A stretch of 64,000 nucleotides of DNA from the NCBI RefSeq assembly GCF_018986435.1, contig NZ_JAHMIN010000001.1, positions 27,003 through 91,002 of the forward strand, given 5' to 3'. The stretch comes from Hahella sp. HN01. GTDB lineage: Bacteria; Pseudomonadota; Gammaproteobacteria; Pseudomonadales; Oleiphilaceae. Below the pieces are notes generated by a model. The model saw only the letters and a program-made list of their open reading frames with translations, was not told the origin of the DNA and did no database searches. A program made the position numbers and the translations under genes. Of the stretch, positions 1 to 64,000 are shown piece by piece (positions within the stretch are counted from its first letter, which is position 1; every line of letters begins with the position of its first letter).

Positions 1-221
1 ACAACAAAAGTCGTAATCAAAGTATTAACTCCCCATTTCGAAGGGAACTAATCTCAAAGATAAAAGTTAAACAAAAAGTTAAATATATAAAGAAACGGAG
101 AACATTCGCCGCTTCACCTAATCCATTTGTTTTACAACGATCATAGTCCATTGACATCAGGCGAACCGAGGCTTGAAGGGTTGCTTTCGCCTTGTCAAAA
201 GATAAATAGAAGGAGAGACTT

Positions 222-1841
222 ATGAACTTCACCGCTTCCGTCATTCAAAAATCAGAACTTTCCCAATCTATACAGAAGTTTCGTTTAGAACCTCTGCAAG
301 GTTTATCTCCCAAAGATCAAATAAAATTTATCCAATATGGCCAGGGCGAATATAAGACGCCGCCCTTTAGCAATATATATTTAGCCATAGAACAAAGTAT
401 GAGGACCTTTGCAGATCAAACCGCCGTCGAGCATCTGGGCGAAAAGATCAGTTATGGCGAACTGCAAAAGCAAGTGGATTTTCTCGCAGGCGTTTTGATT
501 TCGGCGGGTGTAAAAAAAGGAGACCATGTCGCTCTGTTTGTGCGTCGCTCCATCCCCATGGTGGTTGGCGTTCTGGCGACGCTCAAGGTCGGGGCCGCCT
601 ATGTGCCGCAGGACGTGAAGATCTGCCCGCAGGAACAGTTAAAGCTCGTCGCGCAATCCTCCGCCGCCAGGGTGATGCTTACCCTTTCTGAATACTATGA
701 CAGCGTGCCGGTTCCTCCAGACTGCGAACGCCTGTGTATCGATGAAATCCTGAGCCGCCGGACATGCGCCGATAGCGCCCCTATTCCTCCGACTTTTCCG
801 TCAGTAGAGGAAGATGACGCCTGCTTCGTGCTGTTCACCTCCGGTACAACCGGAGCGCCCAACGGCGTCAAAGTCACGCATGGCAATGTCTGCAACCTGC
901 TGCTGACCGCGCCGGGCGATCTGGGCATTCAACCCGGAGAAAAAGTCGCGCAGATCTTGAATATCGCCTTCGATATGGCCGCCTGGGAGATCCTGACCAC
1001 CCTCGCCCACGGTGGAGAATTGATTATCCGCGGCTGCGATTTTCAGGAAACGGTCAGCCGCGCCAATGTGGTGATCGCCACCCCCAGTATTTTGAGCAAA
1101 CTCGATCCCGCCGCCTGCCCCAACCTCCGTGCAGTCGCAGTCGCGGGGGAAGCCTGCCCCGAGCCGCTGGCGAGAAAATGGGCCGCCTATTGTGAGTTCT
1201 ATAACTGCTGCGGTCCCACTGAAGTGACCATTGTGAACACCATGGGACGCTACCTACCGGATCAGGGCCCGCTGAGCATCGGAGCCCCCACGCCGAACAA
1301 TACGGTCTACATCTTAAACGATTCACTAAAACCCTGCGCCATCGGCGAAGTGGGCGAAATGTGGGCTGGCGGCGCCTGCGTCACAGCGGGTTATATCAAC
1401 AACGATGTACTCAATGAAGACCGCTATCGCCACGATCCCTTTCTGGATAACGGCGGCAAAATGTTCCGCACCCGCGACCTGGGGCGCTGGCTGGGAAATG
1501 GCGAACTGGAGCATTTGGGCCGCACTGACGATCAGGTCAAGGTCCGGGGGTTCCGGGTCGAGCTGAACTCGGTTTCCTGCGCCATAGAAGCCCTGCCCGG
1601 ATGTCAGCAGGCGGTGGTGATCAAACACACCAGCCGCGACCTCGCCGCCTTCGTCAAACCCGCCAGCGTCAATCCTGCTCTGGTAAAGCAGGCCGTCGCG
1701 GCAAAGCTCCCTTATTACTGCATCCCCGATAAAGTCCTGGCTCTGGACGAGTTCCCCATGACCCCGCGGGGCAAGGTCGATAAGAAGCGCCTGGAGGAAA
1801 TGCTGGCGAATATCCCCGCCTCGCAGGAGGTTCCGGCATGA
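222..1841 (+). CDS. AMP-binding (adenylation domain) enzyme, TmpL-like N-terminal half
   Basis: A 539-residue ANL-superfamily enzyme expected to activate a carboxylic or amino acid as its adenylate. The core motifs are in order: P-loop FTSGTTGAPNG near residue 205, GPTEVTIVN near 331, the RDLGRWL...GRTDDQVKVRGFRVE hinge region near 420-445, and PRGKVDKK with the catalytic lysine near 521. There is no carrier-protein or condensation domain, so this is a stand-alone adenylating enzyme of the NRPS type. An AGAAGGAGAG ribosome site sits just before the ATG. The stop overlaps the start of the next gene (ATGA), so the two are translationally coupled. In fungal TmpL an AMP-binding domain like this is fused to a membrane flavoprotein like the next gene. 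The substrate cannot be read from sequence. Confidence 0.9.
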   Translation: MNFTASVIQKSELSQSIQKFRLEPLQGLSPKDQIKFIQYGQGEYKTPPFSNIYLAIEQSMRTFADQTAVEHLGEKISYGELQKQVDFLAGVLISAGVKKGDHVALFVRRSIPMVVGVLATLKVGAAYVPQDVKICPQEQLKLVAQSSAARVMLTLSEYYDSVPVPPDCERLCIDEILSRRTCADSAPIPPTFPSVEEDDACFVLFTSGTTGAPNGVKVTHGNVCNLLLTAPGDLGIQPGEKVAQILNIAFDMAAWEILTTLAHGGELIIRGCDFQETVSRANVVIATPSILSKLDPAACPNLRAVAVAGEACPEPLARKWAAYCEFYNCCGPTEVTIVNTMGRYLPDQGPLSIGAPTPNNTVYILNDSLKPCAIGEVGEMWAGGACVTAGYINNDVLNEDRYRHDPFLDNGGKMFRTRDLGRWLGNGELEHLGRTDDQVKVRGFRVELNSVSCAIEALPGCQQAVVIKHTSRDLAAFVKPASVNPALVKQAVAAKLPYYCIPDKVLALDEFPMTPRGKVDKKRLEEMLANIPASQEVPA

Positions 1842-3217
1842 CGGCCTCCTTATCCAAGACGGCGTTGCAATATGCGCCCAAGGCGCCGCCGCAGAAAAAG
1901 CACATTGACCTGTCCCGCATCAAGATGCCGCAGCAACACCCTTGGCACAAATGGGCCCGGCATCCGAAGGTGATGCCTTATAACCGTCTCGCCGTACTGA
2001 TGACCGCCTTTAATATCGGCGCGCTGTACTGGCTGACAAATGGCGGCTGGCGCGTAGACCAACTGCCGATGGAAACCGTGCTGAACGGCGCCCTTGTCAA
2101 TTTCACCATCGCCATTCTGATTCGACAGCAGTATGTCGTTAATGCGCTGTTCGCCATCGCCACCAGCATGCCCACCCACTGGCCGCTGAAATGGCGCTGG
2201 GCCATGGGCAAGGTGTATCACTTTGGCGGAATCCATGTCGGAGGGTTCTTTTGCGGTACCTTGTGGTACGCCGCGTTCACGGTTTTCAGCCTGCTCGGAA
2301 GCTATGCCGCCCTGCCCTCGTCGATACCGATATTGGCGTCTGTTCATCTGAGCATACTGACTCTGATGATCATTCTCGCGCTGCCCGACCTGCGCGCCAA
2401 ATATCACGATCAGTTCGAGTTCTCCGCACGCTTCGGAAGTTGGGCGTCCGTCCTCCTGTTTTGGGCGCAGACGCTTATTCTGAGCGCGGCGGCGCACCCT
2501 GTCAGCGAGCTGCCGTCTGCGCTGGCGACCTCGCCTCAGGTGTGGGCGCTGGCGGCGGTGACCCTCAGCATCCTGGCGCCCTGGCTGCGCCTGCGCAAAG
2601 TGGAAGTGACCATCCACAAACCTTCGAACCATGCCGTCATCGCCGACTTTAATTATGGTGTGACGCCCTTCGCCGGCTCATCGACGGATCTCAGTTTGAA
2701 CCCGCTGTTTGAGTGGCATGCGTTCGCCAATATTCCGTTGCCGGGTCGGGAAGGTTTTCAGTTGGCCATATCCCGGGCTGGCGACTGGACGGGGGCGTTC
2801 ATCGATAACCAGCCCCGCAAAGTGTGGGTCAAGGGTATTCCCACCGCGGGGGTCGGCAATATCGAAACCCTGTTCAAAAAGGTGGTATGGATCGCCACAG
2901 GCAGCGGCATCGGTCCCTGCCTGCCGCATCTGGTTGCGCAAGGCGTGCCGGCAAAGCTGGTGTGGGCGACGCGCAATCCCCGCAAAACCTACGGCGATGA
3001 GTTGGTAAACGACATTAAAGCCGCTCACCCGGACGCCTTGATCTGGGACACCGACACTCATGGCAAACCCGACCTCTCCAGACTGGCCTATCTGGCTTAT
3101 CGCGATACCGGCGCTGAAGCGGTTATCTGCATCTCAAACAAAAAGGTCACCTGGAACGTTGTTTATGAACTGGAAAGCCGCGGCATTCCCGCCTTTGGCG
3201 CCATTTGGGATTCTTGA
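1838..3217 (+). CDS. Six-helix membrane oxidoreductase with C-terminal FAD/NAD(P)-binding region, TmpA/TmpL-like
   Basis: 459 residues. The N-terminal ~250 residues hold about six hydrophobic segments, with histidines such as YHFGGIHVGG and RAKYHDQFEF. The C-terminal half resembles a ferredoxin-NADP reductase module: a glycine-rich nucleotide motif GSGIGPCLPHL lies near residues 355-365. Overall this matches the fungal integral-membrane flavoproteins TmpA and TmpL, distant relatives of ferric reductases that affect redox homeostasis and development. The gene starts inside the stop codon of the adenylation gene. The coupling suggests the two proteins work as a complex equivalent to the single-chain TmpL. 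Electron acceptor and substrate are unknown; a classic ferric reductase is possible but less likely given the adenylation partner. Confidence 0.75.
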   Translation: MTASLSKTALQYAPKAPPQKKHIDLSRIKMPQQHPWHKWARHPKVMPYNRLAVLMTAFNIGALYWLTNGGWRVDQLPMETVLNGALVNFTIAILIRQQYVVNALFAIATSMPTHWPLKWRWAMGKVYHFGGIHVGGFFCGTLWYAAFTVFSLLGSYAALPSSIPILASVHLSILTLMIILALPDLRAKYHDQFEFSARFGSWASVLLFWAQTLILSAAAHPVSELPSALATSPQVWALAAVTLSILAPWLRLRKVEVTIHKPSNHAVIADFNYGVTPFAGSSTDLSLNPLFEWHAFANIPLPGREGFQLAISRAGDWTGAFIDNQPRKVWVKGIPTAGVGNIETLFKKVVWIATGSGIGPCLPHLVAQGVPAKLVWATRNPRKTYGDELVNDIKAAHPDALIWDTDTHGKPDLSRLAYLAYRDTGAEAVICISNKKVTWNVVYELESRGIPAFGAIWDS

Positions 3218-3228
3218 GGAGATTGATC

Positions 3229-4014
3229 ATGACTACACTAATACAACAAACCAGCGTCAACGGCGTCACGACCTTGACGATCAACCGCCCGGATAAACTG
3301 AACGCCTTATCGCCCGAGCTTTTTGTCGAGTTAAAAGCCATTCTGTTGCGCCTGCAGGAGCCGGGTTTCCCTGTCCGCGGCGTGATTCTGACCGGCTCCG
3401 GCGAAAAAGCGTTCATCGCTGGCGCGGATATCGCCGCCATGCAGCAAATGTCTCCTGAAGAAGGCGAACGATTCGCCGCCCAGGGACAGGAGATCACCGC
3501 CTTACTGGAGGCGCTGCCCATTCCGGTCATCGCCTGCGTGAACGGCTACGCCCTTGGCGGCGGCTGTGAGCTGGCGATGGCCTGCGACTTCATCTATTGC
3601 ACCGAGCGCGCCCAGTTTGGCCAGCCGGAAGTCTCATTAGGCCTGACGCCCTGCTTTGGCGGCTGCGTGCGTCTGAGCCGTTTCGTCGGCGCCGGACGCG
3701 CCCGCGAACTGATCTATACCGGCCGTCGTATCGACGCAGGCGAGGCGCTGCGAATCGGCCTGGTCAACCGCGTGTTCTCCGACGCCGACGCCATGCTGGC
3801 CGCCGCCCGGGATATCCTGCTGCAATGTAAAAGTCAGTCTCCCGTGGCTATTTCCCTGTGTAAACACACCATCAACGCCAGTTACGGGCGCACTACTGAT
3901 GAAGCGCTGGAAGTGGAGAAAAACGCTTTTCGGCGCACTTTCGAAAGCGCTGACAAGCAGGAAGGCGTGCAGGCGTTTGTTGAAAAGCGTCCCGCCGTTT
4001 TTCCTGGCAGGTGA
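3229..4014 (+). CDS. Enoyl-CoA hydratase/isomerase family protein
   Basis: A 261-residue crotonase-fold enzyme. From the chosen ATG, the oxyanion-hole segment EKAFIAGADIAAM and the motif NGYALGGGCELAMACDF are present. The two glutamates used by true hydratases are kept: Glu114 in GGGCE and Glu134 in GQPEVSLG. It therefore probably hydrates a short or medium 2-enoyl-CoA. I chose the internal ATG because TTGAGGAGATTG lies directly upstream; an in-frame start 24 bases earlier would run into the preceding gene. It lies only 11 bases after the membrane oxidoreductase and closes the operon, so its substrate may be the acyl product made by the adenylation/oxidoreductase pair. Confidence 0.9.
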   Translation: MTTLIQQTSVNGVTTLTINRPDKLNALSPELFVELKAILLRLQEPGFPVRGVILTGSGEKAFIAGADIAAMQQMSPEEGERFAAQGQEITALLEALPIPVIACVNGYALGGGCELAMACDFIYCTERAQFGQPEVSLGLTPCFGGCVRLSRFVGAGRARELIYTGRRIDAGEALRIGLVNRVFSDADAMLAAARDILLQCKSQSPVAISLCKHTINASYGRTTDEALEVEKNAFRRTFESADKQEGVQAFVEKRPAVFPGR

Positions 4015-4071
4015 AAGAAAAGAGAGGAGTAACGGCGGATTAACCTGCTAGTGAAAACCAGCTGATCTAAC

Positions 4072-4100
4072 GAGGCGTGCGCAGTCCCAGCGCGCCTCTT
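4072..4100 (+). terminator. Rho-independent terminator candidate
   Basis: A nine-base-pair stem (GAGGCGTGC with GCGCGCCTC, one G-U pair) closes a nine-base loop and is followed by a pyrimidine-rich TTCTCTCTCCCTC tract. It probably ends the adenylation/oxidoreductase/hydratase operon before the PilZ gene. Confidence 0.55.
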
Positions 4101-4187
4101 CTCTCTCCCTCTCGCTCATTTTGTGGTCTACACTGATAAGAAGTCCGCGTCCGCCTGACATTAATTCGAAGCGAGCCCAATGTTGTT

Positions 4188-4460
4188 ATGAGTAGAGAAA
4201 AGCGTAACTCCCCCCGCATCAAAGCTAATTTCCGGGTTGAGCTATCCAGCCCGCAATTGGGCGTTATCGAAACCCGGACCCGGGATGTTTCCGATGGCGG
4301 GGCCTTCGTTATCATCGCCGAAGAAACCACGCCGGAATTGCACATGAAAGTGCAGATTCGCGTACTGGATCTGCCCGGAGAGCCCGGTCAATCGGTGGAA
4401 AGCGAAGTAGTGAGAATTGAGAATGAAGGGGTAGGATTGCGATTCATTCCGAAAGACTGA
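4188..4460 (+). CDS. PilZ domain protein (cyclic di-GMP binding)
   Basis: A 90-residue single-domain PilZ protein. Both parts of the cyclic-di-GMP binding signature are present: RxxxR as Arg6-Asn-Ser-Pro-Arg10 and DxSxxG as Asp33-Val-Ser35-Asp-Gly-Gly38, followed by the usual beta-barrel. Such small proteins act as cytoplasmic effectors that relay cyclic di-GMP levels to partners such as motility or polysaccharide machinery. No neighbour identifies a partner. It is a stand-alone gene between a terminator and the convergent VOC-like gene. Confidence 0.9.
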   Translation: MSREKRNSPRIKANFRVELSSPQLGVIETRTRDVSDGGAFVIIAEETTPELHMKVQIRVLDLPGEPGQSVESEVVRIENEGVGLRFIPKD

Positions 4461-4476
4461 TTTTGCAGCCTCTCGG

Positions 4477-4866
4477 TTACGAGGCAGGCTCTTCAGGCGG
4501 TTCGTCCAGTTTGTTCTTTTTGCTCTTCTTGTCTTTATTCTTGCCCGGCTTGTAATCCGTCTCCGGCCATGCGGACTTTATTTCCGCCGCTTGCTGCGAA
4601 GCGGAGAACTCTTCCCACAAAATGCCATTGCAGTCTTTATCGCAGGTGAAGAATTTGGCTTCAGAGTCTTCCCAGCCCAGATGACGTAGACGTCCGCCTT
4701 CGCCAGGCGCAGTCTTACGAATAGAAAAGTTCAGCTCCTTGGTGCGCCATAGCGCATATTCACCCGGCACCACAACATCAGCGGGACGCCCCAGCCTTTC
4801 GTTGTACTCCTCCACCGACTGCTCAATATCGATGACGGCAATGGCCAGATGAAATTTTTTGCTCAT
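4477..4866 (-). CDS. VOC/glyoxalase-fold-like protein with charged C-terminal tail
   Basis: 129 residues from the chosen start. The N-terminus, KFHLAIAVIDIEQSVEEYNERLG, resembles the first beta-alpha-beta unit of glyoxalase/bleomycin-resistance (VOC) domains. Later parts (ALWRTKELNFSIRK, LRHLGWE) fit a single such module. The last ~30 residues are lysine-rich, then acidic and proline-rich (KNKDKKSKKNK...PPEEP), and look disordered. The ATG at 4866 is preferred over one six codons upstream because AAGGAG falls between the two and is correctly spaced for the inner one. No catalytic metal triad is obvious, so no reaction can be assigned. Confidence 0.65.
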   Translation of the reverse strand: MSKKFHLAIAVIDIEQSVEEYNERLGRPADVVVPGEYALWRTKELNFSIRKTAPGEGGRLRHLGWEDSEAKFFTCDKDCNGILWEEFSASQQAAEIKSAWPETDYKPGKNKDKKSKKNKLDEPPEEPAS

Positions 4867-5411
4867 ACAATGAGGCTCCTTCACTTACAAAAATTCGAGG
4901 CTTTGAGTGTGATAATACAACACCAAGGCGCACATGGGGTTGAACCCGTGCTGATTCCAGAATGACAGGGGGATGATAGAACAACGGAAGGGAAGCATAC
5001 CGAAAAAAAATACCGGGCGGCCAGCGGAGATTCCACCTGCCTATCCCGGTTTAACATGGACAATAACGTCCATCACTCAGCGTTCACACACCATTGAAGG
5101 TCGTTCCCGGTAGTGTCTATACGACCGGGGCACAAAAAGAACCTCTGAAAACTCAGGGGCCCTCCCTATGCTCGCGGGAATAGCCCAGCTAGTCCCGTCG
5201 TTATAGTAGCAAAGGCCCCATACCGTAAAACCCCGACCTTAGTCTAAACCTTGGCCGGCCCGGCGTTTCGATCCAGTGGCGATGCGCCCTCGCCGTTTTT
5301 CTCATGCAAATTGATCTACGCCAAGCCTGGCGGCGGGACGCAGTACAACTAAAGACGTATAGTTTAGGAACACGCGCCTATTTATAAATAAGTTTAAAAA
5401 AGGTCGCCCCT
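4867..5411. other. Non-coding region with several stable hairpins
   Basis: About 545 bases without a credible gene. Between 5106 and 5219 there are three nested or consecutive stems: CCCGGT/ACCGGG (5106-5111 with 5124-5129), GGGGCC/GGCCCC (5156-5161 with 5214-5219), and inside it CGGGA-TAGC/GCTA-TCCCG (5175-5197, three-base loop with one mismatch). These could be part of a structured 5' leader or a small RNA upstream of the CBS/DUF294 gene. The last 50 bases before that gene are AT-rich and probably hold its promoter. Confidence 0.4.
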
Positions 5412-7382
5412 ATGTCCGATTCATCCCCTGACAACACGCCAAACGGAGTTTCCCGGACGCTGCTGGCGGAAGCCTCTGGCGCAGACAGCGCCATCCCTCA
5501 GAATATCCGCTCCCTGATGAATTTTCTGCGCACCTTCGTTCCTTTCAAGCAAATGGACGACGGCCCACTGGCGACGCTGCTGGAAAAATCCAGTATCGAG
5601 TTTTTCCCCGCCGACGCACCGATCATCGGACCGGAAGATGGCGCACCGGAGAAGTTCTATATCGTGAAGCAGGGGTATATCGTCGGCGAACGCGACAGCT
5701 ACCGCCACGCCAACGAACTCCCCACATTCGACATCGGCCCCGGCGCCTGTTTCCCGGTAGCGGCGCTACTTGGCGAACGCCCTACCCGCACGTTGCACAA
5801 AGCTCAGGAAGACACGTTCTGCATTACCTGCAGCAAAGAGCACTTTTCCCGCATGCTGGCGGTCTGCCCGGTATTCCGCGATTTCTGTCTGCGCGGGGTC
5901 AGCAGCCTGCTGGACCAGGTCAACCGGCAGATACAGGCGCAAGCGCAGTCCACCCTGGGCGAAGACTATTCTCTCAATACGCCGCTGAGCCAGTTTATTG
6001 AACGTCAGGCCGTACATTGCGAGCCGACGCTGAGCATTCGCAAAGCGGTCAGGATCATGGATGAACGAGGCGTCGGCTCCATGGTGGTGACGGACGCCAA
6101 TCGCAAACCCATCGGCATATTTACGTTAAGGGACTTGCGTCGCTTTATCGCCGATCCCGGCGCGGATCTGGATGCGCCCATATCCAGTCGCATGAACGCG
6201 GACCCGATTTCCCTGTCGCCGGACGCTACCGCCTTTGAAGCAGCGTTGATCATGGCGAAACATCATTTCGCCCATGTTCTTATCGCGGAGAATGACAAAC
6301 TGCTGGGCGTTGTTTCCGAGCGCGACCTGTTTTCCCTGCAGCGGGTCAATCTGGTGCATATCGCCCGCACGCTGGCGAACGCGCCCTCAGTAGACGCTTT
6401 GGCGGCATTGCAGAGCGATGTGGCGCGCTTGGCGGAAACCATGATCGCCCACGGAGCCAGCGCCGAGCAGCTCAACCATATTGTGACCCTGCTGAACGAT
6501 TACAGCACCCATCAGGTCATCCAGCTGATCATCAAAGAACAAGGCGACCCAGGCGTGCCGTTTAGCTGGATTACGTTCGGCAGCGCCGGCAGGCGCGAGC
6601 AAACCCTGCTGACGGACCAGGATAACGGCATCATTTTCGAGCTGGAGGATTCGCGCCTGTGGGAGTCGGCCCGTCAGCGCTTGCTGCCCCTGGCCTCGCG
6701 CATCAACGCGGCTCTGGACCAGTGTGGATTTACGCTCTGTAAGGGCAACATCATGGCGGGCAATCCCAAACTGTGTCTGAGCGCGCAGGAGTGGGAGCAG
6801 CGCTTCAATGGCTTTATTGACGCCGCAACGCCGCAGAACGTACTCAACTCCTGCATCTTCTTCGACCTGAGAACGCAGTGGGGCGATGCGACGCTGGCGA
6901 GCCGTATGTTCGCCCCTATCCGTCGTCGCATCCAGCAGCACACACTGTTTCAACGCATGCTGGCGACGGCGGCGCTGGAACATCGGCCTCCTCTGGGATT
7001 ATTCAAAGGATTCGTCACCCGTAAAGAGCATGGCTTGGAAGGCGTGGACCTGAAAAAGCAGGGGCTGACGCCCTTTGTCGACGCCGCCCGGGTCCTGTCA
7101 CTCGCTCACGGAGTGGAAGCCTCCAACACCATTTATCGGCTGCGCCAGCTCAGCGAAGCCAATGTTCTGGAAACCCGGGATGCGCGCGCCTGGGAAGAAG
7201 CATTCGACTTCATTCAACTGCTGCGCCTGCGACATCACCTGCACTGCAAGCGGGAAGGCAAGAAACTGACCAACCTGGTGGCGCCCAATGCGCTCAACGA
7301 TCTCGACCAGCGCATTCTGAAGGAAGCGTGTCGCCAGGCCCAACGACTACAAAGGAAGCTCGCCTGGAGTTATCAATTATGA
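5412..7382 (+). CDS. Cyclic-nucleotide-binding/CBS/DUF294 putative nucleotidyltransferase
   Basis: 656 residues with a recognisable domain order: a cNMP-binding (CAP-type) beta barrel at about 50-150, two CBS domains at about 200-320, a DUF294 nucleotidyltransferase core at about 345-500, and a helical DUF294 C-terminal domain to the end. The nucleotidyltransferase signature GSAGRREQTLLTDQDNG near 395 carries the GS and the Asp-x-Asp metal ligands, so the protein is GlnD/GlnE-like in its core and may transfer a nucleotide in response to ligand binding by the CBS or cNMP domains. It overlaps the exonuclease gene by four bases; this pair recurs in gammaproteobacteria, often close to acetate uptake genes. 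The target is unknown. Confidence 0.85.
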   Translation: MSDSSPDNTPNGVSRTLLAEASGADSAIPQNIRSLMNFLRTFVPFKQMDDGPLATLLEKSSIEFFPADAPIIGPEDGAPEKFYIVKQGYIVGERDSYRHANELPTFDIGPGACFPVAALLGERPTRTLHKAQEDTFCITCSKEHFSRMLAVCPVFRDFCLRGVSSLLDQVNRQIQAQAQSTLGEDYSLNTPLSQFIERQAVHCEPTLSIRKAVRIMDERGVGSMVVTDANRKPIGIFTLRDLRRFIADPGADLDAPISSRMNADPISLSPDATAFEAALIMAKHHFAHVLIAENDKLLGVVSERDLFSLQRVNLVHIARTLANAPSVDALAALQSDVARLAETMIAHGASAEQLNHIVTLLNDYSTHQVIQLIIKEQGDPGVPFSWITFGSAGRREQTLLTDQDNGIIFELEDSRLWESARQRLLPLASRINAALDQCGFTLCKGNIMAGNPKLCLSAQEWEQRFNGFIDAATPQNVLNSCIFFDLRTQWGDATLASRMFAPIRRRIQQHTLFQRMLATAALEHRPPLGLFKGFVTRKEHGLEGVDLKKQGLTPFVDAARVLSLAHGVEASNTIYRLRQLSEANVLETRDARAWEEAFDFIQLLRLRHHLHCKREGKKLTNLVAPNALNDLDQRILKEACRQAQRLQRKLAWSYQL

Positions 7383-8071
7383 CCTTGGATCAATTAACGG
7401 ACTTTTTTTCCATGGACGCAGACGTCAAAGCCCTCACGCGCTGGTCGCCGCCTCCGCCGGGGCAGGCGCTTGAAGACATACGCTGGGTAACGGCGGATGT
7501 GGAGACAACCGGCCTTAACACAAAAAAGGATGTGGTGATCGCTATCGGCGCAGTGGAAATCGACGGCCTGAGCATCTGCCTGGAACAGACATTCGAACTG
7601 GTGATCAATGCTGACGCGCGCCTGGAAAACGACAATATTCTGATCCACGGCCTGTCCCAACAAACCCTCAGCCAGGGCGTACAGCCCAAAGAAGCAATTC
7701 ATTCCTTTCTTAACTATGCGCACGGCGCCGTCCTGCTAGCCTTTCATGCGCCCTTCGACAAGGCCATGCTGGAAAAAGAAGTCCGCGCGCATCTGGGCGT
7801 CAGTTGCCGGCTGCCATTCTACGACGTGGCGGAATGGCTGAAAGCGCTTTGTCCGGAAGCGCCCTCCCATCTGCGCAGCCTGGATGACTGGTCCCACTAT
7901 TTCGGCCTCTATAACGATCAACGCCATCATGCCGCCTGCGACGCCATGGCCGCCGCTGAACTGGCGTTAATCTGCCTGCAAAAAGCCTGCAGCCAAGGCG
8001 TGACGACCTGGAAAGGACTGCAGGATAAAGTCGCCGCGCGGATCAAACTGGAAAAAATGCGCGCTCATTGA
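7379..8071 (+). CDS. DnaQ-like 3'-5' exonuclease (DEDDh family)
   Basis: 230 residues. The three exonuclease motifs are visible: DVETTGL (ExoI, Asp-x-Glu), HAPFDKAML (ExoII) and HHAACDAMA (ExoIII, His-x4-Asp), which defines the DEDDh class related to the polymerase III epsilon subunit. The start is the ATG whose last two bases are shared with the stop of the DUF294 gene (TTATGA); a longer in-frame version would overlap that gene by over 50 bases. The N-terminal extension before motif I (about 35 residues) is typical of the copy paired with DUF294 proteins rather than of replicative DnaQ. Confidence 0.9.
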   Translation: MTLDQLTDFFSMDADVKALTRWSPPPPGQALEDIRWVTADVETTGLNTKKDVVIAIGAVEIDGLSICLEQTFELVINADARLENDNILIHGLSQQTLSQGVQPKEAIHSFLNYAHGAVLLAFHAPFDKAMLEKEVRAHLGVSCRLPFYDVAEWLKALCPEAPSHLRSLDDWSHYFGLYNDQRHHAACDAMAAAELALICLQKACSQGVTTWKGLQDKVAARIKLEKMRAH

Positions 8072-8240
8072 CAAAAAGCGAACAGGAAACAGATCCCCAG
8101 CAGTGATACCATAACGCCCTTGCGCCGGACTGCGCCTGTTCGTCACCGCGCACCGCCCGCAATCAGTGTCCGTTGCGTCATGGGAGAGCCTACGCGCCCT
8201 CTCCCGCCACGACGGAAGCACACCGTTAAATACAGCGAGA

Positions 8241-11144
8241 ATGAGTAAATTGAGTACCCCGAATTTTGTGATCGGCCAGCGCTGGATCAGTAACACTGAG
8301 CCTGAACTAGGCCTCGGCATCATCACCGAAAACGATAATCGCAGAATCACCATCAGCTTTCCCGCCGCCACCGAGCAGCGCACCTATTCCGCCGCCAACG
8401 CGCCTTTAAGCCGCGTGCAGTATCAGGTAGGCGATAACGTCAGCGATAATGACGAGAAGAAATACACTGTCGCCGGGGTGATGGAGCAACAAGGCTATCT
8501 GATCTATGAGGCGCTTGACGAAAAAGGCCGCAAAGTCGAACTGCCGGAGCTGGAGTTAAGCAGCTTCGTCCACTTCGTCAGCCCGAAAGATCGTCTATTC
8601 TCCGGTCAGGTCGACAAACTGAGCAGTTATCTGCTGCGCCAGGAAACCCTCGGCTACCAAACCCGCCAGCAGGCGACCCAGGGCTACGGCCTGATGGGAG
8701 CGCGGGTGCAACTTCTCCCCCACCAGATGTACATCGCCAACGAAGTGGCGCACCGTCACGCCCCCAGGGTATTGCTGGCGGACGAAGTCGGACTGGGTAA
8801 AACCATTGAAGCGGGCCTGATCCTGCATCACCAGCTGTTGAGCGGACGCGCCCAGCGCGTGCTGATCGTGGTGCCGGAAAGCTTGCTGCACCAGTGGCTG
8901 GTGGAAATGCTGCGCCGCTTCAATCTGCAGTTCTCTATCCTCGACAATGAGCGTTGCGAAGCGCTGACCGAGTCCGGAGAGGAAAATCCGTTTGAATGTT
9001 CTCAGTTAGTGCTCTGCAGCCTGAACTTCATCACTGACAACGAACAGTGGCGCGAACACGCCCTGAACGCCCAGTGGGATATGCTGGTCGTGGATGAGGC
9101 GCACCATCTGAAGTGGTCGCCAGAACAACAGAGTCCCGCCTACAGCCACATCGAAGCACTGGCGCAGAAGGCGCCCGGCCTGTTGCTGCTGACCGCGACG
9201 CCAGAACAGCTGGGCCTGGAAAGCCACTTTGCGCGTCTGCGCTTGCTGGACCCCGCCCGCTATCATGATCTGGAGCGGTTCCGGGAAGAGGAAAGCCAGT
9301 ATCAGCCAGTCAACGACCTAGTCAAAGAGTTGCTGGGTGAAAGCGGTCCAAAGCGTCTGCTGGACTCCAAGGATGTGCAGGCGAAGCTGGCCGGCTACCT
9401 GGGACAGGATGCGGTGGACACGCTGCTGACGGAACTACAGCAATTCGAGGTCGACGCCGACGAGGACAGCCGGGAAGAAGCCCTACACCGGGTCGAACGC
9501 GCCGTGCGCAAGCTGTTGGATCAACACGGCGTAGGCCGGGTGTTGTTCCGCAACACCCGTTCCGCCATCAAAGGGTTCCCACAGCGCGTCCTGCATTTAC
9601 ATCCTCTACCCCAACCGGAAGAACTCGCCACTCTGACCGCCTCCGCCAACCTGGAGCAACGGCTACACCCCGAGCGTCTGCTGGGCGCGGAATGGGTTAA
9701 AACCGACGCACGCGTAGAGTGGTTAGCGCAGTGGCTGAAACAAAATCGTCTGGAAAAAGTATTGGTGATCTGCGCTCACGCGGAAACCGCTCTGGATCTG
9801 GAAGACTTCCTGCGTTTACGCGGCGGCTACCGCACAGCAGTATTCCATGAAGGCTTGTCTTTGCTGGAGCGCGATCGCGCCGGCGCTTATTTCGCGGACG
9901 ACGAATACGGCGCTCAGGCGCTGATCTGTTCAGAGATTGGCAGCGAAGGCCGTAACTTCCAGTTCGCCAGACACCTGGTGCTGTTCGACTTGCCGCAAAA
10001 TCCGGACTTACTGGAACAGCGCATTGGCCGACTGGACCGTATCGGACAACGCCACGATGTGAATATTCACGTTCCGTTCTTCGAAAACTCCGCCCAGGAA
10101 CGCCTGCTACGCTGGCATAACGAAGGCATCAACGCCTTTAGTCGCCCTTGCCCCGCCGGCGCGGCGATTTACCAGCGCTTCGCCGAGCGACTGGAAAGCG
10201 AGCTGGAGCAAACGGATGATCGGGATGAATTCAATCAATTGATCGCTGACACCCACCAGTTCACAGAAGAAACACTGCAGGCGCTGCAACAAGGCCGCGA
10301 TCCACTGCTGGAACTCAATTCCTGTGACCCGCTGAAAGCGAACGATCTGGTTGAGCAGATCGCAGAAGACGAGCGCCGCAAAGAGCTGGAAGACTACATT
10401 GAGCGCGTCTTCAGCCAATATGGCGTGGACCAGGAGCAGCACAGCGAACGCGCGTATATCTTCCGCCCAGGAGATCATATGCAGTGCAGCCACTTCCCAG
10501 GATTGCCGGAAGATGGCGTCACCGCGACCTTCCATCGCGATCTGGCGTTAAGCCGCGACGACATGCAGTTCCTCACCTGGGAGCACCCAATCATAACCGG
10601 CGCTATGGATATGATCCTGTGCGGCGAGTTCGGCAACACCGGGCTCTGCACCATTAAACTGCCACCGTTGCAACCAGGAGCCCTGATGGTGGAGACCATT
10701 TTCCGCCTCAACTGCCCTGCGCCGAAGGCATTGCAGCTTTACCGCTTCCTGCCGAAAGAACCGGTGCGCCTGCTAATCGACGGCAGCGGCAAAGAGCTGG
10801 GCAAAATCCTGACTGCCGCTCACTTGCAGCAGCTGGGGGAAAATGTGCCCAAGCGCACCGCTCAGGATCTGGTGCGTCATGCCCGCCCGCAAATAGAACC
10901 ACTGATCACCAAAGCGGAAAAAACCGCGGCGGCGCAGAAAAGCGAGCTGGTAGAGCGTTCTATCGCCCTGATGCTGCAATCCCAGCAAACAGAAATTGAG
11001 CGTTTGAAAGCGCTGGCGGAGGTGAATCCGAATATCCGTCAGGATGAGATTGATTTCCTCATCCAGCAAACGGAAACCTTGGAGAAATACCTGAAAGGCG
11101 CGCAGCTGACGCTGGACGCCGTGCGCGTAGTGATCGCCACCTAA
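8241..11144 (+). CDS. rapA: RNA polymerase-associated Swi2/Snf2 ATPase RapA
   Basis: 967 residues from the chosen ATG, essentially the length of E. coli RapA (968). RapA binds core RNA polymerase and helps recycle it. The N-terminus (FVIGQRWISNTEPELGLG) is the Tudor-like region of RapA. Helicase motif I is ADEVGLGKTIEAG, motif II is VVDEAHHL, and the C-terminal helicase motifs include SEIGSEGRNFQFA and EQRIGRLDRIGQ. An upstream in-frame ATG 25 codons earlier is ignored because homology starts at MSKLSTPNF. It is transcribed alone and ends at a clear hairpin terminator. Confidence 0.96.
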   Translation: MSKLSTPNFVIGQRWISNTEPELGLGIITENDNRRITISFPAATEQRTYSAANAPLSRVQYQVGDNVSDNDEKKYTVAGVMEQQGYLIYEALDEKGRKVELPELELSSFVHFVSPKDRLFSGQVDKLSSYLLRQETLGYQTRQQATQGYGLMGARVQLLPHQMYIANEVAHRHAPRVLLADEVGLGKTIEAGLILHHQLLSGRAQRVLIVVPESLLHQWLVEMLRRFNLQFSILDNERCEALTESGEENPFECSQLVLCSLNFITDNEQWREHALNAQWDMLVVDEAHHLKWSPEQQSPAYSHIEALAQKAPGLLLLTATPEQLGLESHFARLRLLDPARYHDLERFREEESQYQPVNDLVKELLGESGPKRLLDSKDVQAKLAGYLGQDAVDTLLTELQQFEVDADEDSREEALHRVERAVRKLLDQHGVGRVLFRNTRSAIKGFPQRVLHLHPLPQPEELATLTASANLEQRLHPERLLGAEWVKTDARVEWLAQWLKQNRLEKVLVICAHAETALDLEDFLRLRGGYRTAVFHEGLSLLERDRAGAYFADDEYGAQALICSEIGSEGRNFQFARHLVLFDLPQNPDLLEQRIGRLDRIGQRHDVNIHVPFFENSAQERLLRWHNEGINAFSRPCPAGAAIYQRFAERLESELEQTDDRDEFNQLIADTHQFTEETLQALQQGRDPLLELNSCDPLKANDLVEQIAEDERRKELEDYIERVFSQYGVDQEQHSERAYIFRPGDHMQCSHFPGLPEDGVTATFHRDLALSRDDMQFLTWEHPIITGAMDMILCGEFGNTGLCTIKLPPLQPGALMVETIFRLNCPAPKALQLYRFLPKEPVRLLIDGSGKELGKILTAAHLQQLGENVPKRTAQDLVRHARPQIEPLITKAEKTAAAQKSELVERSIALMLQSQQTEIERLKALAEVNPNIRQDEIDFLIQQTETLEKYLKGAQLTLDAVRVVIAT

Positions 11145-11164
11145 GGCGGCGATTCGCAAAAATA

Positions 11165-11193
11165 CCCGGCTGTCGGATCATTCCGCAGCCGGG
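11165..11193. terminator. Bidirectional terminator between rapA and the alcohol dehydrogenase gene
   Basis: An eight-base-pair stem CCCGGCTG/CAGCCGGG with a 13-base loop. It is followed by a pyrimidine-rich stretch on the plus side and by a five-T run on the minus side. It can serve both convergent transcripts. Confidence 0.75.
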
Positions 11194-11203
11194 CTCTTGC
11201 TGT

Positions 11204-12403
11204 TTACATATCGTCCCAAGCGCTCTTCAGCACTTCCAGCACTTCCTCAAAGTCCGCTTCCGCCGGATTGAAAATAATAGACCCATCGTCCATCGCCACA
11301 TCTGCGATTTTCGGCAGCAGATCCAGACTCACTTTGCCTGTTTCCTTCAAAGTTCGCGGCAGCTTACAACGCTCGAACAGCTCATCGCGCAGTTCTCTGA
11401 TCGCAGCGACCGCCCGTCTCGCACGCTGTTCCGGCGGCGTATTCGCGTATACCCGCGCTCCCGCCAATGGCAACAACAACTCCGCCAACGGCTCGCGAAT
11501 TTTGCCTTTACGCAGGTTGTATTCCAGCACATAAGGCAGGAACAAACTCATGCACATCCCATGTGGCAGATGACAAATAACTCCCAGCGCATGCCCCAGC
11601 GCATGCACTAATCCGACCATGGAATTGGAGAACGCGATGCCCGCCATAGTTGAAGCTTGCGCCAGCTCCAGACGACCTTGCGGATCTTTCGGATTCTCCA
11701 TCACTTCCAACAAGTGTTCGCTGATTTTCTTGACGGCGGAAAAAGCATAGGCGTCGCTGAGCGGATTCTTGGCCATACAGGTGTATGCTTCAACTGCATG
11801 GGTAAGCGCGTCCATCGCCGTGGCCGCAGTGATGTGTGCGGGCAATGTCAGCGTCATGCGCGGATCGATAATCGCCGCATTTGGCAACAGGAAAGGTGAG
11901 CCGAAAGGCAGCTTAACGCCTTTTTTCCGATCGGCAATCACCGCGACCGAGGTGACTTCCGACCCGGTGCCCGCCGTCGTGGGGATGACGAAGAAGGGCT
12001 TGAGCGGACGCTTCAACACACCGGCGCCAGAGTACTTGGCCAGATTGTCGCCCCCTTCGGAAACCAGAATATTAACGGCTTTCGCGGTATCGATTACCGA
12101 TCCGCCGCCCACGGCGATGATGGAATCCGCTCCCTGCTCTCGGTACACAGCAGCGATATTGCGTACCACTTCAGTCGACGAGTCCGGCGGCACATCATCA
12201 AAAATAGACGCCATCTCCACACCGCCTTCGCTGCAGGCGGTAATCACATAATCCGACAGTCCCGCGCCACGCACGCCTTTGTCAGTAATCATTAATGGAT
12301 TCGATACGCCCAATGCGCTGAGTTCAAAAGGAATATGCTCCAGCGCAGCCTCGCCTGCGATCACTTTGACCGGGCAAAAAAATTCGTAATACCCTTTGCT
12401 CAT
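11204..12403 (-). CDS. Iron-containing alcohol dehydrogenase
   Basis: 399 residues of the group III (Fe-ADH) family, which interconverts alcohols and aldehydes or ketones with NAD(P)H. The N-terminal dinucleotide-binding fold carries GGGSVIDTAK, and the metal-binding half has AMDALTHAVEAY, HALGHALG and the histidine of PHGMCMSLFLP, consistent with an Asp/His3 metal site. The start has AGAGGAAAG upstream and overlaps the stop of the SCP2-like gene by four bases, making an operon. A role in long-chain alcohol metabolism is suggested by that lipid-binding-like partner and by the acyl-CoA reductase elsewhere in the window, but is inference. Confidence 0.92.
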   Translation of the reverse strand: MSKGYYEFFCPVKVIAGEAALEHIPFELSALGVSNPLMITDKGVRGAGLSDYVITACSEGGVEMASIFDDVPPDSSTEVVRNIAAVYREQGADSIIAVGGGSVIDTAKAVNILVSEGGDNLAKYSGAGVLKRPLKPFFVIPTTAGTGSEVTSVAVIADRKKGVKLPFGSPFLLPNAAIIDPRMTLTLPAHITAATAMDALTHAVEAYTCMAKNPLSDAYAFSAVKKISEHLLEVMENPKDPQGRLELAQASTMAGIAFSNSMVGLVHALGHALGVICHLPHGMCMSLFLPYVLEYNLRKGKIREPLAELLLPLAGARVYANTPPEQRARRAVAAIRELRDELFERCKLPRTLKETGKVSLDLLPKIADVAMDDGSIIFNPAEADFEEVLEVLKSAWDDM

Positions 12404-12948
12404 GCTGCTTTCCTCTGCTCAGACAAAAAGTTGGTCGCCACACGCAGATATATCCGCGCGCCCTGAATGAGTTTTTCCGGGAGTGTTATAGAGGGATACT
12501 CTTTAATCGCCATCTCCGCCACCAGTTTCGGCAGGATAAAGGCCTCCAGACGGTTCAAGGCTCGCACCATCCGCACCGCGCTGGAAATATCGCCATCCAC
12601 CACCATACGGTCATTGGCGAACGCGGTCGCTGTGCTTTCCTGGAATGAAAGCATGCGGAAGGCGTGTTCGATGTGCTTGATATAGATGGTTAAATCCGCC
12701 TCGCCATCGGAGTCGGACAAGAAAATAAATGAGCCATCCGCGGCTTTGCGCAACATCAGCCCCGGACCCGCGGGCAATACCTTCATGGCGAAGGTGAAGT
12801 TTTCCGGAAAAGCCGACAATTCCCGCTGAATTTCATTATCTTCCTGGGAAATCGCCTGCAACGCACGGCCAACCACCTGCATCATGGTCGCCACATACAG
12901 CCGTTTGGCGCGGCTGATCGCCTGACTCTTGAGTTGCTGAATTCTCAC
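12400..12948 (-). CDS. SCP2-like (sterol carrier fold) protein, tentative
   Basis: 182 residues, starting at a GTG preceded by GGGTGGAGC. The middle (FAMKVLPAGPGLMLRKAADGSFIFLSD followed by ADLTIYIKHIEHAFRMLSF) and the segment ANDRMVVDGDISSAVRMVRAL resemble the SCP2 fold. That fold forms a hydrophobic tunnel for lipids and is often found next to acyl-CoA or alcohol enzymes. No signal peptide is visible. It is translationally coupled to the downstream iron-dependent alcohol dehydrogenase, so it may present a lipid-like alcohol to it. The family call rests on pattern only. Confidence 0.6.
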   Translation of the reverse strand: MRIQQLKSQAISRAKRLYVATMMQVVGRALQAISQEDNEIQRELSAFPENFTFAMKVLPAGPGLMLRKAADGSFIFLSDSDGEADLTIYIKHIEHAFRMLSFQESTATAFANDRMVVDGDISSAVRMVRALNRLEAFILPKLVAEMAIKEYPSITLPEKLIQGARIYLRVATNFLSEQRKAA

Positions 12949-13050
12949 GCTCCACCCACCCTGAGTTGTTGTTATACCGCTGCTTGATTACGTGTATCGC
13001 TACAACCGAAAAACGTCACTTTCCGGGCAAGCCATAACGTAACAAACGAG

Positions 13051-13066
13051 TTAGAGCTTTTACTCT
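13051..13066. promoter_or_regulatory. Dyad TTAGAGCttTTACTCT upstream of the SCP2/alcohol dehydrogenase operon
   Basis: A near-palindromic TAGAG...CTCTA element about 100 bases upstream of the GTG start. The same 16-base pattern, differing only at the two central bases, recurs at 33630-33645 beside the lipid gene cluster. It may be a shared operator; the cognate regulator is unknown. Confidence 0.35.
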
Positions 13067-13120
13067 AGACAGAAAGCCCGTTTCCGTCAATAGAAGGCGG
13101 TGAAGCGCAGTGAAACCGAC

Positions 13121-13918
13121 CTAAAGCCCTCCACAATGGCTGCGCCAATAGGCTTCAGTGGCGTCATCCAGCGGAAAGAAATGTTCAATGCGAATGTCCC
13201 TGACCGTGATATCCAAGGGCGCGCCAAAGCTGGAGATTGAGCTGAACATTCTCAGCTTCACACCGTCCAGATTGATATTGAAGTTGATGACAGGAGTATC
13301 CAGACTCTCCAGGTTGCGTTTTTTCCAGTCAGAAGGAATGCCTTCGATGCTCAATAATTCTTCAATAAACGCTTCATCCTCCGCTGCACCCGCCTCCAAC
13401 GTATGCTCTCGCCAAATACGTTGCAGCATGTGACAGGCCAGCAATTCCCAATCATCGACAAAAGACCTCAGCCCATCCTGAGCCAGAAAGACCTTCATGA
13501 AATTCGGCGTCTCGCTGATCGCCATGCCGGAAACCATAAGTCGTTGCATCATAAATTGCTGTGCCGTGTTCGCCTGAATCAGGTTGTAATGTCGGTCCAA
13601 CACCACAGCGGGATACGGCATGTGCGACTGCATCAGCTGCGCCAAAGCCTTGCGCACTGGGGCCATGGAGGCCGCATCCAGACGCCGCTCACCAAACACC
13701 TGACTGTATCCAGCCAGCGTCAACAAACTATTGGTCGTCGTCATGTCCACTCCCAATATCCGCGCCATATGCAGCACCATCTCTCGACTGGGCTTGGAGC
13801 GACCCGTCTCCATAAAACTGATATGTCGCGAAGACACCTCTGCTTCCAAAGAAAGCTCAAGCTGACTGAGCCGTCGCGCTTCTCTCAGCTCCCGTAACCT
13901 CACGCCAAATGCGCTCAT
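13121..13918 (-). CDS. XRE-family transcriptional regulator with MmyB-like ligand domain
   Basis: 265 residues. Residues 5-62 form a Cro/C1-type helix-turn-helix (LRELREARRLSQLELSLEAE then HISFMETGRSKPS). The rest matches the PAS-like MmyB ligand-binding region, recognised by VVLDRHYNLIQANTAQQFMM and the aromatic, proline-rich C-terminus. Related regulators sense small or fatty-acyl-type ligands and usually control the divergent neighbour. Here that is the small membrane protein at 14087, with a near-perfect palindrome (14008-14024) between the two genes. An ATG preceded by GGGAG is used. Confidence 0.88.
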   Translation of the reverse strand: MSAFGVRLRELREARRLSQLELSLEAEVSSRHISFMETGRSKPSREMVLHMARILGVDMTTTNSLLTLAGYSQVFGERRLDAASMAPVRKALAQLMQSHMPYPAVVLDRHYNLIQANTAQQFMMQRLMVSGMAISETPNFMKVFLAQDGLRSFVDDWELLACHMLQRIWREHTLEAGAAEDEAFIEELLSIEGIPSDWKKRNLESLDTPVINFNINLDGVKLRMFSSISSFGAPLDITVRDIRIEHFFPLDDATEAYWRSHCGGL

Positions 13919-14007
13919 AACTATGACTCCCGACTCTAATTTCTTTATGGCTGCGCTTTCACTCGCCTCAATTTGGCCAATATGCCCGCCAGAAGCAACT
14001 ACCCGCC

Positions 14008-14024
14008 ATTACCTCAGAGGTAAT
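14008..14024. promoter_or_regulatory. Palindrome ATTACCTCAGAGGTAAT, candidate operator of the XRE regulator
   Basis: Two perfect eight-base arms around a single central base, located in the 168-base gap between the divergent regulator and membrane-protein genes. Its position, about 63 bases before the membrane-protein start and 90 before the regulator start, suits autoregulation and control of the neighbour. Confidence 0.5.
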
Positions 14025-14086
14025 TGTTTAGCGTTAGTCCCTGCTTCAAAAATAGATCCGCAGACACCTCAATCAGGAGAAGACTT

Positions 14087-14500
14087 ATGACCCAAGTAAA
14101 AAATCGCCAATTGCTGGCTAAAACACTTTATGTCAATGCAGCCCTTTCACTGCTTCTGGCGATTGATCTGATACTGTTCCCATCCTGGTTCGCGGCCAAG
14201 GTGGGCGGACTGGCGACAGAGGTTTACATAGGATTAGGTATAGGGCTGGCGATATGGGCGGTGGATGTTTTTCTCGTTGCGCGCTCTCCCGCCTGGCAGG
14301 ACAAGTTTTCAAAGTGGATTGTTTATCTCGACTGGGCCTGGGTGCTGGCCAGCGTGCTGGTGGTTGCGGTATTCAGCAGCAGCTTTTCGGGGCTTGGCTT
14401 GTTTCTGATCATCGCGATCGCGCTAGCGGTGACAATACTTGCGCTGCTGGAACAGTCCGCAATAGGTAGGAACGAGACGGTAGGAAGTGCTAGAGTCTAA
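14087..14500 (+). CDS. Small four-helix membrane protein
   Basis: 137 residues from an ATG preceded by AATCAGGAGAAG. Four strongly hydrophobic segments span roughly residues 10-37, 45-68, 79-101 and 103-127, with short polar turns. It resembles uncharacterised small integral membrane proteins but I cannot name a family. It is divergent from, and probably controlled by, the XRE regulator. It ends about 30 bases before the terminator of the first small RNA gene, which is transcribed towards it. Confidence 0.75.
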   Translation: MTQVKNRQLLAKTLYVNAALSLLLAIDLILFPSWFAAKVGGLATEVYIGLGIGLAIWAVDVFLVARSPAWQDKFSKWIVYLDWAWVLASVLVVAVFSSSFSGLGLFLIIAIALAVTILALLEQSAIGRNETVGSARV

Positions 14501-14530
14501 AGACGATAGCAACAATTGAAACGCAGAAAG

Positions 14531-14662
14531 ACAAAAGGCGCAGCTTCCCAGCCGCGCCTTTCGTATATCCCTATAATCCCTGACCGCTTCCTACGGTTAA
14601 GACATCATCCTTGTTGCATCCCTGCTTCCCAATCCCTGGGTGTTCGCTTTCGTCTCCTTACG
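14531..14662 (-). ncRNA. CsrB/RsmZ-type regulatory RNA, copy 1 of 3
   Basis: Read on the minus strand, this ~130-base segment contains nine GGA motifs in contexts typical of CsrA/RsmA targets (AGGGATG, AAGGATG, TAGGAAG, AGGGATT, TGGGAAG). It ends in a hairpin AAAGGCGC-GC/GC-GCGCCTTT (14534-14561), whose loop also carries a GGA, followed by TTTTGTCTTT. A -10 box TAATAT lies at 14669-14674 and a GacA-type element 43 bases further upstream. Such RNAs soak up the translational repressor CsrA/RsmA. No open reading frame fits it. It is about 90-95% identical to copy 2, located 235 bases away. The start site is inferred. Confidence 0.75.
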
Positions 14663-14668
14663 ATTCAC

Positions 14669-14674
14669 ATATTA
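14669..14674 (-). promoter_or_regulatory. -10 box (TAATAT) of small RNA copy 1
   Basis: TAATAT on the minus strand, placed so that transcription would begin near 14662. The equivalent hexamer occurs at the same distance from the upstream element in copies 2 and 3. Confidence 0.55.
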
Positions 14675-14717
14675 CGGATTCATGGGGCGCCACAAAATAA
14701 GCTTTCTCTGCTTGGCT

Positions 14718-14735
14718 TGTGAGACATTCGCCCAA
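14718..14735 (-). promoter_or_regulatory. GacA-type upstream element, copy 1 (half conserved)
   Basis: On the minus strand TTGGGCGAATGTCTCACA compares with the Pseudomonas consensus TGTAAGnnATnnCTTACA. The central AT and the right arm (one mismatch) match; the left arm is degenerate. It lies 43 bases upstream of the -10 box. Confidence 0.5.
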
Positions 14736-14765
14736 GATCGAAGGAAAAATATCTCCGCCCCAAAA

Positions 14766-14897
14766 ACAAAAGGCGCAGCTTCCCAGCCGCGCCTTTCGAA
14801 TTTCCCTATTTTCCCTGACCGCTTCCTGCGGTGAAGACATCATCCTTGTTGCATCCTTGCTTCCCAATCCCTGGGTGTTCGCTTTCGTCTCCTTACG
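14766..14897 (-). ncRNA. CsrB/RsmZ-type regulatory RNA, copy 2 of 3
   Basis: Tandem copy of the RNA at 14531-14662; the duplicated unit is about 203 bases (14766-14968 against 14531-14733) and includes promoter and upstream element. Nine GGA motifs are kept on the minus strand, including the one in the terminator loop. Substitutions fall mostly between the GGA motifs (for example AGGGATT to AGGGAAA), as expected if the CsrA-binding core is selected. A -10 hexamer TATTAT lies at 14904-14909. The terminator stem is identical to copy 1. Confidence 0.75.
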
Positions 14898-14903
14898 ATT
14901 CAC

Positions 14904-14909
14904 ATAATA
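14904..14909 (-). promoter_or_regulatory. -10 box (TATTAT) of small RNA copy 2
   Basis: TATTAT on the minus strand, in the position matching TAATAT of copies 1 and 3. Transcription would start near 14897. Confidence 0.5.
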
Positions 14910-14952
14910 CGGATTCTCGATGGGCCACAAAATAAGCTTTCTCTGCCTGGTT

Positions 14953-14970
14953 TGTGAGACATTCGCCCGT
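14953..14970 (-). promoter_or_regulatory. GacA-type upstream element, copy 2 (half conserved)
   Basis: Minus-strand ACGGGCGAATGTCTCACA. The same right arm CTCACA and central AT as copy 1 are kept 43 bases upstream of the -10 box, while the left arm has drifted. Confidence 0.5.
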
Positions 14971-15011
14971 GTCTCGTAAGACGATGTCGTTTTCCCCGTA
15001 TTGCGCCCTTA

Positions 15012-15142
15012 AAACGCAAGAAGGCGCAGCATTCCTTGCTGCGCCTTGAGATTTGAACGCTTCCCTTGCCGATTCCTATGGCTGTTCATCGTCCTTGTCG
15101 CTTCCTTTCCTCGCATCCTTACGTCCGTCAGTGCATCTTGCG
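15012..15142 (-). ncRNA. CsrB/RsmZ-type regulatory RNA, copy 3 of 3 (diverged)
   Basis: A third, diverged member immediately upstream of the other two. The minus strand carries eight GGA motifs in about 130 bases (AAGGATG, GAGGAAAGGAAG, CAAGGACGATG, TAGGAAT, AGGGAAG, and AAGGAA in the terminator loop). CAAGGACGATG resembles the repeat of Pseudomonas RsmZ. It ends with a perfect ten-base-pair stem AAGGCGCAGC/GCTGCGCCTT (15021-15047) and a CTTGCGTTTT tail. A -10 box TAATAT lies at 15149-15154 and a well-conserved GacA element at 15198-15215. Because its regulatory element is the best of the three, it may be the ancestral gene. Confidence 0.78.
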
Positions 15143-15148
15143 GGTTAA

Positions 15149-15154
15149 ATATTA
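15149..15154 (-). promoter_or_regulatory. -10 box (TAATAT) of small RNA copy 3
   Basis: TAATAT on the minus strand, exactly 43 bases downstream of the GacA-type element, as in copies 1 and 2. Transcription would start near 15142. Confidence 0.55.
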
Positions 15155-15197
15155 GTAATCTTGAGAAGCGAAAAAAATACTATATGTCTGCTCTACG

Positions 15198-15215
15198 TGT
15201 AGGAGATATCTCACA
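15198..15215 (-). promoter_or_regulatory. GacA-type upstream activating element, copy 3
   Basis: Minus-strand TGTGAGATATCTCCTACA matches the GacA/UvrY consensus TGTAAGnnATnnCTTACA at all but two specified positions. It is an 18-base dyad upstream of an RNA gene of the class GacA is known to activate, just beyond the end of the WG-repeat gene. Confidence 0.7.
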
Positions 15216-15232
15216 AGCTTGTGAAGCCCCCT

Positions 15233-16201
15233 TCAACGGGTTTCAATTACTTTGGTACAGGCGGCTTTCGGCTCAGGATTGTTCAGCTCCAGACACATGC
15301 GTTTACATCTGACGCTGGTCGCCACAGCCGGCTCGCTCTCGCAGTCAAAGGTCACCGCCACAGCAGCGCCGACAACCTCTCCCACACGATGCTGGTCGCC
15401 TTCAAAAAAGAGGGCGCCAGCGCCGGATACATCGATAATCGCCCACTGCTGTGGCTTGTCTATGGCCAAGACTGTCGCGTAACCAGAGGAAAACTCCCCA
15501 GCATAATAAAACTGCGGTGATATGGCCCATTCGCCTTTGTTGTTGATATATCCCCACAATGTATCCGAACGAGCGGGAGCCAACCCATCAGAAAAGCGGC
15601 CCGCCACCTGAATCTTGCGGGGTACGGAAGCCACGCGCAAGCCCTGCTCATTAATGATCCAGCCCGGCTCAGTGATGTCCTCACTCTCCGTCTCCACATA
15701 GGCCAGGCCTTCGCTAAAACTGGTAATGCGTGAGAACTGAGGCGCCAGCAGCAGACGGTCTTCATCCAGGTTAAAAAACCCCCATTTGCCGTTGTAATTG
15801 ACGGCGACAATAGCGCTATGAGGAGTAATTTCTATGTGGTCATACACCAGCGGAATAACAATCTCACCGCTATGGTTGATCGCCCCACAACCCAAGCGCC
15901 CCATTTGTCCTACAAGACATACCTGCGCATAGGCGCCAATAAAACCGTCAACGCAGCGATCAAACCAACGGTCGCCAACTGGCAGTCCCTCCAGGGAACG
16001 ATACCGGCAGCGACCTTCGCGTAGCTCTTGCTCATACCCCATATCGAACTGAATTTTATCGTCACAACGAGGCGCGTTGTCTGTGACTTCACATTGCAAC
16101 GTGGAAACATCCACCACAGAGGGCGCAGCCCATACCTGGGAGCATATGCTGATCGCCAACGAGGCGGCTAAGCCGATGCAGGACAAGACCCTCTTCAACA
16201 T
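15233..16201 (-). CDS. Secreted WG-repeat protein
   Basis: 322 residues. The N-terminus has a basic start and a hydrophobic core (LSCIGLAASLAISICSQVWA) followed by AAP, a type I signal peptide. The mature part contains WG beta-propeller-like repeats: KWGFFNLDED, LWGYINNKGEWAISPQF and QQWAIIDVSG, each next to a F/Y...G.A.V strand. Such proteins are usually exported and of unknown function. Several cysteine pairs (CRYRS...CVDG, CLVG...CGA) suggest disulfides in the periplasm. The ATG is two bases after the alanyl-tRNA editing stop; an alternative GTG two codons upstream overlaps that stop by four bases. Either way the genes are coupled. Confidence 0.8.
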   Translation of the reverse strand: MLKRVLSCIGLAASLAISICSQVWAAPSVVDVSTLQCEVTDNAPRCDDKIQFDMGYEQELREGRCRYRSLEGLPVGDRWFDRCVDGFIGAYAQVCLVGQMGRLGCGAINHSGEIVIPLVYDHIEITPHSAIVAVNYNGKWGFFNLDEDRLLLAPQFSRITSFSEGLAYVETESEDITEPGWIINEQGLRVASVPRKIQVAGRFSDGLAPARSDTLWGYINNKGEWAISPQFYYAGEFSSGYATVLAIDKPQQWAIIDVSGAGALFFEGDQHRVGEVVGAAVAVTFDCESEPAVATSVRCKRMCLELNNPEPKAACTKVIETR

Positions 16202-16203
16202 GA

Positions 16204-16914
16204 TCACACGCTCGCCAATGCCAGGTTTATCCGACGATTACCCTTGCCTTTATTTTCGATTTTCCCTATCACAACAGGGCCAATTTCAGCGGTGTTTTTT
16301 ACATGAGTACCGCCGCAGGGCTGTAAATCAACGCCGTCCACGCTCACCAGCCTGACTTGGCCTGCGCCTCTTGGCGGCTGCACGGACAATGTTCGGACCA
16401 GCTCTGGCTGGGCGTCTAGCTCTTCATCGGTAATCCAACGATAACTGACAGGATGACCCGCTGTGACCAACGCGTTAATTCGGTTTTCCAACTCCTCTTT
16501 GTCGGGAGAATAATCCAGATAGAAGTCCAGGCGACCTTTGTCCGCGGATATATTGCCTCCGGTTACAGGCGCTTCTATCAGGGAACACAATAAATGCAGA
16601 CAGGTATGCATCCGCATGTGCGCATAGCGACGCTCCCAGTCGATACGAAGCGTCAGTTCCATGCCTTCCTTCAAGCCTTCTGAACTGTCCAGAATGTGCA
16701 AGATTCCTTCGCCGTCCGGGTCTTTGCGGGTGTCTATCACCTTCCAGATCCGAGCATCCCAGCTTTCCAGCTCACCCGTATCACCGGGCTGTCCACCGCC
16801 CAGAGGATAAAATATCGTCTTATCCAGCAATACTGCGTTTTCCTTGATCGCAACTACCCTGGCGACACACTCTTTTGCGTATGCGTCTTCTCTGAACAGC
16901 TCCTGCATCATCAT
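16204..16914 (-). CDS. Alanyl-tRNA editing protein AlaX (trans-editing hydrolase)
   Basis: About 236 residues, the size of medium AlaX. These free-standing relatives of the AlaRS editing domain hydrolyse Ser- or Gly-tRNA(Ala) in the cytoplasm. The zinc ligands are present as HTCLH (HxxxH) near residue 100 and PCGGTH (CxxxH) near 205, with the glycine-rich FYPLGGGQPGDTG at about 35-47. Three consecutive ATG codons follow a weak AGGG site and the first was chosen, so the N-terminus is uncertain by two residues; a GTG two codons earlier is also possible. It is followed directly by the WG-repeat gene. Confidence 0.9.
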   Translation of the reverse strand: MMMQELFREDAYAKECVARVVAIKENAVLLDKTIFYPLGGGQPGDTGELESWDARIWKVIDTRKDPDGEGILHILDSSEGLKEGMELTLRIDWERRYAHMRMHTCLHLLCSLIEAPVTGGNISADKGRLDFYLDYSPDKEELENRINALVTAGHPVSYRWITDEELDAQPELVRTLSVQPPRGAGQVRLVSVDGVDLQPCGGTHVKNTAEIGPVVIGKIENKGKGNRRINLALASV

Positions 16915-16985
16915 TATCACCCTGCGCTACGTATATGCTTTTCTTGCTTTTCCGTTACCAATGCCCGCGCCTTTTTCTATAACTC

Positions 16986-17318
16986 TCAGGCGGGCTTATC
17001 TTGCACCAGCACCCAAGGCGCTACAACAACCGCCCATAGTTCATAGCTTTCGTCATGCCAGCGCTGCGCCGTCTCCGCCGTCACGCCACCCAGCTCGCCG
17101 GATTTGATCCAGGCTTCTACCTTTTGTTTGTCGTCCTGGGCCACCGCTGCGGCCATTTCTATCAAATCAAGCTCTGCGGACACCAATACGACTTGCCCCT
17201 TCGCATAAAAACGCTCCAGCTCGCGCCAATTAATTCTCGCTGTATCAGACACCAGCTTCGCGCGCAGCTCATCAGCAGGAGACAAGGGTTCACCAGCGTT
17301 ATTAATCTCTGTCATCAA
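16986..17318 (-). CDS. DUF2288 domain protein
   Basis: 110 residues matching the small DUF2288 family of gammaproteobacteria and cyanobacteria (LRAKLVSDTARINWRELERFYAKG, then WHDESYELWAVVVAPWVLVQ). No signal peptide, membrane segment or catalytic motif is visible; it should be a cytoplasmic all-helical protein. Its function is unknown. It starts with two ATG codons in a row and is followed 70 bases later by the AlaX gene, possibly in one transcript. Confidence 0.8.
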   Translation of the reverse strand: MMTEINNAGEPLSPADELRAKLVSDTARINWRELERFYAKGQVVLVSAELDLIEMAAAVAQDDKQKVEAWIKSGELGGVTAETAQRWHDESYELWAVVVAPWVLVQDKPA

Positions 17319-17582
17319 TCATTCTCTAATCAGTTAACTTTCAGAATGTCAGGCTGGCGGACATTATCAGAAATGCATGGAGCAATATCCACTCTTACGG
17401 TTCGGGCATGTCATTGGGAATAGCTAGCAGTGACGGTTTACAGGCCAAACGCGCGAAAATAGAAGCCGGATATAAGACTTAGGACTCGAAAATATCGTAA
17501 TAAGAAAGAGAGAAGAGGAAGAGAAGAAATAGTCGAGATGGGGTGAGGCGTATCGAGTGTGTTGAGCAAATAGCGGAATAAG

Positions 17583-17741
17583 TTAACGCCACTCCCCGGC
17601 AAGCTGCCGGGTGTGACGTTTTTGCGCAGCGCGTTTAGCGCCAGCGCTCTTTTCGTGGATTCCCCCTTTTCGCATCAAAGGGTTAATTGCGTGGGGATTT
17701 CTTGCTTTCACAATAGCCTTGCGGCCCGCTTTTTTACTCAT
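17583..17741 (-). CDS. Small basic protein, 52 residues, next to rtcB
   Basis: A short gene with a good ribosome site (TTGGAGAATGCAATT before the ATG), 45 bases after rtcB on the same strand. The product is very basic, with about a third Lys/Arg/His. It begins MSKKAGRKAIVKARNPHAIN, continues LMRKGGIHEKSAGAK, and ends near GEWR. The composition and the RNP-like RKGG core suggest binding to RNA or the ribosome. It resembles small conserved proteins I have seen in other gammaproteobacteria but I cannot name the family securely. Position downstream of an RNA ligase hints at RNA metabolism. Confidence 0.6.
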   Translation of the reverse strand: MSKKAGRKAIVKARNPHAINPLMRKGGIHEKSAGAKRAAQKRHTRQLAGEWR

Positions 17742-17786
17742 AATTGCATTCTCCAAATTCGCCCTAATGGGCTTTACGGTTTTCGC

Positions 17787-18995
17787 TTATCCTTTGATAC
17801 AGATAAGCTGTTTAAGTTCATGAACCACTTCAACCAAGTCCGATTGATTCTTCATGACTTCATCAATGTCCTTATATGCAGAGGGTATTTCATCCAAAAC
17901 GCCCTTATCCTTTCTACACTCGACGCCCGCCGTCTGTCTCTCAAGGTCATCGCGAGTAAAGCGCTGACGCGCCTGCATACGACTCATTTTACGGCCGGCG
18001 CCATGAGAGCATGAGCAGAAAGACTCCGGATTGCCCTTGCCTCTCACAATGAAGGATCTGGCGCCCATACTTCCTGGAATGATGCCAAGCTGCCCTTCCT
18101 TCGCACTGATCGCGCCCTTACGGGTGACATACACATCCGCGCCATAATGTCGCTCTTTTTGCACGTAATTGTGGTGACAGTTAATCGCCTCACACGTAGT
18201 CGAAAACGGCGGCAAAAACGGTTGCATGGCTCTCAACGTCAAACCAAGCATTTCCTCCCGATTCACTCTTGCGTATTCCTGGGCCCATTCAACTGCATCC
18301 AGATAAGCCGCAAAATGAGGACTGCCTTCTTCAAAGTAGGCCAAGTCCCGATCGGGCAGGTTGGCGATATGTCGAGACATATCTTTACGGGCGCGCTCGA
18401 TAAAATAGCGCCCGATCACGTTACCGATTCCGCGACTACCGGAATGCAGCATCACCCAGACATCCTGGCTTTGGTCAACACACACTTCTATAAAGTGATT
18501 GCCGCCCCCCAGGGTTCCAAGCTGTCGCACCCAGGTCTGTTGCGCTCGCGGCAGCATTTTGCTCAGTTTCGGATGTTGCTCCAGCAGCCTGTCCGCCCCT
18601 GACGCCAGGGATTTGCATGCAGCAAACCTGGACGAGACAGAGGAGTGCGCACGATGCCCGACAGGTACTGCACGTTCAATCGCTGAACGAATCCGGCTTA
18701 AATCGTCCGGCAACTGCGACGCTTTCAGCGACAGCCTGACGGCATTCATGCCGCATCCAATATCCACTCCCACTGCGGACGGAATAATCGCGTTACGAGT
18801 AGGAATCACCGAGCCGACTGTCGCGCCAATGCCAACATGCACGTCCGGCATCGCCGCAATGTGGGAATGAATGATTGGCAGACGCGCCAGGTTCTTCAAT
18901 TGGGACATAGCTTGATATTCCACTTCCGCGGTGAAAATTTTCACCGGTGCGGAACCTGCGTCCCCAGATTTATTTAACTCAATAAAAACAGGCAT
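17787..18995 (-). CDS. rtcB: RtcB family RNA-splicing ligase
   Basis: 402 residues. RtcB joins 2',3'-cyclic-phosphate or 3'-phosphate RNA ends to 5'-OH ends using GTP and manganese. Characteristic elements are in order: MPDVHVGIGATVGSVIPT, the metal-binding cysteine of GVDIGCGMNAV, TLGGGNHFIE, HSGSRGIGN, NCHHNYV, and the guanylylation region with SHGAGRKMSR near residue 330. AGGAAATTT precedes the ATG. In E. coli rtcB is under a sigma-54 regulator, RtcR; no rtcR is adjacent here. A small basic protein gene follows. Confidence 0.93.
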   Translation of the reverse strand: MPVFIELNKSGDAGSAPVKIFTAEVEYQAMSQLKNLARLPIIHSHIAAMPDVHVGIGATVGSVIPTRNAIIPSAVGVDIGCGMNAVRLSLKASQLPDDLSRIRSAIERAVPVGHRAHSSVSSRFAACKSLASGADRLLEQHPKLSKMLPRAQQTWVRQLGTLGGGNHFIEVCVDQSQDVWVMLHSGSRGIGNVIGRYFIERARKDMSRHIANLPDRDLAYFEEGSPHFAAYLDAVEWAQEYARVNREEMLGLTLRAMQPFLPPFSTTCEAINCHHNYVQKERHYGADVYVTRKGAISAKEGQLGIIPGSMGARSFIVRGKGNPESFCSCSHGAGRKMSRMQARQRFTRDDLERQTAGVECRKDKGVLDEIPSAYKDIDEVMKNQSDLVEVVHELKQLICIKG

Positions 18996-19512
18996 AAATT
19001 TCCTGCGCCGACACTAACAAACTAAGGGTCGACGTCCTTACATGGCCTTACTTGCCCGCGCCAACGCGCCGATAAGAAGGCCTTCTTCATGGAAATGAGC
19101 CACAACGAGAGGGGATTAAAACGCAAAAACCCCGATCAACGTCAGTCAACCGGGGTTTTCGTGTGGAGGGTCCCGGCTCGAAAGGCTCTATTTATTCGCC
19201 TTTCAAGCCAACGCACTTGAAAGGCTTCTAGTCTGATTTTTTGCTCTGACTGATCAACACTTTCAAATGCCTCCTTAAATTCTGGTTTCTAGTTGGCTTC
19301 CTACTATTTGAACCACAACAGACTGTGGATTTTGTTTCCAGCGAAAGCCGCTTAACTGAAAACTAAGCGCGGCATGATACGGTATGGAGTCACCCCACGC
19401 AACAGCAAAGTTCCCCTGGGGGAACTCTATGATGAATACCTTATCTATCTGTGTAAAACTCAGACTGATACTCCATGGATAAAGAGTTCAACAAGAAAAA
19501 GGGGATGGCCGC
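18996..19512. other. Non-coding region with two strong hairpins and a dyad
   Basis: 517 bases without a convincing gene. Besides the terminator-like stem at 19126-19159, there is a perfect ten-base-pair stem GCCTTTCAAG/CTTGAAAGGC (19198-19225) followed on the plus strand by a T-run at 19237-19242, so a short independent transcript is possible. At 19409-19426 lies AGTTCCCC-TG-GGGGAACT, an 18-base dyad that could be an operator for the gene at 19513. Confidence 0.4.
19126..19159. terminator. Strong terminator-like hairpin
   Basis: AAAACCCC/CGGGGTTTT arms around a 17-base loop, with A and T runs on either side. It lies upstream of the divergent rtcB start, so it terminates no identified gene and may belong to an unrecognised short RNA. 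Confidence 0.55.
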
Positions 19513-19788
19513 ATGTTCGATTTCACTGACATAGCACACTGGGCTCAACTGCTATTGGTGCTGGGAATTGCTTTTTCAGCTTACTTTTTACTGTTGCTCA
19601 TATTAGAACAATGGACCATTAAGAGAGGAAGACTCAAGCCTCTGAAAAACACCAATTGGGATGACGTTCGCCAGTTGCGGGATCGGGGCCAACTATACTG
19701 GGCTATACGCCGCTTGCGCCAACTGAAGCGAAGGAAAGGGGTCAGATTAAACTACGAGGATGCCTGGAAAGCTCTGAATGACCTATAG
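19513..19788 (+). CDS. Small inner-membrane protein of unknown function
   Basis: 91 residues. One hydrophobic segment (about residues 10-32, LLLVLGIAFSAYFLLLLIL) is followed by a strongly basic cytoplasmic tail (RRLRQLKRRKGVRL). AAAAAGGGGATGG precedes the ATG. By the positive-inside rule the tail should face the cytoplasm. I do not recognise a family. The upstream region contains an 18-base dyad (19409-19426). Confidence 0.6.
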   Translation: MFDFTDIAHWAQLLLVLGIAFSAYFLLLLILEQWTIKRGRLKPLKNTNWDDVRQLRDRGQLYWAIRRLRQLKRRKGVRLNYEDAWKALNDL

Positions 19789-19918
19789 TCAATTCGTAAT
19801 CCTCTATTTCTTCGCCGATTCTCGTACTTCTGTCACAAACTGACGTTAAATGTCACTTTGCACCTAACGCCCCTAATAACAAACCACATAACATTCTGTT
19901 TTTATTGAAAAAACAAAA

Positions 19919-19935
19919 TTGGCACGCAAATAGCT
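19919..19935 (+). promoter_or_regulatory. Sigma-54 (RpoN) promoter, -24/-12
   Basis: TTGGCACGCAAATAGCT matches the consensus TTGGCACGnnnnTTGCA with correct spacing (GG at 19921, GC at 19933) and perfect -24 half. Transcription would start near 19946, some 25 bases before the 67-residue gene. AT-rich DNA upstream could hold enhancer sites, none of which I can assign. Confidence 0.7.
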
Positions 19936-19970
19936 TATTAGATGGCAAGGATTTTTCTGGAGCGCGTTAG

Positions 19971-20174
19971 ATGGCTAAATCGACAAAAGTTATCCACATC
20001 AGCAATACCCGACCCTCGTCGGCGCTGAATGCGCTCAACCGTATTACAGGCCTGGATTGGGGCAGAATGCCCAAATCACTGGTAAATGATATTGCGGAAG
20101 CAGCGCAACAGGAATGTGAAGAGGAGCCCAATCGGGCGCAACCCAGCCTCATGAATACCATGAAAGCCGGGTAG
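19971..20174 (+). CDS. Small hypothetical protein behind a sigma-54 promoter
   Basis: 67 residues, beginning MAKSTKVIHISNTRPSSA. It has no signal peptide or membrane segment, and a Glu-rich stretch QQECEEEPN at about 46-54. A CTGGAG site lies 11-16 bases before the ATG. I recognise no family. What marks it out is the well-formed sigma-54 promoter 36-52 bases upstream, implying expression only with an activator, for example under nitrogen, stress or flagellar control. Confidence 0.6.
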   Translation: MAKSTKVIHISNTRPSSALNALNRITGLDWGRMPKSLVNDIAEAAQQECEEEPNRAQPSLMNTMKAG

Positions 20175-20200
20175 CAAATCAGGAATGTCTTAGAGAAATA

Positions 20201-20689
20201 TCAGGCGGAGCGTTGGTTGGTCGCCGCCTGTTCGCTGGCGTGGCGTTGTACGTAGAGCTCTTCCACCGCAAAAGTTTCACCGTCCCGGGTTCCACCGCAG
20301 CAGGCTTTCATATAAGTGATCTCACCCTGCACTTCCAGCGTCACACAGCCTGAAAGCATAGTTGATGTGCTTGTGCTCAATTTCGCCTCATCAACCATTA
20401 CCGCAAACTCGCCACGATCATCACGATACATGATCCACAGAGAAACAGGCTGTTCTGGTGGCGTCAAAAAACGCAACCATACGGCAGCGTTAAACGTTTT
20501 CTTTACTTTGGGGGCCCGTTTTGGCGTTGGCGCTTCCGCCTTGGCGCTTTTGCGCAACATGCGCACGAAATCAAGCCGCGAGCCTTTGTCCAGCGATCTG
20601 CTTTGTTTTGACGGATCTACGTACTCGGTACGAGGCACGTCCGCCAAAACCTTCAACTTCAATAACTTGCTTGGCATCGCCGAAGACAT
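20201..20689 (-). CDS. Hypothetical protein
   Basis: 162 residues from the ATG that follows a near-perfect AGGAGG. Residues ~35-60 are rich in Lys/Ala/Pro (AEAPTPKRAPKVKK) and look like a flexible linker. The second half (WLRFLTPPEQPVSLWIMYRDDRGEFAVMVDE, then VTLEVQGEITYMKACCGG) reads as an alternating beta-rich domain with a CC pair. No family recognised and no export signal. It stands alone on the minus strand. Confidence 0.6.
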   Translation of the reverse strand: MSSAMPSKLLKLKVLADVPRTEYVDPSKQSRSLDKGSRLDFVRMLRKSAKAEAPTPKRAPKVKKTFNAAVWLRFLTPPEQPVSLWIMYRDDRGEFAVMVDEAKLSTSTSTMLSGCVTLEVQGEITYMKACCGGTRDGETFAVEELYVQRHASEQAATNQRSA

Positions 20690-20860
20690 TCCCACCTCCT
20701 GTTCATCATTGCTCTACTTTAATCATTCGGCCATCGACAAAGAGTGAGCATTCTCCCCCGCAACCTGCCCATTAGCGCACACTTTTACCAAACAAAACAT
20801 GCCGCAACAGAACGTTACAACCCTGTGTTATACTGCCTCTCCATTTTTGGAGAGATAACC

Positions 20861-21142
20861 ATGCTGAAGGTAAATGAGTATTTTAACGGCAGAGTAAAAT
20901 CCATCGCTTTCCAAACAGCGACTCTGCCGGCGACGGTCGGCGTCATGATTCCTGGAGACTATGAATTTTCCACCAGTCAACACGAGACGATGACCGTTGT
21001 AAGCGGAGCCTTGAGCGTCAAGCTGCCCGGAAGCGAAAGCTGGACGCGATTCAATGCGGGGGACCGGTTTGAAATACCGGCAAACGCCACATTTAATCTG
21101 AAGGTTGCAGTTGACACCGCTTATCTGTGCACTTACGGGTAA
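20861..21142 (+). CDS. ppnP: Pyrimidine/purine nucleoside phosphorylase (YaiE/DUF1255 family)
   Basis: 94 residues, the usual length of PpnP, a small cupin that splits nucleosides with phosphate. The sequence [16 protein letters not shown], then [24 protein letters not shown] and the F-x-I-P-A-N cupin strand ([13 protein letters not shown]) are diagnostic. The start is the ATG after TTGGAGAGATAACC; an in-frame upstream extension lacks homology. It is a single gene with its own promoter region. Confidence 0.93.
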
Positions 21143-21316
21143 AAGCGTATATACAGTAGCCGCCCAATACGCCCTAGGACACCCTTTTTTTCATTTTGAA
21201 ACAAGTCGTTAGCCAAGCCGGCAACATAGCAAAAATGCATTAGGGTTGAAATCGTCCATATGGCCGCCATCTAATAAAGTTAATATTCAAAACCAACCAA
21301 TTCGGGACAAGACAAA

Positions 21317-21700
21317 ATGAATGAATCTCAATCCCCCGAGATGACTATGGACGTCAATAATCTGTATCTGGAAGAAGTGATCACAGATCAGAAAATCGGC
21401 GCTATCAGACGCCTGACGCCAGTTGACGCCAACGGCGCCAAAGATGAGTCGCGCAAAGTACTGTACTACGGACAAACCCAAATGATGACTCCAGCCGGCG
21501 CCCTGCCTCTGAACTTCGAGCTGGAAGCGGACTCCCTGGAACACGCCGTAAAAATGTTCTCCGAAGCAGCAAACAAAGCGATGCACCAGACCATCGAGGA
21601 ACTTAAAGAGATGCGCAGACAAGCCGCCTCTTCCATCGTTGTTCCTGGCCAGGAAGGCATGGGCGGCATGCCCGGCGGCGGTAAGATTCAGCTACGCTAA
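21317..21700 (+). CDS. Conserved-looking cytoplasmic hypothetical protein
   Basis: 127 residues with no signal peptide. The middle (VLYYGQTQMMTPAGALPLNFELEADSLEHAVKMFSEAANKAM) predicts a beta region followed by an amphipathic helix that continues into QTIEELKEMRRQAAS. The C-terminus is Gly/Met-rich (GMGGMPGGGK) and probably flexible. I recognise no family. A strong terminator follows, so it is a single-gene unit. Confidence 0.65.
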   Translation: MNESQSPEMTMDVNNLYLEEVITDQKIGAIRRLTPVDANGAKDESRKVLYYGQTQMMTPAGALPLNFELEADSLEHAVKMFSEAANKAMHQTIEELKEMRRQAASSIVVPGQEGMGGMPGGGKIQLR

Positions 21701-21730
21701 GCCGTACTTTTAAGTCAGCAGACTTTGCCC

Positions 21731-21762
21731 AATAAAAAAGCGCCCGAAGGCGCTTTTTTATT
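21731..21762. terminator. Bidirectional rho-independent terminator
   Basis: AATAAAAAAGCGCC-CGAA-GGCGCTTTTTTATT: a GC-rich stem with a GNRA-like tetraloop and A/T runs on both sides, between two convergent genes. Confidence 0.92.
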
Positions 21763-21780
21763 GCTTAATTAACTTGCCAA

Positions 21781-23556
21781 TCAGTGACCAGCCACTGGCG
21801 CCACAGCGCCTCTGGGCACGCGAATATCCTCCACCAGATCCTGAATATGGGCGGGCGGTTCCGCAGTCATCTTCGCAACCACCGTAGATACGACGAAGTT
21901 GAAGACCATACCCAGCGTGCCGATGCCTTCTGGTGAAATACCGAACCACCAGTGCTCCGGCGTATTCGCCGCAGGATTCACGAACTTGAAGTAGACGATG
22001 TAGCTGAAGGTGAATATCAGACCTGTCAGCATACCCGCAATCGCGCCCTCTTTGTTCATGCGCTTGTAGAAGATTCCCATAATGATCGCCGGGAAGAAGG
22101 ACGCCGCCGCCAGACCGAAGGCGAACGCCACTACCTGAGCGACAAATCCCGGCGGGTTAATACCGAAATAGCCCGCTACAGCAATGGCCGCCGCCGCCGC
22201 GATACGCGCCGCCAACAGTTCCTGCTTCTCCGAAATATTCGGCATCAGGTTACTCTTCAACAAGTCGTGGGAGATTGAGGTGGATATAACCAGCAACAAT
22301 CCCGCCGCAGTGGACAACGCCGCCGCCAAGCCGCCTGCTGCAATCAGCGCTACTACCCAACCAGGCAATTGCGCAATTTCAGGGTTGGCCAGCACCATGA
22401 TGTCACGGTCGACATAAAGCTCATTCGCGCCTTCTGTCGGAGCATTAGTCAGCATACGCTCGCCACTGGCGCCGCGCTGATCGCTGGCGAAGTCAGGCTT
22501 ACCTGCGAACGCCGCTCCGGCGGAATACTGAATCTTGCCGTCGCCGTTTTTATCCTGCCACGCCAGCAATCCGGCATTTTCCCAGTTCTGGAACCACCCA
22601 GGCAGCTGCTGATATTCCGCATTGTTAACGGTTTGCACCAGATTCAATCGGGCGAAAGAAGCGACTGCAGGCGCAGTGGTGTACAGAATGGCGATGAACA
22701 ACAACGCCCAACCTGCAGACAAGCGCGCATCGCTGACTTTAGGCACAGTGAAGAAACGCACGATAACGTGCGGAAGCCCCGCTGTTCCCACCATCAAAGC
22801 CAGGGTGATTGCGAACGTATCGATAGTGGACTTGGACCCGCTGGTATATTCCGCAAACCCGAGATCAATCGAAATCTGGTTCAGCTTATCCAGCAGATAA
22901 GTGTCCGTTCCCTGCACAGTATCTCCGAACCCAATCTGAGGAATGGGGTTGCCAGTCACCAGTATGGAAATGAAGATGGCCGGGATCATATACGCAAGAA
23001 TCATGACGCAGTATTGCGCCACCTGGGTGTAGGTGATGCCTTTCATGCCTCCGAGCACTGCATAGATAAACACAATGCCCATGCCGATCATGACGCCAAG
23101 GTTGATATCCACTTCGAGATAACGGGAGAACACAATACCTACGCCGCGCATCTGCCCTGCGACATAAGTAAAGGAGATAAAGATAACGCAGACGACCGCC
23201 ACCATCCTCGCCGCTTGAGAGTAGTAACGCTCTCCCACGAACTCAGGCACGGTGAACTTGCCGAACTTGCGCAAATAGGGCGCGAGACACATCGCCAGCA
23301 GCACGTAACCGCCGGTCCATCCCATCAGATAGACCGAGCCGTCGCGACCAACAAACGAAATAATCCCCGCCATGGAGATAAACGACGCCGCCGACATCCA
23401 GTCGGCGCCAGTGGCCATGCCGTTCGCAATCGGGTGCACGCCTTTGCTTGCGACATAATACTCACTGGTAGAACCGGCTCTTGACCAGATTGCTATCCCG
23501 ATATAGAGAGCAAAGGTCGCGCCGACGATTATATATACTAGAACCTGGGTATCCAT
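21781..23556 (-). CDS. Sodium:solute symporter, acetate/carboxylate type (VC_2705-like)
   Basis: 591 residues of the SSS family, with about 13 membrane segments (for example VYIIVGATFALYIGIAIW at the start) and the family motif region GGMKGITYTQVAQYCVM. It belongs to the subgroup that is always preceded by a DUF4212 small subunit and related to ActP, moving acetate or similar short acids with sodium. A hydrophilic insert near residues 320-390 (QDKNGDGKIQYSAG...) is typical of the subgroup. The DUF4212 gene, a CrbS-type sensor and acs nearby support acetate as substrate, but this remains inference. Confidence 0.88.
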   Translation of the reverse strand: MDTQVLVYIIVGATFALYIGIAIWSRAGSTSEYYVASKGVHPIANGMATGADWMSAASFISMAGIISFVGRDGSVYLMGWTGGYVLLAMCLAPYLRKFGKFTVPEFVGERYYSQAARMVAVVCVIFISFTYVAGQMRGVGIVFSRYLEVDINLGVMIGMGIVFIYAVLGGMKGITYTQVAQYCVMILAYMIPAIFISILVTGNPIPQIGFGDTVQGTDTYLLDKLNQISIDLGFAEYTSGSKSTIDTFAITLALMVGTAGLPHVIVRFFTVPKVSDARLSAGWALLFIAILYTTAPAVASFARLNLVQTVNNAEYQQLPGWFQNWENAGLLAWQDKNGDGKIQYSAGAAFAGKPDFASDQRGASGERMLTNAPTEGANELYVDRDIMVLANPEIAQLPGWVVALIAAGGLAAALSTAAGLLLVISTSISHDLLKSNLMPNISEKQELLAARIAAAAAIAVAGYFGINPPGFVAQVVAFAFGLAAASFFPAIIMGIFYKRMNKEGAIAGMLTGLIFTFSYIVYFKFVNPAANTPEHWWFGISPEGIGTLGMVFNFVVSTVVAKMTAEPPAHIQDLVEDIRVPRGAVAPVAGH

Positions 23557-23574
23557 ATAGGCCTCCTACTACGT

Positions 23575-23841
23575 TTATTCTTCGTGTACGTCATGTTTGC
23601 GGTCCAGCTTGTTCATACGCCAGACATACACAAATATCAGTACAACAAAGGTGTAGATGGAGCCCTGCTGGGCGAACCAGAAACCTAAGGGGAAACCACC
23701 AATTTTGATAGTGTCCAGAGCATCCACGAAGAGGATGCCGCAGCCATAGGAGACGACGAACCAAATCGTCAATAGTGTAAACAGTAGTTTCAGGTTGGCG
23801 CGCCAATAAGCGGCCTTGGCCGAAGCTTTTTCACTCGACAT
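23575..23841 (-). CDS. DUF4212 symporter small subunit
   Basis: 88 residues with two membrane segments (LLFTLLTIWFVVSYGCGILF and GSIYTFVVLIFVYVWRMN) and the conserved central IGGFPLGFWFAQQGS and C-terminal NKLDRKH. This is the DUF4212 protein found next to VC_2705-type sodium symporters. It lies 18 bases before the symporter gene and is cotranscribed. The upstream region has two copies of a dyad shared with acs. Confidence 0.92.
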   Translation of the reverse strand: MSSEKASAKAAYWRANLKLLFTLLTIWFVVSYGCGILFVDALDTIKIGGFPLGFWFAQQGSIYTFVVLIFVYVWRMNKLDRKHDVHEE

Positions 23842-23909
23842 ACCGACTCCTCCGCGTTGTTATTTTTATCGGTGTAATCAAGATAACACTGCCGCCCCGA
23901 GAGAAAATC

Positions 23910-23923
23910 TAGACCTTGGTATA
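23910..23923. promoter_or_regulatory. TAGACCTTGGTATA dyad, candidate CrbR/ErdR-type site 1
   Basis: The form TA-n-ACC-TT-GGT-n-TA. This exact 14-mer recurs upstream of acs at 30546-30559. It is 69 bases upstream of the DUF4212 start. Confidence 0.5.
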
Positions 23924-23996
23924 AGTATTTTTGCCTATAAATTTCAGGATGTTACGTATAAAGGTCAAAGACATTTCCGACCAAAGTCTACGCAAT

Positions 23997-24010
23997 TAGA
24001 CATAGGTATA
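23997..24010. promoter_or_regulatory. TAGACATAGGTATA, candidate CrbR/ErdR-type site 2
   Basis: Matches site 1 at 12 of 14 positions in the same orientation, 87 bases (about eight helical turns) further from the symporter operon. Confidence 0.35.
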
Positions 24011-24183
24011 AACCGAAATAAACACCCTTGCGCATGGTCAAAATAACTACACGAATAACGAAGCGGCGCAATATATTTCAATATGTAAATAGAAGAACAA
24101 AGGAAAACTTAGAAATATCCCCCTTGCCCGCTTATCATTGAGACTCGCGCCATTAAATTCCCGCAACCAAGATAAGTCCGCTG

Positions 24184-27100
24184 ATGATTAACGGTTTTTT
24201 GCTTTTTACGGTTTCCATTGCTTATATCGGCTTGCTGTTCGCCATCGCCTACGTGGGGGATCAGAGCCCGCGCATGTATGTGAACGAGCGCACCCGGGTG
24301 GCGGTGTATAGTCTTTCCTTGGCGGTTTATTGCACTTCCTGGACATTTTTTGGCGCAGTGGGCTCAGCAGCGGCGACGGGGCTTGGCTATCTTCCCATCT
24401 ACGTCGGCCCCATGCTGGTTTTAATTTTTGGGGCGCCGCTGTTATCTCGCATTATTCGCATCAGCAAACGCCACAACACCACTTCCATCGCCGACTTCAT
24501 CGCCACGCGCTATGGCAAGTCGCAGACTCTGGCCGTCATGGTCAGCATCATCGCCATTGTTGGCATCCTTCCTTACATCGCACTGCAACTTAAAGCCGTA
24601 TCCACGGGATACAACGTGCTCACTGAAGGCGCTTTGCAGCCCAACCGCGAAGCGCTGCCGCTGTTTCAGGACACTGCTTTATATATAGCCGGAGTGATGG
24701 GGTTGTTCACGATTCTGTTCGGCACCCGACATATCGATGCGACCGAGCATCACCGGGGAATGATTCAAGCGATCGCTTTTGAATCCATTATCAAGTTCAT
24801 CGCCTTTATCGCCGTGGGCATTCTGGTGTGTTTTGTAATGTTCGACGGCCTGGACGACCTTGTTCAGCGACTTGAGCAGTCAAAACAGGACGGCGCGTTC
24901 AGCTTCGGAGCCATCTCACCGAGTAACTTTCTAGTGCAGACGTTACTGGCGGCGTTCGCGATTATCTGTTTGCCGCGCCAGTTTCACGTTACAGTTGTAG
25001 AGAACTATGAGCCTCGCGATATCTATACTGCGCGCTGGGCGCTGCCGCTGTATCTGTTTTTCCTGATACTGTTTGTCATCCCCATCGCGGCGGCGGGCAT
25101 CCTGACCTACCCCAACGGCACCGTCGACCCGGATATCTTTGTGCTCAGCTTACCCGTGGTCGCGGGTCATGAATGGTTGGCGGTGCTGTCGTTCATCGGC
25201 GGTGGCTCCGCCGCCACCAGTATGGTGATTGTGTCCACCGTCACGCTCAGCACCATGTTCTGCAACGAAATTATCGTACCGTTGCTGCTGCGAATACAGG
25301 CGCTGGACCTGTCGCGCAAAAAGAATGTGCATTTCTGGTTGCTGAACATTCGCCGCGCCACCATTTTGGTCACCCTGTTAGCGGCTTTCGGCTATTACCG
25401 AATGATGGGCAGCCACTTCTCTCTGGCGTCTATTGGGTTGCTGTCTTTCGTTGCGGTAGCGCAGTTCGCTCCTGCATTGATTGGCGGGATTGTCTGGCGA
25501 CACGGCAACCGCCAGGGCGCTATTGTGGGCCTGATTTTCGGCTTCGCCACCTGGATCTACACCCTGTTGATCCCCTCGCTGATCAGTGTCAACCAGATCG
25601 ATTCCGCCTTGATCAGCACCGGCCTGTTCAGCATGGAGTGGACCCGCCCCACCGCGCTGTTCGGCCTCGACGGCATGGATACCATTACTCATGGCGCGCT
25701 CTGGAGCGTGGGCGTCAACCTATTCCTTTATATCACCGTCTCTCTGGCGACCACGCAACGGGTCATTGAGAAAATTCAGGTGGCTTCGTTTTTCGACAGC
25801 GCACAGGACGCCGGCGCCAGCCCCACTACCTGGTTGAGCGAGGCCACCATCGAAGATATTGGCGCCTTGTCTGAACGCTTTCTCGGTGAGGAACGCACGC
25901 GCGAAGCGTTACGCGATTTTTCTCGTCGCAACCGGGTCAAACTCTACCCCTCCAAGCCCGCCAGCGTGGAGTTGATCAAACACATCGAAAAACATCTGGC
26001 GAGCGCCATCGGCTCTTCTACCGCACGGGTGGTGCTGAACTCCGCCCTCAAGGGGCAGGAGATGCAGATTGAAGACGTTGTAAGCATCGTCGATGAGGCG
26101 TCACAGGTCATCAAGTTCAACCGGGAGTTGTTACAAGCCGCCATCGAAAACATGAACCTAGGCGTATCCGTGGCGGACAAGTCTCTCAATCTAGTTGCCT
26201 GGAACAGCCGCTATGTAGAGATCTTTAACTACCCCAAAGGCTTCATGCGCGTCGGCCGCCCTGTGGCGGACCTGCTGCGTTATAACCTGTTAATGAACCA
26301 CGTACCCGCTCGGCGGGCGCAAAAAATAGTCGAACGGCGTCTGCAAATGATGGCGGAAGGCCGCCCTCATGAGTACGAGCGTACGCGTCCAGACGGCACG
26401 GTCATTTTGATCCAGGGCAGCCCCATGCCGGATGGCGGCTTCGTCACTACCTTCTCCGACATCACCGGCATGCGCCGCACCGAGCTGGCGTTAAAAGAAA
26501 CCAACACCTATCTTGAGCAACGCGTCAAAGAGCGCACGGAGGAACTGTCCAAGCTGAACAAACAGTTGGTGAAAGCGAAATCCGTGGCGGAAAACGCCAA
26601 CCTGAGCAAAACCCGCTTCCTGGCGTCAGCGAGTCACGACCTGCTGCAACCGCTCAACGCCGCGCGCCTGTTCTCTTCCGCGCTCTCCAATAAAGTGAAA
26701 AACAACGAGGAATACAGTGAGTTGGTGAGCCATATCGACAGCTCTCTCAACGCTGCAGAAGAGATTCTCAGCACCTTGCTCGACATCAGCAAACTGGACG
26801 CAGGCGCTCTGGAGCCGCACTTCACCACGTTCAACATCAACGAACTGCTGCGCCACCTGAATACTGAATTTACCGTTATTGCGGCGGAGAATGGCCTGAC
26901 TATGCGCACACTGCCCAGCAATTGTTATGTCTATTCCGACCATCAGTTGCTGCGCCGGGTGATTCAGAACTTCCTGACCAACGCGATCCGCTACACCCGT
27001 CAGGGACGCATCGTCCTGGGTTGTCGCCGCCTCAAGGATCATGTGCGGATTGAAGTCTGGGATACCGGTCCCGGAATTCCGAAAGACCAGCTGGAGTCTA

Positions 27101-27693
27101 TCTTTGAGGAGTTCAAACGTCTGAATCACGGACAGACGGAAAAGAAAGGCCTGGGCCTGGGCCTGGCGATCGTCGATCGTATCTGCCGCATGCTGAATTA
27201 TCCGGTGGAAGTCCAGTCCTGGGTGGGACAGGGCAGTAAGTTCGCCGTCACTATCCCACTCGGCGTCAAACCTGTCGACAAACCCGCCGACGCCGCCAAG
27301 ACGCCACGCGCACTGGGAAGCCTGAAAGGCGTCAACATTCTCTGCATTGATAACGAACAGGTGATCCTGGACGGCATGCGCGCATTACTGGAAGGCTGGG
27401 GATGTACAGTGCGCACGGCGCGCGCTCCCGAAGCCGCCAAGACGCTATGCGCCGAACAAGCGCCAGATATTCTTTTGGCGGACTATCAGTTGGACGACGG
27501 CGAGAACGGGCTGGATACCATGGATATGCTGCAAGAGACCATGCCGACACGGCGACCTGGCGTATTGATTACGGCGCTGAATACCGATGAGGTGAAACAG
27601 GATGCGAAAGACAGGGGTTATCAGATTCTCCACAAGCCGGTGAAGCCGGCCGCGTTGAGAGCGATGATCAACAAGATGCTGGCGCGGGCCTGA
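24184..27693 (+). CDS. crbS: Hybrid sensor histidine kinase with symporter-like N-terminus (CrbS/MxtR type)
   Basis: 1169 residues. Residues ~1-510 form a 13-helix sodium/solute-symporter-like domain. A linker leads to a PAS domain (about 645-770), a coiled coil, HisKA with the phosphorylated His818 in SASHDLLQPLNA, HATPase_c (DTGPGIPKDQ, GLGLGLAI), and a C-terminal receiver with Asp1100 in LLADYQLDD. This architecture is that of CrbS (Vibrio) and MxtR (Pseudomonas), which with CrbR/ErdR switch on acetyl-CoA synthetase. The partner regulator lies 31 bases beyond its stop, convergent, and acs follows. It is divergent from the symporter operon. Confidence 0.88.
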   Translation: MINGFLLFTVSIAYIGLLFAIAYVGDQSPRMYVNERTRVAVYSLSLAVYCTSWTFFGAVGSAAATGLGYLPIYVGPMLVLIFGAPLLSRIIRISKRHNTTSIADFIATRYGKSQTLAVMVSIIAIVGILPYIALQLKAVSTGYNVLTEGALQPNREALPLFQDTALYIAGVMGLFTILFGTRHIDATEHHRGMIQAIAFESIIKFIAFIAVGILVCFVMFDGLDDLVQRLEQSKQDGAFSFGAISPSNFLVQTLLAAFAIICLPRQFHVTVVENYEPRDIYTARWALPLYLFFLILFVIPIAAAGILTYPNGTVDPDIFVLSLPVVAGHEWLAVLSFIGGGSAATSMVIVSTVTLSTMFCNEIIVPLLLRIQALDLSRKKNVHFWLLNIRRATILVTLLAAFGYYRMMGSHFSLASIGLLSFVAVAQFAPALIGGIVWRHGNRQGAIVGLIFGFATWIYTLLIPSLISVNQIDSALISTGLFSMEWTRPTALFGLDGMDTITHGALWSVGVNLFLYITVSLATTQRVIEKIQVASFFDSAQDAGASPTTWLSEATIEDIGALSERFLGEERTREALRDFSRRNRVKLYPSKPASVELIKHIEKHLASAIGSSTARVVLNSALKGQEMQIEDVVSIVDEASQVIKFNRELLQAAIENMNLGVSVADKSLNLVAWNSRYVEIFNYPKGFMRVGRPVADLLRYNLLMNHVPARRAQKIVERRLQMMAEGRPHEYERTRPDGTVILIQGSPMPDGGFVTTFSDITGMRRTELALKETNTYLEQRVKERTEELSKLNKQLVKAKSVAENANLSKTRFLASASHDLLQPLNAARLFSSALSNKVKNNEEYSELVSHIDSSLNAAEEILSTLLDISKLDAGALEPHFTTFNINELLRHLNTEFTVIAAENGLTMRTLPSNCYVYSDHQLLRRVIQNFLTNAIRYTRQGRIVLGCRRLKDHVRIEVWDTGPGIPKDQLESIFEEFKRLNHGQTEKKGLGLGLAIVDRICRMLNYPVEVQSWVGQGSKFAVTIPLGVKPVDKPADAAKTPRALGSLKGVNILCIDNEQVILDGMRALLEGWGCTVRTARAPEAAKTLCAEQAPDILLADYQLDDGENGLDTMDMLQETMPTRRPGVLITALNTDEVKQDAKDRGYQILHKPVKPAALRAMINKMLARA

Positions 27694-27724
27694 GACTCGA
27701 CTCAAACCCGCACTGGCAATTGCA

Positions 27725-28396
27725 TTAACCGGAGTGAGCGGCCTGTTGCTGCTGCTCCACTTCCATCTGCTGCACCGCGATAACCGCCTGAGTACGGTTA
27801 CGCACACCCAGTTTGCGGAACAATGCAGTGATATGCGCCTTGACGGTGGCTTCCGATACATCCAAATCATAGGCGATCTGTTTGTTCAGCATACCTTCCG
27901 TCAGCATTCCCAACACACGGAACTGCTGCGGCGTCAGGGTAGCCAGACGTTCAGAGAAGTCCGAGTGCTCCGCCTTGACGGAATCGATCTTGGCGGCGAC
28001 ATCCGCCGGCAACCAGACTTCGCCATTCAGCACCGCCTGGATCGCCTGGGAAATCTCGTCCAAAGGCGCCGACTTGGGTATAAAGCCGGAGGCGCCATAA
28101 TCGATAGCGCGGCGAATCACCTGCAACTCTTCGCTGCCGGAGACGATCACCACGGGCAGTCCCGGATATTGTCCACGCATGAACACTAATCCGGAAAAGC
28201 CATGAGCGCCCGGCATATTCAAATCAAGCAGAACCAGATCCGCATCCGGATTGGCCACCACCGCATCCTGCAGGGTTGCGATGGATTCCACCTCCACCAC
28301 GTCCACAAACCGCACCGCCTGAGTGACCGCTTGCTTGAGCGCGGCGCGAAACAGCGGATGATCATCGGCGATGATTATCTGTTGCGACATTAACAT
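27725..28396 (-). CDS. crbR: NarL/LuxR-family response regulator (CrbR/ErdR type)
   Basis: 223 residues. Receiver domain with acidic pair Asp11-Asp12, phosphoacceptor Asp58 (LVLLDLNMPGAHG) and Lys in FIPKSAP. The C-terminal LuxR helix-turn-helix carries LTPQQFRVLGMLTEGMLNKQIAYDL then VSEATVKAHI. The position between a CrbS-type kinase and acs identifies it as the CrbR/ErdR partner, which activates acs in Vibrio and Pseudomonas. Two ATG codons six bases apart follow GAGGGGGCTC; the inner one (28390) is equally plausible. The Gln-rich C-terminus (MEVEQQQQAAHSG) is a variable tail. Confidence 0.87.
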   Translation of the reverse strand: MLMSQQIIIADDHPLFRAALKQAVTQAVRFVDVVEVESIATLQDAVVANPDADLVLLDLNMPGAHGFSGLVFMRGQYPGLPVVIVSGSEELQVIRRAIDYGASGFIPKSAPLDEISQAIQAVLNGEVWLPADVAAKIDSVKAEHSDFSERLATLTPQQFRVLGMLTEGMLNKQIAYDLDVSEATVKAHITALFRKLGVRNRTQAVIAVQQMEVEQQQQAAHSG

Positions 28397-28501
28397 GAGC
28401 CCCCTCTTTCATTGCTCAGTTAAGAATTTCTGATCTATGTGCTTTTCATAGTCCTGCAACAGGGATAACGTCAACGCCGATATCATCCGGAAGACACGAC
28501 G

Positions 28502-30451
28502 CTATGGCGCTCCGACCCGATTGGCGATCAGTTCGTCAACGACGGACGGATCGGCCAGGGTCGATACGTCGCCCAGGTTGTCATGCTCATCGGCGGCGAT
28601 CTTACGCAGAATGCGCCGCATGATCTTTCCAGATCGGGTTTTCGGTAATCCCGGCGCCCACTGTATAACGTCAGGCGACGCCACAGGACCGATTTCTTTT
28701 CTCACCCACTGTCGCAACTCTTCCTTCAGGGCGTCAGTTGGCGCTTCGCTTACATTAAGCGTTATGTATACATATATGCCCTGTCCCTTGATGGCGTGCG
28801 GATATCCGACTACGGCCGCCTCCGCCACTTTGGGGTGAGAAACCAACGCACTCTCCACTTCCGCGGTTCCCATCCGGTGCCCGGACACGTTGATAACGTC
28901 ATCCACTCTGCCGGTTATCCAATAGTACCCGTCTTCATCCCTGCGCGCACCATCTCCGGTGAAATAGGCGTCGTTAAAAGTAGAGAAATAGGTCTTCACA
29001 AAGCGGTCGTGATCGCCATAGACGGTGCGCATTTGCGCCGGCCAGCTGTCTTTGATGATCAGGTTGCCCTCGCCCGCTCCAGAGATCTCATTGCCTTCGT
29101 TATCCACCAGCGCCGGCTGCACGCCAAAAAAGGGCCGTGTCGCAGAGCCGGGTTTAAGATCGTTCACCCCGGCGATAGGCGTAATCATGATGCCGCCGGT
29201 TTCGGTTTGCCACCAGGTATCCATGATCGGACAACGGGAGTCCCCCACCACCCGATAGAACCACTCCCAGGCTTCTGGATTGATAGGCTCTCCGCAGCTT
29301 CCCATCACCCGCAAAGAGCTGCGATCCGCCGCCTGGGCCAACTCATCCCCCGCCGCCATGATGGCGCGTATCGCCGTCGGCGCGGTGTAGAACAGGTTCA
29401 CTTTATGTTGCTCAACAATTCGCCAGAAGCGGGACAGGTCCGGATAGTTCGGCACGCCCTCGTAAACCAATGTGGTGGCGCCGTTGCTCAACGGGCCATA
29501 CAGCACATAACTATGGCCGGTGATCCAGCCAAAGTCGGCGGTGCACCAGAAAACATCGCCTTCCCGATAGTTAAAGACATACTGGTGAGACAACGATACA
29601 TAGGTCAGATAGCCGCCCGTGGTGTGCAACACTCCTTTGGGCGCGCCGGTGGAGCCGGAGGTGTAGAGAATAAACAGAGGATCCTCCGCATTCATCACTT
29701 CCGCCGGGCAATCGTCAGACGCTTGCGCCATGACCTCCTGGTAACACAGGTCGCGACCTTCCCGCCACGCCACATCGGCGCCAGTGCGCTTGACCACAAT
29801 GACCTTTTCCACCATATCCAGACCAGGACGCGCCAGCGCTGCGTCCACATTGGCTTTAAGCGGAATAGTTTTACCCCCGCGTAACCCTTCGTCCGCCGTA
29901 ATCACCAGTTTAGAGCGGCCATTCAATATACGACTCGCCAACGCTTCTGGAGAAAAGCCGCCAAATACCACAGAATGCACCGCGCCGATACGGGTGCAGG
30001 CCAGCATGGCCACCGCGGTTTCCGGGATCATGGGCATGTATAAGGTCACCACGTCGCCTTTAGCGACGCCCTGGGCTTTCAGTACATTAGCGAACCGGCA
30101 CACCGCCGCATGCAATTCTCGATAGCTGATATGCTTGTGCTCGTTGGGATCGTCTCCCTGCCAGATAATCGCCGTCTGGTCGCCGCGCTGCTCCAGGTGA
30201 CGGTCAAGGCAGTTATGGGAAACATTCAGATAGCCGTCTTCAAACCAGCGTATATGCACGTCCGGCGCTTGAAAGGAAGTATCTTTGACCTTACTGAAAG
30301 GCTTGAACCAGTCCAGACGCTGCGCATGTTCGGCCCAGAACTTTTCCGGCTCCGTAATCGATTGGCGATAAAGGTCCTGGTATTTCTGCTCGTCGAGAAA
30401 GGAATGTTGGATGATTTCCGCTTTGGACGAATAGATAGTAGACGCACTCAT
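28502..30451 (-). CDS. acs: Acetyl-CoA synthetase
   Basis: 649 residues, matching the usual ~650. It activates acetate to acetyl-CoA through acetyl-AMP. Motifs include the P-loop [40 protein letters not shown] and the C-terminal [11 protein letters not shown], whose lysine is the known acetylation/deacetylation control site in this family. Twenty-eight extra in-frame codons upstream have no homology, so the start is MSASTIYS. The TAGACCTTGGTATA dyad 95 bases upstream is shared with the symporter operon and suggests control by the neighbouring two-component system. Confidence 0.96.
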
Positions 30452-30545
30452 AGTCTTGCACTCTCTTCTTTTATTATTGTTGAAGCAGTATGTGTTGAGG
30501 CCTGAAGCCTTCTTTTTTCTACTCCTGCGAATCATCCCTCTGTAT

Positions 30546-30559
30546 TAGACCTTGGTATA
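30546..30559. promoter_or_regulatory. TAGACCTTGGTATA dyad upstream of acs
   Basis: Identical over 14 bases, and in the same orientation relative to the gene, to the element upstream of the DUF4212/symporter operon at 23910. Candidate binding site for the CrbR-type regulator. Confidence 0.5.
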
Positions 30560-30704
30560 TCGGCTTGTGATAAACAGCCAAAAGCAAAGGCATTCAATAG
30601 ATTGATGCCGTTACGACCTAAGTATTAAGCAATGATTTAAGACAGCAGGCGGGAAAAGATCAGAAGATAGCCGGTCGGACTCAACGATATTTCAGCCATA
30701 TCTC

Positions 30705-30722
30705 GGGGGAGTCGCCTCCCCC
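30705..30722. terminator. GC-rich hairpin after the acyl-CoA reductase gene
   Basis: GGGGGA-GTCGCC-TCCCCC, a six-base-pair stem about 50 bases beyond the reductase stop. There is no T-run in the direction of that gene, so it may stall or protect the 3' end rather than terminate. Confidence 0.35.
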
Positions 30723-30770
30723 TTTCGATGACGCTCTACACATCGATTTCGATTTACGCGCAGCCCGTCT

Positions 30771-32288
30771 TTACGCAGCGCGGCTGCGGGGTTTGGCGGC
30801 GGGCGGATTCATCTTCACCACTTTCGGCCGCAATGCGTATTTATTCAGCCCCGCCACATGGACTTCCCGCAGGTAGTGCGCCCAGTCATACATCCCGGCG
30901 TTCACCGGGAATTCGCTCTGGTCGTACTCGCCGAGACGGGTGGACAGCTCCTGCAGGCGACGGTTGCTGAAGGTATAGTTGGGAGAGGTATAGAAAGAAA
31001 ACACCTTGGACAGTTTCATGGTGGTTTCCATGTTGCTCAGCTTGCGCCCGGACGTTTTACGCCCGAACAAGCCTTGCAGACGCGAACTCCATTTCAGCAT
31101 GTGGAAGCTGATCGCCATCAAGGCATGAAACACAGTCCCTGGAATCATCACAAAGGGTTTCTTCGGCTTACGGTAAAACAGCTTGTCATGGGCCTGGTAA
31201 TTATGTTCCGCCTCTTGCTGCACATGACCGATCACCTCACGGATCTTGATCGGGTTAGCCTCACTGCTGCAGCACTGGTAAATGCGGTGCGCGCCGGAGT
31301 CCAACAACGCTTCCGTAGCGCTGAGTATGATGCTGTTGGCCACGAGGTCCGCCGGAATGATATCGATGACCGCATTCTTCTTGCCGGGAAACAAAGACAC
31401 CTTTTCTCTGGCGTAAGCAAGAATGATCGCATCCGCCACCTTGACGCCTTCAATCCAGCCAGGCACCGGCCCCTGCAGCGTACTTTCAACGATAGAAGGA
31501 CGCAGAATGGTGAGGGTTTTGCCATGCAGCTCTTTCATCAGTAACTGCTCGCCCATCCATTTAGTGAAGGTGTAAGTGTCATTCCAGCCGTATTTATTGG
31601 CTTCTTTGATGCCCAGGTCGATCAGGTCCTTTTCCCTGCTATGGTCATCCGCCGCCGCGGCGGAAACCTGCTCCACGTCCTGCAGCAAACGCGCAATCAG
31701 CGGCTCCACTTCATAATAGCCCCGCTCTGAACGCTCAATGCGCTCTCCCGCCGGACTGACGATATCCTCTTCCATCACGCCCTGATTGAAGCCGTTGACG
31801 TAGCAGGTGGATACCTGTACGACAGGACAGTCCGCCGCGCGCCGCGACAGTTCAATGATATTTTTAAGGCACAGGGTGTTAATGGTGAGAGCCTGATCCA
31901 GCGCTTCGCGGAAGTTAACGCTGGCGGCTGAATTGATAATGATGTCGATGTCCGCCGCCAGATCGGTAAAATCCTTCTCCGACAAACCAAACAGAGGCTC
32001 AGTCACCTCGCCGGTCACACAGTGGATGCGCGTTTCGCATAACTCGTCGAAACGACTTCCCTGCGATGCTTTGAGCGTATCGAAAATAGATGAGGTCGCG
32101 ATCTCATTCTGGAACCGCTTTCGCGCTGTAGGGTTCTTTGAATTCCCCCTTATCAGCAAATAAATCTTCCCGACTGTCGGAACGCTGCGCAGCAGCTTCT
32201 CCAATACCACCTTACCGACAAATCCCGTTGTCCCCGTGATCAGTACATTCTTATTTGCAAAAGCAGTTAACGTAAGTGATTGCTTCAT
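30771..32288 (-). CDS. Fatty acyl-CoA reductase (alcohol-forming type)
   Basis: 505 residues of the male-sterility/NAD_binding_4 family that reduces long-chain acyl-CoA with NADPH to fatty alcohol. The Rossmann motif GTTGFVGK is at 19-26; the YxxxK active site is YTFTKWMGE near 248; and the C-terminal FAR_C helical region follows. Length and sequence fit the single-domain bacterial enzymes of Marinobacter and Hahella (the characterised Hahella chejuensis enzyme HCH_05075 is of this kind). It would feed wax-ester or alcohol synthesis. The iron alcohol dehydrogenase and SCP2-like gene at 11-13 kb could act on the same alcohols. Confidence 0.92.
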   Translation of the reverse strand: MKQSLTLTAFANKNVLITGTTGFVGKVVLEKLLRSVPTVGKIYLLIRGNSKNPTARKRFQNEIATSSIFDTLKASQGSRFDELCETRIHCVTGEVTEPLFGLSEKDFTDLAADIDIIINSAASVNFREALDQALTINTLCLKNIIELSRRAADCPVVQVSTCYVNGFNQGVMEEDIVSPAGERIERSERGYYEVEPLIARLLQDVEQVSAAAADDHSREKDLIDLGIKEANKYGWNDTYTFTKWMGEQLLMKELHGKTLTILRPSIVESTLQGPVPGWIEGVKVADAIILAYAREKVSLFPGKKNAVIDIIPADLVANSIILSATEALLDSGAHRIYQCCSSEANPIKIREVIGHVQQEAEHNYQAHDKLFYRKPKKPFVMIPGTVFHALMAISFHMLKWSSRLQGLFGRKTSGRKLSNMETTMKLSKVFSFYTSPNYTFSNRRLQELSTRLGEYDQSEFPVNAGMYDWAHYLREVHVAGLNKYALRPKVVKMNPPAAKPRSRAA

Positions 32289-32494
32289 ATTCGCTTAGAC
32301 CTCTCTCTCCTTAAACACATTGCCGCTTGGCGTCCTAGCTTATGCGAGTCTTTTGATAATGATATTTACATTAGGTTACATCTATATGTGTGACTGTCTC
32401 CGCAATTTCCCTAACGAAGGAGCCCCGCAGCGTACCCCGTGATATATCTCACAGCAAAAATCTGACCACCTTTACAACTTGGTCACTGATTGTT

Positions 32495-33379
32495 TTACAA
32501 TCGATCGGCGAACCAATCACAAGCCAACCGGATAATCTCCACCTTCTTCTTGTCCATATGTCCTACATGACCGCTGTCAGCGACAATATGCAGCGCTTTG
32601 GTTCCCCGCAGGCTGTCATATAAAAGCTTGGCGCTGGCGGGCGGATCAACGCGGTCCTCCGCGCCATGAATCACACAAACGGGGCACTGTACATTCTTTG
32701 TGCGCCGAAATGTGTCAACGATGAAGCATTCAATGGCGCCGGGAACCGGTAAGCCTGAGTATGCCTGCACCAAATAGGGGTCGCCGACGACGGCGTCATT
32801 GATGCGCGGGTCCACCGCAGCGGGAACCGACTTCAGCGCAAAGGCGAGCGGCAGCCTGAGATCGCCAAATCCCAAGCGACGCTTGAATGATCCAACCAGA
32901 TTGGCGGTTTTAAAAAACGGCCACTGCCACCAATTCAACACGTTACGCACGGTGGCGCTCAATGTCACCAAGGCGCGCAGAGACGCGCCCTGCGCCGCCG
33001 CTTCCAATACAGCCGTACCGCCGGAAGAAAAACCCAGCGCGCCAATGCGGTGAGATTCTATTTCGCGGCGCGATTGGAGGTATTCCAGCGCTGCGACGAC
33101 ATCAGCCCGCCATGCTTGCATGCTCACATGAAAGCGGGGACCCGCCGATTCGCCATGCCCGCGCATATCCAGGGCCAAGGCCGCTACGCCGCGATGCGCA
33201 AGCGCTTCAGCCAGTTCATAAAAATGTTCTTTGTAGCCAAAGGCGCCATGACAAATGATCGCCGCAGGAAAGCGCCCTTCCCTGGCGGGCAGGAATAAGC
33301 GGCCGACCAGCTCATCTCCCTGGGAGGAAAACTGCACCGGCTCCTGCTGCACAATCGGGAGAAGGTTCTGCATATCCAT
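32495..33379 (-). CDS. Alpha/beta hydrolase
   Basis: 294 residues. The nucleophile elbow is GFSSGG (G-x-S-x-G) near residue 118, the oxyanion region is ICHGAFGYKEHFYELAEALA, the acid is in VIHGAEDRVDPPASA and the catalytic histidine is in ADSGHVGHMD near the C-terminus. So the full Ser-Asp-His triad is present, in a dienelactone-hydrolase/acyl-esterase type fold. No signal peptide. It lies between the acyl-CoA reductase and the divergent methyltransferase, so a lipid ester or thioester is a reasonable but unproven substrate. Confidence 0.85.
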   Translation of the reverse strand: MDMQNLLPIVQQEPVQFSSQGDELVGRLFLPAREGRFPAAIICHGAFGYKEHFYELAEALAHRGVAALALDMRGHGESAGPRFHVSMQAWRADVVAALEYLQSRREIESHRIGALGFSSGGTAVLEAAAQGASLRALVTLSATVRNVLNWWQWPFFKTANLVGSFKRRLGFGDLRLPLAFALKSVPAAVDPRINDAVVGDPYLVQAYSGLPVPGAIECFIVDTFRRTKNVQCPVCVIHGAEDRVDPPASAKLLYDSLRGTKALHIVADSGHVGHMDKKKVEIIRLACDWFADRL

Positions 33380-33871
33380 GCTTAAAACTTACCGTCTGGG
33401 CTGTTCGGTTGGCGGACATATGCGCAGAGACCGTCGTCAGTGAAAACCGCTTCCGCGAGTCGACGACATCGGAAACAAAAGACTGCATCATTCCCTGACT
33501 CAATCATCTGCAAATAGGATTGTTCGCACCGCTGGTTCGACTCCCAAGCCGCTGACCTTCATCTGCGCCTTCAAACCAATACGGGCGTGGCTATGTTAAG
33601 CCCTCGCCGGTAAATATTAAACAAGTTAATTAGAGCACTTACTCTTAAATGCAATACGCCAAAAGTCGCACCCGCTTAGATGCATGTGAACTTGCGCACA
33701 ACCCTCGTTAACATTGTCTTACAATCCAAATTAACCATTTGAATTTTTATGGTTTTCGCCCTCATTTCGTTAAATCGAGCAAGGTAAAAGTGAGGCCTGA
33801 CGCACAGTCTTGTTACGATAAGTTAATTTAGTATTCCCCCATAACAATAACTAACAAGGGCGAAACACAAC
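33380..33871. other. AT-rich divergent intergenic region
   Basis: 492 bases between the hydrolase (minus) and methyltransferase (plus) genes. The half nearest the methyltransferase is AT-rich and probably carries its promoter. At 33630-33645 is TTAGAGCacTTACTCT, the partner of an element at 13051. I see no gene or terminator here. Confidence 0.5.
33630..33645. promoter_or_regulatory. TTAGAGCacTTACTCT element
   Basis: Fourteen of 16 bases identical to the element upstream of the SCP2-like/alcohol dehydrogenase operon. Its position would allow control of either divergent lipid gene. Confidence 0.35.
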
Positions 33872-34558
33872 ATGACCACCAACGCAGTTGGCGTAAAGAA
33901 CGCCAGGGATAAATATCGTCTCATCGGTCCGGTCTACGACTTCCTCAGCGCGCTGTACAGCGGCAAATCCATACACCAGTGCAAGATCGGCATGATCAAT
34001 CCGGAGAACGTCAAACCCGGAGATAAAATCCTGTTCGCCGGCGTCGGACACGGCAAAGACGCCATCCATGCCGCTGAGCTGGGCGCGGAGGTCACCGTCG
34101 TTGACCTGTCCGCCACTATGCTCAGCAAGTTTCAGGATGGGCTGAACGCATCCGGCAAGCAGCACCTGAAAATCCGTCAGGTCCATAGCGACATTTTCAA
34201 ATTTAACGCGGTGGAGCACTACGACATGGTGGTCGCCAACTTTTTCCTCAATGTATTCAGTGAGAGCATGATGGAAGAAGTGTTGCGCCACTTGATTGAG
34301 CTGGCCAAACCAGGCGCCGCAATTGTGGTCGGAGACTTCGCCTTTCCTACCGGCAATATCGTATCCCGCGTATTCAAACAGGCCTACTGGTATGTCGCGG
34401 TGTCTTTGTTCTGGCTGATGGCGAATAACGCCATGCACAACATCTACAACTATCCCGAGTATATGGAGAGACAAGGGCTGGATATCCGCAGCAAAAAGTT
34501 CTTCAAGCTCCTGAACATGAATTGTTACTGGTCCGTACTCGGACGCAAACAAGCCTGA
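33872..34558 (+). CDS. Class I SAM-dependent methyltransferase, lipid-type
   Basis: 228 residues. Motif I is ILFAGVGHGKDAIHA near residue 53, followed by the acidic VTVVDLS and motif IV YDMVVANFFLNVF. The start, YRLIGPVYDFLSALYSGKSI, is like that of ubiquinone/phospholipid methyltransferases, and a hydrophobic, aromatic segment (residues ~165-190, FKQAYWYVAVSLFWLM) could sit on the membrane. It is the first gene of a two-gene operon with a DUF2156 protein, next to fatty-alcohol genes. A lipid or lipid-like acceptor is therefore likely, though not shown. Confidence 0.85.
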   Translation: MTTNAVGVKNARDKYRLIGPVYDFLSALYSGKSIHQCKIGMINPENVKPGDKILFAGVGHGKDAIHAAELGAEVTVVDLSATMLSKFQDGLNASGKQHLKIRQVHSDIFKFNAVEHYDMVVANFFLNVFSESMMEEVLRHLIELAKPGAAIVVGDFAFPTGNIVSRVFKQAYWYVAVSLFWLMANNAMHNIYNYPEYMERQGLDIRSKKFFKLLNMNCYWSVLGRKQA

Positions 34559-34624
34559 CCCGGTTGTAAGGGTTACAAACCCCGACGCCGGCAAAATACA
34601 AAATAACAACGAAGGAGTCAGGAA

Positions 34625-35632
34625 ATGAGCAACCAGGCGATAGCGCTGGACTCGCTCGGCGAGTTAGGCGCAGGCAACTTTACTTTCTCTGAACGCGTTA
34701 ATTACCTTAAAGAGTTCGGTTCCCATTCGCAGGCGTTCTCTACTCTGCAACCGGATATGCAGTATTTCGATATCCGCGGCGTGGGCTACATCGCCTACAT
34801 GCGCAAGTGGGGACGGATATTCGTGTTGTCCGATCCGGTCTGCGCGCCGCACAACTTCGAGCTGATGCTGACCCGTTTCCACAATCGTTATCCCCACGCC
34901 AATCACGTTCAGGTGACCAAGACGGTAGTGGATATTCTGCATCGTCGCTTCGGTATGTATGGCACTCAGTTTGGCTCCGAATCGCGCATTGCGTTGAAAG
35001 ACTGGAGCTTGAGCGGCAAGAAGAAACAGGTGCTGCGCACGGCGCTGAACCAGGCGGAAAAACAAGGCGTCACAGTAAGGGAACGCTTCAGCGACGACCA
35101 CACTCGGGAGATTTCCGAAGCCTGGATCAAGACCCGCAAGTGCAAGAGTAATGAAATCCGCTTTCTGATTCGTCCGATGGAGATGAACTACAAGGAGAAT
35201 GAGCGCCATTTTTATGCGTATCAAAACGGCGAGGCAGTGGGCTTTATCTATTTCGATCCCATCTATTACAAGAATGAGATCATCAGCTACGTGCCCAACA
35301 TTTCCCGCGCCAGCGCCAATTTCAAACAGGGGCTTTTTTACACCATCATGGCCCACGCCATGGACGTGTTTAAACAGGAAGGCGTTCCTTATCTGGATTT
35401 GGGCTTGATTCCGTTGATGCTATCTGCTGATGACGAGGTTCAGGAAGCCAAATTACTGAAAAAGATGCTGCGACTCGTCTACGCCAAAGGCAACTTTCTC
35501 TATAACTTCAAAGGGCTGGAGTTCACTAAAACCCGCTTTCGCGGAGAGGTGGAGAAAACTTATTGCTGCCACCACAAGGCGACGCCGTTGTTGGAGTTTT
35601 TCTGCATGTTCAAATTGACCCGGCTGTTCTAA
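34625..35632 (+). CDS. DUF2156/GNAT-type acyltransferase-like protein
   Basis: 335 residues resembling the C-terminal catalytic domain (DUF2156) of phosphatidylglycerol lysyltransferases such as MprF, but without that family's membrane flippase part. Typical parts are MQYFDIRGVGYIAYMRKWG, the core GKKKQVLRTALNQAEKQG, and YLDLGLIPL followed by the conserved FKGLEFTKTRF with K-F/Y. These enzymes place an aminoacyl or acyl group on a lipid or small acceptor on the cytoplasmic side. AACGAAGGAG precedes the ATG. Pairing with a methyltransferase suggests a modified membrane lipid. Confidence 0.8.
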   Translation: MSNQAIALDSLGELGAGNFTFSERVNYLKEFGSHSQAFSTLQPDMQYFDIRGVGYIAYMRKWGRIFVLSDPVCAPHNFELMLTRFHNRYPHANHVQVTKTVVDILHRRFGMYGTQFGSESRIALKDWSLSGKKKQVLRTALNQAEKQGVTVRERFSDDHTREISEAWIKTRKCKSNEIRFLIRPMEMNYKENERHFYAYQNGEAVGFIYFDPIYYKNEIISYVPNISRASANFKQGLFYTIMAHAMDVFKQEGVPYLDLGLIPLMLSADDEVQEAKLLKKMLRLVYAKGNFLYNFKGLEFTKTRFRGEVEKTYCCHHKATPLLEFFCMFKLTRLF

Positions 35633-35691
35633 GCCCGGTCGACTTCGCTTCGTTGACGCATGGATCGCGTCGTCCTGACTCAGCCAATCTT

Positions 35692-36522
35692 TTACAACAC
35701 AATCTGTTCTGCGGAAGAAAAGCCTAACGCTGTCGCGCCCCGCTCCCAGTCGCGGTCCTGTTTAGCGCCGGAATAAAACGCCCGATGGCTCGTCGACTCT
35801 ATGCTTCTCATCCCCGCTCCATCATCGCTCTGTTGCCCTTGAAGAAGGTAAGCGACCCGGCGCGCAATGGCCTCGCCGGAGTCCACCCAGTTGATGTCCG
35901 GCGCCAATTGGCAAAGAAACGGCTTCAACAAAGGAAAGTGAGTGCAGCCAAGCACCACCTGATCCGCCTCCGCATCCAGAAACGGCTGGATGACTGCGCG
36001 CAGTCGCGTCATGTCCGGACTGTGTCCGCGAACCCAGTCCTCTCCCCACTGCACCAAGTCCGGCGCGCCGACTTTAATGACCTGACAATGGCTGGCGAAG
36101 TCCCGAATCAGTTCGTCGGTATACGCACGGCGTACGGTTCCCTGGGTCGCCAGCAAGCCGATGACCTGCTTCTTAGTGTGCGTCGCCGCCGTCTTGATCG
36201 CCGGCACCACGCCAACCACAGGCTGCTCGAAGCGGGCGCGCAAATGATCCAATACGACCGTGCTGGCGGTATTGCAGGCGACGACAATCAACTGTGCGGG
36301 ATAGCGTTCGCTGATCTGCTCCACAATATGACGCACGCGGGTTTCTATCTCCTGCTCGCTTTTATCGCCATAGGGATAAAAGCCGAAGTCAGCGAGATAC
36401 AGGGTGGGCAGCCAGGGCGTGTGGCGACGAATATGCCCCCAGATAGAAAGGCCACCGCTGCCGGAGTCGATAATCAACGCCGGTGCGATTGCCCCTGTCG
36501 TCTCATGCGCGTTCGCCGTCAT
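35692..36522 (-). CDS. murI: Glutamate racemase
   Basis: 276 residues. MurI supplies D-glutamate for peptidoglycan in the cytoplasm. The DSGSGG motif with Asp19, the first catalytic cysteine in VACNTAS and the second in GCTHFPLL are all intact, as is the substrate-side YPYGDKS-like FYPYGDKSE. It follows nudC by nine bases in one operon. The C-terminal ~30 residues beyond the racemase core (SHRAFYSGAKQDRDWE) are also seen in other members. Confidence 0.93.
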   Translation of the reverse strand: MTANAHETTGAIAPALIIDSGSGGLSIWGHIRRHTPWLPTLYLADFGFYPYGDKSEQEIETRVRHIVEQISERYPAQLIVVACNTASTVVLDHLRARFEQPVVGVVPAIKTAATHTKKQVIGLLATQGTVRRAYTDELIRDFASHCQVIKVGAPDLVQWGEDWVRGHSPDMTRLRAVIQPFLDAEADQVVLGCTHFPLLKPFLCQLAPDINWVDSGEAIARRVAYLLQGQQSDDGAGMRSIESTSHRAFYSGAKQDRDWERGATALGFSSAEQIVL

Positions 36523-36531
36523 CTCAGGCGA

Positions 36532-37341
36532 TCACCGGAACTTGGCCACATAGGCGTCGATCAGGCGACCGGCAATGGTTTTCATCGGCGAAACCGCAGG
36601 CAATTGATCAACTTTGAACCAGGCGGCTTCTTTCAATTCCGTCGTGTCGATATTGAGATCGCCGGACACATAACGGGCGTGATACCCCAGCATCAGCTGA
36701 TGAGGAAATGGCCAAGCCTGGGAGGTGACGTATTCGATATCGGACACCAATACCCCCGACTCCTCCATCACTTCTCTGACCACCGCCTCTTCCGCACTCT
36801 CTCCCGCCTCAATGAAACCCGCCAGACAACTGAATGTAGGCAGTTTGCTGAAAGAGCGATGAGACCGCGCCAGCAGAATTTCATCGCCACGGTGCACCAC
36901 CACGATGACACAGGGAGACACCTTAGGATAGGAAATGTAGCCGCAACCATGACAGCGCAGGCCACGGTCTTTTTCGTTGAAGCTCAGGCGTTCCCCGCAG
37001 CGACTGCAGAAATTCTGGGTGCGCAGCCAGTAGAGCAATTGCGAGGCGGCGTTAATCACCCGGAAGTCTTCAATGTCCGCGCAGCCAAGCAGGTAGTCCC
37101 GCAAGCCCACTTCCGTCCATCCAGCCGGCGTTTGCTTGAGACTGCCGACACTGCAGCTGACGCCGTCGACTTCTCCCAACAGAAACACCGGGCCTTCCGG
37201 GTTATCGACTTCTTCCGCATCCCAGGGTTGAGCATCCGGCGCGGGCAGCAATAGCTTGTCTTCGTGAAAATAAATATGGCGACGGGCGCCGCTTTCCAGA
37301 CCGCTCACCAGCGCAGGATGATAACTAAACGAAACCGCCAC
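36532..37341 (-). CDS. nudC: NADH pyrophosphatase (NAD-capped RNA hydrolase)
   Basis: 269 residues. NudC splits NAD(H) and removes NAD caps from RNA. It has the four-cysteine zinc ribbon (CSRCGERL and CHGCGY) near residue 110-135, the Nudix box GFIEAGESAEEAVVREVMEESG near 172-195, and the NudC-specific SQAWPFPHQLMLGY, in which the usual proline after SQ is alanine. The start is a GTG preceded by AAGGAGACAGGCG. It is translated just ahead of murI. Confidence 0.94.
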   Translation of the reverse strand: MAVSFSYHPALVSGLESGARRHIYFHEDKLLLPAPDAQPWDAEEVDNPEGPVFLLGEVDGVSCSVGSLKQTPAGWTEVGLRDYLLGCADIEDFRVINAASQLLYWLRTQNFCSRCGERLSFNEKDRGLRCHGCGYISYPKVSPCVIVVVHRGDEILLARSHRSFSKLPTFSCLAGFIEAGESAEEAVVREVMEESGVLVSDIEYVTSQAWPFPHQLMLGYHARYVSGDLNIDTTELKEAAWFKVDQLPAVSPMKTIAGRLIDAYVAKFR

Positions 37342-37371
37342 CGCCTGTCTCCTTCAACTTCCGATATTTTA

Positions 37372-39318
37372 TTAAACGCTTTTTTTGACGCCGCGTCTGC
37401 GCCACAACATCACGATCAACGCGAGAACCGTCAACGCCAGCGGCGCCATCAGGATATTGACCAGCTTCAACTGTCGTCCGAGATCATCGATATCTCGATC
37501 CAGGTTATGTTGCACATCCCGCAGCGCTTTGCGAATACGCAGTTTCTCCTCCTGGAAGTCCTGCAGCGCCTTTTCCTGTTCAGGCGTCAACAATACGCCG
37601 CTACCGGCTTCGTCGCCGCCCTGCCGCGCCTGTTGCAACTCCGCCAGTTGTTCTTCCGTTTCCGAGAGACGATCCTGCAGTTCCCTCTGTTGATCCGCGA
37701 ACTTCTCCTCCGCAGTACGGCGTAGCTCATCCACTTTCTCAAACGGACGGGTAAAACGCCCCCGCGAGCGGATATTGATCAAACTGGGGTTGCCGGCCAA
37801 ATAATCCAGCGCATTCACCACCAGGTCGCCATTGTTCGCCCAGGGGCTGGCGATGCGCTGCCCAAAAAACTCCTGCACCTGCACCCAGAGACGGTCCGTC
37901 AGGATGTCCGTGTCAGCGATGACGACCACATTAATGTTATCGCTTTGGATAACGTCTGGAGCGACATGCCGGGTCACAGTCTTGGGCTCGGCAGGGGCGG
38001 CGCCTTCACCCTCAGCGGCGTCTTTCGCCGGATCATCTTGCGCCGCTTCGTCTTTTACTTCTTCAGTGACGTCGATACCGTCAGGAAACGCCGTCTTGGC
38101 CGGTCCTTCCACCCGCGCGGCCATGGCGTACTGTTCGCCGGTGGCTTTGAATTTTTCGAACAGCGACTCAGGGTTCTGCATATTGGCGAACGCGCTTTCT
38201 TCAATAGGCGCGGACTCGTCGCTGGAAGTCAGCAAAGGCTTGAAGCTGGTGGTCGCGCCTTCGACTTTTTCCAGTATTCCCGGCGTAGAGACATTAATGC
38301 TCTCCAGCCCCGCCAGCATGATGTCGCTCTGGGTCATGCTGTCTTCCGCAAGCCCCAATAACGCCAAGTGACGCACCGGCGTACGCGCCTGACCAACGCC
38401 GACCACCATGCTGTTTTTAAAGTCAGCCAGCACCGCGTTTTCTTTCAAATTGACGCCCCAGGCTTTCAGTAATGAATCCAGCTGACTGCGACGAGGCATA
38501 TTCGCCGCCATCATCGGCATGCCGGGTTGATCCTGCTCCGCATTGGGATCGACGAACACCAAAGCGCGACCGCCCTTCAACACAAACTGATCGATGGCCA
38601 GCTGCGCCTGCAGGGACAAGTCTTTGGGGTGCACGATCATGAGAACGTCCACATCCTCATCGACTGCGTCGAAGTCCTCGGGCATCCAGCGCACGTCAAA
38701 CAGGTCTTCAATCTGTTGCATGACAATCCAGGCCGGTTGCTGGGATTGCTGGTACATATCGAAGCCGCCGTTGATCTGCAGACTGGAAATGACGCCAACA
38801 ACCGGCGGTTGCGCGCGATCCAGGTTGTAGATCAGTTTGCTCAGTTCATACTCAAGAAACTGCTCTTTGTTAGGCTGAAAGAATGCAATGATTTCTTCTT
38901 TGTCGCCGGCCTTACCCACCAGTCCGAAAAAGACATTATCGCCCGCCACGCCGACGGGAATCGCCTGCAGGCCAGCGGCGGTGGCTTCATCTTCTTCTTC
39001 CGAGAAGGGAACCGGATCGACTTTCTTCAGGGTGATTTTGCCACCGCTGAGTTGCTCGAATTCTTCCAGCAGCTCCTGCACCCGACGCGCATAAGCGCGC
39101 AACGCCGGCAGATCCTTGGAGGCGCCTTCGGAGTAGTACACTGTCAATTCGATGTCTTTGGACAACCCGCCCAGAATGGAGCGCGCGCCATCAGACAACG
39201 TGTACAGACTGTTTTCAGTAAGGTCCCAGCGGAACCCGCCCATGCCCCGCTGCACCGCCAGATTGAACAGCGCCAGGGCGGCGATCACAACGATTACGAC
39301 AAAACCCGCTCGCTTCAT
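37372..39318 (-). CDS. GldG-like periplasmic/membrane component of an ABC system
   Basis: 648 residues. An N-terminal membrane helix (VVIVVIAALALFNLAV) precedes a large periplasmic part with the GldG signature region (YTLSDGARSILGGLSKDIELTVYYS, and VDPNAEQDQPG near 270). It ends with a coiled coil (about 545-615, many Q/E/R) and a second helix (NILMAPLALTVLALIVMLWRR) before a basic end. An acidic, alanine-rich linker (EEVKDEAAQDDPAKDAAEGEG) lies at about 410-440. Related GldA/F/G-type systems in non-gliding bacteria are common and of unknown substrate. It is the last gene of a three-gene operon. Confidence 0.85.
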   Translation of the reverse strand: MKRAGFVVIVVIAALALFNLAVQRGMGGFRWDLTENSLYTLSDGARSILGGLSKDIELTVYYSEGASKDLPALRAYARRVQELLEEFEQLSGGKITLKKVDPVPFSEEEDEATAAGLQAIPVGVAGDNVFFGLVGKAGDKEEIIAFFQPNKEQFLEYELSKLIYNLDRAQPPVVGVISSLQINGGFDMYQQSQQPAWIVMQQIEDLFDVRWMPEDFDAVDEDVDVLMIVHPKDLSLQAQLAIDQFVLKGGRALVFVDPNAEQDQPGMPMMAANMPRRSQLDSLLKAWGVNLKENAVLADFKNSMVVGVGQARTPVRHLALLGLAEDSMTQSDIMLAGLESINVSTPGILEKVEGATTSFKPLLTSSDESAPIEESAFANMQNPESLFEKFKATGEQYAMAARVEGPAKTAFPDGIDVTEEVKDEAAQDDPAKDAAEGEGAAPAEPKTVTRHVAPDVIQSDNINVVVIADTDILTDRLWVQVQEFFGQRIASPWANNGDLVVNALDYLAGNPSLINIRSRGRFTRPFEKVDELRRTAEEKFADQQRELQDRLSETEEQLAELQQARQGGDEAGSGVLLTPEQEKALQDFQEEKLRIRKALRDVQHNLDRDIDDLGRQLKLVNILMAPLALTVLALIVMLWRRRGVKKSV

Positions 39319-39327
39319 GACGTCTCC

Positions 39328-40062
39328 TTAGTTTGATGCCGTACGCTTGACCAGATGCGCCGTCGCCCAGACGCCCAGCACAATAATCGAGCCGAAATAG
39401 AGCACGTCGCGCAGATCAATGACGCCTCGGGATATGGCTTCGAAATGACGGAAGAAACTGAGGTCCGCCACTAGGTCCAATACGCCATTCGGCGCCCAGG
39501 CGGAGAAGAAATCCTGCACCATGGGGAAGCCGGAGGCCACCAACAGGAAACACACCACCAGCGTAAGAATGAAGGCGATCACCTGATTTTTAGTGGCGGC
39601 GGAGAACATCGAGCCCAACGCCAGAAAGCCGCCCGCCATAAACCAGCTGCCGATATAGCCGGCCAGAATAGCGCCATTATCCGGGTCTCCCAGATAGTTG
39701 ACGGTAAACCAGAAGGGGGTGGTCAGCGCCAGCGCGCCAGCCAGATACACCCAGGCCGCCATGAATTTACCCAGCACCCACACGAAGGGCGGCACAGGCA
39801 AGGTCAGCAGCAATTCAATGGTGCCCGTGCTGCGTTCCTCCGCCCATAAGCGCATGGTCAACGCCGGCACCAGCACCACGAACAGCCAGGGAATATAGTT
39901 GAAAAACGCCTCCAGATCCGCCTGTCCGCGCTCAAAGAAATGTCCCAGATAGAACGTGAATATACCGCTGAGCACCAGAAAGATGACAGTAAACAAGTAC
40001 GCCAAAGAGGTCGAGACGTAACTCAGCAGCTCACGTTTGAAAACAATGCCTACACCGTTCAT
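39328..40062 (-). CDS. ABC-2 type permease (GldF-like)
   Basis: 244 residues with six membrane helices. The short N-terminal segment VGIVFKRELLSYVSTSLAYLF and the motif LRLWAEERSTGTIELLLTLP (after the third helix; MRLWAEERSTG) are those of ABC-2/GldF permeases. It overlaps the ATPase gene by four bases and precedes the GldG-like gene by nine. Confidence 0.9.
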   Translation of the reverse strand: MNGVGIVFKRELLSYVSTSLAYLFTVIFLVLSGIFTFYLGHFFERGQADLEAFFNYIPWLFVVLVPALTMRLWAEERSTGTIELLLTLPVPPFVWVLGKFMAAWVYLAGALALTTPFWFTVNYLGDPDNGAILAGYIGSWFMAGGFLALGSMFSAATKNQVIAFILTLVVCFLLVASGFPMVQDFFSAWAPNGVLDLVADLSFFRHFEAISRGVIDLRDVLYFGSIIVLGVWATAHLVKRTASN

Positions 40063-40979
40063 GCCGCCTCCATAGTCAAGCGACGGAATACATCATCCAG
40101 TCTGCCGCGTTCTATGTGAAGCTCCTCCACGTCCCAGTTGCGGGAGTGAATAAGCTGATTCACGGCGTGCAACGGCGCTTTGTCCGGGGCCGCGAAAAGA
40201 AGGTAGCTCGCATCGTCCACCTGCTCTACGTCCCCCACTTCCGGCAACGCCTCCAGGGACGGCAGCGCCTCATAGGCCTGGGAGAAGCGCAGGAATATCG
40301 CCTTGTGGAAACGGGACTGCGTGGCCAGTTCGGTCGGCGTGCTGTTGGCGACGATACGGCCCTTGGAAATGATCACCACGCGAGAGCACAGCGCATCGAC
40401 CTCTTCCAATATATGTGTGGAGATCACCACGATCTTGTCTTTGGATAGATTCTGAATCAGTTTGCGCACTTCGTGCTTCTGGTTGGGGTCCAGTCCATCC
40501 GTGGGCTCGTCCAGAATCAGCACCTGCGGATCATGAATTAGCGCCTGCGCCAGTCCGACGCGACGCTTGAAGCCCTTGGACAGCGTTTCAATCGGTTGTT
40601 GCATGACATGCTGAAGGGAAACCTGGGCGACCACCTGCTCCATACGCTGCTTCAGTTGCGCTCCGCGCAATCCGCGCACCCGTCCGACGAACCCCAGAAA
40701 GGCCGCCACCGTCATCTCGCCATACAAAGGCGCGCCTTCCGGCAGATAGCCCATGATCTTTTGCGCCTGTTGCGGCGCCTGCGCCACATCAATCCCCATC
40801 ACGCTGACGGAACCGCCGCTGGGCTGCACATAACCGGTGATCATACGCATGGTGGTGGTTTTGCCGGCTCCGTTAGGACCTAAAAAGCCTAAAACTTCGC
40901 CAGGAGCAACATCAAAAGAAATGCCGGATACGGCCTGAATATCGCCGTATTTCTTTTCCAGATTCTGAATTTTTATCAT
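40059..40979 (-). CDS. ABC transporter ATP-binding protein (GldA-like)
   Basis: 306 residues. Walker A GPNGAGKTT near residue 35-43, signature LSKGFKRRVGLAQAL near 135, Walker B VLILDEPTDGLDP near 155, and the switch histidine in VVISTHIL. The ~85-residue C-terminal extension is typical of ABC-2 type ATPases. It is the first gene of the ATPase/permease/GldG operon, with 360 non-coding bases upstream shared with plsB. Confidence 0.93.
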   Translation of the reverse strand: MIKIQNLEKKYGDIQAVSGISFDVAPGEVLGFLGPNGAGKTTTMRMITGYVQPSGGSVSVMGIDVAQAPQQAQKIMGYLPEGAPLYGEMTVAAFLGFVGRVRGLRGAQLKQRMEQVVAQVSLQHVMQQPIETLSKGFKRRVGLAQALIHDPQVLILDEPTDGLDPNQKHEVRKLIQNLSKDKIVVISTHILEEVDALCSRVVIISKGRIVANSTPTELATQSRFHKAIFLRFSQAYEALPSLEALPEVGDVEQVDDASYLLFAAPDKAPLHAVNQLIHSRNWDVEELHIERGRLDDVFRRLTMEAA

Positions 40980-41340
40980 TGAAGGGTCTCGCGTTCGCTA
41001 TATAAAGGAACGAGCGCCAAAGAGGCGGCGCATAAGTTGTTTAAAACACACCTTGCAACATTCCATTCGCCAATAATCCAGTCCTCACAACAGATTGAAG
41101 TTAAATGAAATGTTTGAAAGTTAAGCCGCAACAGGAGGACGCAAAGAAAAAGAAGAATAAGGAGTCACATCCCGCTTTGCAAGATTCCCATTTCGCTTCT
41201 ACATTACATTGCAGAAAGTTTGCGCAAACCCAATCCTCGCGGAATATAGCCGCTGAAAATCAAGCATTTCCGAGCTTTGCCTGTCTATGGCGGAGCCGTT
41301 AAACTAGCGGGCACTTCGCCAGGGCTAAACGGTATTTTAC
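40980..41340. other. Divergent non-coding region upstream of the ABC operon and plsB
   Basis: 361 bases. The middle is purine-rich (ACGCAAAGAAAAAGAAGAATAAGGAG). No gene, terminator or convincing dyad is visible. Promoters of both operons must lie here. Confidence 0.5.
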
Positions 41341-43818
41341 ATGCTCGGAATCACTTCTTTTTTCTTTAACCTGCTCCGCAAAATTTTATTTTTATGGGTC
41401 AGGACAGATGTTATCGGCAACGACGCCAAGCAGTTGGGACTGGACCCGGAAAAGCCCGTCGTCTACGTTCTGCAGCACAGCTCGCTCAGCAGTCGTTTAG
41501 TGCTGGAGCAGGAGTGCCGACTCGCCGGCCTGCCCTCCTCCCAGGCGCCGCTGACCTTGCGGGACGCGGTCCTGTCGCGCAGCCACTTCTTTTTATATGA
41601 GAAGCGCGGGCAGATGTTTCGACGTCGCCATACGCCGATTATCACTGAGCGGCTGAAGCAGTTGGTGAGCGCCGCGCAGAAAGACCCGGGACTGGACGTG
41701 CAGATCGTGCCGGTCTCCCTATTCTGGGGCCGCACGCCGGAGAAAGAGCGCTCCCTGTTCAAACTGATGCTGGCGGACACCTGGTCCATCGCCGGCCGTT
41801 TGCGCCAGTTCCTGACCATCATGATTCACGGGCGCAATACCTTCATTCAGTTCAGCAAGCCGATTTCCCTGCGCTATATCGTCGATGACACTCAGGACCC
41901 GCAACGCGCCAACCGCAAGCTGGCGCGTCTGCTGCGCGTACACTTCCGCCGCATGCGGCAGGCGGTGGTCGGCCCTGACCTGTCTCACCGTCGCACCCTG
42001 GTGTCCACGCTGATTCGCAGTCCGGCCGTGAAAGACGCGATTCGGGAAACCGCCAAGAAAGAAAATATCCCCCCTCAGAAAGCCAAAGAGCGGGCGCGGA
42101 AATACGCGGACGAAATCGCCTCCAACGTCTCCATTGCTGCAGTGCGCTTTCTTGATATCATTCTGACTTGGGTCTGGAACAAGATTTATAACGGGGTCAA
42201 CATCAATAACATTGACGCCGTGAAAGAGGCCGCCAAGTCCAGCGCGGTGGTCTATGTGCCCTGTCATCGCAGTCACATCGACTACTTATTGCTCTCTTAC
42301 GTGTTGTACCGCAATGGTTTGATGGTGCCCCATATCGCCGCCGGCATTAACCTGAACATGCCGGTAGTAGGACCGATTCTGCGTCGGGGCGGCGCCTTCT
42401 TCATGCGTCGCAGCTTCAAGAACAACAAGCTGTACACCGCCGTATTCAATGAATACATGCACTCCATGTTCACCCGTGGCCACCCGGTGGAGTATTTCGT
42501 GGAAGGCGGCCGCAGCCGCACCGGGCGCACTTTGCAGCCGAAAGCGGGCATGTTGATGATGACCGTGCGCAGCTATCTGCGTAACTACAAAAAACCGATC
42601 ACCTTTGTGCCGGTGTATATCGGCTACGAGAAAATCCTGGAAGCGCGCTCTTATCTCGGCGAGCTGCGCGGCAAGAAGAAAAAAGACGAAAACATCTTCG
42701 GCCTGTTCAAATCCCTGCGTAACCTGCGCAACTCCTTCGGACGCGTCAGCGTTAACTTCGGCGAGCCCTTTGCGCTGTCCGACGTGCTCGACAAAGTGCA
42801 GCCGCACTGGCGCGATCAGGCCTACGATCAGGAAGCGCGTCCCAAGTGGATGCCGCACATGATCGACGAGCTGGCGGAAATGGTGGCCACCCGCATCAAT
42901 AACGCAGCAGCGCTCAACCCCATCAATATCGTCGCCACCCTGCTGCTGGCCACGCCCAAGCAGGCGATGGACGAAAAAATGCTGGCGGATCATTGCGACG
43001 CAGTGGTCTCGTTACTGCGCATGCACCCTTACAGTAATGAAATGAGTTTCCCGGAAGGCTGCGGCGCGGACTGGGTCAAATACACTGAAAGCATGGGGCT
43101 GGCGCTGCGTCAGCATCAAAAGCTGGGCGACATCATCAGCCTGGAAGGCTCCAGCGCTATTTTGCTGACCTACTATCGCAACAATATTCTGCACTTCCTG
43201 GCGCTGCCCGCACTGGTCGCCAGTTTATTCCAGAACAACAGCACCATGGACCGCACCAAGCTGGTGTGGCTGGTCAGTTCGATCTACCCCTACATCAAGT
43301 CAGAACTGTTCCTGCGCTGGCACAAGGACGATGTGGACCCGGAAATCGAGCGCTGGATCGAGACATTGTGCGAAAGCAACCTGCTGCTGAAGGACAAAGA
43401 CAACCTGTACCGTCCGATGGCCGGCTCCCGGGAATTCGTTCTGCTCAACGCGCTGGCGAAAACCATCATCCCGACTCTGGAGCGTTACTACATCTCCATC
43501 GCTATTCTGCGTCGTCACGGCAAAGGCGCGATCACCGCCAATGCGCTGGAGGAACAGAGCACATCCATGGCGGAGCGCATGTCCATCCTGTATGGCCTCA
43601 ACGCGCCGGAGTTCTTCGATAAAGCCTTGTTCCGCAACTTCATCAACAACCTGAAAAGTAATGAGATCATTCAGGTAGATGAAGAAGGACATATCGTTTA
43701 CGACGAAGATCTCGACAATATCGCGGAAGACGCGCGTTTGGTGCTGAATGCAGAGCTGCGTCAGAGCATCCTGCAAGTCGCTATCGAAACACAGACCACG
43801 CAGCCCCCCGCCGCCTGA
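41341..43818 (+). CDS. plsB: Glycerol-3-phosphate acyltransferase PlsB
   Basis: 825 residues (E. coli 807). PlsB makes lysophosphatidic acid at the inner membrane, the first step of phospholipid synthesis. The catalytic HxxxxD motif is His309-Arg-Ser-His-Ile-Asp314, and the following acyltransferase blocks are present: GAFFMRRSFK, FVEGGRSRTGRTLQPK and ITFVPVYIGYE. The C-terminal domain is full length. No strong ribosome site precedes the ATG, as is common for this gene. Transcribed alone. Confidence 0.96.
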   Translation: MLGITSFFFNLLRKILFLWVRTDVIGNDAKQLGLDPEKPVVYVLQHSSLSSRLVLEQECRLAGLPSSQAPLTLRDAVLSRSHFFLYEKRGQMFRRRHTPIITERLKQLVSAAQKDPGLDVQIVPVSLFWGRTPEKERSLFKLMLADTWSIAGRLRQFLTIMIHGRNTFIQFSKPISLRYIVDDTQDPQRANRKLARLLRVHFRRMRQAVVGPDLSHRRTLVSTLIRSPAVKDAIRETAKKENIPPQKAKERARKYADEIASNVSIAAVRFLDIILTWVWNKIYNGVNINNIDAVKEAAKSSAVVYVPCHRSHIDYLLLSYVLYRNGLMVPHIAAGINLNMPVVGPILRRGGAFFMRRSFKNNKLYTAVFNEYMHSMFTRGHPVEYFVEGGRSRTGRTLQPKAGMLMMTVRSYLRNYKKPITFVPVYIGYEKILEARSYLGELRGKKKKDENIFGLFKSLRNLRNSFGRVSVNFGEPFALSDVLDKVQPHWRDQAYDQEARPKWMPHMIDELAEMVATRINNAAALNPINIVATLLLATPKQAMDEKMLADHCDAVVSLLRMHPYSNEMSFPEGCGADWVKYTESMGLALRQHQKLGDIISLEGSSAILLTYYRNNILHFLALPALVASLFQNNSTMDRTKLVWLVSSIYPYIKSELFLRWHKDDVDPEIERWIETLCESNLLLKDKDNLYRPMAGSREFVLLNALAKTIIPTLERYYISIAILRRHGKGAITANALEEQSTSMAERMSILYGLNAPEFFDKALFRNFINNLKSNEIIQVDEEGHIVYDEDLDNIAEDARLVLNAELRQSILQVAIETQTTQPPAA

Positions 43819-44058
43819 CGGCATCCCGCCATCCCGGGGCGCGCCCGAGTGCGTCCTGGGATTGTTCTTCTATCTCGTCGCTCCTCTGCCTCGCCCTCAT
43901 TAAGCCCCTCACAAGTAGACGCGCTTAATTGCAATCCTTCCGCATCCCATTCTGTTCCCAAAAACTAGCAATCGTTCACTGTTCAGCGTTTCTATCGGCG
44001 TATAATTTTTGGTTTATAACAAAAAGAAACGGCGCCGAACGGCGCAGGGAGAGTCAAC

Positions 44059-44730
44059 GTGAGCATAAGCGCCTCTTCAGCGGTTTTTGTACCGAATCAT
44101 TTACGGGTATTGGTGGTTGACGATCACCAGCTCGTTATCGACGGCCTGCGTGTCGCCCTCACCGCCCAACAGGTTCCCATTGATCTGGTGAACGCCTTCA
44201 ACTGTCAGGCGGCGCAGACCTTGCTGGATACCGATCAAAGTTTTGACCTGATACTACTGGATCTTTCTTTGCCCGACGGCCGCGGATTCAAGTTTCTCCG
44301 CTACCTGACGTGCAAGCGCATTTATATCCCCGTGGCCATTCTGTCCGCCTCCGAAGATATCGAAGATGTGGAGTTGTCTCTGCGCAGCGGAGCCATCGGG
44401 TTTATCAGTAAATCCTCCAGCGCCATGGAGATCAATCTGGCGATTCGCCAGATTCTCAATGGCAAACAGTACGTCCCCGACTTCTACACCCATCGCAATC
44501 AGGCGCCGGTTCAGGACAGCCAGCTACGGCTGGACTCCATCACTCCCCGACAAATGGAAGTGCTGCAACTGCTGGCCAAAGGGTTGCCGAACAAGAGAAT
44601 CTGCTCGGAGCTGAGTCTGACGGAAGACACGGTGAAGTCACACTTGAAGGCGTTGTTCATGCACCTGAATGTGCACAACCGAACGGAGTGCGTCAGCGTG
44701 GCCACGCGACTGCATCTGGTGGACGCCTGA
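44059..44730 (+). CDS. NarL/LuxR-family response regulator
   Basis: 223 residues starting at GTG after CAGGGAGAGTCAAC. Receiver domain with phosphoacceptor Asp in LILLDLSLPDGRG near residue 68 and Lys in FISKSSS. The C-terminal LuxR helix-turn-helix contains ITPRQMEVLQLLAKGLPNK then LTEDTVKSHLKALF. It resembles the CrbR-type regulator at 27725 but has an 18-residue longer N-terminus. It is convergent with a hybrid histidine kinase whose gene ends six bases away; that kinase is the likely partner. Confidence 0.9.
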   Translation: MSISASSAVFVPNHLRVLVVDDHQLVIDGLRVALTAQQVPIDLVNAFNCQAAQTLLDTDQSFDLILLDLSLPDGRGFKFLRYLTCKRIYIPVAILSASEDIEDVELSLRSGAIGFISKSSSAMEINLAIRQILNGKQYVPDFYTHRNQAPVQDSQLRLDSITPRQMEVLQLLAKGLPNKRICSELSLTEDTVKSHLKALFMHLNVHNRTECVSVATRLHLVDA

Positions 44731-44736
44731 CCAGGT

Positions 44737-46515
44737 TTATTCAGCGGCGCTTTCAACTACTGCGCGAGCGGACTCTCTGCTCAGGATCAGATATAAGCGC
44801 GCCGGGGTGACCGGTTTGGCGACGAAAATAATGCTGGGATAACGTCCGGCCTCCACCTGCAGCATTTCCACATCGGCGGAAATTATCACCGCGGGAATGT
44901 CGCGTCCGCTTTGGCGGCGCAACGACAGCACCACGTCCAGCCCGGAAATGGCGCCGCCCAGGCGATAATCCGACAAAATCATATCCGGCGTCTCGTCATG
45001 CAGTCTGCCCATCGCTGTTTTGGCGTCAGCGAACGCCGCCACCTGCACGCCCCAGGCGTCCAATAGCTGCCGCATGGCTTCCCGACTGGGTTGATCGTCT
45101 TCCACCAGCCACACAGACATGCCGCTCAGGGTACGGGTTTCCGGATAGGCTTCCGGTTGCGGCGCCACCAGGTTGGCGCGCCCGCACGCAATCGTGAAAC
45201 TGAAATCCGCGCCAGAGCCTGGAGAAGACTTCACCGACAACGCGCCGCCCAGCAATCCCGCCAGCTGCCGCACTATGGCTAACCCCAGACCAATGCCCGT
45301 ACGGGGTCTGCCTTCCTCATCGCCGCCCTGTTGAAACTCTTTAAATATGCGCTTGATGTCTCTGGAGGGAATGCCGACGCCATCGTCAACCACATGGATT
45401 TCAAGCACATTATTGAGCCGGCGGCAGTTCACCCGGATCGCTTTCGCGTCGGCGTGCTGCAGCGCATTCGTGATCAGGTTGCGCAGCATGCGCTCCAGCA
45501 AAATAGGATCGGAATAAGCGACCAGCTCCTCGTCACATTCCGTTTCAATACGTTCCGGACGGGTTGAAGGGATGTCTATGGCGTCAAACTCCATCGCCAC
45601 CCGACGCACCAGCTCATGCAGATAGAAGTGACGGGGGTTGGGTTTAACCACGCCCATGCTGAGCTGAGACATGTCCAGCAGCGACTTGAACAGATCGCTC
45701 AACTGACTGAGAGAGCGGCGCAACTTGCCGACAATAACCCCCTCTTCCGAATTACGATCCATCTTTGCGGACAGACTTTCCGCCAACATGCTCATGGCGT
45801 TCAGGGGCTGACGTAAGTCGTGGCTGGCCGCAGCCAGAAAACGGGTCTTGGATCGATTGGCGCGCTCCGCCCCACGCTGGGCGATTTTGACCAATTGCAG
45901 ATTCAGAAACAGCGTCCGTTGCGCGTGCTCCTGAATATACGAACCCACGGCCCCGATCAAGTTGGCGCCGAACAGAAAAAAGGCGTTGAACCCCAGCGTC
46001 GTAGCGTCCATGCCGACATCCAGCTCCACCAACAGATAGGCGCCGTAGATCAAAGTGGAAATCGCTGTGGCGACGTAGAAAGGAATCGCCATGAGAAAGT
46101 AGCCGTAGATCAGCACCAGGAACAGGCCGTCGTAGGGCACCATGACATTCTGCGAATGCGCAATCCAGATAATCGCCACCACACTCAGACCGCCCAGCGC
46201 ATAGGTGCCGTTATAAAGCGGCATAAACCAGCGCCGGGGCCAGGAATGCATGCCCGCGTATAACGCCAGGGCGATAATCGGACACACCAGAAACAGGCGA
46301 ATAGGAATGGTCCAGCTGGCGATCTGCTGAGGGAACAGATAATAGTCCAGCAAAGAATAGATGATGATGAACGCCAGCGCCGTCGCATGCACCAACGGCA
46401 AACGCGCCTGCACTCGCTGATTGTGGAACGCGCGATAAGCCTCCTCCACAGGAGGGGCGAACTTAAGCCACTTAAAACCGCGTTGTAATTCTTGTTGTAT
46501 CAGTTTTTCGTCCAT
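44737..46515 (-). CDS. Hybrid histidine kinase with N-terminal membrane sensor
   Basis: 592 residues. Six membrane helices occupy about 40-205, with no periplasmic domain, so the sensor works within the membrane. HisKA follows with AASHDLRQPLNAMSML (phosphorylated His near 238), HATPase_c has VDDGVGIPSRD and GIGLGLAIV, and a C-terminal receiver carries Asp in LSDYRLGG. The kinase core is similar to that of the CrbS-type protein in this window. The response regulator gene is convergent and adjacent. Its signal is unknown. Confidence 0.9.
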   Translation of the reverse strand: MDEKLIQQELQRGFKWLKFAPPVEEAYRAFHNQRVQARLPLVHATALAFIIIYSLLDYYLFPQQIASWTIPIRLFLVCPIIALALYAGMHSWPRRWFMPLYNGTYALGGLSVVAIIWIAHSQNVMVPYDGLFLVLIYGYFLMAIPFYVATAISTLIYGAYLLVELDVGMDATTLGFNAFFLFGANLIGAVGSYIQEHAQRTLFLNLQLVKIAQRGAERANRSKTRFLAAASHDLRQPLNAMSMLAESLSAKMDRNSEEGVIVGKLRRSLSQLSDLFKSLLDMSQLSMGVVKPNPRHFYLHELVRRVAMEFDAIDIPSTRPERIETECDEELVAYSDPILLERMLRNLITNALQHADAKAIRVNCRRLNNVLEIHVVDDGVGIPSRDIKRIFKEFQQGGDEEGRPRTGIGLGLAIVRQLAGLLGGALSVKSSPGSGADFSFTIACGRANLVAPQPEAYPETRTLSGMSVWLVEDDQPSREAMRQLLDAWGVQVAAFADAKTAMGRLHDETPDMILSDYRLGGAISGLDVVLSLRRQSGRDIPAVIISADVEMLQVEAGRYPSIIFVAKPVTPARLYLILSRESARAVVESAAE

Positions 46516-46570
46516 GGGCTTTAGATATATACATCAGCCTCCTAACAAGCAAGCTTTGCTTTCACGCTAT

Positions 46571-46774
46571 CTAATCCATGTCACGTATTTGTTGCGGGCC
46601 TTGTCCCGCCTGCGCGTCATACAGCGCTGGCGGCGCATTAGGGGTGATTCCAGACAGCAATCCGGGGCGATTGAATTCAAGCTCCATAGAACGATGCATC
46701 CATAACCAAATAGCCATCGCCAGCATAATAAAACAAAGCGCCAACGTGGCCCGATATAGAGTCTTGCGCAACAT
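46571..46774 (-). CDS. Small membrane protein upstream of the hybrid kinase
   Basis: 67 residues with one clear hydrophobic helix (about 9-26, ATLALCFIMLAMAIWLWM) and a polar C-terminal part rich in Pro/Ala. It is 55 bases upstream of the kinase gene on the same strand. Ribosome site is weak (GAAAAGC), and no family is recognised. Codon use is plausible, but a chance frame is not excluded. Confidence 0.4.
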   Translation of the reverse strand: MLRKTLYRATLALCFIMLAMAIWLWMHRSMELEFNRPGLLSGITPNAPPALYDAQAGQGPQQIRDMD

Positions 46775-47051
46775 GCTTTTCTACTATGTCTTACATGACG
46801 GAAGTGTTTGAGGAAATTGTCGCCGCCGCAGCGGCTACCGCGGTCCGTTAACGCTTCAGCGTCGCCGCGTTCTATCTGCGTTTTCCGCAAAGCGCAAACT
46901 AAAACCGCAACGGACTTCGGGAATTATGCAAGGAAGGGAGTGTCTTGAAATCACCTGTTTGGGTGAATAATACTTGGCGGAAAGCCCCTGGAACGAGGCC
47001 CTCCGCCATGGGGCTCAGGCGGAATATCGCCTAGCGCCGGGTTTGACCGGG

Positions 47052-49337
47052 CTACTGCGACCCCGCACGAATCAATCCGCCCAGTCCATGCTGATCCAGC
47101 ACTTCGTTCAGCATGGCGCGAATCTCTTTCTCATTGCGCATACGCGAGGCTTTTTTCCAGAGTTTCTCCGCCGTCTGATGCGAGACAGAGCGAATGACCC
47201 ACTTGGTTTTCGGCAGGTTGTAAGCAGACAGGCTGAGCATCTCCACTCCCATACCCAGCAGCAGCAATACCGCCGCAGGGTCTGACGCCATTTCGCCGCA
47301 CACGCTGACGGGAACGCCATGCTTCTTCGCCACTTTCACCACACGGCCAATGGAACGCAACACCGCCGGGTTCAACCAGTCGTAGAGGTCAGACACTTTG
47401 GCGTTGTTACGGTCCACCGCCAACATGTACTGAGTGAAGTCATTACTGCCGATGGAGAAGAAATCCACCATCTGCGTCAGGTCCTCCAACAGCACCATGG
47501 CCGAGGGCACTTCAATCATCGCGCCGACTTGCGGCTCATCGACATCTACGCCAGCTTCCCTGAGCTGACCGATCGCCTCTCGCAGCAGGCTTCTGAAGCT
47601 TTCGATTTCATCCAGACGGCTGACCATCGGCAACAGGATTTTCAGGTTGCCGAGGTAACGCCCGGCTTTCAACATGGCGCGAATCTGGCTGATGAAGATA
47701 CCGGTGTTATCCAGCGTAAAGCGTATCCCCCGCCATCCCAGAAACGGGTTCTCTTCCGTAAAGCTGAAATAAGGCAGATTTTTATCGCCGCCGATATCCA
47801 GAGTGCGCATGTACACAGGTCTCGGCGCATAGGCTTCCAGAACTTTGCGGTAGATCTGCACCTGTTCTTCTTCCGAGGGGAAGGACTCGTGCACCATAAA
47901 TGGTATTTCCGAGCGATACAGGCCCACGCCTTCCGCGCCGCGTAACAGTCCTGGCGAAATATCCGCCAGCAGCCCCGTATTGGCGAACAGTTTGACGCGG
48001 AAGCCATCGGGGGTTTGCGCCGGCAGATCGCGCAGCTCGTCCAGCCCTTTGATCAGCTTCTTCTCTTGCTTGGCCAGACGTTTGAATTCTTTGCGCAGGG
48101 CGTCCACCGGGTTGAACACCACCACGGCCCGATAGCCGTCCACCACTGCTTCCGCGTTTTCGATCAGTGCGGGTTTGATGTCGCCGATTCCCATGACGGC
48201 GGGAATCCCCAGCGCATTCGCCAGTATGGCGATGTGCGACAAGGAGGAGCCGCTGGTGCACACCAGCCCCGCCAGATATTCCGGCGGAAACTGGGCGACA
48301 TCAGTAATGCTGAGGTTGTTTCCGACGATAATAGTGGGTTCGCTGACAGCAATGACGTCAGGGCTGTCGACGCCACGCAGATTGGCGTAAATGCGATTGC
48401 CGATATGACGGATATCGTCCGCCTTGGCGCGCAAATAGGCGTCATCCATTTTCTCGAATACACGGGCGTGCGCTTCGACGGTCTTACGCAAAGCGGAAGA
48501 GGCGCATAACCCCGAGTGGATGTGATTGACAGTTTCGGTAGTCAGTTCCTGATCTTCCAGGATCATGCGATACACGCCAAACAGCGCCAGCACATCTTTT
48601 GGCAGCGTGCCCGCCATACGCTCGCCGCTGGCGTTCAGTTCCTCTTTCGCCAGCTCCAAAGCCTTGCTGAAACGGGCGATTTCCAGCTCCGCGTCTTTGC
48701 CTTCCCGATCCGGCGCTGACGCCAGGTCATGGCCTTTGCCGATCCAGTGCACGCGTCCAATCGCCATTCCCGCGGCGCCTTTGACGCCACGGAATTTCAG
48801 ATTCGCCTTGAACTTATCACGGCATACTTCGCGGTCAAACACGCCGTCCTGCTGCACCCATTGGCTCAATGGGCCGGCCAATTGGGCGGCGATCGTCACG
48901 ACGAACGCTTCCTGCTCATCGCTGAAGTACGCGGCTTCTTTCTTTTGCACCGCGATCACGCCGATATTCTTGCGGAAGTTGATAATCGGCGCGCCCAGAA
49001 AAGCTGAGAAGCGTTCTTCGCGGGTTTCCGGGAAATATTTGAAGTTAGGGTGCTTTTCCGCGCTGTCCACGTTCATCAGTGACTGATGCTGCGCGATATA
49101 ACCGACCAGCCCCTGCCCGACAGGCAGACGCACGCGTCCCACGGATTCAGGGTCCAACCCCCGAGTCGCCATCAACACCAATTCCTGGGAGGTTTCATCC
49201 AACAAATAAATACTGCATACATCCGCCCGCATGGCGGACTGCACACGGTCGACAATCAGTTCAGACAGGTCTTTGGCGGCGTGTAAATCAGCAGCCTCCT
49301 GAAATATTTCCCTAAGAATTTTTAATGGCTCAAGCAT
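47052..49337 (-). CDS. ptsP: PEP-protein phosphotransferase of the nitrogen PTS (EI-Ntr)
   Basis: 761 residues. An N-terminal GAF domain (about 1-160) is followed by the PEP-utiliser helical domain, the phosphohistidine domain (LVCTSGSSLSHIAILAN near 365, with the active His) and the PEP-binding TIM barrel (GIGLYRSE-type GVGLYRSEIPFM, then IGSNDFTQY and CGEMASDP). It starts the EI-Ntr/NPr/EIIA-Ntr phosphorelay in the cytoplasm, which links nitrogen and potassium status to regulation. The GAF domain can sense glutamine or 2-oxoglutarate in relatives. The start MLEPLKIL is preferred over one seven codons earlier. Confidence 0.96.
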   Translation of the reverse strand: MLEPLKILREIFQEAADLHAAKDLSELIVDRVQSAMRADVCSIYLLDETSQELVLMATRGLDPESVGRVRLPVGQGLVGYIAQHQSLMNVDSAEKHPNFKYFPETREERFSAFLGAPIINFRKNIGVIAVQKKEAAYFSDEQEAFVVTIAAQLAGPLSQWVQQDGVFDREVCRDKFKANLKFRGVKGAAGMAIGRVHWIGKGHDLASAPDREGKDAELEIARFSKALELAKEELNASGERMAGTLPKDVLALFGVYRMILEDQELTTETVNHIHSGLCASSALRKTVEAHARVFEKMDDAYLRAKADDIRHIGNRIYANLRGVDSPDVIAVSEPTIIVGNNLSITDVAQFPPEYLAGLVCTSGSSLSHIAILANALGIPAVMGIGDIKPALIENAEAVVDGYRAVVVFNPVDALRKEFKRLAKQEKKLIKGLDELRDLPAQTPDGFRVKLFANTGLLADISPGLLRGAEGVGLYRSEIPFMVHESFPSEEEQVQIYRKVLEAYAPRPVYMRTLDIGGDKNLPYFSFTEENPFLGWRGIRFTLDNTGIFISQIRAMLKAGRYLGNLKILLPMVSRLDEIESFRSLLREAIGQLREAGVDVDEPQVGAMIEVPSAMVLLEDLTQMVDFFSIGSNDFTQYMLAVDRNNAKVSDLYDWLNPAVLRSIGRVVKVAKKHGVPVSVCGEMASDPAAVLLLLGMGVEMLSLSAYNLPKTKWVIRSVSHQTAEKLWKKASRMRNEKEIRAMLNEVLDQHGLGGLIRAGSQ

Positions 49338-49591
49338 GGCAATACTCTGGAGAATCAAGCTACGGCAAACTTAACTAGCTCACCAGTGGTAAACAGGCAG
49401 GGATAACTATAAGCGCCAGCCCGTCATATTACCAAGAGGGAATTTCCACTGTTTTCGCATATTTGACATAAATCGGCTTATATCCTGCATGTTGTTTGTT
49501 ACGATCACGTCATCTCCATCCAGACTTACGCAATCATCACAGAATTACAGTCTACACTTGCCATAGGCTCCGCCATTACGCCGAGGCTGCT

Positions 49592-50293
49592 ATGTGTGGA
49601 AGATTCAACGTCACTGACTCCCCTGTCGTGATCGCCCTGATGGACTCGCTCGGATTCGACACCACCGGATTGAAGTCGCATTTTTACCAGGATGATTTGT
49701 TCAATATCGCCCCCACGGAAGAAGTGATGGTGGCGGTGCAGGAAGAGCTGAAGAATTTTTTCAGGGGCATGCGCTAGTGGCTGACGCCAAGCTGGGCGCC
49801 GGAGCCAACCGCCAAGTACAACATGTTCAACGCCAAAGCGGAGACCATTGAAACCAGCAAGGCCTTCAAAACTTCATTCCAGCGCCGCCGCGCCATTATT
49901 CCCGCCAGCGGCTTTATCGAGTGGAAGCTGGAAAACGGCGTCAAACAGCCTTATTACATCAAGCCAGAGTCTGGGCGCTGCTTTTTTGGCGGCATTTGGG
50001 ATATCTGGAGCAAAGGCGACGCTTATCTCGAATCCTGCGCCATCATCACCACCGAGGCCTCCCCCTCTTTACAGGCATTACACCACCGCATGCCCGTGCT
50101 ACTAACGCCAGATCAATTTAACGCCTGGCTGAATGCCAACACGCCATTAGTTGATATCCGCCCGATGCTGGCGCCGCGGGAACTGACTAACTGGGTGTAT
50201 TATCCGTTGAGTACGGCGGTCAATAACGCTAGAAACAAGTCACGCCAGGCAGTGGAACCCACTGACTCCCCCAAGCCGCTAGCAGATAAATAA
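49592..50293 (+). pseudogene. SRAP (YedK/HMCES-type) protein gene interrupted by an in-frame amber codon
   Basis: Starts MCGRFNVTD with the catalytic Cys2 of SRAP proteins, which crosslink to abasic sites in single-stranded DNA. The frame runs 61 codons to a TAG at 49775-49777, then continues open in the same frame to 50293 (234 codons in all). The TAG falls in the family's conserved MRWGLxPSW block, here read as GMR-stop-WLTPSWAPEP. Downstream active-site residues remain (GFIEWK, HHRMPVLL). So this is either a recent nonsense mutation, a sequencing error or readthrough. A separate downstream product starting at 49823 would lack Cys2 and be inactive. Confidence 0.75.
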
Positions 50294-50314
50294 CCAGACC
50301 TTTCCCTCTCTACC

Positions 50315-51598
50315 TCACGTCTGCTGATAGTTTGTCGCCGAGATACGGCATCCTGGGCACAGAAAGGCGTAGTAGGTTCCCTCTCCAAACTCAGTCACCT
50401 CCGCCATGTTCAACTGACCAATGAACGTCATGACTTCGTGACATTCGGGACATTCGGGACAGTCAGGATACGCCGCGCGTTGTTCCCAGGTGGGCATACC
50501 GCCGATCTGCGAGAATGTTGTGGGGACGAAGGGAACGGCGGCGAAGCGGGCTTTCCTCGGCTGGTAGGACAGCTTCCAATTGAGCGTGGCGAGCGGTTCC
50601 ACTATCTCAGAGTAGTCAGGAGAATAGATTGACTTTTTGCTGTGCGACGACCAAACAGGCTCTCCCTCCTGGTCATGATGCATGTAGATCGCCTCAGCAA
50701 AACAGGCGCAAAGCAGGCAGGTCGACAGAACCAGACGGTTACTCCGCCAGGGGAAAAGCGCCAACCTCGGGTCTTTAAGATTGAGATCAAATAAACGCGT
50801 GAGTTCGCCTTCGCACCAAGGGCAGATTGACGCATCAATACCGCCTACGCGAATGGCTTCGCTCGTTTCAGTATCGCTGGGCGCTAGCGCGTAGCAGGCA
50901 TCCAAGTAGAGTTTTCGCGGCTGATGATGACAATCCAACGTCCAGCCCGCTTCAGCCATATAATTAATCACCGGTACATTCAGACGCGACGCCCAATCCG
51001 GCGGCTGTTGCGTCCATTGCGCAATATAGGTCGCAATCCTTCTGTCCTCACTCCACGCAAGGGCTTCAAGAATACGGCCGTCCAGATCAGGGTCTGCTCC
51101 CAAGCGTTCTACCAAAAGGTTGACCACCTCTTCGCTCGCGCCGCGAAATAGTATGGCTGGCTCATAACACTCGCTAGACAGGAGACATTTCTGCACAGCC
51201 GCCAGGTCCGCATCCGTGAACGCCGCCAGCGTCATGGCGATTTCTATTGCGCTATCGTCTTCATCGGTCTCAAGCTGCTCGGCGGCATATTCCGCCAAGC
51301 GTTGCGCTTCATCTCCCGTCAACGCCTGATAAACCTTATCGATAGCCCCTGGAAACGGGGTGAAAGTAATTAAGGGGTCCCCAGGCGCAGGGAGGTGATA
51401 CGCCTTTATGATATCAACCCTGTCAGTCAGGCCTGCGTAAGGGTCAATAACTTTGCTGTGTTTGCGTATGTACTCTCTCTTCGCTTCCCGCTCCTGCTCT
51501 AAGGCGCAGGGCATGCACAAACCACCTGTGCGCTCAGCGGCGCCGGGCAGGATCATATAGTCGCACGACAGGTTTTGACATTTCACACGCTCAGTCAT
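50315..51598 (-). CDS. Hypothetical protein with zinc-ribbon ends, YwqG/DUF1963-like C-terminus
   Basis: 427 residues from MTERVKCQN. The N-terminus holds a Cys cluster (CQNLSCDY...CMPC), the middle (about 90-330) is acidic and helical, perhaps repeat-like (LAEYAAEQLETDEDDSA), with a CPWCEG pair near 240. The C-terminus reads FSQIGGMPTWEQ, then CPECPECHEVM, FIGQLN and FLCPGCR. That last part resembles YwqG-type (DUF1963) proteins with a zinc site. A longer in-frame start has poor composition. Function unknown. Confidence 0.65.
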   Translation of the reverse strand: MTERVKCQNLSCDYMILPGAAERTGGLCMPCALEQEREAKREYIRKHSKVIDPYAGLTDRVDIIKAYHLPAPGDPLITFTPFPGAIDKVYQALTGDEAQRLAEYAAEQLETDEDDSAIEIAMTLAAFTDADLAAVQKCLLSSECYEPAILFRGASEEVVNLLVERLGADPDLDGRILEALAWSEDRRIATYIAQWTQQPPDWASRLNVPVINYMAEAGWTLDCHHQPRKLYLDACYALAPSDTETSEAIRVGGIDASICPWCEGELTRLFDLNLKDPRLALFPWRSNRLVLSTCLLCACFAEAIYMHHDQEGEPVWSSHSKKSIYSPDYSEIVEPLATLNWKLSYQPRKARFAAVPFVPTTFSQIGGMPTWEQRAAYPDCPECPECHEVMTFIGQLNMAEVTEFGEGTYYAFLCPGCRISATNYQQT

Positions 51599-51811
51599 GA
51601 CTGGAACTCTCATTGCGGTTGATAAAGAAAAAGGGATTGCGGCTCGCTTTTGTTCTTCACGGCGGAAAATTGTAATCTGGCCGCCAGCTCCTGACACAAT
51701 GCTGTCAGTAGCAGACAGGTAGTATTGTCGTGTCGAGATTAAAGCTGTGACGAAACTATAGCCGTTGCGAAACATACGATAAAACCAAGTAAAAAGTCAG
51801 AGGGATACTAC

Positions 51812-52243
51812 ATGAGCGAAAGCAAGACTATCGCCGGGCCATTAACCGGCCAATGCCTGTGTGGCGCAGTGAAAGTGGCCGCGAAAAACGTCAATCCTGA
51901 ATACCATGCCTGCCACTGCGGCATGTGCCGGCGCTGGAATGGCGGTCCGTCCATGGCGATCTCCGCGCAGGAAGCCGTATTTGAAGGCGAAGACAGCATC
52001 ACTGCTTACGATTCATCGGAATGGGCGCAGCGGGCGTTCTGCAAACATTGCGGAACCAACCTGTACTACCACCTGAAGCCAACAGGCGAAAAATATCTCT
52101 GGAGCGGTCTGTTCGATGATCAGTCGCAGTTCAAAATGGCGGGCGAGATTTATATTGACCACAAACCCGCGGGCTATGCCTTCGTCGGGGATCATCCAAG
52201 AATGACGGAAGACGAGTTCTTGAAGTCCATTGGCATGAAATAG
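51812..52243 (+). CDS. GFA-family (CENP-V fold) zinc protein
   Basis: 143 residues. The zinc ligands of the glutathione-dependent formaldehyde-activating family are all visible: CLCG, CHCGMC and CKHCG. Many members have other or unknown roles; formaldehyde chemistry should not be assumed. AGAGGGATACT precedes the ATG. A ten-base-pair hairpin directly after the stop probably ends the transcript. Confidence 0.9.
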   Translation: MSESKTIAGPLTGQCLCGAVKVAAKNVNPEYHACHCGMCRRWNGGPSMAISAQEAVFEGEDSITAYDSSEWAQRAFCKHCGTNLYYHLKPTGEKYLWSGLFDDQSQFKMAGEIYIDHKPAGYAFVGDHPRMTEDEFLKSIGMK

Positions 52244-52252
52244 CCGCCTTTC

Positions 52253-52284
52253 GCGCACGATGGCCGCCTGTTTTCATCGTGCGC
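52253..52284. terminator. Hairpin after the GFA-family gene
   Basis: GCGCACGATG/CATCGTGCGC, ten perfect base pairs with a 12-base loop, nine bases past the stop codon. There is no clear T-run. Confidence 0.5.
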
Positions 52285-52418
52285 TCAATGCCTCCTCAAC
52301 GCCGATTCCATGGGCGTCATCAAAAACTTGCCTAACCCTTCCCCGCCACGCTATGGTGGAGCGGCGAACGCTTTGCAAAGAGCTAAAGGACTGAACTCAC
52401 ATCACGAGCATAAAGCGT

Positions 52419-52835
52419 ATGACTGCCCCGATCAGAGAAGAAACCAACGCCCTCGCCCTCGCAGACAAGGCGACTTTTCCCTTTCCGACGCCGGAAGGCC
52501 TCGTCTACGAAGCGCATTTCACCCGGGACCAGGAATATCTGGCCTTCTTCAGCGAAGACTGCCCCTACGAAGAAACGCTGCATATACAACACCTAGATGA
52601 TAGCGGTCAGGTGAAAGAAGAGGTCACGCTCTCCGCCGAATACACTGGGGGCGTATTTCAATTTATTGACGCACGCGCCAATCACATCGATTTCATCTTC
52701 TGGCCGGGCCTCAAGATCCGGGCGGAATGGTTGCTGGAACCGCGTTTTATGTGGAAAGCCGAGGCGGTTCCTGGAGTTCAGCGCTCCGATAAGTTTTTCC
52801 GACGCACGCAGATAATCATTACTAAAAGCGACTAA
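52419..52835 (+). CDS. Hypothetical protein, first gene of a two-gene unit
   Basis: 138 residues, beginning MTAPIREETNALALADKATF. Predicted mainly beta with conserved-looking aromatic strands (LVYEAHFTRDQEYLAFF, HIDFIFWPGLKIRAEWLLEP). No signal peptide. I do not recognise a family. It lies 12 bases before the glycine-zipper protein gene and is probably cotranslated, which is the arrangement expected of a chaperone or immunity partner. Confidence 0.6.
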   Translation: MTAPIREETNALALADKATFPFPTPEGLVYEAHFTRDQEYLAFFSEDCPYEETLHIQHLDDSGQVKEEVTLSAEYTGGVFQFIDARANHIDFIFWPGLKIRAEWLLEPRFMWKAEAVPGVQRSDKFFRRTQIIITKSD

Positions 52836-52847
52836 AAGGAACCTAGT

Positions 52848-53876
52848 ATGCCGGACAATCAATCCAACAATAACAGCGCGCATGAAGCCATCAGGCAGTT
52901 TGAAATCCAGGCGGTCAATTTCGGGCAACGCTTTATTCAAGACAGCAACGTCCGCCGGATGTACATGGAGAAAACCAAAGCCTACGCGGAATCGTTGAAA
53001 GACCTCGTCAACAGTCGTCAGATGAGCCCCAGTGAAGCGGCGCAAGCCGCCAATCAGATGCGTAATGAAATCATGGAGTGGGCCAGAACCAAGTCCAGCG
53101 ATATCGGACGCGCCAAAGCCCGCGCCCTCAAAGCGAAAGGCCTGGATTTAGATGTGTTGTGCGACAAGTACGCCAAGCGTCTGTTCAGCAAATCCTTCTC
53201 GCAACTGAGCAAAGCGGACCAGGACCACGTCTTTCTACAGATTGTGGAAAGTTCCGGCAGAGCGAACCCCAAGGTTTCGGCGAAAGCCATTCGCCTGGGT
53301 AAAGCCGGTCGCGCCCTCTGGTTGTTAAGCGCCGGCATCGCCATCTACAACATCGCCTCCGCCGAGGACAAAGCCCGGGCGACAGGCAGAGAAGCGGCCA
53401 ATCTGGGCGGCGGATTCGCCGGCGGCGCAGCGGGAGGCGCGGTAGCGGGATTATGGGCCGGCCCGGTGGGCGTCGCCATTGGCGCAGTGGTGGGCGGCGT
53501 TCTGGGTTCCATTGTTGCAGACGAAGCCTACATTGAAGTCGCCGCTTCCAACGATCCGTTCGTGAAAACCTTTCTGGACAAACACACGCAGATGTTCAAC
53601 ACCGACGAGGAAGCCATCGCCCGCGATCTGGTGGAAAAGTGCAGCTACGAAATGGACAAAGTCTACAGCGTCTTCAAAGAACTGGACTGGGCGTATAACT
53701 CGGATGCGGACGACGTGGCGTTGCTTTACGTCAACCGAGTGCGCCGGTCGACGCCCATCATCAAAAGCAGCCTGAAAGCGCATACGCCACTGCGCAACTT
53801 GCTAACGGCGATATTGGAAGACGGCTGGACCACCTCCAACGAGCGAGACGCCATCCGTTACGTGCAACAACTATAG
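52848..53876 (+). CDS. Hypothetical protein with a central glycine-zipper membrane segment
   Basis: 342 residues. The N-terminal ~145 residues are helical and charged. Residues ~150-240 hold a hydrophobic helix (ALWLLSAGIAIYNIAS) and then a long Gly/Ala stretch (NLGGGFAGGAAGGAVAGLWA continuing to VVGGVLGSIVA), the pattern of pore-forming or membrane-inserting toxins and some secreted effectors. The C-terminal ~100 residues are mixed. No signal peptide. A good AAGGAACC site precedes the ATG. It shares a transcript with the 138-residue protein and ends before a hairpin. An effector or membrane-stress protein is possible; no family recognised. Confidence 0.65.
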   Translation: MPDNQSNNNSAHEAIRQFEIQAVNFGQRFIQDSNVRRMYMEKTKAYAESLKDLVNSRQMSPSEAAQAANQMRNEIMEWARTKSSDIGRAKARALKAKGLDLDVLCDKYAKRLFSKSFSQLSKADQDHVFLQIVESSGRANPKVSAKAIRLGKAGRALWLLSAGIAIYNIASAEDKARATGREAANLGGGFAGGAAGGAVAGLWAGPVGVAIGAVVGGVLGSIVADEAYIEVAASNDPFVKTFLDKHTQMFNTDEEAIARDLVEKCSYEMDKVYSVFKELDWAYNSDADDVALLYVNRVRRSTPIIKSSLKAHTPLRNLLTAILEDGWTTSNERDAIRYVQQL

Positions 53877-53900
53877 CCGCCCACCTTTTCCCTTCAAGCA

Positions 53901-53926
53901 GGCCGACCGCCTCTTTGCGGTCGGCC
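53901..53926. terminator. Ten-base-pair hairpin after the glycine-zipper gene
   Basis: GGCCGACCGC-CTCTTT-GCGGTCGGCC, a perfect stem 24 bases past the stop codon. It lacks a T-run but is very stable. Confidence 0.55.
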
Positions 53927-54101
53927 GCATAACTAAACGATAAGCTCCTTTCTAAACCCTCAGCCTAAACCAAAGCTTAGTCGTTGCGCATACAAAACAG
54001 TCTATCACTTCCCTTATAATCGAACTCTGATCTCATCGCTGTAATCACGTTTGCAACCCCACCCAGGACTGGCGACTCACCTAAAACAGGAAGGAGTGAT
54101 T

Positions 54102-55730
54102 ATGTCGAAGCCCTCGCCCACGGAACCACATTCGTTTCTCTCTGGATCAAAAACCATCAAATTGTTCGCCACCGTCGTCTCTATCCTCGCCGGCGTTGTG
54201 ACGATCATCTACAGCATCAGCCGCGACCCGACCGCCAGTCAGCACAACAGCGGCGACAATAACGTCATGGTCGGCGGCAATGTAGGAGGAGATATCAGCA
54301 TCCGCCAGGAGGACTCGCCTTCCTATCGTGTCGACATCATCGGCGAAAAAATGATCAAGCCCGGCGAAAAAGTCTTGGTGAAACTGGACGCAGAGCGCCG
54401 ACAGCATCTGAGCGGCATGACCTGCCACTGGCAGGTGCTCGGCAAAGAAGGCGCTGTGTTGAAGCAGGCGCCGGATAACTGCCAGATGGAGCTGACCCTT
54501 GTATCAATCAGTGAAGCGACCGACTTCAGTCGGGTCAGCATTGTGGTGGAAGCCACCAGTTCCAGCGGTAAACGCTACAGCGCCGTTAACGAACTAATGA
54601 TCAGGCCAGACCCGAATTCCAGCCAGTACATTGAGCAGCAGCAGGCGTCGCTGCGAGAAAATATGAGCAAAATGTTCGACGACGCCGGCGATACAGTGAA
54701 CAGTGCGCAGACTGACGCCATGAAGTTTAAGGACAGGCTGCAACAGTTTCAGACCGACGTGCGCCGCAATGGGCTTGCCAGCAAACTGGAGCACAGGCCG
54801 GATAGAGTATTCGAATGTTCCCCTGGCGGCTGCAAGGTGGATGCGCGAGAACTCTGCGACGCCCAGGCGGCCGGGCTGGCTTTTGGGCCCACGCCAGGGG
54901 AGCGCTTATTTCAAACGTCGCTTGACTGTCGTGATGTGGAAGCGGGCGGCGCCAGCGAGCTTTGCCTCACACCGCCTTTTGATATAATCGGACTGCAACC
55001 CGGCGCTGAACTGTATGGCGATATCCTCTTTGCAGACGCTGCGCCTATTCCCTTCAATATCAAAGTCAGCTACAACGCAGACAGTTACGATCATCAAGAC
55101 CCCAGCTGGACGCCGCTGCGCGCCCGAGGCGCAGACGCCGCCAAAGCGCCATTCGCCGCGCTTAAATTCGAAGCATATAGAAGATCGTTTCAGCTATTCC
55201 TGGGAGCGTCCGCCGCCCAGTGTTATGGCGCCCTGCCCAGTCTGGAGATCGCCTACGATTCCGATGGAAAAGGCTTTATCAATACCTCTCAGGGAGGACA
55301 GGCGCAAAATGTCTTTCCCATCGTTCCACCCCAGGGCGATGCGATTAAAGTGCGGGTCAGCCATAACGGCGAATCCAGGGAGTTCAGCTACACCTTTGAT
55401 CTGGAGCAGATCATACGTCAAACCGCCGCCAACCTGGGGCGCCCGCAATTGAATTGCCAACGCAACGCCGACGTCATCGGCTGCGCCCTGCCAGACCATG
55501 ACCCACTGGTGATTTGGGCGAACGTGCAAACAATTCGCTATAGCGCCAGCAGCGACCAGCTCGAAAACAGCCTGCCCGTGAGCATTAACGGGAGACAGAT
55601 CTTTGAGAAAAACCCGCGAAATATTCTCAGCGCATACCGATTTACCGTACCGGGCGACTGGAGCGACATATTTTACCAACTGGAGTTCAAAGACGGCCGT
55701 TTAGGCAATGTGGAGCAGATTCCGCTGTAA
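54102..55730 (+). CDS. Membrane-anchored hypothetical protein
   Basis: 542 residues. One membrane helix (about 18-38, IKLFATVVSILAGVVTIIYS) is followed by a large domain that should face the periplasm. That part has a Gly/Asn stretch (NSGDNNVMVGGNVGGD), a beta-rich section, a coiled-coil-like segment (about 180-230) and several cysteines (CSPGGCKVDARELC, CRDVE...CLTPP, CYGAL). ACAGGAAGGAG precedes the ATG, ruling out a longer start. No family recognised. A strong terminator follows, separating it from the convergent T3SS operon. Confidence 0.65.
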   Translation: MSKPSPTEPHSFLSGSKTIKLFATVVSILAGVVTIIYSISRDPTASQHNSGDNNVMVGGNVGGDISIRQEDSPSYRVDIIGEKMIKPGEKVLVKLDAERRQHLSGMTCHWQVLGKEGAVLKQAPDNCQMELTLVSISEATDFSRVSIVVEATSSSGKRYSAVNELMIRPDPNSSQYIEQQQASLRENMSKMFDDAGDTVNSAQTDAMKFKDRLQQFQTDVRRNGLASKLEHRPDRVFECSPGGCKVDARELCDAQAAGLAFGPTPGERLFQTSLDCRDVEAGGASELCLTPPFDIIGLQPGAELYGDILFADAAPIPFNIKVSYNADSYDHQDPSWTPLRARGADAAKAPFAALKFEAYRRSFQLFLGASAAQCYGALPSLEIAYDSDGKGFINTSQGGQAQNVFPIVPPQGDAIKVRVSHNGESREFSYTFDLEQIIRQTAANLGRPQLNCQRNADVIGCALPDHDPLVIWANVQTIRYSASSDQLENSLPVSINGRQIFEKNPRNILSAYRFTVPGDWSDIFYQLEFKDGRLGNVEQIPL

Positions 55731-55771
55731 GTTGCAGCACCAGGACTAAAAGTAGCGACTTAATTTAAGAG

Positions 55772-55803
55772 AAAACGGCTGATCATCAAGATCAGCCGTT
55801 TTT
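55772..55803. terminator. Bidirectional terminator at the end of the translocator operon
   Basis: AAAACGGCTGATC-ATCAA-GATCAGCCGTTTTT: a long stem with A and T runs on both sides, between convergent genes. Confidence 0.92.
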
Positions 55804-55824
55804 GTTACTGCAATACAACCAACA

Positions 55825-56643
55825 TTACGAGAATATCTTCTGCCGCGTTTCGTGCTTGGATTGCGCGATAGCGGACAGCTTGGATCTCACGTCGTCCATG
55901 ATTTCTTTCATGGTCTGAATGAAATCCTTGGCTTCGTCGATATTCGCCGAATGCTTCTCGGATTCAGCTTCGTATTGCTTCTGCTCTTCCTGATCCTGCT
56001 TGGACTGGTAGGTCAACGGAGCAGAAATGACTGTACCGAATCCACCTGCGAACTGAGAGGCTGTTTGCCCCAGGCTGGTCAGGTTCTGCGTCTCCTGGAT
56101 CTTCAACTGAAACTGCCCTGAATCAAGTTCCTTATTTTTCGTCAACGCCTTAATCTCACTCGTCGACTTCATCGATTGCAGTGAGAACTTAAAAGAAGCG
56201 GCGCCGCCTGCGATCTGAAAGGCGCCCTGCACCAGCGACGCCGCCATCTCTTTACTCGCGGAGTCACGCAGTTCCTCGGCCGCGTTTTTGAGCGACTGCC
56301 ACTTCTGCTGATACTCACCGTGACGAATGTCACGGGCGCCTTTTTTCTGTGTCTGCGCCAGTTCATGAATCAAGCTCATGATGGCGAAGATATCCACTTC
56401 CAGGGTCGCTTTAGCATCCAACAACTTCCCGTCAAACTGCTTGCTTGGGGTTCCTGCTTTGCTGTCAGGGCTATCCAATTGCGGTTGGTAGGTCTTGAAA
56501 CTGAAACGCATCAACGGCACGTCATGCTTACCGTCGCTGAGCACCAGAGAAGCTTCCTGCTTGGGGCCCTTGACCGGTGCGGAGCCCTCCATCTCAATAG
56601 TAAAAGTGAATGTATTCGCTTCGTTTACGGAATTAACACTCAT
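55825..56643 (-). CDS. sctB: T3SS translocator, minor subunit (SctB/YopD-SipC type)
   Basis: 272 residues. It is the last gene of the tip/chaperone/translocator operon. It has one amphipathic/hydrophobic region (about 125-160, MAASLVQGAFQIAGGAASFK) within a helical protein, and a charged coiled coil near the C-terminus (QDQEEQKQYEAESEKHSANI). That layout is typical of the minor translocator that forms the host-membrane pore with SctE. The N-terminal ~75 residues are an unusual beta-like region (TFTFTIEMEGSAPVKG). ATAGGAGAC precedes the ATG. Assignment relies largely on context and layout. Confidence 0.75.
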   Translation of the reverse strand: MSVNSVNEANTFTFTIEMEGSAPVKGPKQEASLVLSDGKHDVPLMRFSFKTYQPQLDSPDSKAGTPSKQFDGKLLDAKATLEVDIFAIMSLIHELAQTQKKGARDIRHGEYQQKWQSLKNAAEELRDSASKEMAASLVQGAFQIAGGAASFKFSLQSMKSTSEIKALTKNKELDSGQFQLKIQETQNLTSLGQTASQFAGGFGTVISAPLTYQSKQDQEEQKQYEAESEKHSANIDEAKDFIQTMKEIMDDVRSKLSAIAQSKHETRQKIFS

Positions 56644-56654
56644 AAAAAAGTCTC

Positions 56655-57665
56655 CTATACCATATTCCTGCTGATCTGCATGCGAGTACTGTGGTCGTTC
56701 CCCATGATCTGCAGGATGCGACTGACGCCCTCATTCAGTTTGGCGATGACTTCTTTCAAGCGATCCTGCTCCGCCTCCATGGCGGCCTGCAGCTTGGCTA
56801 ACTCCTTCTTCATGTCCATTTGATTGGCCCGGGCATCGGTCGCCTGCTTCTTGTATACACCAGTGGTTATCTGAGACGCTCCGCCGCCAACAGAGGCTAC
56901 TCCACCAGTGAACGCAGCGATATTTCCCACTTTCGCCGCAGCCAACTGAATCTTTTGCACCTGCGACGTCGAAGAGGCCAACTTGGAGATTATGCTTGAC
57001 CCTGCTTTGGAGGCGGACGCCATACTGGCGCCAACGCAGACAGCGACCATTACAGCCGCGGTGACGACGCCAGCAACAATGTTGGCGACACTCTCGTCCA
57101 TGCCCATGGCCTGCAACCCCTTGGCTATACCCTTGGTCATCGCGCCCATCAGACTGTGACCGGTGGCCGCACCCACCATTGAATCCGCCGCCAGCGCCAA
57201 CATGACTGCGCCTGCAACCACCCCCACAGCGGTAACAGCCATTACAACTGCAGCGATACTAGCTATCCATCCGAAAATCTTGCCGAACAAACCGCCTTTT
57301 TTGGCTTTCTCGCCGGCTTCGATGGACTTCTGAATTTGCTCCTTCATATCCGCATGCTTTTGATCTTGCTTGGTCCGGTTCAGCTCAATATCCTGTTGGG
57401 AGGCCGCGATCTGCTCGTTACTGGATTTGGACTTGATCGTTAATAACAAAGCCACCAGTTCATCGGAAGAGAGGAGTGTCGGCGGCGCCAGGTCTGCCGC
57501 AAAGGACTTGCCTAATGCATTTGGCGCGGGACCGGTCTTGGATTCCAGAACATTCAGTGAAACCGGAAGCGGACCGAGCTTTTTCTGCCCTGAGAGTTGA
57601 ACATCCTGATTATCTGGGTTTCCAACCGGATAATTGAACTGTTGATTGTCACCCACCTTTACCAT
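56655..57665 (-). CDS. sctE: T3SS translocator, major subunit (SctE/YopB-IpaB type)
   Basis: 336 residues. Two long hydrophobic segments (about 140-165, WIASIAAVVMAVTAVGVVAG, and 195-220, NIVAGVVTAAVMVAVCVG) are separated by a short hydrophilic loop, and a C-terminal coiled coil follows (ELAKLQAAMEAEQDRLKE). This is the hallmark of the YopB/IpaB/SseC family. The ATG at 57665 lies inside the end of the chaperone gene (17-base overlap), so translation is coupled. An in-frame upstream extension is rejected because it overlaps the chaperone further without homology. Confidence 0.88.
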   Translation of the reverse strand: MVKVGDNQQFNYPVGNPDNQDVQLSGQKKLGPLPVSLNVLESKTGPAPNALGKSFAADLAPPTLLSSDELVALLLTIKSKSSNEQIAASQQDIELNRTKQDQKHADMKEQIQKSIEAGEKAKKGGLFGKIFGWIASIAAVVMAVTAVGVVAGAVMLALAADSMVGAATGHSLMGAMTKGIAKGLQAMGMDESVANIVAGVVTAAVMVAVCVGASMASASKAGSSIISKLASSTSQVQKIQLAAAKVGNIAAFTGGVASVGGGASQITTGVYKKQATDARANQMDMKKELAKLQAAMEAEQDRLKEVIAKLNEGVSRILQIMGNDHSTRMQISRNMV

Positions 57666-58167
57666 TGGCCAGGCCCTCCCTTTTCTGTTGCAGTACCGAG
57701 CGTAAAAGCTCAGCCTTGGCGCGCACCTGGGAGTATTGCTCCTTATCGCCCGCCCAATGCAACGCTGCTTCAATACCGCTTTCCGCCTTCTCCAGATCGT
57801 TCAAAGCCAGATAACAAAACGCCGCATGCATAGGGGGATGAGGATTCTCTACATCCAGAATGGCCATGTATGAATACGCCTGCACCGCCTCCTCATACTT
57901 CTGCTGTTGTTGCAGACAGGCGCCCAACCCCATCCAGAACCGCTTGTCTAAATGCCCATACAGGCACAGGAAACGGAACAGCTTTTCCGACTCCCCGTTG
58001 CGATTCTGTCGATACAAGTTGTACGCCACCGTGTAGACCGCCTCCAACTCATTGTCAGTGATCCCCTTGATCTCGCCCAAGGTTGCGCGACCATGCACCA
58101 CCGACTCCAAGAGCGCCTCAAAGCGGGCGTCGGCGTCCGGTTGTATTGCTTGTGCTGATTCAGCCAC
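57649..58167 (-). CDS. T3SS class II chaperone (LcrH/SycD/SicA family)
   Basis: 172 residues made of tandem TPR repeats (YTVAYNLYRQNRNGESEKLF, then WMGLGACLQQQQKYEEAVQAY and HPPMHAAFCYLALNDLEKAE). This family keeps the two translocators soluble in the cytoplasm until export. It directly precedes and overlaps the major translocator gene, the standard lcrH-yopB-yopD order. GGAGATATTTC lies upstream of the ATG. Confidence 0.92.
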   Translation of the reverse strand: MAESAQAIQPDADARFEALLESVVHGRATLGEIKGITDNELEAVYTVAYNLYRQNRNGESEKLFRFLCLYGHLDKRFWMGLGACLQQQQKYEEAVQAYSYMAILDVENPHPPMHAAFCYLALNDLEKAESGIEAALHWAGDKEQYSQVRAKAELLRSVLQQKREGLANGKGG

Positions 58168-58220
58168 GAAATATCTCCTTTACTGATTAAGTTCTGTGAG
58201 TTCAGTACACACTCAGGCCA

Positions 58221-58760
58221 TCAGTTGATCTTATTGATGGTCGCCATGATGGTGTCGTGCTCTTTCTTCTGGATGTTGGTCATCAACTGATAAGCCTGTT
58301 GCTGCTTATTGATCAGGCCCTGCAGGCGAATCATTTCCATCTGAGAGTCGTTGTTGAACCCATCCCGCTTTTGTTTCAGGTCTTCCGCAAAAGAGTTGAG
58401 CTGCGCTTTGGTAACCTCTTTACCGGGTACATCAACTCCCTTCGCTTTAAGTTCCGTCACCATCTCGTCCGACAAGGTGACCTTGCTGTCGTCTTTCTCT
58501 AGCTTCGCTGCTTCAGTATTCACCTTGGAAATGGTGCTTCCATAATCCTTAATCTTGCTATTAATACTCTGCATCCGCTCGCTTTGGGATTTAACCTGTT
58601 CATCAAGCAAAGCAACACGCTCTTCCGACAACAGCATGATTCGAGTAAACGGGTCCATGTTGGCGTCGTCGAATTTAGACGCATTCTTAGGATCGCCAGT
58701 AGGCGTAGTGGTCTCGTATGGATTGTAGGGTTGGTTGCCGGTTACAGGAGGTGTACTCAT
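58221..58760 (-). CDS. T3SS needle-tip or filament protein, short (SseB/EspA-like)
   Basis: 179 residues in the place held by lcrV/pcrV in Ysc-type clusters, but half that length. The sequence is helical: DPFTRIMLLSEERVALLDEQ begins one long coiled coil, a middle linker reads LKAKGVDVPGKEVTKAQL, and a second helix runs MIRLQGLINKQQQAYQLMTN to the end. The helix-linker-helix order, the GVDV-P-G turn and the DNDA-like NNDSQM patch resemble SseB/EspA filament proteins more than LcrV, whose globular domain is absent. GAGGAAATTGAG precedes the ATG. Confidence 0.65.
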   Translation of the reverse strand: MSTPPVTGNQPYNPYETTTPTGDPKNASKFDDANMDPFTRIMLLSEERVALLDEQVKSQSERMQSINSKIKDYGSTISKVNTEAAKLEKDDSKVTLSDEMVTELKAKGVDVPGKEVTKAQLNSFAEDLKQKRDGFNNDSQMEMIRLQGLINKQQQAYQLMTNIQKKEHDTIMATINKIN

Positions 58761-58805
58761 CTCAATTTCCTCGTATTAAATAGGTAAGACCGAAAAAGCT
58801 AAGAG

Positions 58806-59105
58806 CTAAATCGCCAGATAATTACGGTTGGAGTTTTTGCGTTTGATAGGAGTGGTTGTACGGCTACCGGTCTTCATGATATCGGTGATTTCATCCCGCC
58901 ATTCCTGCAGTTGCTCCATTCCCTGCTGCTTGAACCCTTCGGAAGCCAATGGGTGATTCAATATCTTCTGAGCGCTGCCTCGGGGAATTCCCAGGGATTG
59001 AAACAACTTATCTCCCTGCTCACGCATATTTTCCGCTTTACGGATCAACGCTTCGGACTCCGCCAGCGTTTTCTCCACCTCTACATCCATAAATGTCTGG
59101 CTCAT
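58806..59105 (-). CDS. LcrG/PcrG-like T3SS regulator and tip chaperone
   Basis: 99 residues, the size of LcrG (95). It has an N-terminal amphipathic helix (VEKTLAESEALIRKAENMRE), the central SLGIPRGSAQKIL that parallels the LcrG DIGLTPEAVMKIF region, an acidic WRDEITDIM helix, and a basic C-terminal tail (TTTPIKRKNSNRN). It is the first gene of the tip/translocator operon, as lcrG is. LcrG binds the tip protein and blocks secretion before contact. Identity is inferred from layout and weak similarity. Confidence 0.6.
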   Translation of the reverse strand: MSQTFMDVEVEKTLAESEALIRKAENMREQGDKLFQSLGIPRGSAQKILNHPLASEGFKQQGMEQLQEWRDEITDIMKTGSRTTTPIKRKNSNRNYLAI

Positions 59106-59312
59106 AGCTTTAACCTCACTTTGATTTAGTCATGAATAACCCTCTCGCCACACCGCTTGGGGATCACCGTCGCGACTAAGGGAGAGGATCATTAGTTGAG
59201 TAACGGAAAGACGCAAAAAGTCGCTGTTTTTGGGAATATTAGCGTCTAAATTGGGATTTGCGACGCTGCTTGGGCCAGGTAGGTAGAGGTCAAAGCGGAA
59301 TGATAAAGAAAG

Positions 59313-59342
59313 AAAAAGAGCGATGGAGACTATCCACCGCTC
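59313..59342 (-). terminator. Terminator after sctV
   Basis: Minus strand GAGCGGTGGA-TAGTC-TCCATCGCTC, ten base pairs with one G-U pair, followed by TTTTT. It separates the export-gate operon from the LcrG-like/tip operon, whose promoter must lie between 59106 and 59312. Confidence 0.88.
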
Positions 59343-59364
59343 TCGGTATTTAGCTAGTTGAGGA

Positions 59365-61437
59365 TTACAGGCAAATACGGCTGATCGGCTGCACCGTGAT
59401 GTCCTGGGTGAGTTCTTGATAGGACAGCACGCACAGCTCGAAGAAATCGCGTTCGATCATCTTTCTGACATAACGGCGGATATCCATGGATACCAGCAAC
59501 ACCGGCTTATGCGGTAATGCGTCCAGGTCCCCTACTTCCCGATGCAGCTCATTGATGAAATTCTGCGTGGTGTCCGGGTCGAGGGCCAGATAAGCGCCGG
59601 AAGAGGTCTGCCTGATGCCGCCGCGAATAGACTCTTCCAGATCCTGATCCAGCATATAGGCAGGCAAGACATTCTGGCCATTGCAGAATTTATAGCTGAT
59701 ATAACGGCTCAGACTCTTGCGTACGTATTCCGTCAGCAGCACCGTGTCTTTTTCCTTTTGGCCCCACTCCACCAGCGCTTCCATAATGGCGCGCAAGTTT
59801 CGGATGGAGATATCTTCGGACACCAGCCGCTGCAGGATCTCCGCAATGCGCTGAATCGGCACGACACGCTGCACTTCTTTCACCAGATCGCCATATTGCC
59901 CTTCCATCTGATCCAACAGATAACGGCACTCCTGCAAACCGATAAACTCGCTGGCGTAACGCTTCAGAATAAAAGACAGGTGGTAAATCAACAGTCGCGG
60001 CGCATCCAGGTATTCAATGCCGGCGTTTTCCATGGCGGGCGCATGAGTCTTCTCCACCCAATAAGGGTTGGCGGACATCGCCAGCTCGCCCTGTTGATGA
60101 GGGATGCCAAGGATGTCCAACTGCTCCTGGTCTTGCAGCACCACGACTTTATCCGCTGGTAATCGCCCCTGCGCCACAGGCACTTCGTGCATCAGAATGG
60201 TGTAATCGCCATCTTTCATGCTTTCGTTGAAGCGCAGGTGAATGCCGGGAAACGGGACGCCAAGATCCAGATACAGGGCGCGCCTCACTCGGTATAGCTC
60301 AGCGTTCAGCTCAGAGGGTTTCAGCATTTGCTGGCAGGACGCCGCGACGTCCAGCAACAGGGGCACCGTCGGAGAAAAGTCATCCTTCTCTGGCGTCTTG
60401 CTCTGAGTTCGGGTCTGCCCCGCCGCGGCCATGGCGGGGATATCGTCATCGTCTGTCTCGGAGCGTTTGGATTTGCGGCTCATGATGAACCCCACAGAAC
60501 TGATCAGCCCCGCCAGCACCAGGAACGTCATGGTGGGGAAGCCGGGGATCATGGCGAAGCCCAGCAGCAAGGCGCCGCCGATAAATAACGCCTTCGGTTG
60601 CGCGCCGATCTGTCCGCCGATATCGCGCCCCAGGTTTTCCGACTCATCCGTAGAGACGCGGGTGACGATAAAGCCGGCGGTGATCGAGATAAACAAAGCG
60701 GGAATCTGCGCCACCAGACCGTCGCCGATGGTCAACACCGAATAGATGGCGGCGGCGTCGCCGGCGCTCAGGCCGTTTTGCGTCACCCCAACCAGGATAC
60801 CGCCGAGAATGTTAACCGCGGTGATGATCAAGCCCGCAATCGCGTCGCCTTTAACGAATTTCATGGCGCCGTCCATGGAACCGTATAGCTGGCTCTCCTT
60901 CTCCACTTTAGCGCGTCTGATGCGCGCCTCGTCCATATCGATAACTCCGGCGCGCATGTCGCCGTCGATACTCATTTGTTTACCAGGCATGGAGTCCAGA
61001 GAGAAACGCGCGCTGACTTCCGCCACCCGCTCGGAGCCCTTGGTGATAACCAGGAACTGCACGATGGTCAAAATAAGGAAGATAACGCCGCCCACCACCA
61101 GATTGCCGCCGACGACAAAGTTACCGAAGGTGTAAACGATCTGCCCCGCATCCGCCTGCAGCAGAATCAAGCGTGTGGTGGTGATAGACAGCGCCAGCCG
61201 GAACATGGTCGTGATCAGCAACATGGAAGGAAACACGGAGAAATCCAGCGGCGATTTGATATACAGCGCCAGCATCAGAAGTATCACCGATACCCCCATG
61301 TTGAGGGCGATCATCACATCCACCAGCATGGTAGGCATGGGCAGGATCATCATAAAGATGATGCCCACCAGGAAAATCGCCAGCACCACGTCGTTGCGCT
61401 GGCTGAGCGCGCTCAGAACAGAAGCTCCTCTACTCAT
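59365..61437 (-). CDS. sctV: T3SS export gate protein SctV (LcrD/EscV/InvA, FlhA family)
   Basis: 690 residues. The N-terminal half has about eight membrane helices and the family-defining loop [31 protein letters not shown]. The C-terminal half is the cytoplasmic domain that forms the nonameric ring and selects chaperone-substrate complexes. It overlaps the SctY-like gene by four bases and ends the operon. The length and helices fit LcrD/PcrD, so it should be functional. Confidence 0.96.
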
Positions 61438-61790
61438 ACGAAAGAGTTCCTTGTTAGTTGATGATATTTCTTCAGGCTTTTACGCGCTTCCTCCGGACGC
61501 TCCAGCGCCCATAGCGCGTGACTGCGTATCAATAGAAACGGCGCGGTCTCCTGTTTCACGCCCAGCTCCCGCAGGCTACGGTCGCTCAGAGTCAACGCAT
61601 CTTTATAACGCGCCGCCTTAAGGCAGGCGAAAGCAAGTCCGCGCGTCACATAGGCGTCCTCAGGACAAAGTTTGGCGGTAGCCTGCAACAGGGTCAGCGC
61701 CTTTTTGTGATGATTCTGCTGGAGATACACGAACGCCAGCGCCAACAGCCATTCACGGTTGGCAGGACTGAGGGAGAGTGGCTCGCTCAT
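61434..61790 (-). CDS. sctY: T3SS chaperone SctY (YscY/PscY-like TPR protein)
   Basis: 118 residues, with about three TPR units ([60 protein letters not shown]). YscY is of similar size and binds YscX. The position between the sctX-like and sctV genes is exactly that of yscY in the yopN-tyeA-sycN-yscX-yscY-yscV order. It overlaps sctV by four bases. Confidence 0.8.
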
Positions 61791-61794
61791 CCGT

Positions 61795-62172
61795 CTAGGC
61801 CTCGATTAATGCATTGCGATACTGGTTGAGGTAACGGATATCGTCCTGATTATCCCGCAAGATCTTCTCCGCCTTGCTGAACAACTCACGATCCTCCGGG
61901 GACTGCTGCGCCAGCTTTTGGAACAGCCCGCGCACTTCCCCGTACTGACGTTCAAAGTCCACTGGCGACAACAGGCTTTCCGAGCTGACCCGGGGGCGGA
62001 TGAATGAATCCAATAAAGAGGATTCCTCCCCTTTGCTGTACAACTGGCGCAGATGCGACACCACCTGACCGCCGGCGGGGGTGAATTTCTTATGCGACGG
62101 CAGCTGACGTTCGTCCGCTGCGTTGTAAAGAGAAAGCCCTTCAATATTGGAGCGCAAAGAGATGTTGGTCAT
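61795..62172 (-). CDS. sctX: T3SS export component SctX (YscX/PscX-like)
   Basis: 125 residues (YscX 122). The N-terminal IEGLSLYN, the GGQVVSHLRQLYSKGEESSLLDSF region and the C-terminal helical DFERQYGEVRGLFQKL and ILRDNQDDIRYLNQYRNALI follow the YscX pattern (H-L-x-x-L-Y, then DYRRELxxLQ and a Q-D-D motif). SctX is an early secreted component found only in Ysc-family systems. It overlaps the STAS-like gene by four bases. Confidence 0.8.
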   Translation of the reverse strand: MTNISLRSNIEGLSLYNAADERQLPSHKKFTPAGGQVVSHLRQLYSKGEESSLLDSFIRPRVSSESLLSPVDFERQYGEVRGLFQKLAQQSPEDRELFSKAEKILRDNQDDIRYLNQYRNALIEA

Positions 62173-62465
62173 GCGACAGCCTCCTCGTCCGTCCCGTTTT
62201 TAAACCAGTGGTCGAGCCCGGTCAGTCTGAGCGCCTCCAGCAGATTTTCCTGCGCGTCGATCACCCGCCATTGAGGCGGCCCGTAGGGCGCCAGGTGGGC
62301 GATGTTCAGCAGCAGCGTCAGCACCCGGGTGGAAGGATGCGGCGTCTCATCACAGCGGATAAGCACCCGCTCTTCGCCCTGCTCCGCCAACTCGCGGCAG
62401 CGCATCAGAAACGCTTTCTCCGCTTCTGGGCGCAGGGGCCAGGGCATACTCAGAATGACATCCAT
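62169..62465 (-). CDS. STAS-domain-like protein inside the T3SS operon
   Basis: 98 residues. The segment TRVLTLLLNIAHLAPYGPPQ followed by WRVIDAQENLLEALRLTGLDHWF matches the second half of a STAS domain (beta strand, helix, then x-L-x-x-L-x-L-T-G-L-D). The phosphorylatable serine typical of anti-sigma antagonists is not obvious: the equivalent region reads CDETPHPSTRVL. It overlaps genes on both sides by one to four bases and so is integral to the operon, lying between the sycN-like and sctX genes. In Yersinia nothing occupies this place. Role unknown. Confidence 0.6.
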   Translation of the reverse strand: MDVILSMPWPLRPEAEKAFLMRCRELAEQGEERVLIRCDETPHPSTRVLTLLLNIAHLAPYGPPQWRVIDAQENLLEALRLTGLDHWFKNGTDEEAVA

Positions 62466-62842
62466 CAGAGATTACCCAGTTTGCCGGTCAGTTCCTGATA
62501 GCGATAACGCAGTCGGCGGATAGCGCCGTCCAGGAAGTCAATGGACGCCTCGGAGACACTAATGCAAATCGTCATCACCAGACGTCTTTCCCCCATCAGA
62601 CCAGGCTGGATCTGATAATCCGTGGACGTTTGGTAGTGGGTCAGTTGCAACAGCTTTTCGGCGACTTCCTCCACTTCAAACTCCGGTAATTCATAACTGA
62701 GCGACACCGCCAGGCAATCGTCGCGCTGGTCCAGGGTGATGCGCTCGCCGGTTTCGTAGCTCAGTGCGGTGACGCCTTCTCCCACGCCATTGACGCCCAT
62801 GCTGCGACCATAGGCGTTCAACATGTTGTGAATCGCATTCAT
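62465..62842 (-). CDS. sycN: T3SS chaperone, SycN-like
   Basis: 125 residues (SycN 123). The fold of class I secretion chaperones is suggested by the helix AIHNMLNAYGRSMGV, the paired strands ERITLDQRDDCLAVSLSYEL, the helix EVEEVAEKLLQLTHY and the C-terminal helix ASIDFLDGAIRRLRYRYQEL. SycN acts with YscB to escort the gatekeeper YopN. It lies directly downstream of the sctW gene as in Yersinia. Confidence 0.8.
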   Translation of the reverse strand: MNAIHNMLNAYGRSMGVNGVGEGVTALSYETGERITLDQRDDCLAVSLSYELPEFEVEEVAEKLLQLTHYQTSTDYQIQPGLMGERRLVMTICISVSEASIDFLDGAIRRLRYRYQELTGKLGNL

Positions 62843-62885
62843 TATGTCGACTTACTCCTGTTCTGAATTGATCGTCGCCCCGCTC

Positions 62886-63962
62886 TCATTCTTCCTGCTC
62901 CTTGATAAACAGCTGCTCAAGGGCTTCTCTAGAAACGCCCAGCAGGCGTTCCCGGTCGGAGGGGTCGTTGTAGGTTTTTTCGGGAATTTCGCGAAACACT
63001 GTGTCCACTTCCCGTAACAGGTAGATCTGGTTTTCAATGCCCTGCACATTCATTTCCATCGGAATGGAAGCAATCTGGGACGGCTGCACCCAGTCCATGT
63101 CCTTGATGTCCAGCACTTTGCCCATCAGGTCCTGGCCGTCTTTGCAGTCACGCTGCTCGTAGATATCGCGCATGGTTCCCATGATGTCGCAGCATTGCTC
63201 ATGCACGCCGCCCAGCAGCTTGAGCGCATACATGTCGTCCATGATGGCCTTGAGGCGCGACGGTTCAATGGACGGCCCCTGCGCGTTGTAATCGGCGCCC
63301 AGGGCTTTCATCAGGAACTTGCGCACGGTTTCAAAAGGACGCCCTTTATGGCGCTCGACAATGGTTCGATAGGTCTGAGTAATGCCGCCGTAGTTCAGCA
63401 CTGCATCGCGATAGGCGTCCCGCAACATCTGGACGTCCGTCTTCAAACGATCGGCGAACTCAGAAGCGGTCAGCGATACGTTCAGTCCCGCCCGCACCGA
63501 TTCGCCTTTGGTGTTCATCAGTTCCGTGGCGGCGTTTTGAATCAGCTTCAACTGCTCCGTTTTATCCGCTCCGCCGGCCTTGGCCTCTTTCTCCAGCACC
63601 TGCAAGGCCACGAATTGCAATGTCGGATCTTTGGAGAATTCCTCCAACCGTCGCATCAATTGCTGAGGGGTGGAAGGAAAGTTACTGGCCATGCGCTCAA
63701 TGAGCACTTTCATTTTGACGTTCTTCAGCAAGTCGGGAACCTGATCCATCATCTCCCGAATTTTCTCGATCAGGATCTGCTGAGTGTTCTCTTTCTTGCC
63801 GGTGGACATTTCCCGCCGCGCCAACGTTTTCTCCGCTCGCTCCTTGAACAGAAGGGACACTTCCTCTTTGGCGTCTTCCAGTAAAGAGGACGCGCTCTGT
63901 TTCACCTGCACATTTTCCCCGTGCAGCTTGCCCTGTCGGGTAACCGCTTCATTCGTGGACAT
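62886..63962 (-). CDS. sctW: T3SS gatekeeper SctW (YopN-TyeA fusion type)
   Basis: 358 residues. The N-terminal ~270 residues resemble YopN/PopN (chaperone-binding start, then helical repeats such as SLLFKERAEKTLARREM and LRDAYRDAVLNYGGI). The C-terminal ~90 residues (DLMGKVLDIKDMDWVQPSQI, FFREIPEKTY-like VFREIPEKTYNDP and RERLLGVSREALEQLF) correspond to TyeA, so the two Yersinia proteins are one chain here, as in MxiC/InvE-type gatekeepers. It plugs the export gate until host contact. It is the first gene of this operon, 38 bases from the right edge; the ATPase operon is expected to start beyond it. Confidence 0.88.
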   Translation of the reverse strand: MSTNEAVTRQGKLHGENVQVKQSASSLLEDAKEEVSLLFKERAEKTLARREMSTGKKENTQQILIEKIREMMDQVPDLLKNVKMKVLIERMASNFPSTPQQLMRRLEEFSKDPTLQFVALQVLEKEAKAGGADKTEQLKLIQNAATELMNTKGESVRAGLNVSLTASEFADRLKTDVQMLRDAYRDAVLNYGGITQTYRTIVERHKGRPFETVRKFLMKALGADYNAQGPSIEPSRLKAIMDDMYALKLLGGVHEQCCDIMGTMRDIYEQRDCKDGQDLMGKVLDIKDMDWVQPSQIASIPMEMNVQGIENQIYLLREVDTVFREIPEKTYNDPSDRERLLGVSREALEQLFIKEQEE

Positions 63963-64000
63963 CGACCCGCTCTGCAGAACAGGCGCGCTGGTCCGGTTGA

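Follow-up and report, generated by a model that had tools for sequence, protein, structure and literature searches.

Three tandem GGA-rich units in Hahella sp. HN01, predicted as GacA-controlled, CsrA-sequestering small RNA genes

Why do bacteria keep many similar CsrA-sequestering RNAs? This question is raised by a gap of about 730 bases in the genome of Hahella sp. HN01, which lies within the 64,000-nucleotide stretch of DNA analysed here (the window) and runs from the stop of a plus-strand ORF at 14500 to the end, at 15233, of a gene for a WG-repeat protein (Pfam PF14903). An original prediction, made from the sequence, held that this gap was free of protein-coding genes and that it contained three tandem minus-strand RNA genes of a type that titrates CsrA/RsmA. 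Synteny, the positions of the GGA motifs, promoters with GacA boxes and the presence of CsrA, GacA and a BarA-like kinase in the genome all agree with this view, and we consider it very probable that the three units are separate GacA-controlled, CsrA-sequestering small RNA genes of the CsrB/RsmX/Y/Z functional type. RNAs of this kind are familiar; the new detail lies in three copies in a row, two of which have altered switches.

Three GGA-rich units in a protein-free gap

The absence of protein-coding genes was borne out, as none of the five ORFs within or reaching into the gap gave a Pfam match at E ≤ 0.1, and a coding function for the gap was discarded on these grounds. A phage link was likewise discarded, since blastn of the region against a phage collection returned no match. 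The three predicted RNA genes, which like all features described below in the gap lie on the minus strand, occupy 14531..14662 (unit 1; 132 bases, nine GGA), 14766..14897 (unit 2; 132 bases, nine GGA) and 15017..15142 (unit 3; 126 bases, eight GGA), in line with the units of about 130 bases and eight or nine GGA that had been expected; the plus strand of the units contains no GGA. Folding placed a strong 3′ hairpin with a GGA-bearing loop in each unit, as also foreseen: at about 14532-14563 in unit 1 (GGA in the loop), at 14767..14798 in unit 2 (loop GGGA) and at 15021..15047 in unit 3, where the hairpin with its loop GGA is followed by an interrupted U-tract (CTTGCGTTTT). A scan with a terminator consensus flagged units 2 and 3 and not unit 1. 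The folds of units 1 and 2 contain three further, smaller hairpins, each with a GGA loop. Against shuffled sequences the fold z-scores were -4.5 for unit 1 and -3.5 for unit 2, and unit 3 folds weakly better than its shuffles (z -1.9).

The density of GGA was dropped as proof of membership of this RNA class, being mildly above that of shuffles and weak alone. With the units drawn as 130, 140 and 134 bases (units 1, 2 and 3), the observed count was reached by 385, 586 and 410 of 20,000 mononucleotide shuffles, and the window holds 30 one-strand clusters with at least seven GGA per 130 bases, the three units among them. Strongly beyond chance are the positional conservation of GGA and the promoter signature described in the next section. 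Alignment A1 comprised 24 of the 25 copy stretches; that of G024 was omitted because it lacks the promoter and the 5′ part. GGA was the most position-conserved triplet among these 24 copies from seven genomes: 107 GGA occurrences fell in columns common to at least 18 of the 24 rows; the runner-up triplet, GCG, which belongs to the terminator stem, had 42, and two GGA columns were present in all 24 rows, although the aligned rows are related and their conserved GGA are therefore not independent events. Several GGA stand at conserved places, some of them in hairpin loops. Removal of three near-identical rows left 21 of the 24 for a second alignment (A2) and for the covariance model R1. In the RNAalifold consensus the terminator has 10 pairs, five of them with two-sided changes. 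Covariation beyond the terminator is slight: the consensus contains one further three-pair stem, in which a single pair shows two-sided changes, and no other pairs.

The Rfam covariance models that had been put forward for confirming the units did not recognise them at threshold. The best score was 28.9 bits, obtained by unit 2 with RF00166 (PrrB_RsmZ; E 1.3e-4; gathering 44); unit 1 reached 20.5 bits (E 0.023), and unit 3 gave no RF00166 match up to E 10. By its own threshold the units are not members of RF00166. The units resemble this family in that they align with it over the full length and have several GGA hairpins and a terminator; they differ in falling below its gathering score. All of Rfam, including the CsrB, CsrC, RsmX and RsmY models, gave no match to the window at gathering; the same was true of the 14 loci with copies, six of which remained empty even at E ≤ 0.1. 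With scores below gathering, Rfam was discarded as proof of membership, and since these RNAs lie below its thresholds, Rfam-based annotation would overlook each of the seven genes found with model R1 (see below).

The proteins with which such RNAs would act are encoded in the genome. A single CsrA-family match was found (NCBIfam CsrA, 121 bits; cut-off 73), and its gene adjoins one read as an aspartokinase gene. The response regulator directly upstream of uvrC matched the UvrY/SirA/GacA model NF007018 with 315 bits (cut-off 280). A BarA/GacS-like sensor kinase with an sCache_4 domain scored 620.5 bits for BarA as a 664-residue fragment, the cut-off of 890 referring to the full length. CsrA and a GacS/GacA pair are thus present, the kinase being scored on a fragment.

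Further copies and a common promoter signature

Model R1, built from 21 copies, gave seven strong matches in the HN01 genome (G000). Five of them belong to its training set, namely the trio (111.0, 113.9 and 116.7 bits for units 1, 2 and 3, all training members) and the copies s1 and s2, while p1 and p2 lie outside it (E 1.2e-18 and 1.1e-14). Copies p1 and p2 form a tandem pair on contig C44 (L054 1354-1481 and 1668-1797), 314 bases apart and each with its own GacA box; they follow the gene for a NarX/NarQ-like kinase, and gacA-uvrC lies about 33 kb away on the same contig. On contig C2, s1 and s2 (L023 2558-2682 and 5808-5932; about 3.25 kb apart) flank an operon for a marine sortase-target protein and a class GN sortase. 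Two copies at an equal spacing of about 3.25 kb were also seen in each of G001, G002 and G005. By these matches, the trio is part of an expanded family that numbers at least seven predicted genes in the genome.

A published Gac box consensus reads TGTAAG-N6-CTTACA (PMC11837529). Unit 3 is preceded by a putative GacA box, TGTGAG-N6-CCTACA, at 15198..15215, which matches 10 of the 12 consensus positions (5/6 + 5/6), and 43 bases past it by a -10-like box, TAATAT, at 15149..15154. Units 1 and 2 have the right half only. Upstream of unit 2 the half box CTCACA lies at 14953..14958 (left half lost, 0/6), with TATTAT 43 bases past it at 14904..14909; upstream of unit 1 CTCACA lies at 14718..14723 (left half lost, 1/6), with TAATAT, again 43 bases on, at 14669..14674. 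The three TAATAT/TATTAT boxes are those that had been noted originally.

For a relaxed box, TGTRAG-N6-CYYACA, the 7.13-Mb genome has four distinct sites, and the reversed control has one. Three of these sites lie upstream of unit 3, of a C44 copy and of a GGA-rich candidate on contig C61; the fourth is on contig C69 (L068 about 1345-1362), where no RNA was seen and where the box-like sequence, placed in a long inverted repeat, is probably a terminator and not a GacA site. From the copies themselves we derived the signature ATNTCYYACA-N43-TANTAT, which has six sites in the same genome, all at copies (units 1, 2 and 3, s1, p1 and p2); s2 is missed because its spacing is 44. Over seven genomes of the genus the signature has 30 sites and its reversed control none. 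R1 model matches follow 28 of the 30 sites, and one site precedes 12 GGA in 300 bases. The site on contig C113 of G003 (L079 about 75-140), a palindromic GacA box with TAGTAT at 43 bases, has no recognisable RNA downstream (six GGA in 300 bases) and perhaps marks another GacA target.

An unrestricted search for the best GacA-box match in each upstream region was abandoned, because for units 1 and 2 and several other copies the match lay at an unrelated position and its score was often equalled by shuffles, and was replaced by a table at fixed spacing in which the better of the spacings 43 and 44 was taken for each copy (n = 27; p1 and p2 from their own genome only). The copies of G003, G012, G024 and G006-C64 were omitted from it because their matched part begins farther from the promoter or because they are longer. 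The right half before TANTAT keeps three to six of its six positions in 27 of 27 copies, at a spacing of 43 or 44. In G000, G001, G002 and G005 the box of unit 3 is 5/6 + 5/6 in four of four genomes, and the seven copies of units 1 and 2 all have 0-1 of 6 in the left half and 5/6 in the right. G004 and G006, with one syntenic copy each, have boxes of 4/6 + 6/6 and 5/6 + 5/6, respectively. Elsewhere, s2 has a weak left half (1/6) in four genomes, and the left half of s1 is 3/6. The U-tract of unit 3 is interrupted in all four genomes. The new detail of this locus is that units 1 and 2 are fixed with a half box, and that unit 3 combines a nearly complete box with a poor U-tract.

Origin of the array and its possible output

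The RNA genes occupy a syntenic place with the order AlaX-like, WG-repeat, RNA, small membrane protein and HTH protein. This place holds three copies in each of G000, G001 and G005, two in G002, and one in each of G004 and G006; G003, of the same genus, has no DNA match to the region and a single R1 match among other neighbours. The neighbouring proteins are 87-97% identical to those of the window in G001, G005 and G002, and 38-66% in G004/G006. The simplest order is from one copy to two and then three, although loss of a copy in G002 could take the place of stepwise gain. We take the array to be the product of tandem duplication inside one genus. Units 1 and 2 form a repeat with the originally described period of 235 bases and with 92% identity over 207 bases; the duplication is common to three separate genomes and so is not recent at the level of the strain, and the claim that it is recent holds in a relative sense only. 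Unit 2 of G000 and unit 1 of G005 have an upstream variant in common, and this patchwork of upstream variants suggests exchange between units 1 and 2. The genus thus offers a natural series of one, two and three copies at one syntenic place, and a single locus offers a built-in comparison of a copy with a fuller box and copies with half boxes.

The supposition that a tandem arrangement is unusual as such was not supported. In a sample of 99 genomes from a single genus, presumably Pseudomonas, RF02144 (rsmX) matched above cut-off in 63, and at least 16 of the 99 contained two rsmX no more than 1 kb apart on the same strand; no three rsmX within such 1-kb steps were seen in the 99 genomes under the stricter filters used, which make these tandem counts lower bounds. 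In Pseudomonas brassicacearum rsmX-1 and rsmX-2 have been described as a tandem pair, and potential tandem rsmX pairs are mentioned for P. fluorescens F113 and P. stutzeri (PMC7911923). The passages on such RNAs in PMC7911923 and PMC4211561 name only pairs, with the exception of the streptococcal csRNAs, of which there are 2-6 copies, distal or tandem (PMC4211561). The rsmX pairs and the published pair make tandem copies an established arrangement, of which a row of three is the less common form. The positions of the Rsm RNA genes of P. aeruginosa clash with a tandem layout. Four Rsm RNAs of this species are nevertheless called 'organized in tandem' in a passage of PMC11837529, and we therefore do not present a triple as unpublished. 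On the Rsm RNAs of Hahella or Hahella chejuensis, the titles and abstract openings of the papers listed yielded nothing.

CsrB and CsrC are longer than the units described here and contain more GGA. In E. coli they are RNA antagonists of CsrA (PMC4211561), the role predicted for the units, and differ from them in that the window has no Rfam CsrB match. Azotobacter vinelandii resembles HN01 in having many GacA-dependent Rsm RNAs that act on RsmA (RsmZ1-7 and RsmY), whereas a tandem layout is not stated in the relevant passages of PMC4824345. A close parallel is the P. brassicacearum pair, a GGA-rich Rsm RNA of about 110 bases duplicated in tandem with a mutated box upstream of the second copy; it differs in comprising two copies, in belonging to the rsmX sequence family and in that expression was shown there, where we rely on sequence. 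Expression of rsmX-2 is 8-fold lower, for which its authors consider that mutations in the upstream GacA sequence may be responsible (PMC7911923). On this analogy, expression of units 1 and 2 may be weaker than that of the copy with the fuller box.

We infer from the sequence that the units are transcribed, that they are bound by GacA and CsrA in the manner outlined here, and that they exert a dosage effect. In this scheme, phosphorylated GacA would attach to the unit 3 box and, less strongly, to the half boxes of units 1 and 2, and would switch on transcription from the TANTAT promoters. Each RNA of about 130 bases would terminate at the hairpin it carries, and its GGA sites would retain CsrA dimers, so that CsrA-repressed mRNAs would be freed; the array would increase the dose supplied by a family of at least seven genes. 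Given the half boxes of units 1 and 2, the dosage-based or tuned output of the original prediction is plausible. A more tentative idea is that duplication has produced a graded switch in which unit 3 is the first to respond to GacA; similarly speculative is the part of units 1 and 2 in it, which might respond only at high GacA~P, via a second regulator, or as read-through from unit 3. If this were true, a single locus of about 700 bases would set several thresholds of Rsm output.

Of the alternatives to three separately controlled genes, the one that survives best is that only unit 3 is truly driven by GacA and that units 1 and 2 arise mostly by read-through, as part of a long multi-GGA RNA, or from another activator of the half box. 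The loss of the left half box throughout the seven unit 1 and unit 2 copies, set against its retention at unit 3 in all four genomes, fits this reading, as does the interrupted U-tract of unit 3, and a precedent exists in the tandem PrrF pair of P. aeruginosa, which yields the read-through RNA PrrH (PMC4211561). The retention of the right half box, the 43-base spacing and TANTAT nonetheless suggests that units 1 and 2 have their own promoters, and s2, at another locus, has a similarly weak half in four genomes. We judge this alternative to be improbable, if worth keeping in mind.

Considerably less likely is that units 1 and 2 are decaying duplicates devoid of function. Their half boxes and the variation of copy number among relatives could be read in this way, but all 63 of 63 GGA are kept over the seven copies, and the RNA is less variable than its upstream region (12/132 positions vs 19/75). 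The hairpins are also intact, with the fold z-scores of -4.5 and -3.5 given above. Retention of GGA together with the lower variation of the RNA means that units 1 and 2 are not obviously decaying. For unit 3 the corresponding counts in four genomes are 2/126 and 9/75. Very unlikely indeed is a region without RNA genes, be it a GGA-rich 3′ region or some other structured repeat, since the GGA clusters common in the window and the absence of Rfam matches at gathering are outweighed by the specificity of the promoter signature, the terminator hairpins and the homologous copies that have different neighbours at other loci. Three separate, GacA-controlled small RNA genes remain the most likely reading.

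Longer candidates and related genera

The GGA-rich stretch on contig C61 of HN01 (L067 about 1064-1475) is a candidate for an eighth, larger CsrB-like RNA. It has 15 GGA in 221 bases, a palindromic box that matches the relaxed pattern on both strands, and a hairpin and T run that resemble a terminator by eye; its DNA is 92-96% identical in G001, G002 and G005. Model R1 scores it weakly (15.3 bits, E 0.56), and its promoter differs, as TANTAT is missing at 43 bases. Longer RNA candidates were also seen on contig C64 of G006 (L065 about 2020-2350) and contig C1 of G004 (L077 after 1500), with 14 and 12 GGA per 300 bases, respectively. Both carry the promoter signature of the shorter copies and perhaps form a second size class.

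Across 293 genomes of the order, R1 gave matches in 14, all of which except HN01 itself stayed at 32 bits or below, and RF00166 gave matches in 29 genomes, 12 above cut-off; in both scans the Infernal filters were stricter and 11 candidates were scored for each genome, which makes absence from them weak evidence. In G024 two near-identical R1 copies lie 783 bases apart (L062 1738-1858 and 2521-2641), and contig C20 of G322 (L063) has several copies inside 4.7 kb. As far as these predicted copies indicate, amplification has also taken place in a related genus. In another family of the order, contig C5 of G121 (L058 about 1480-2260) contains two tandem GGA-rich RNA candidates. Two RF00166 matches, 463 bases apart, both fall inside these GGA-rich stretches, and a TGTAGG-N6-CTTACA box lies between the two candidates.
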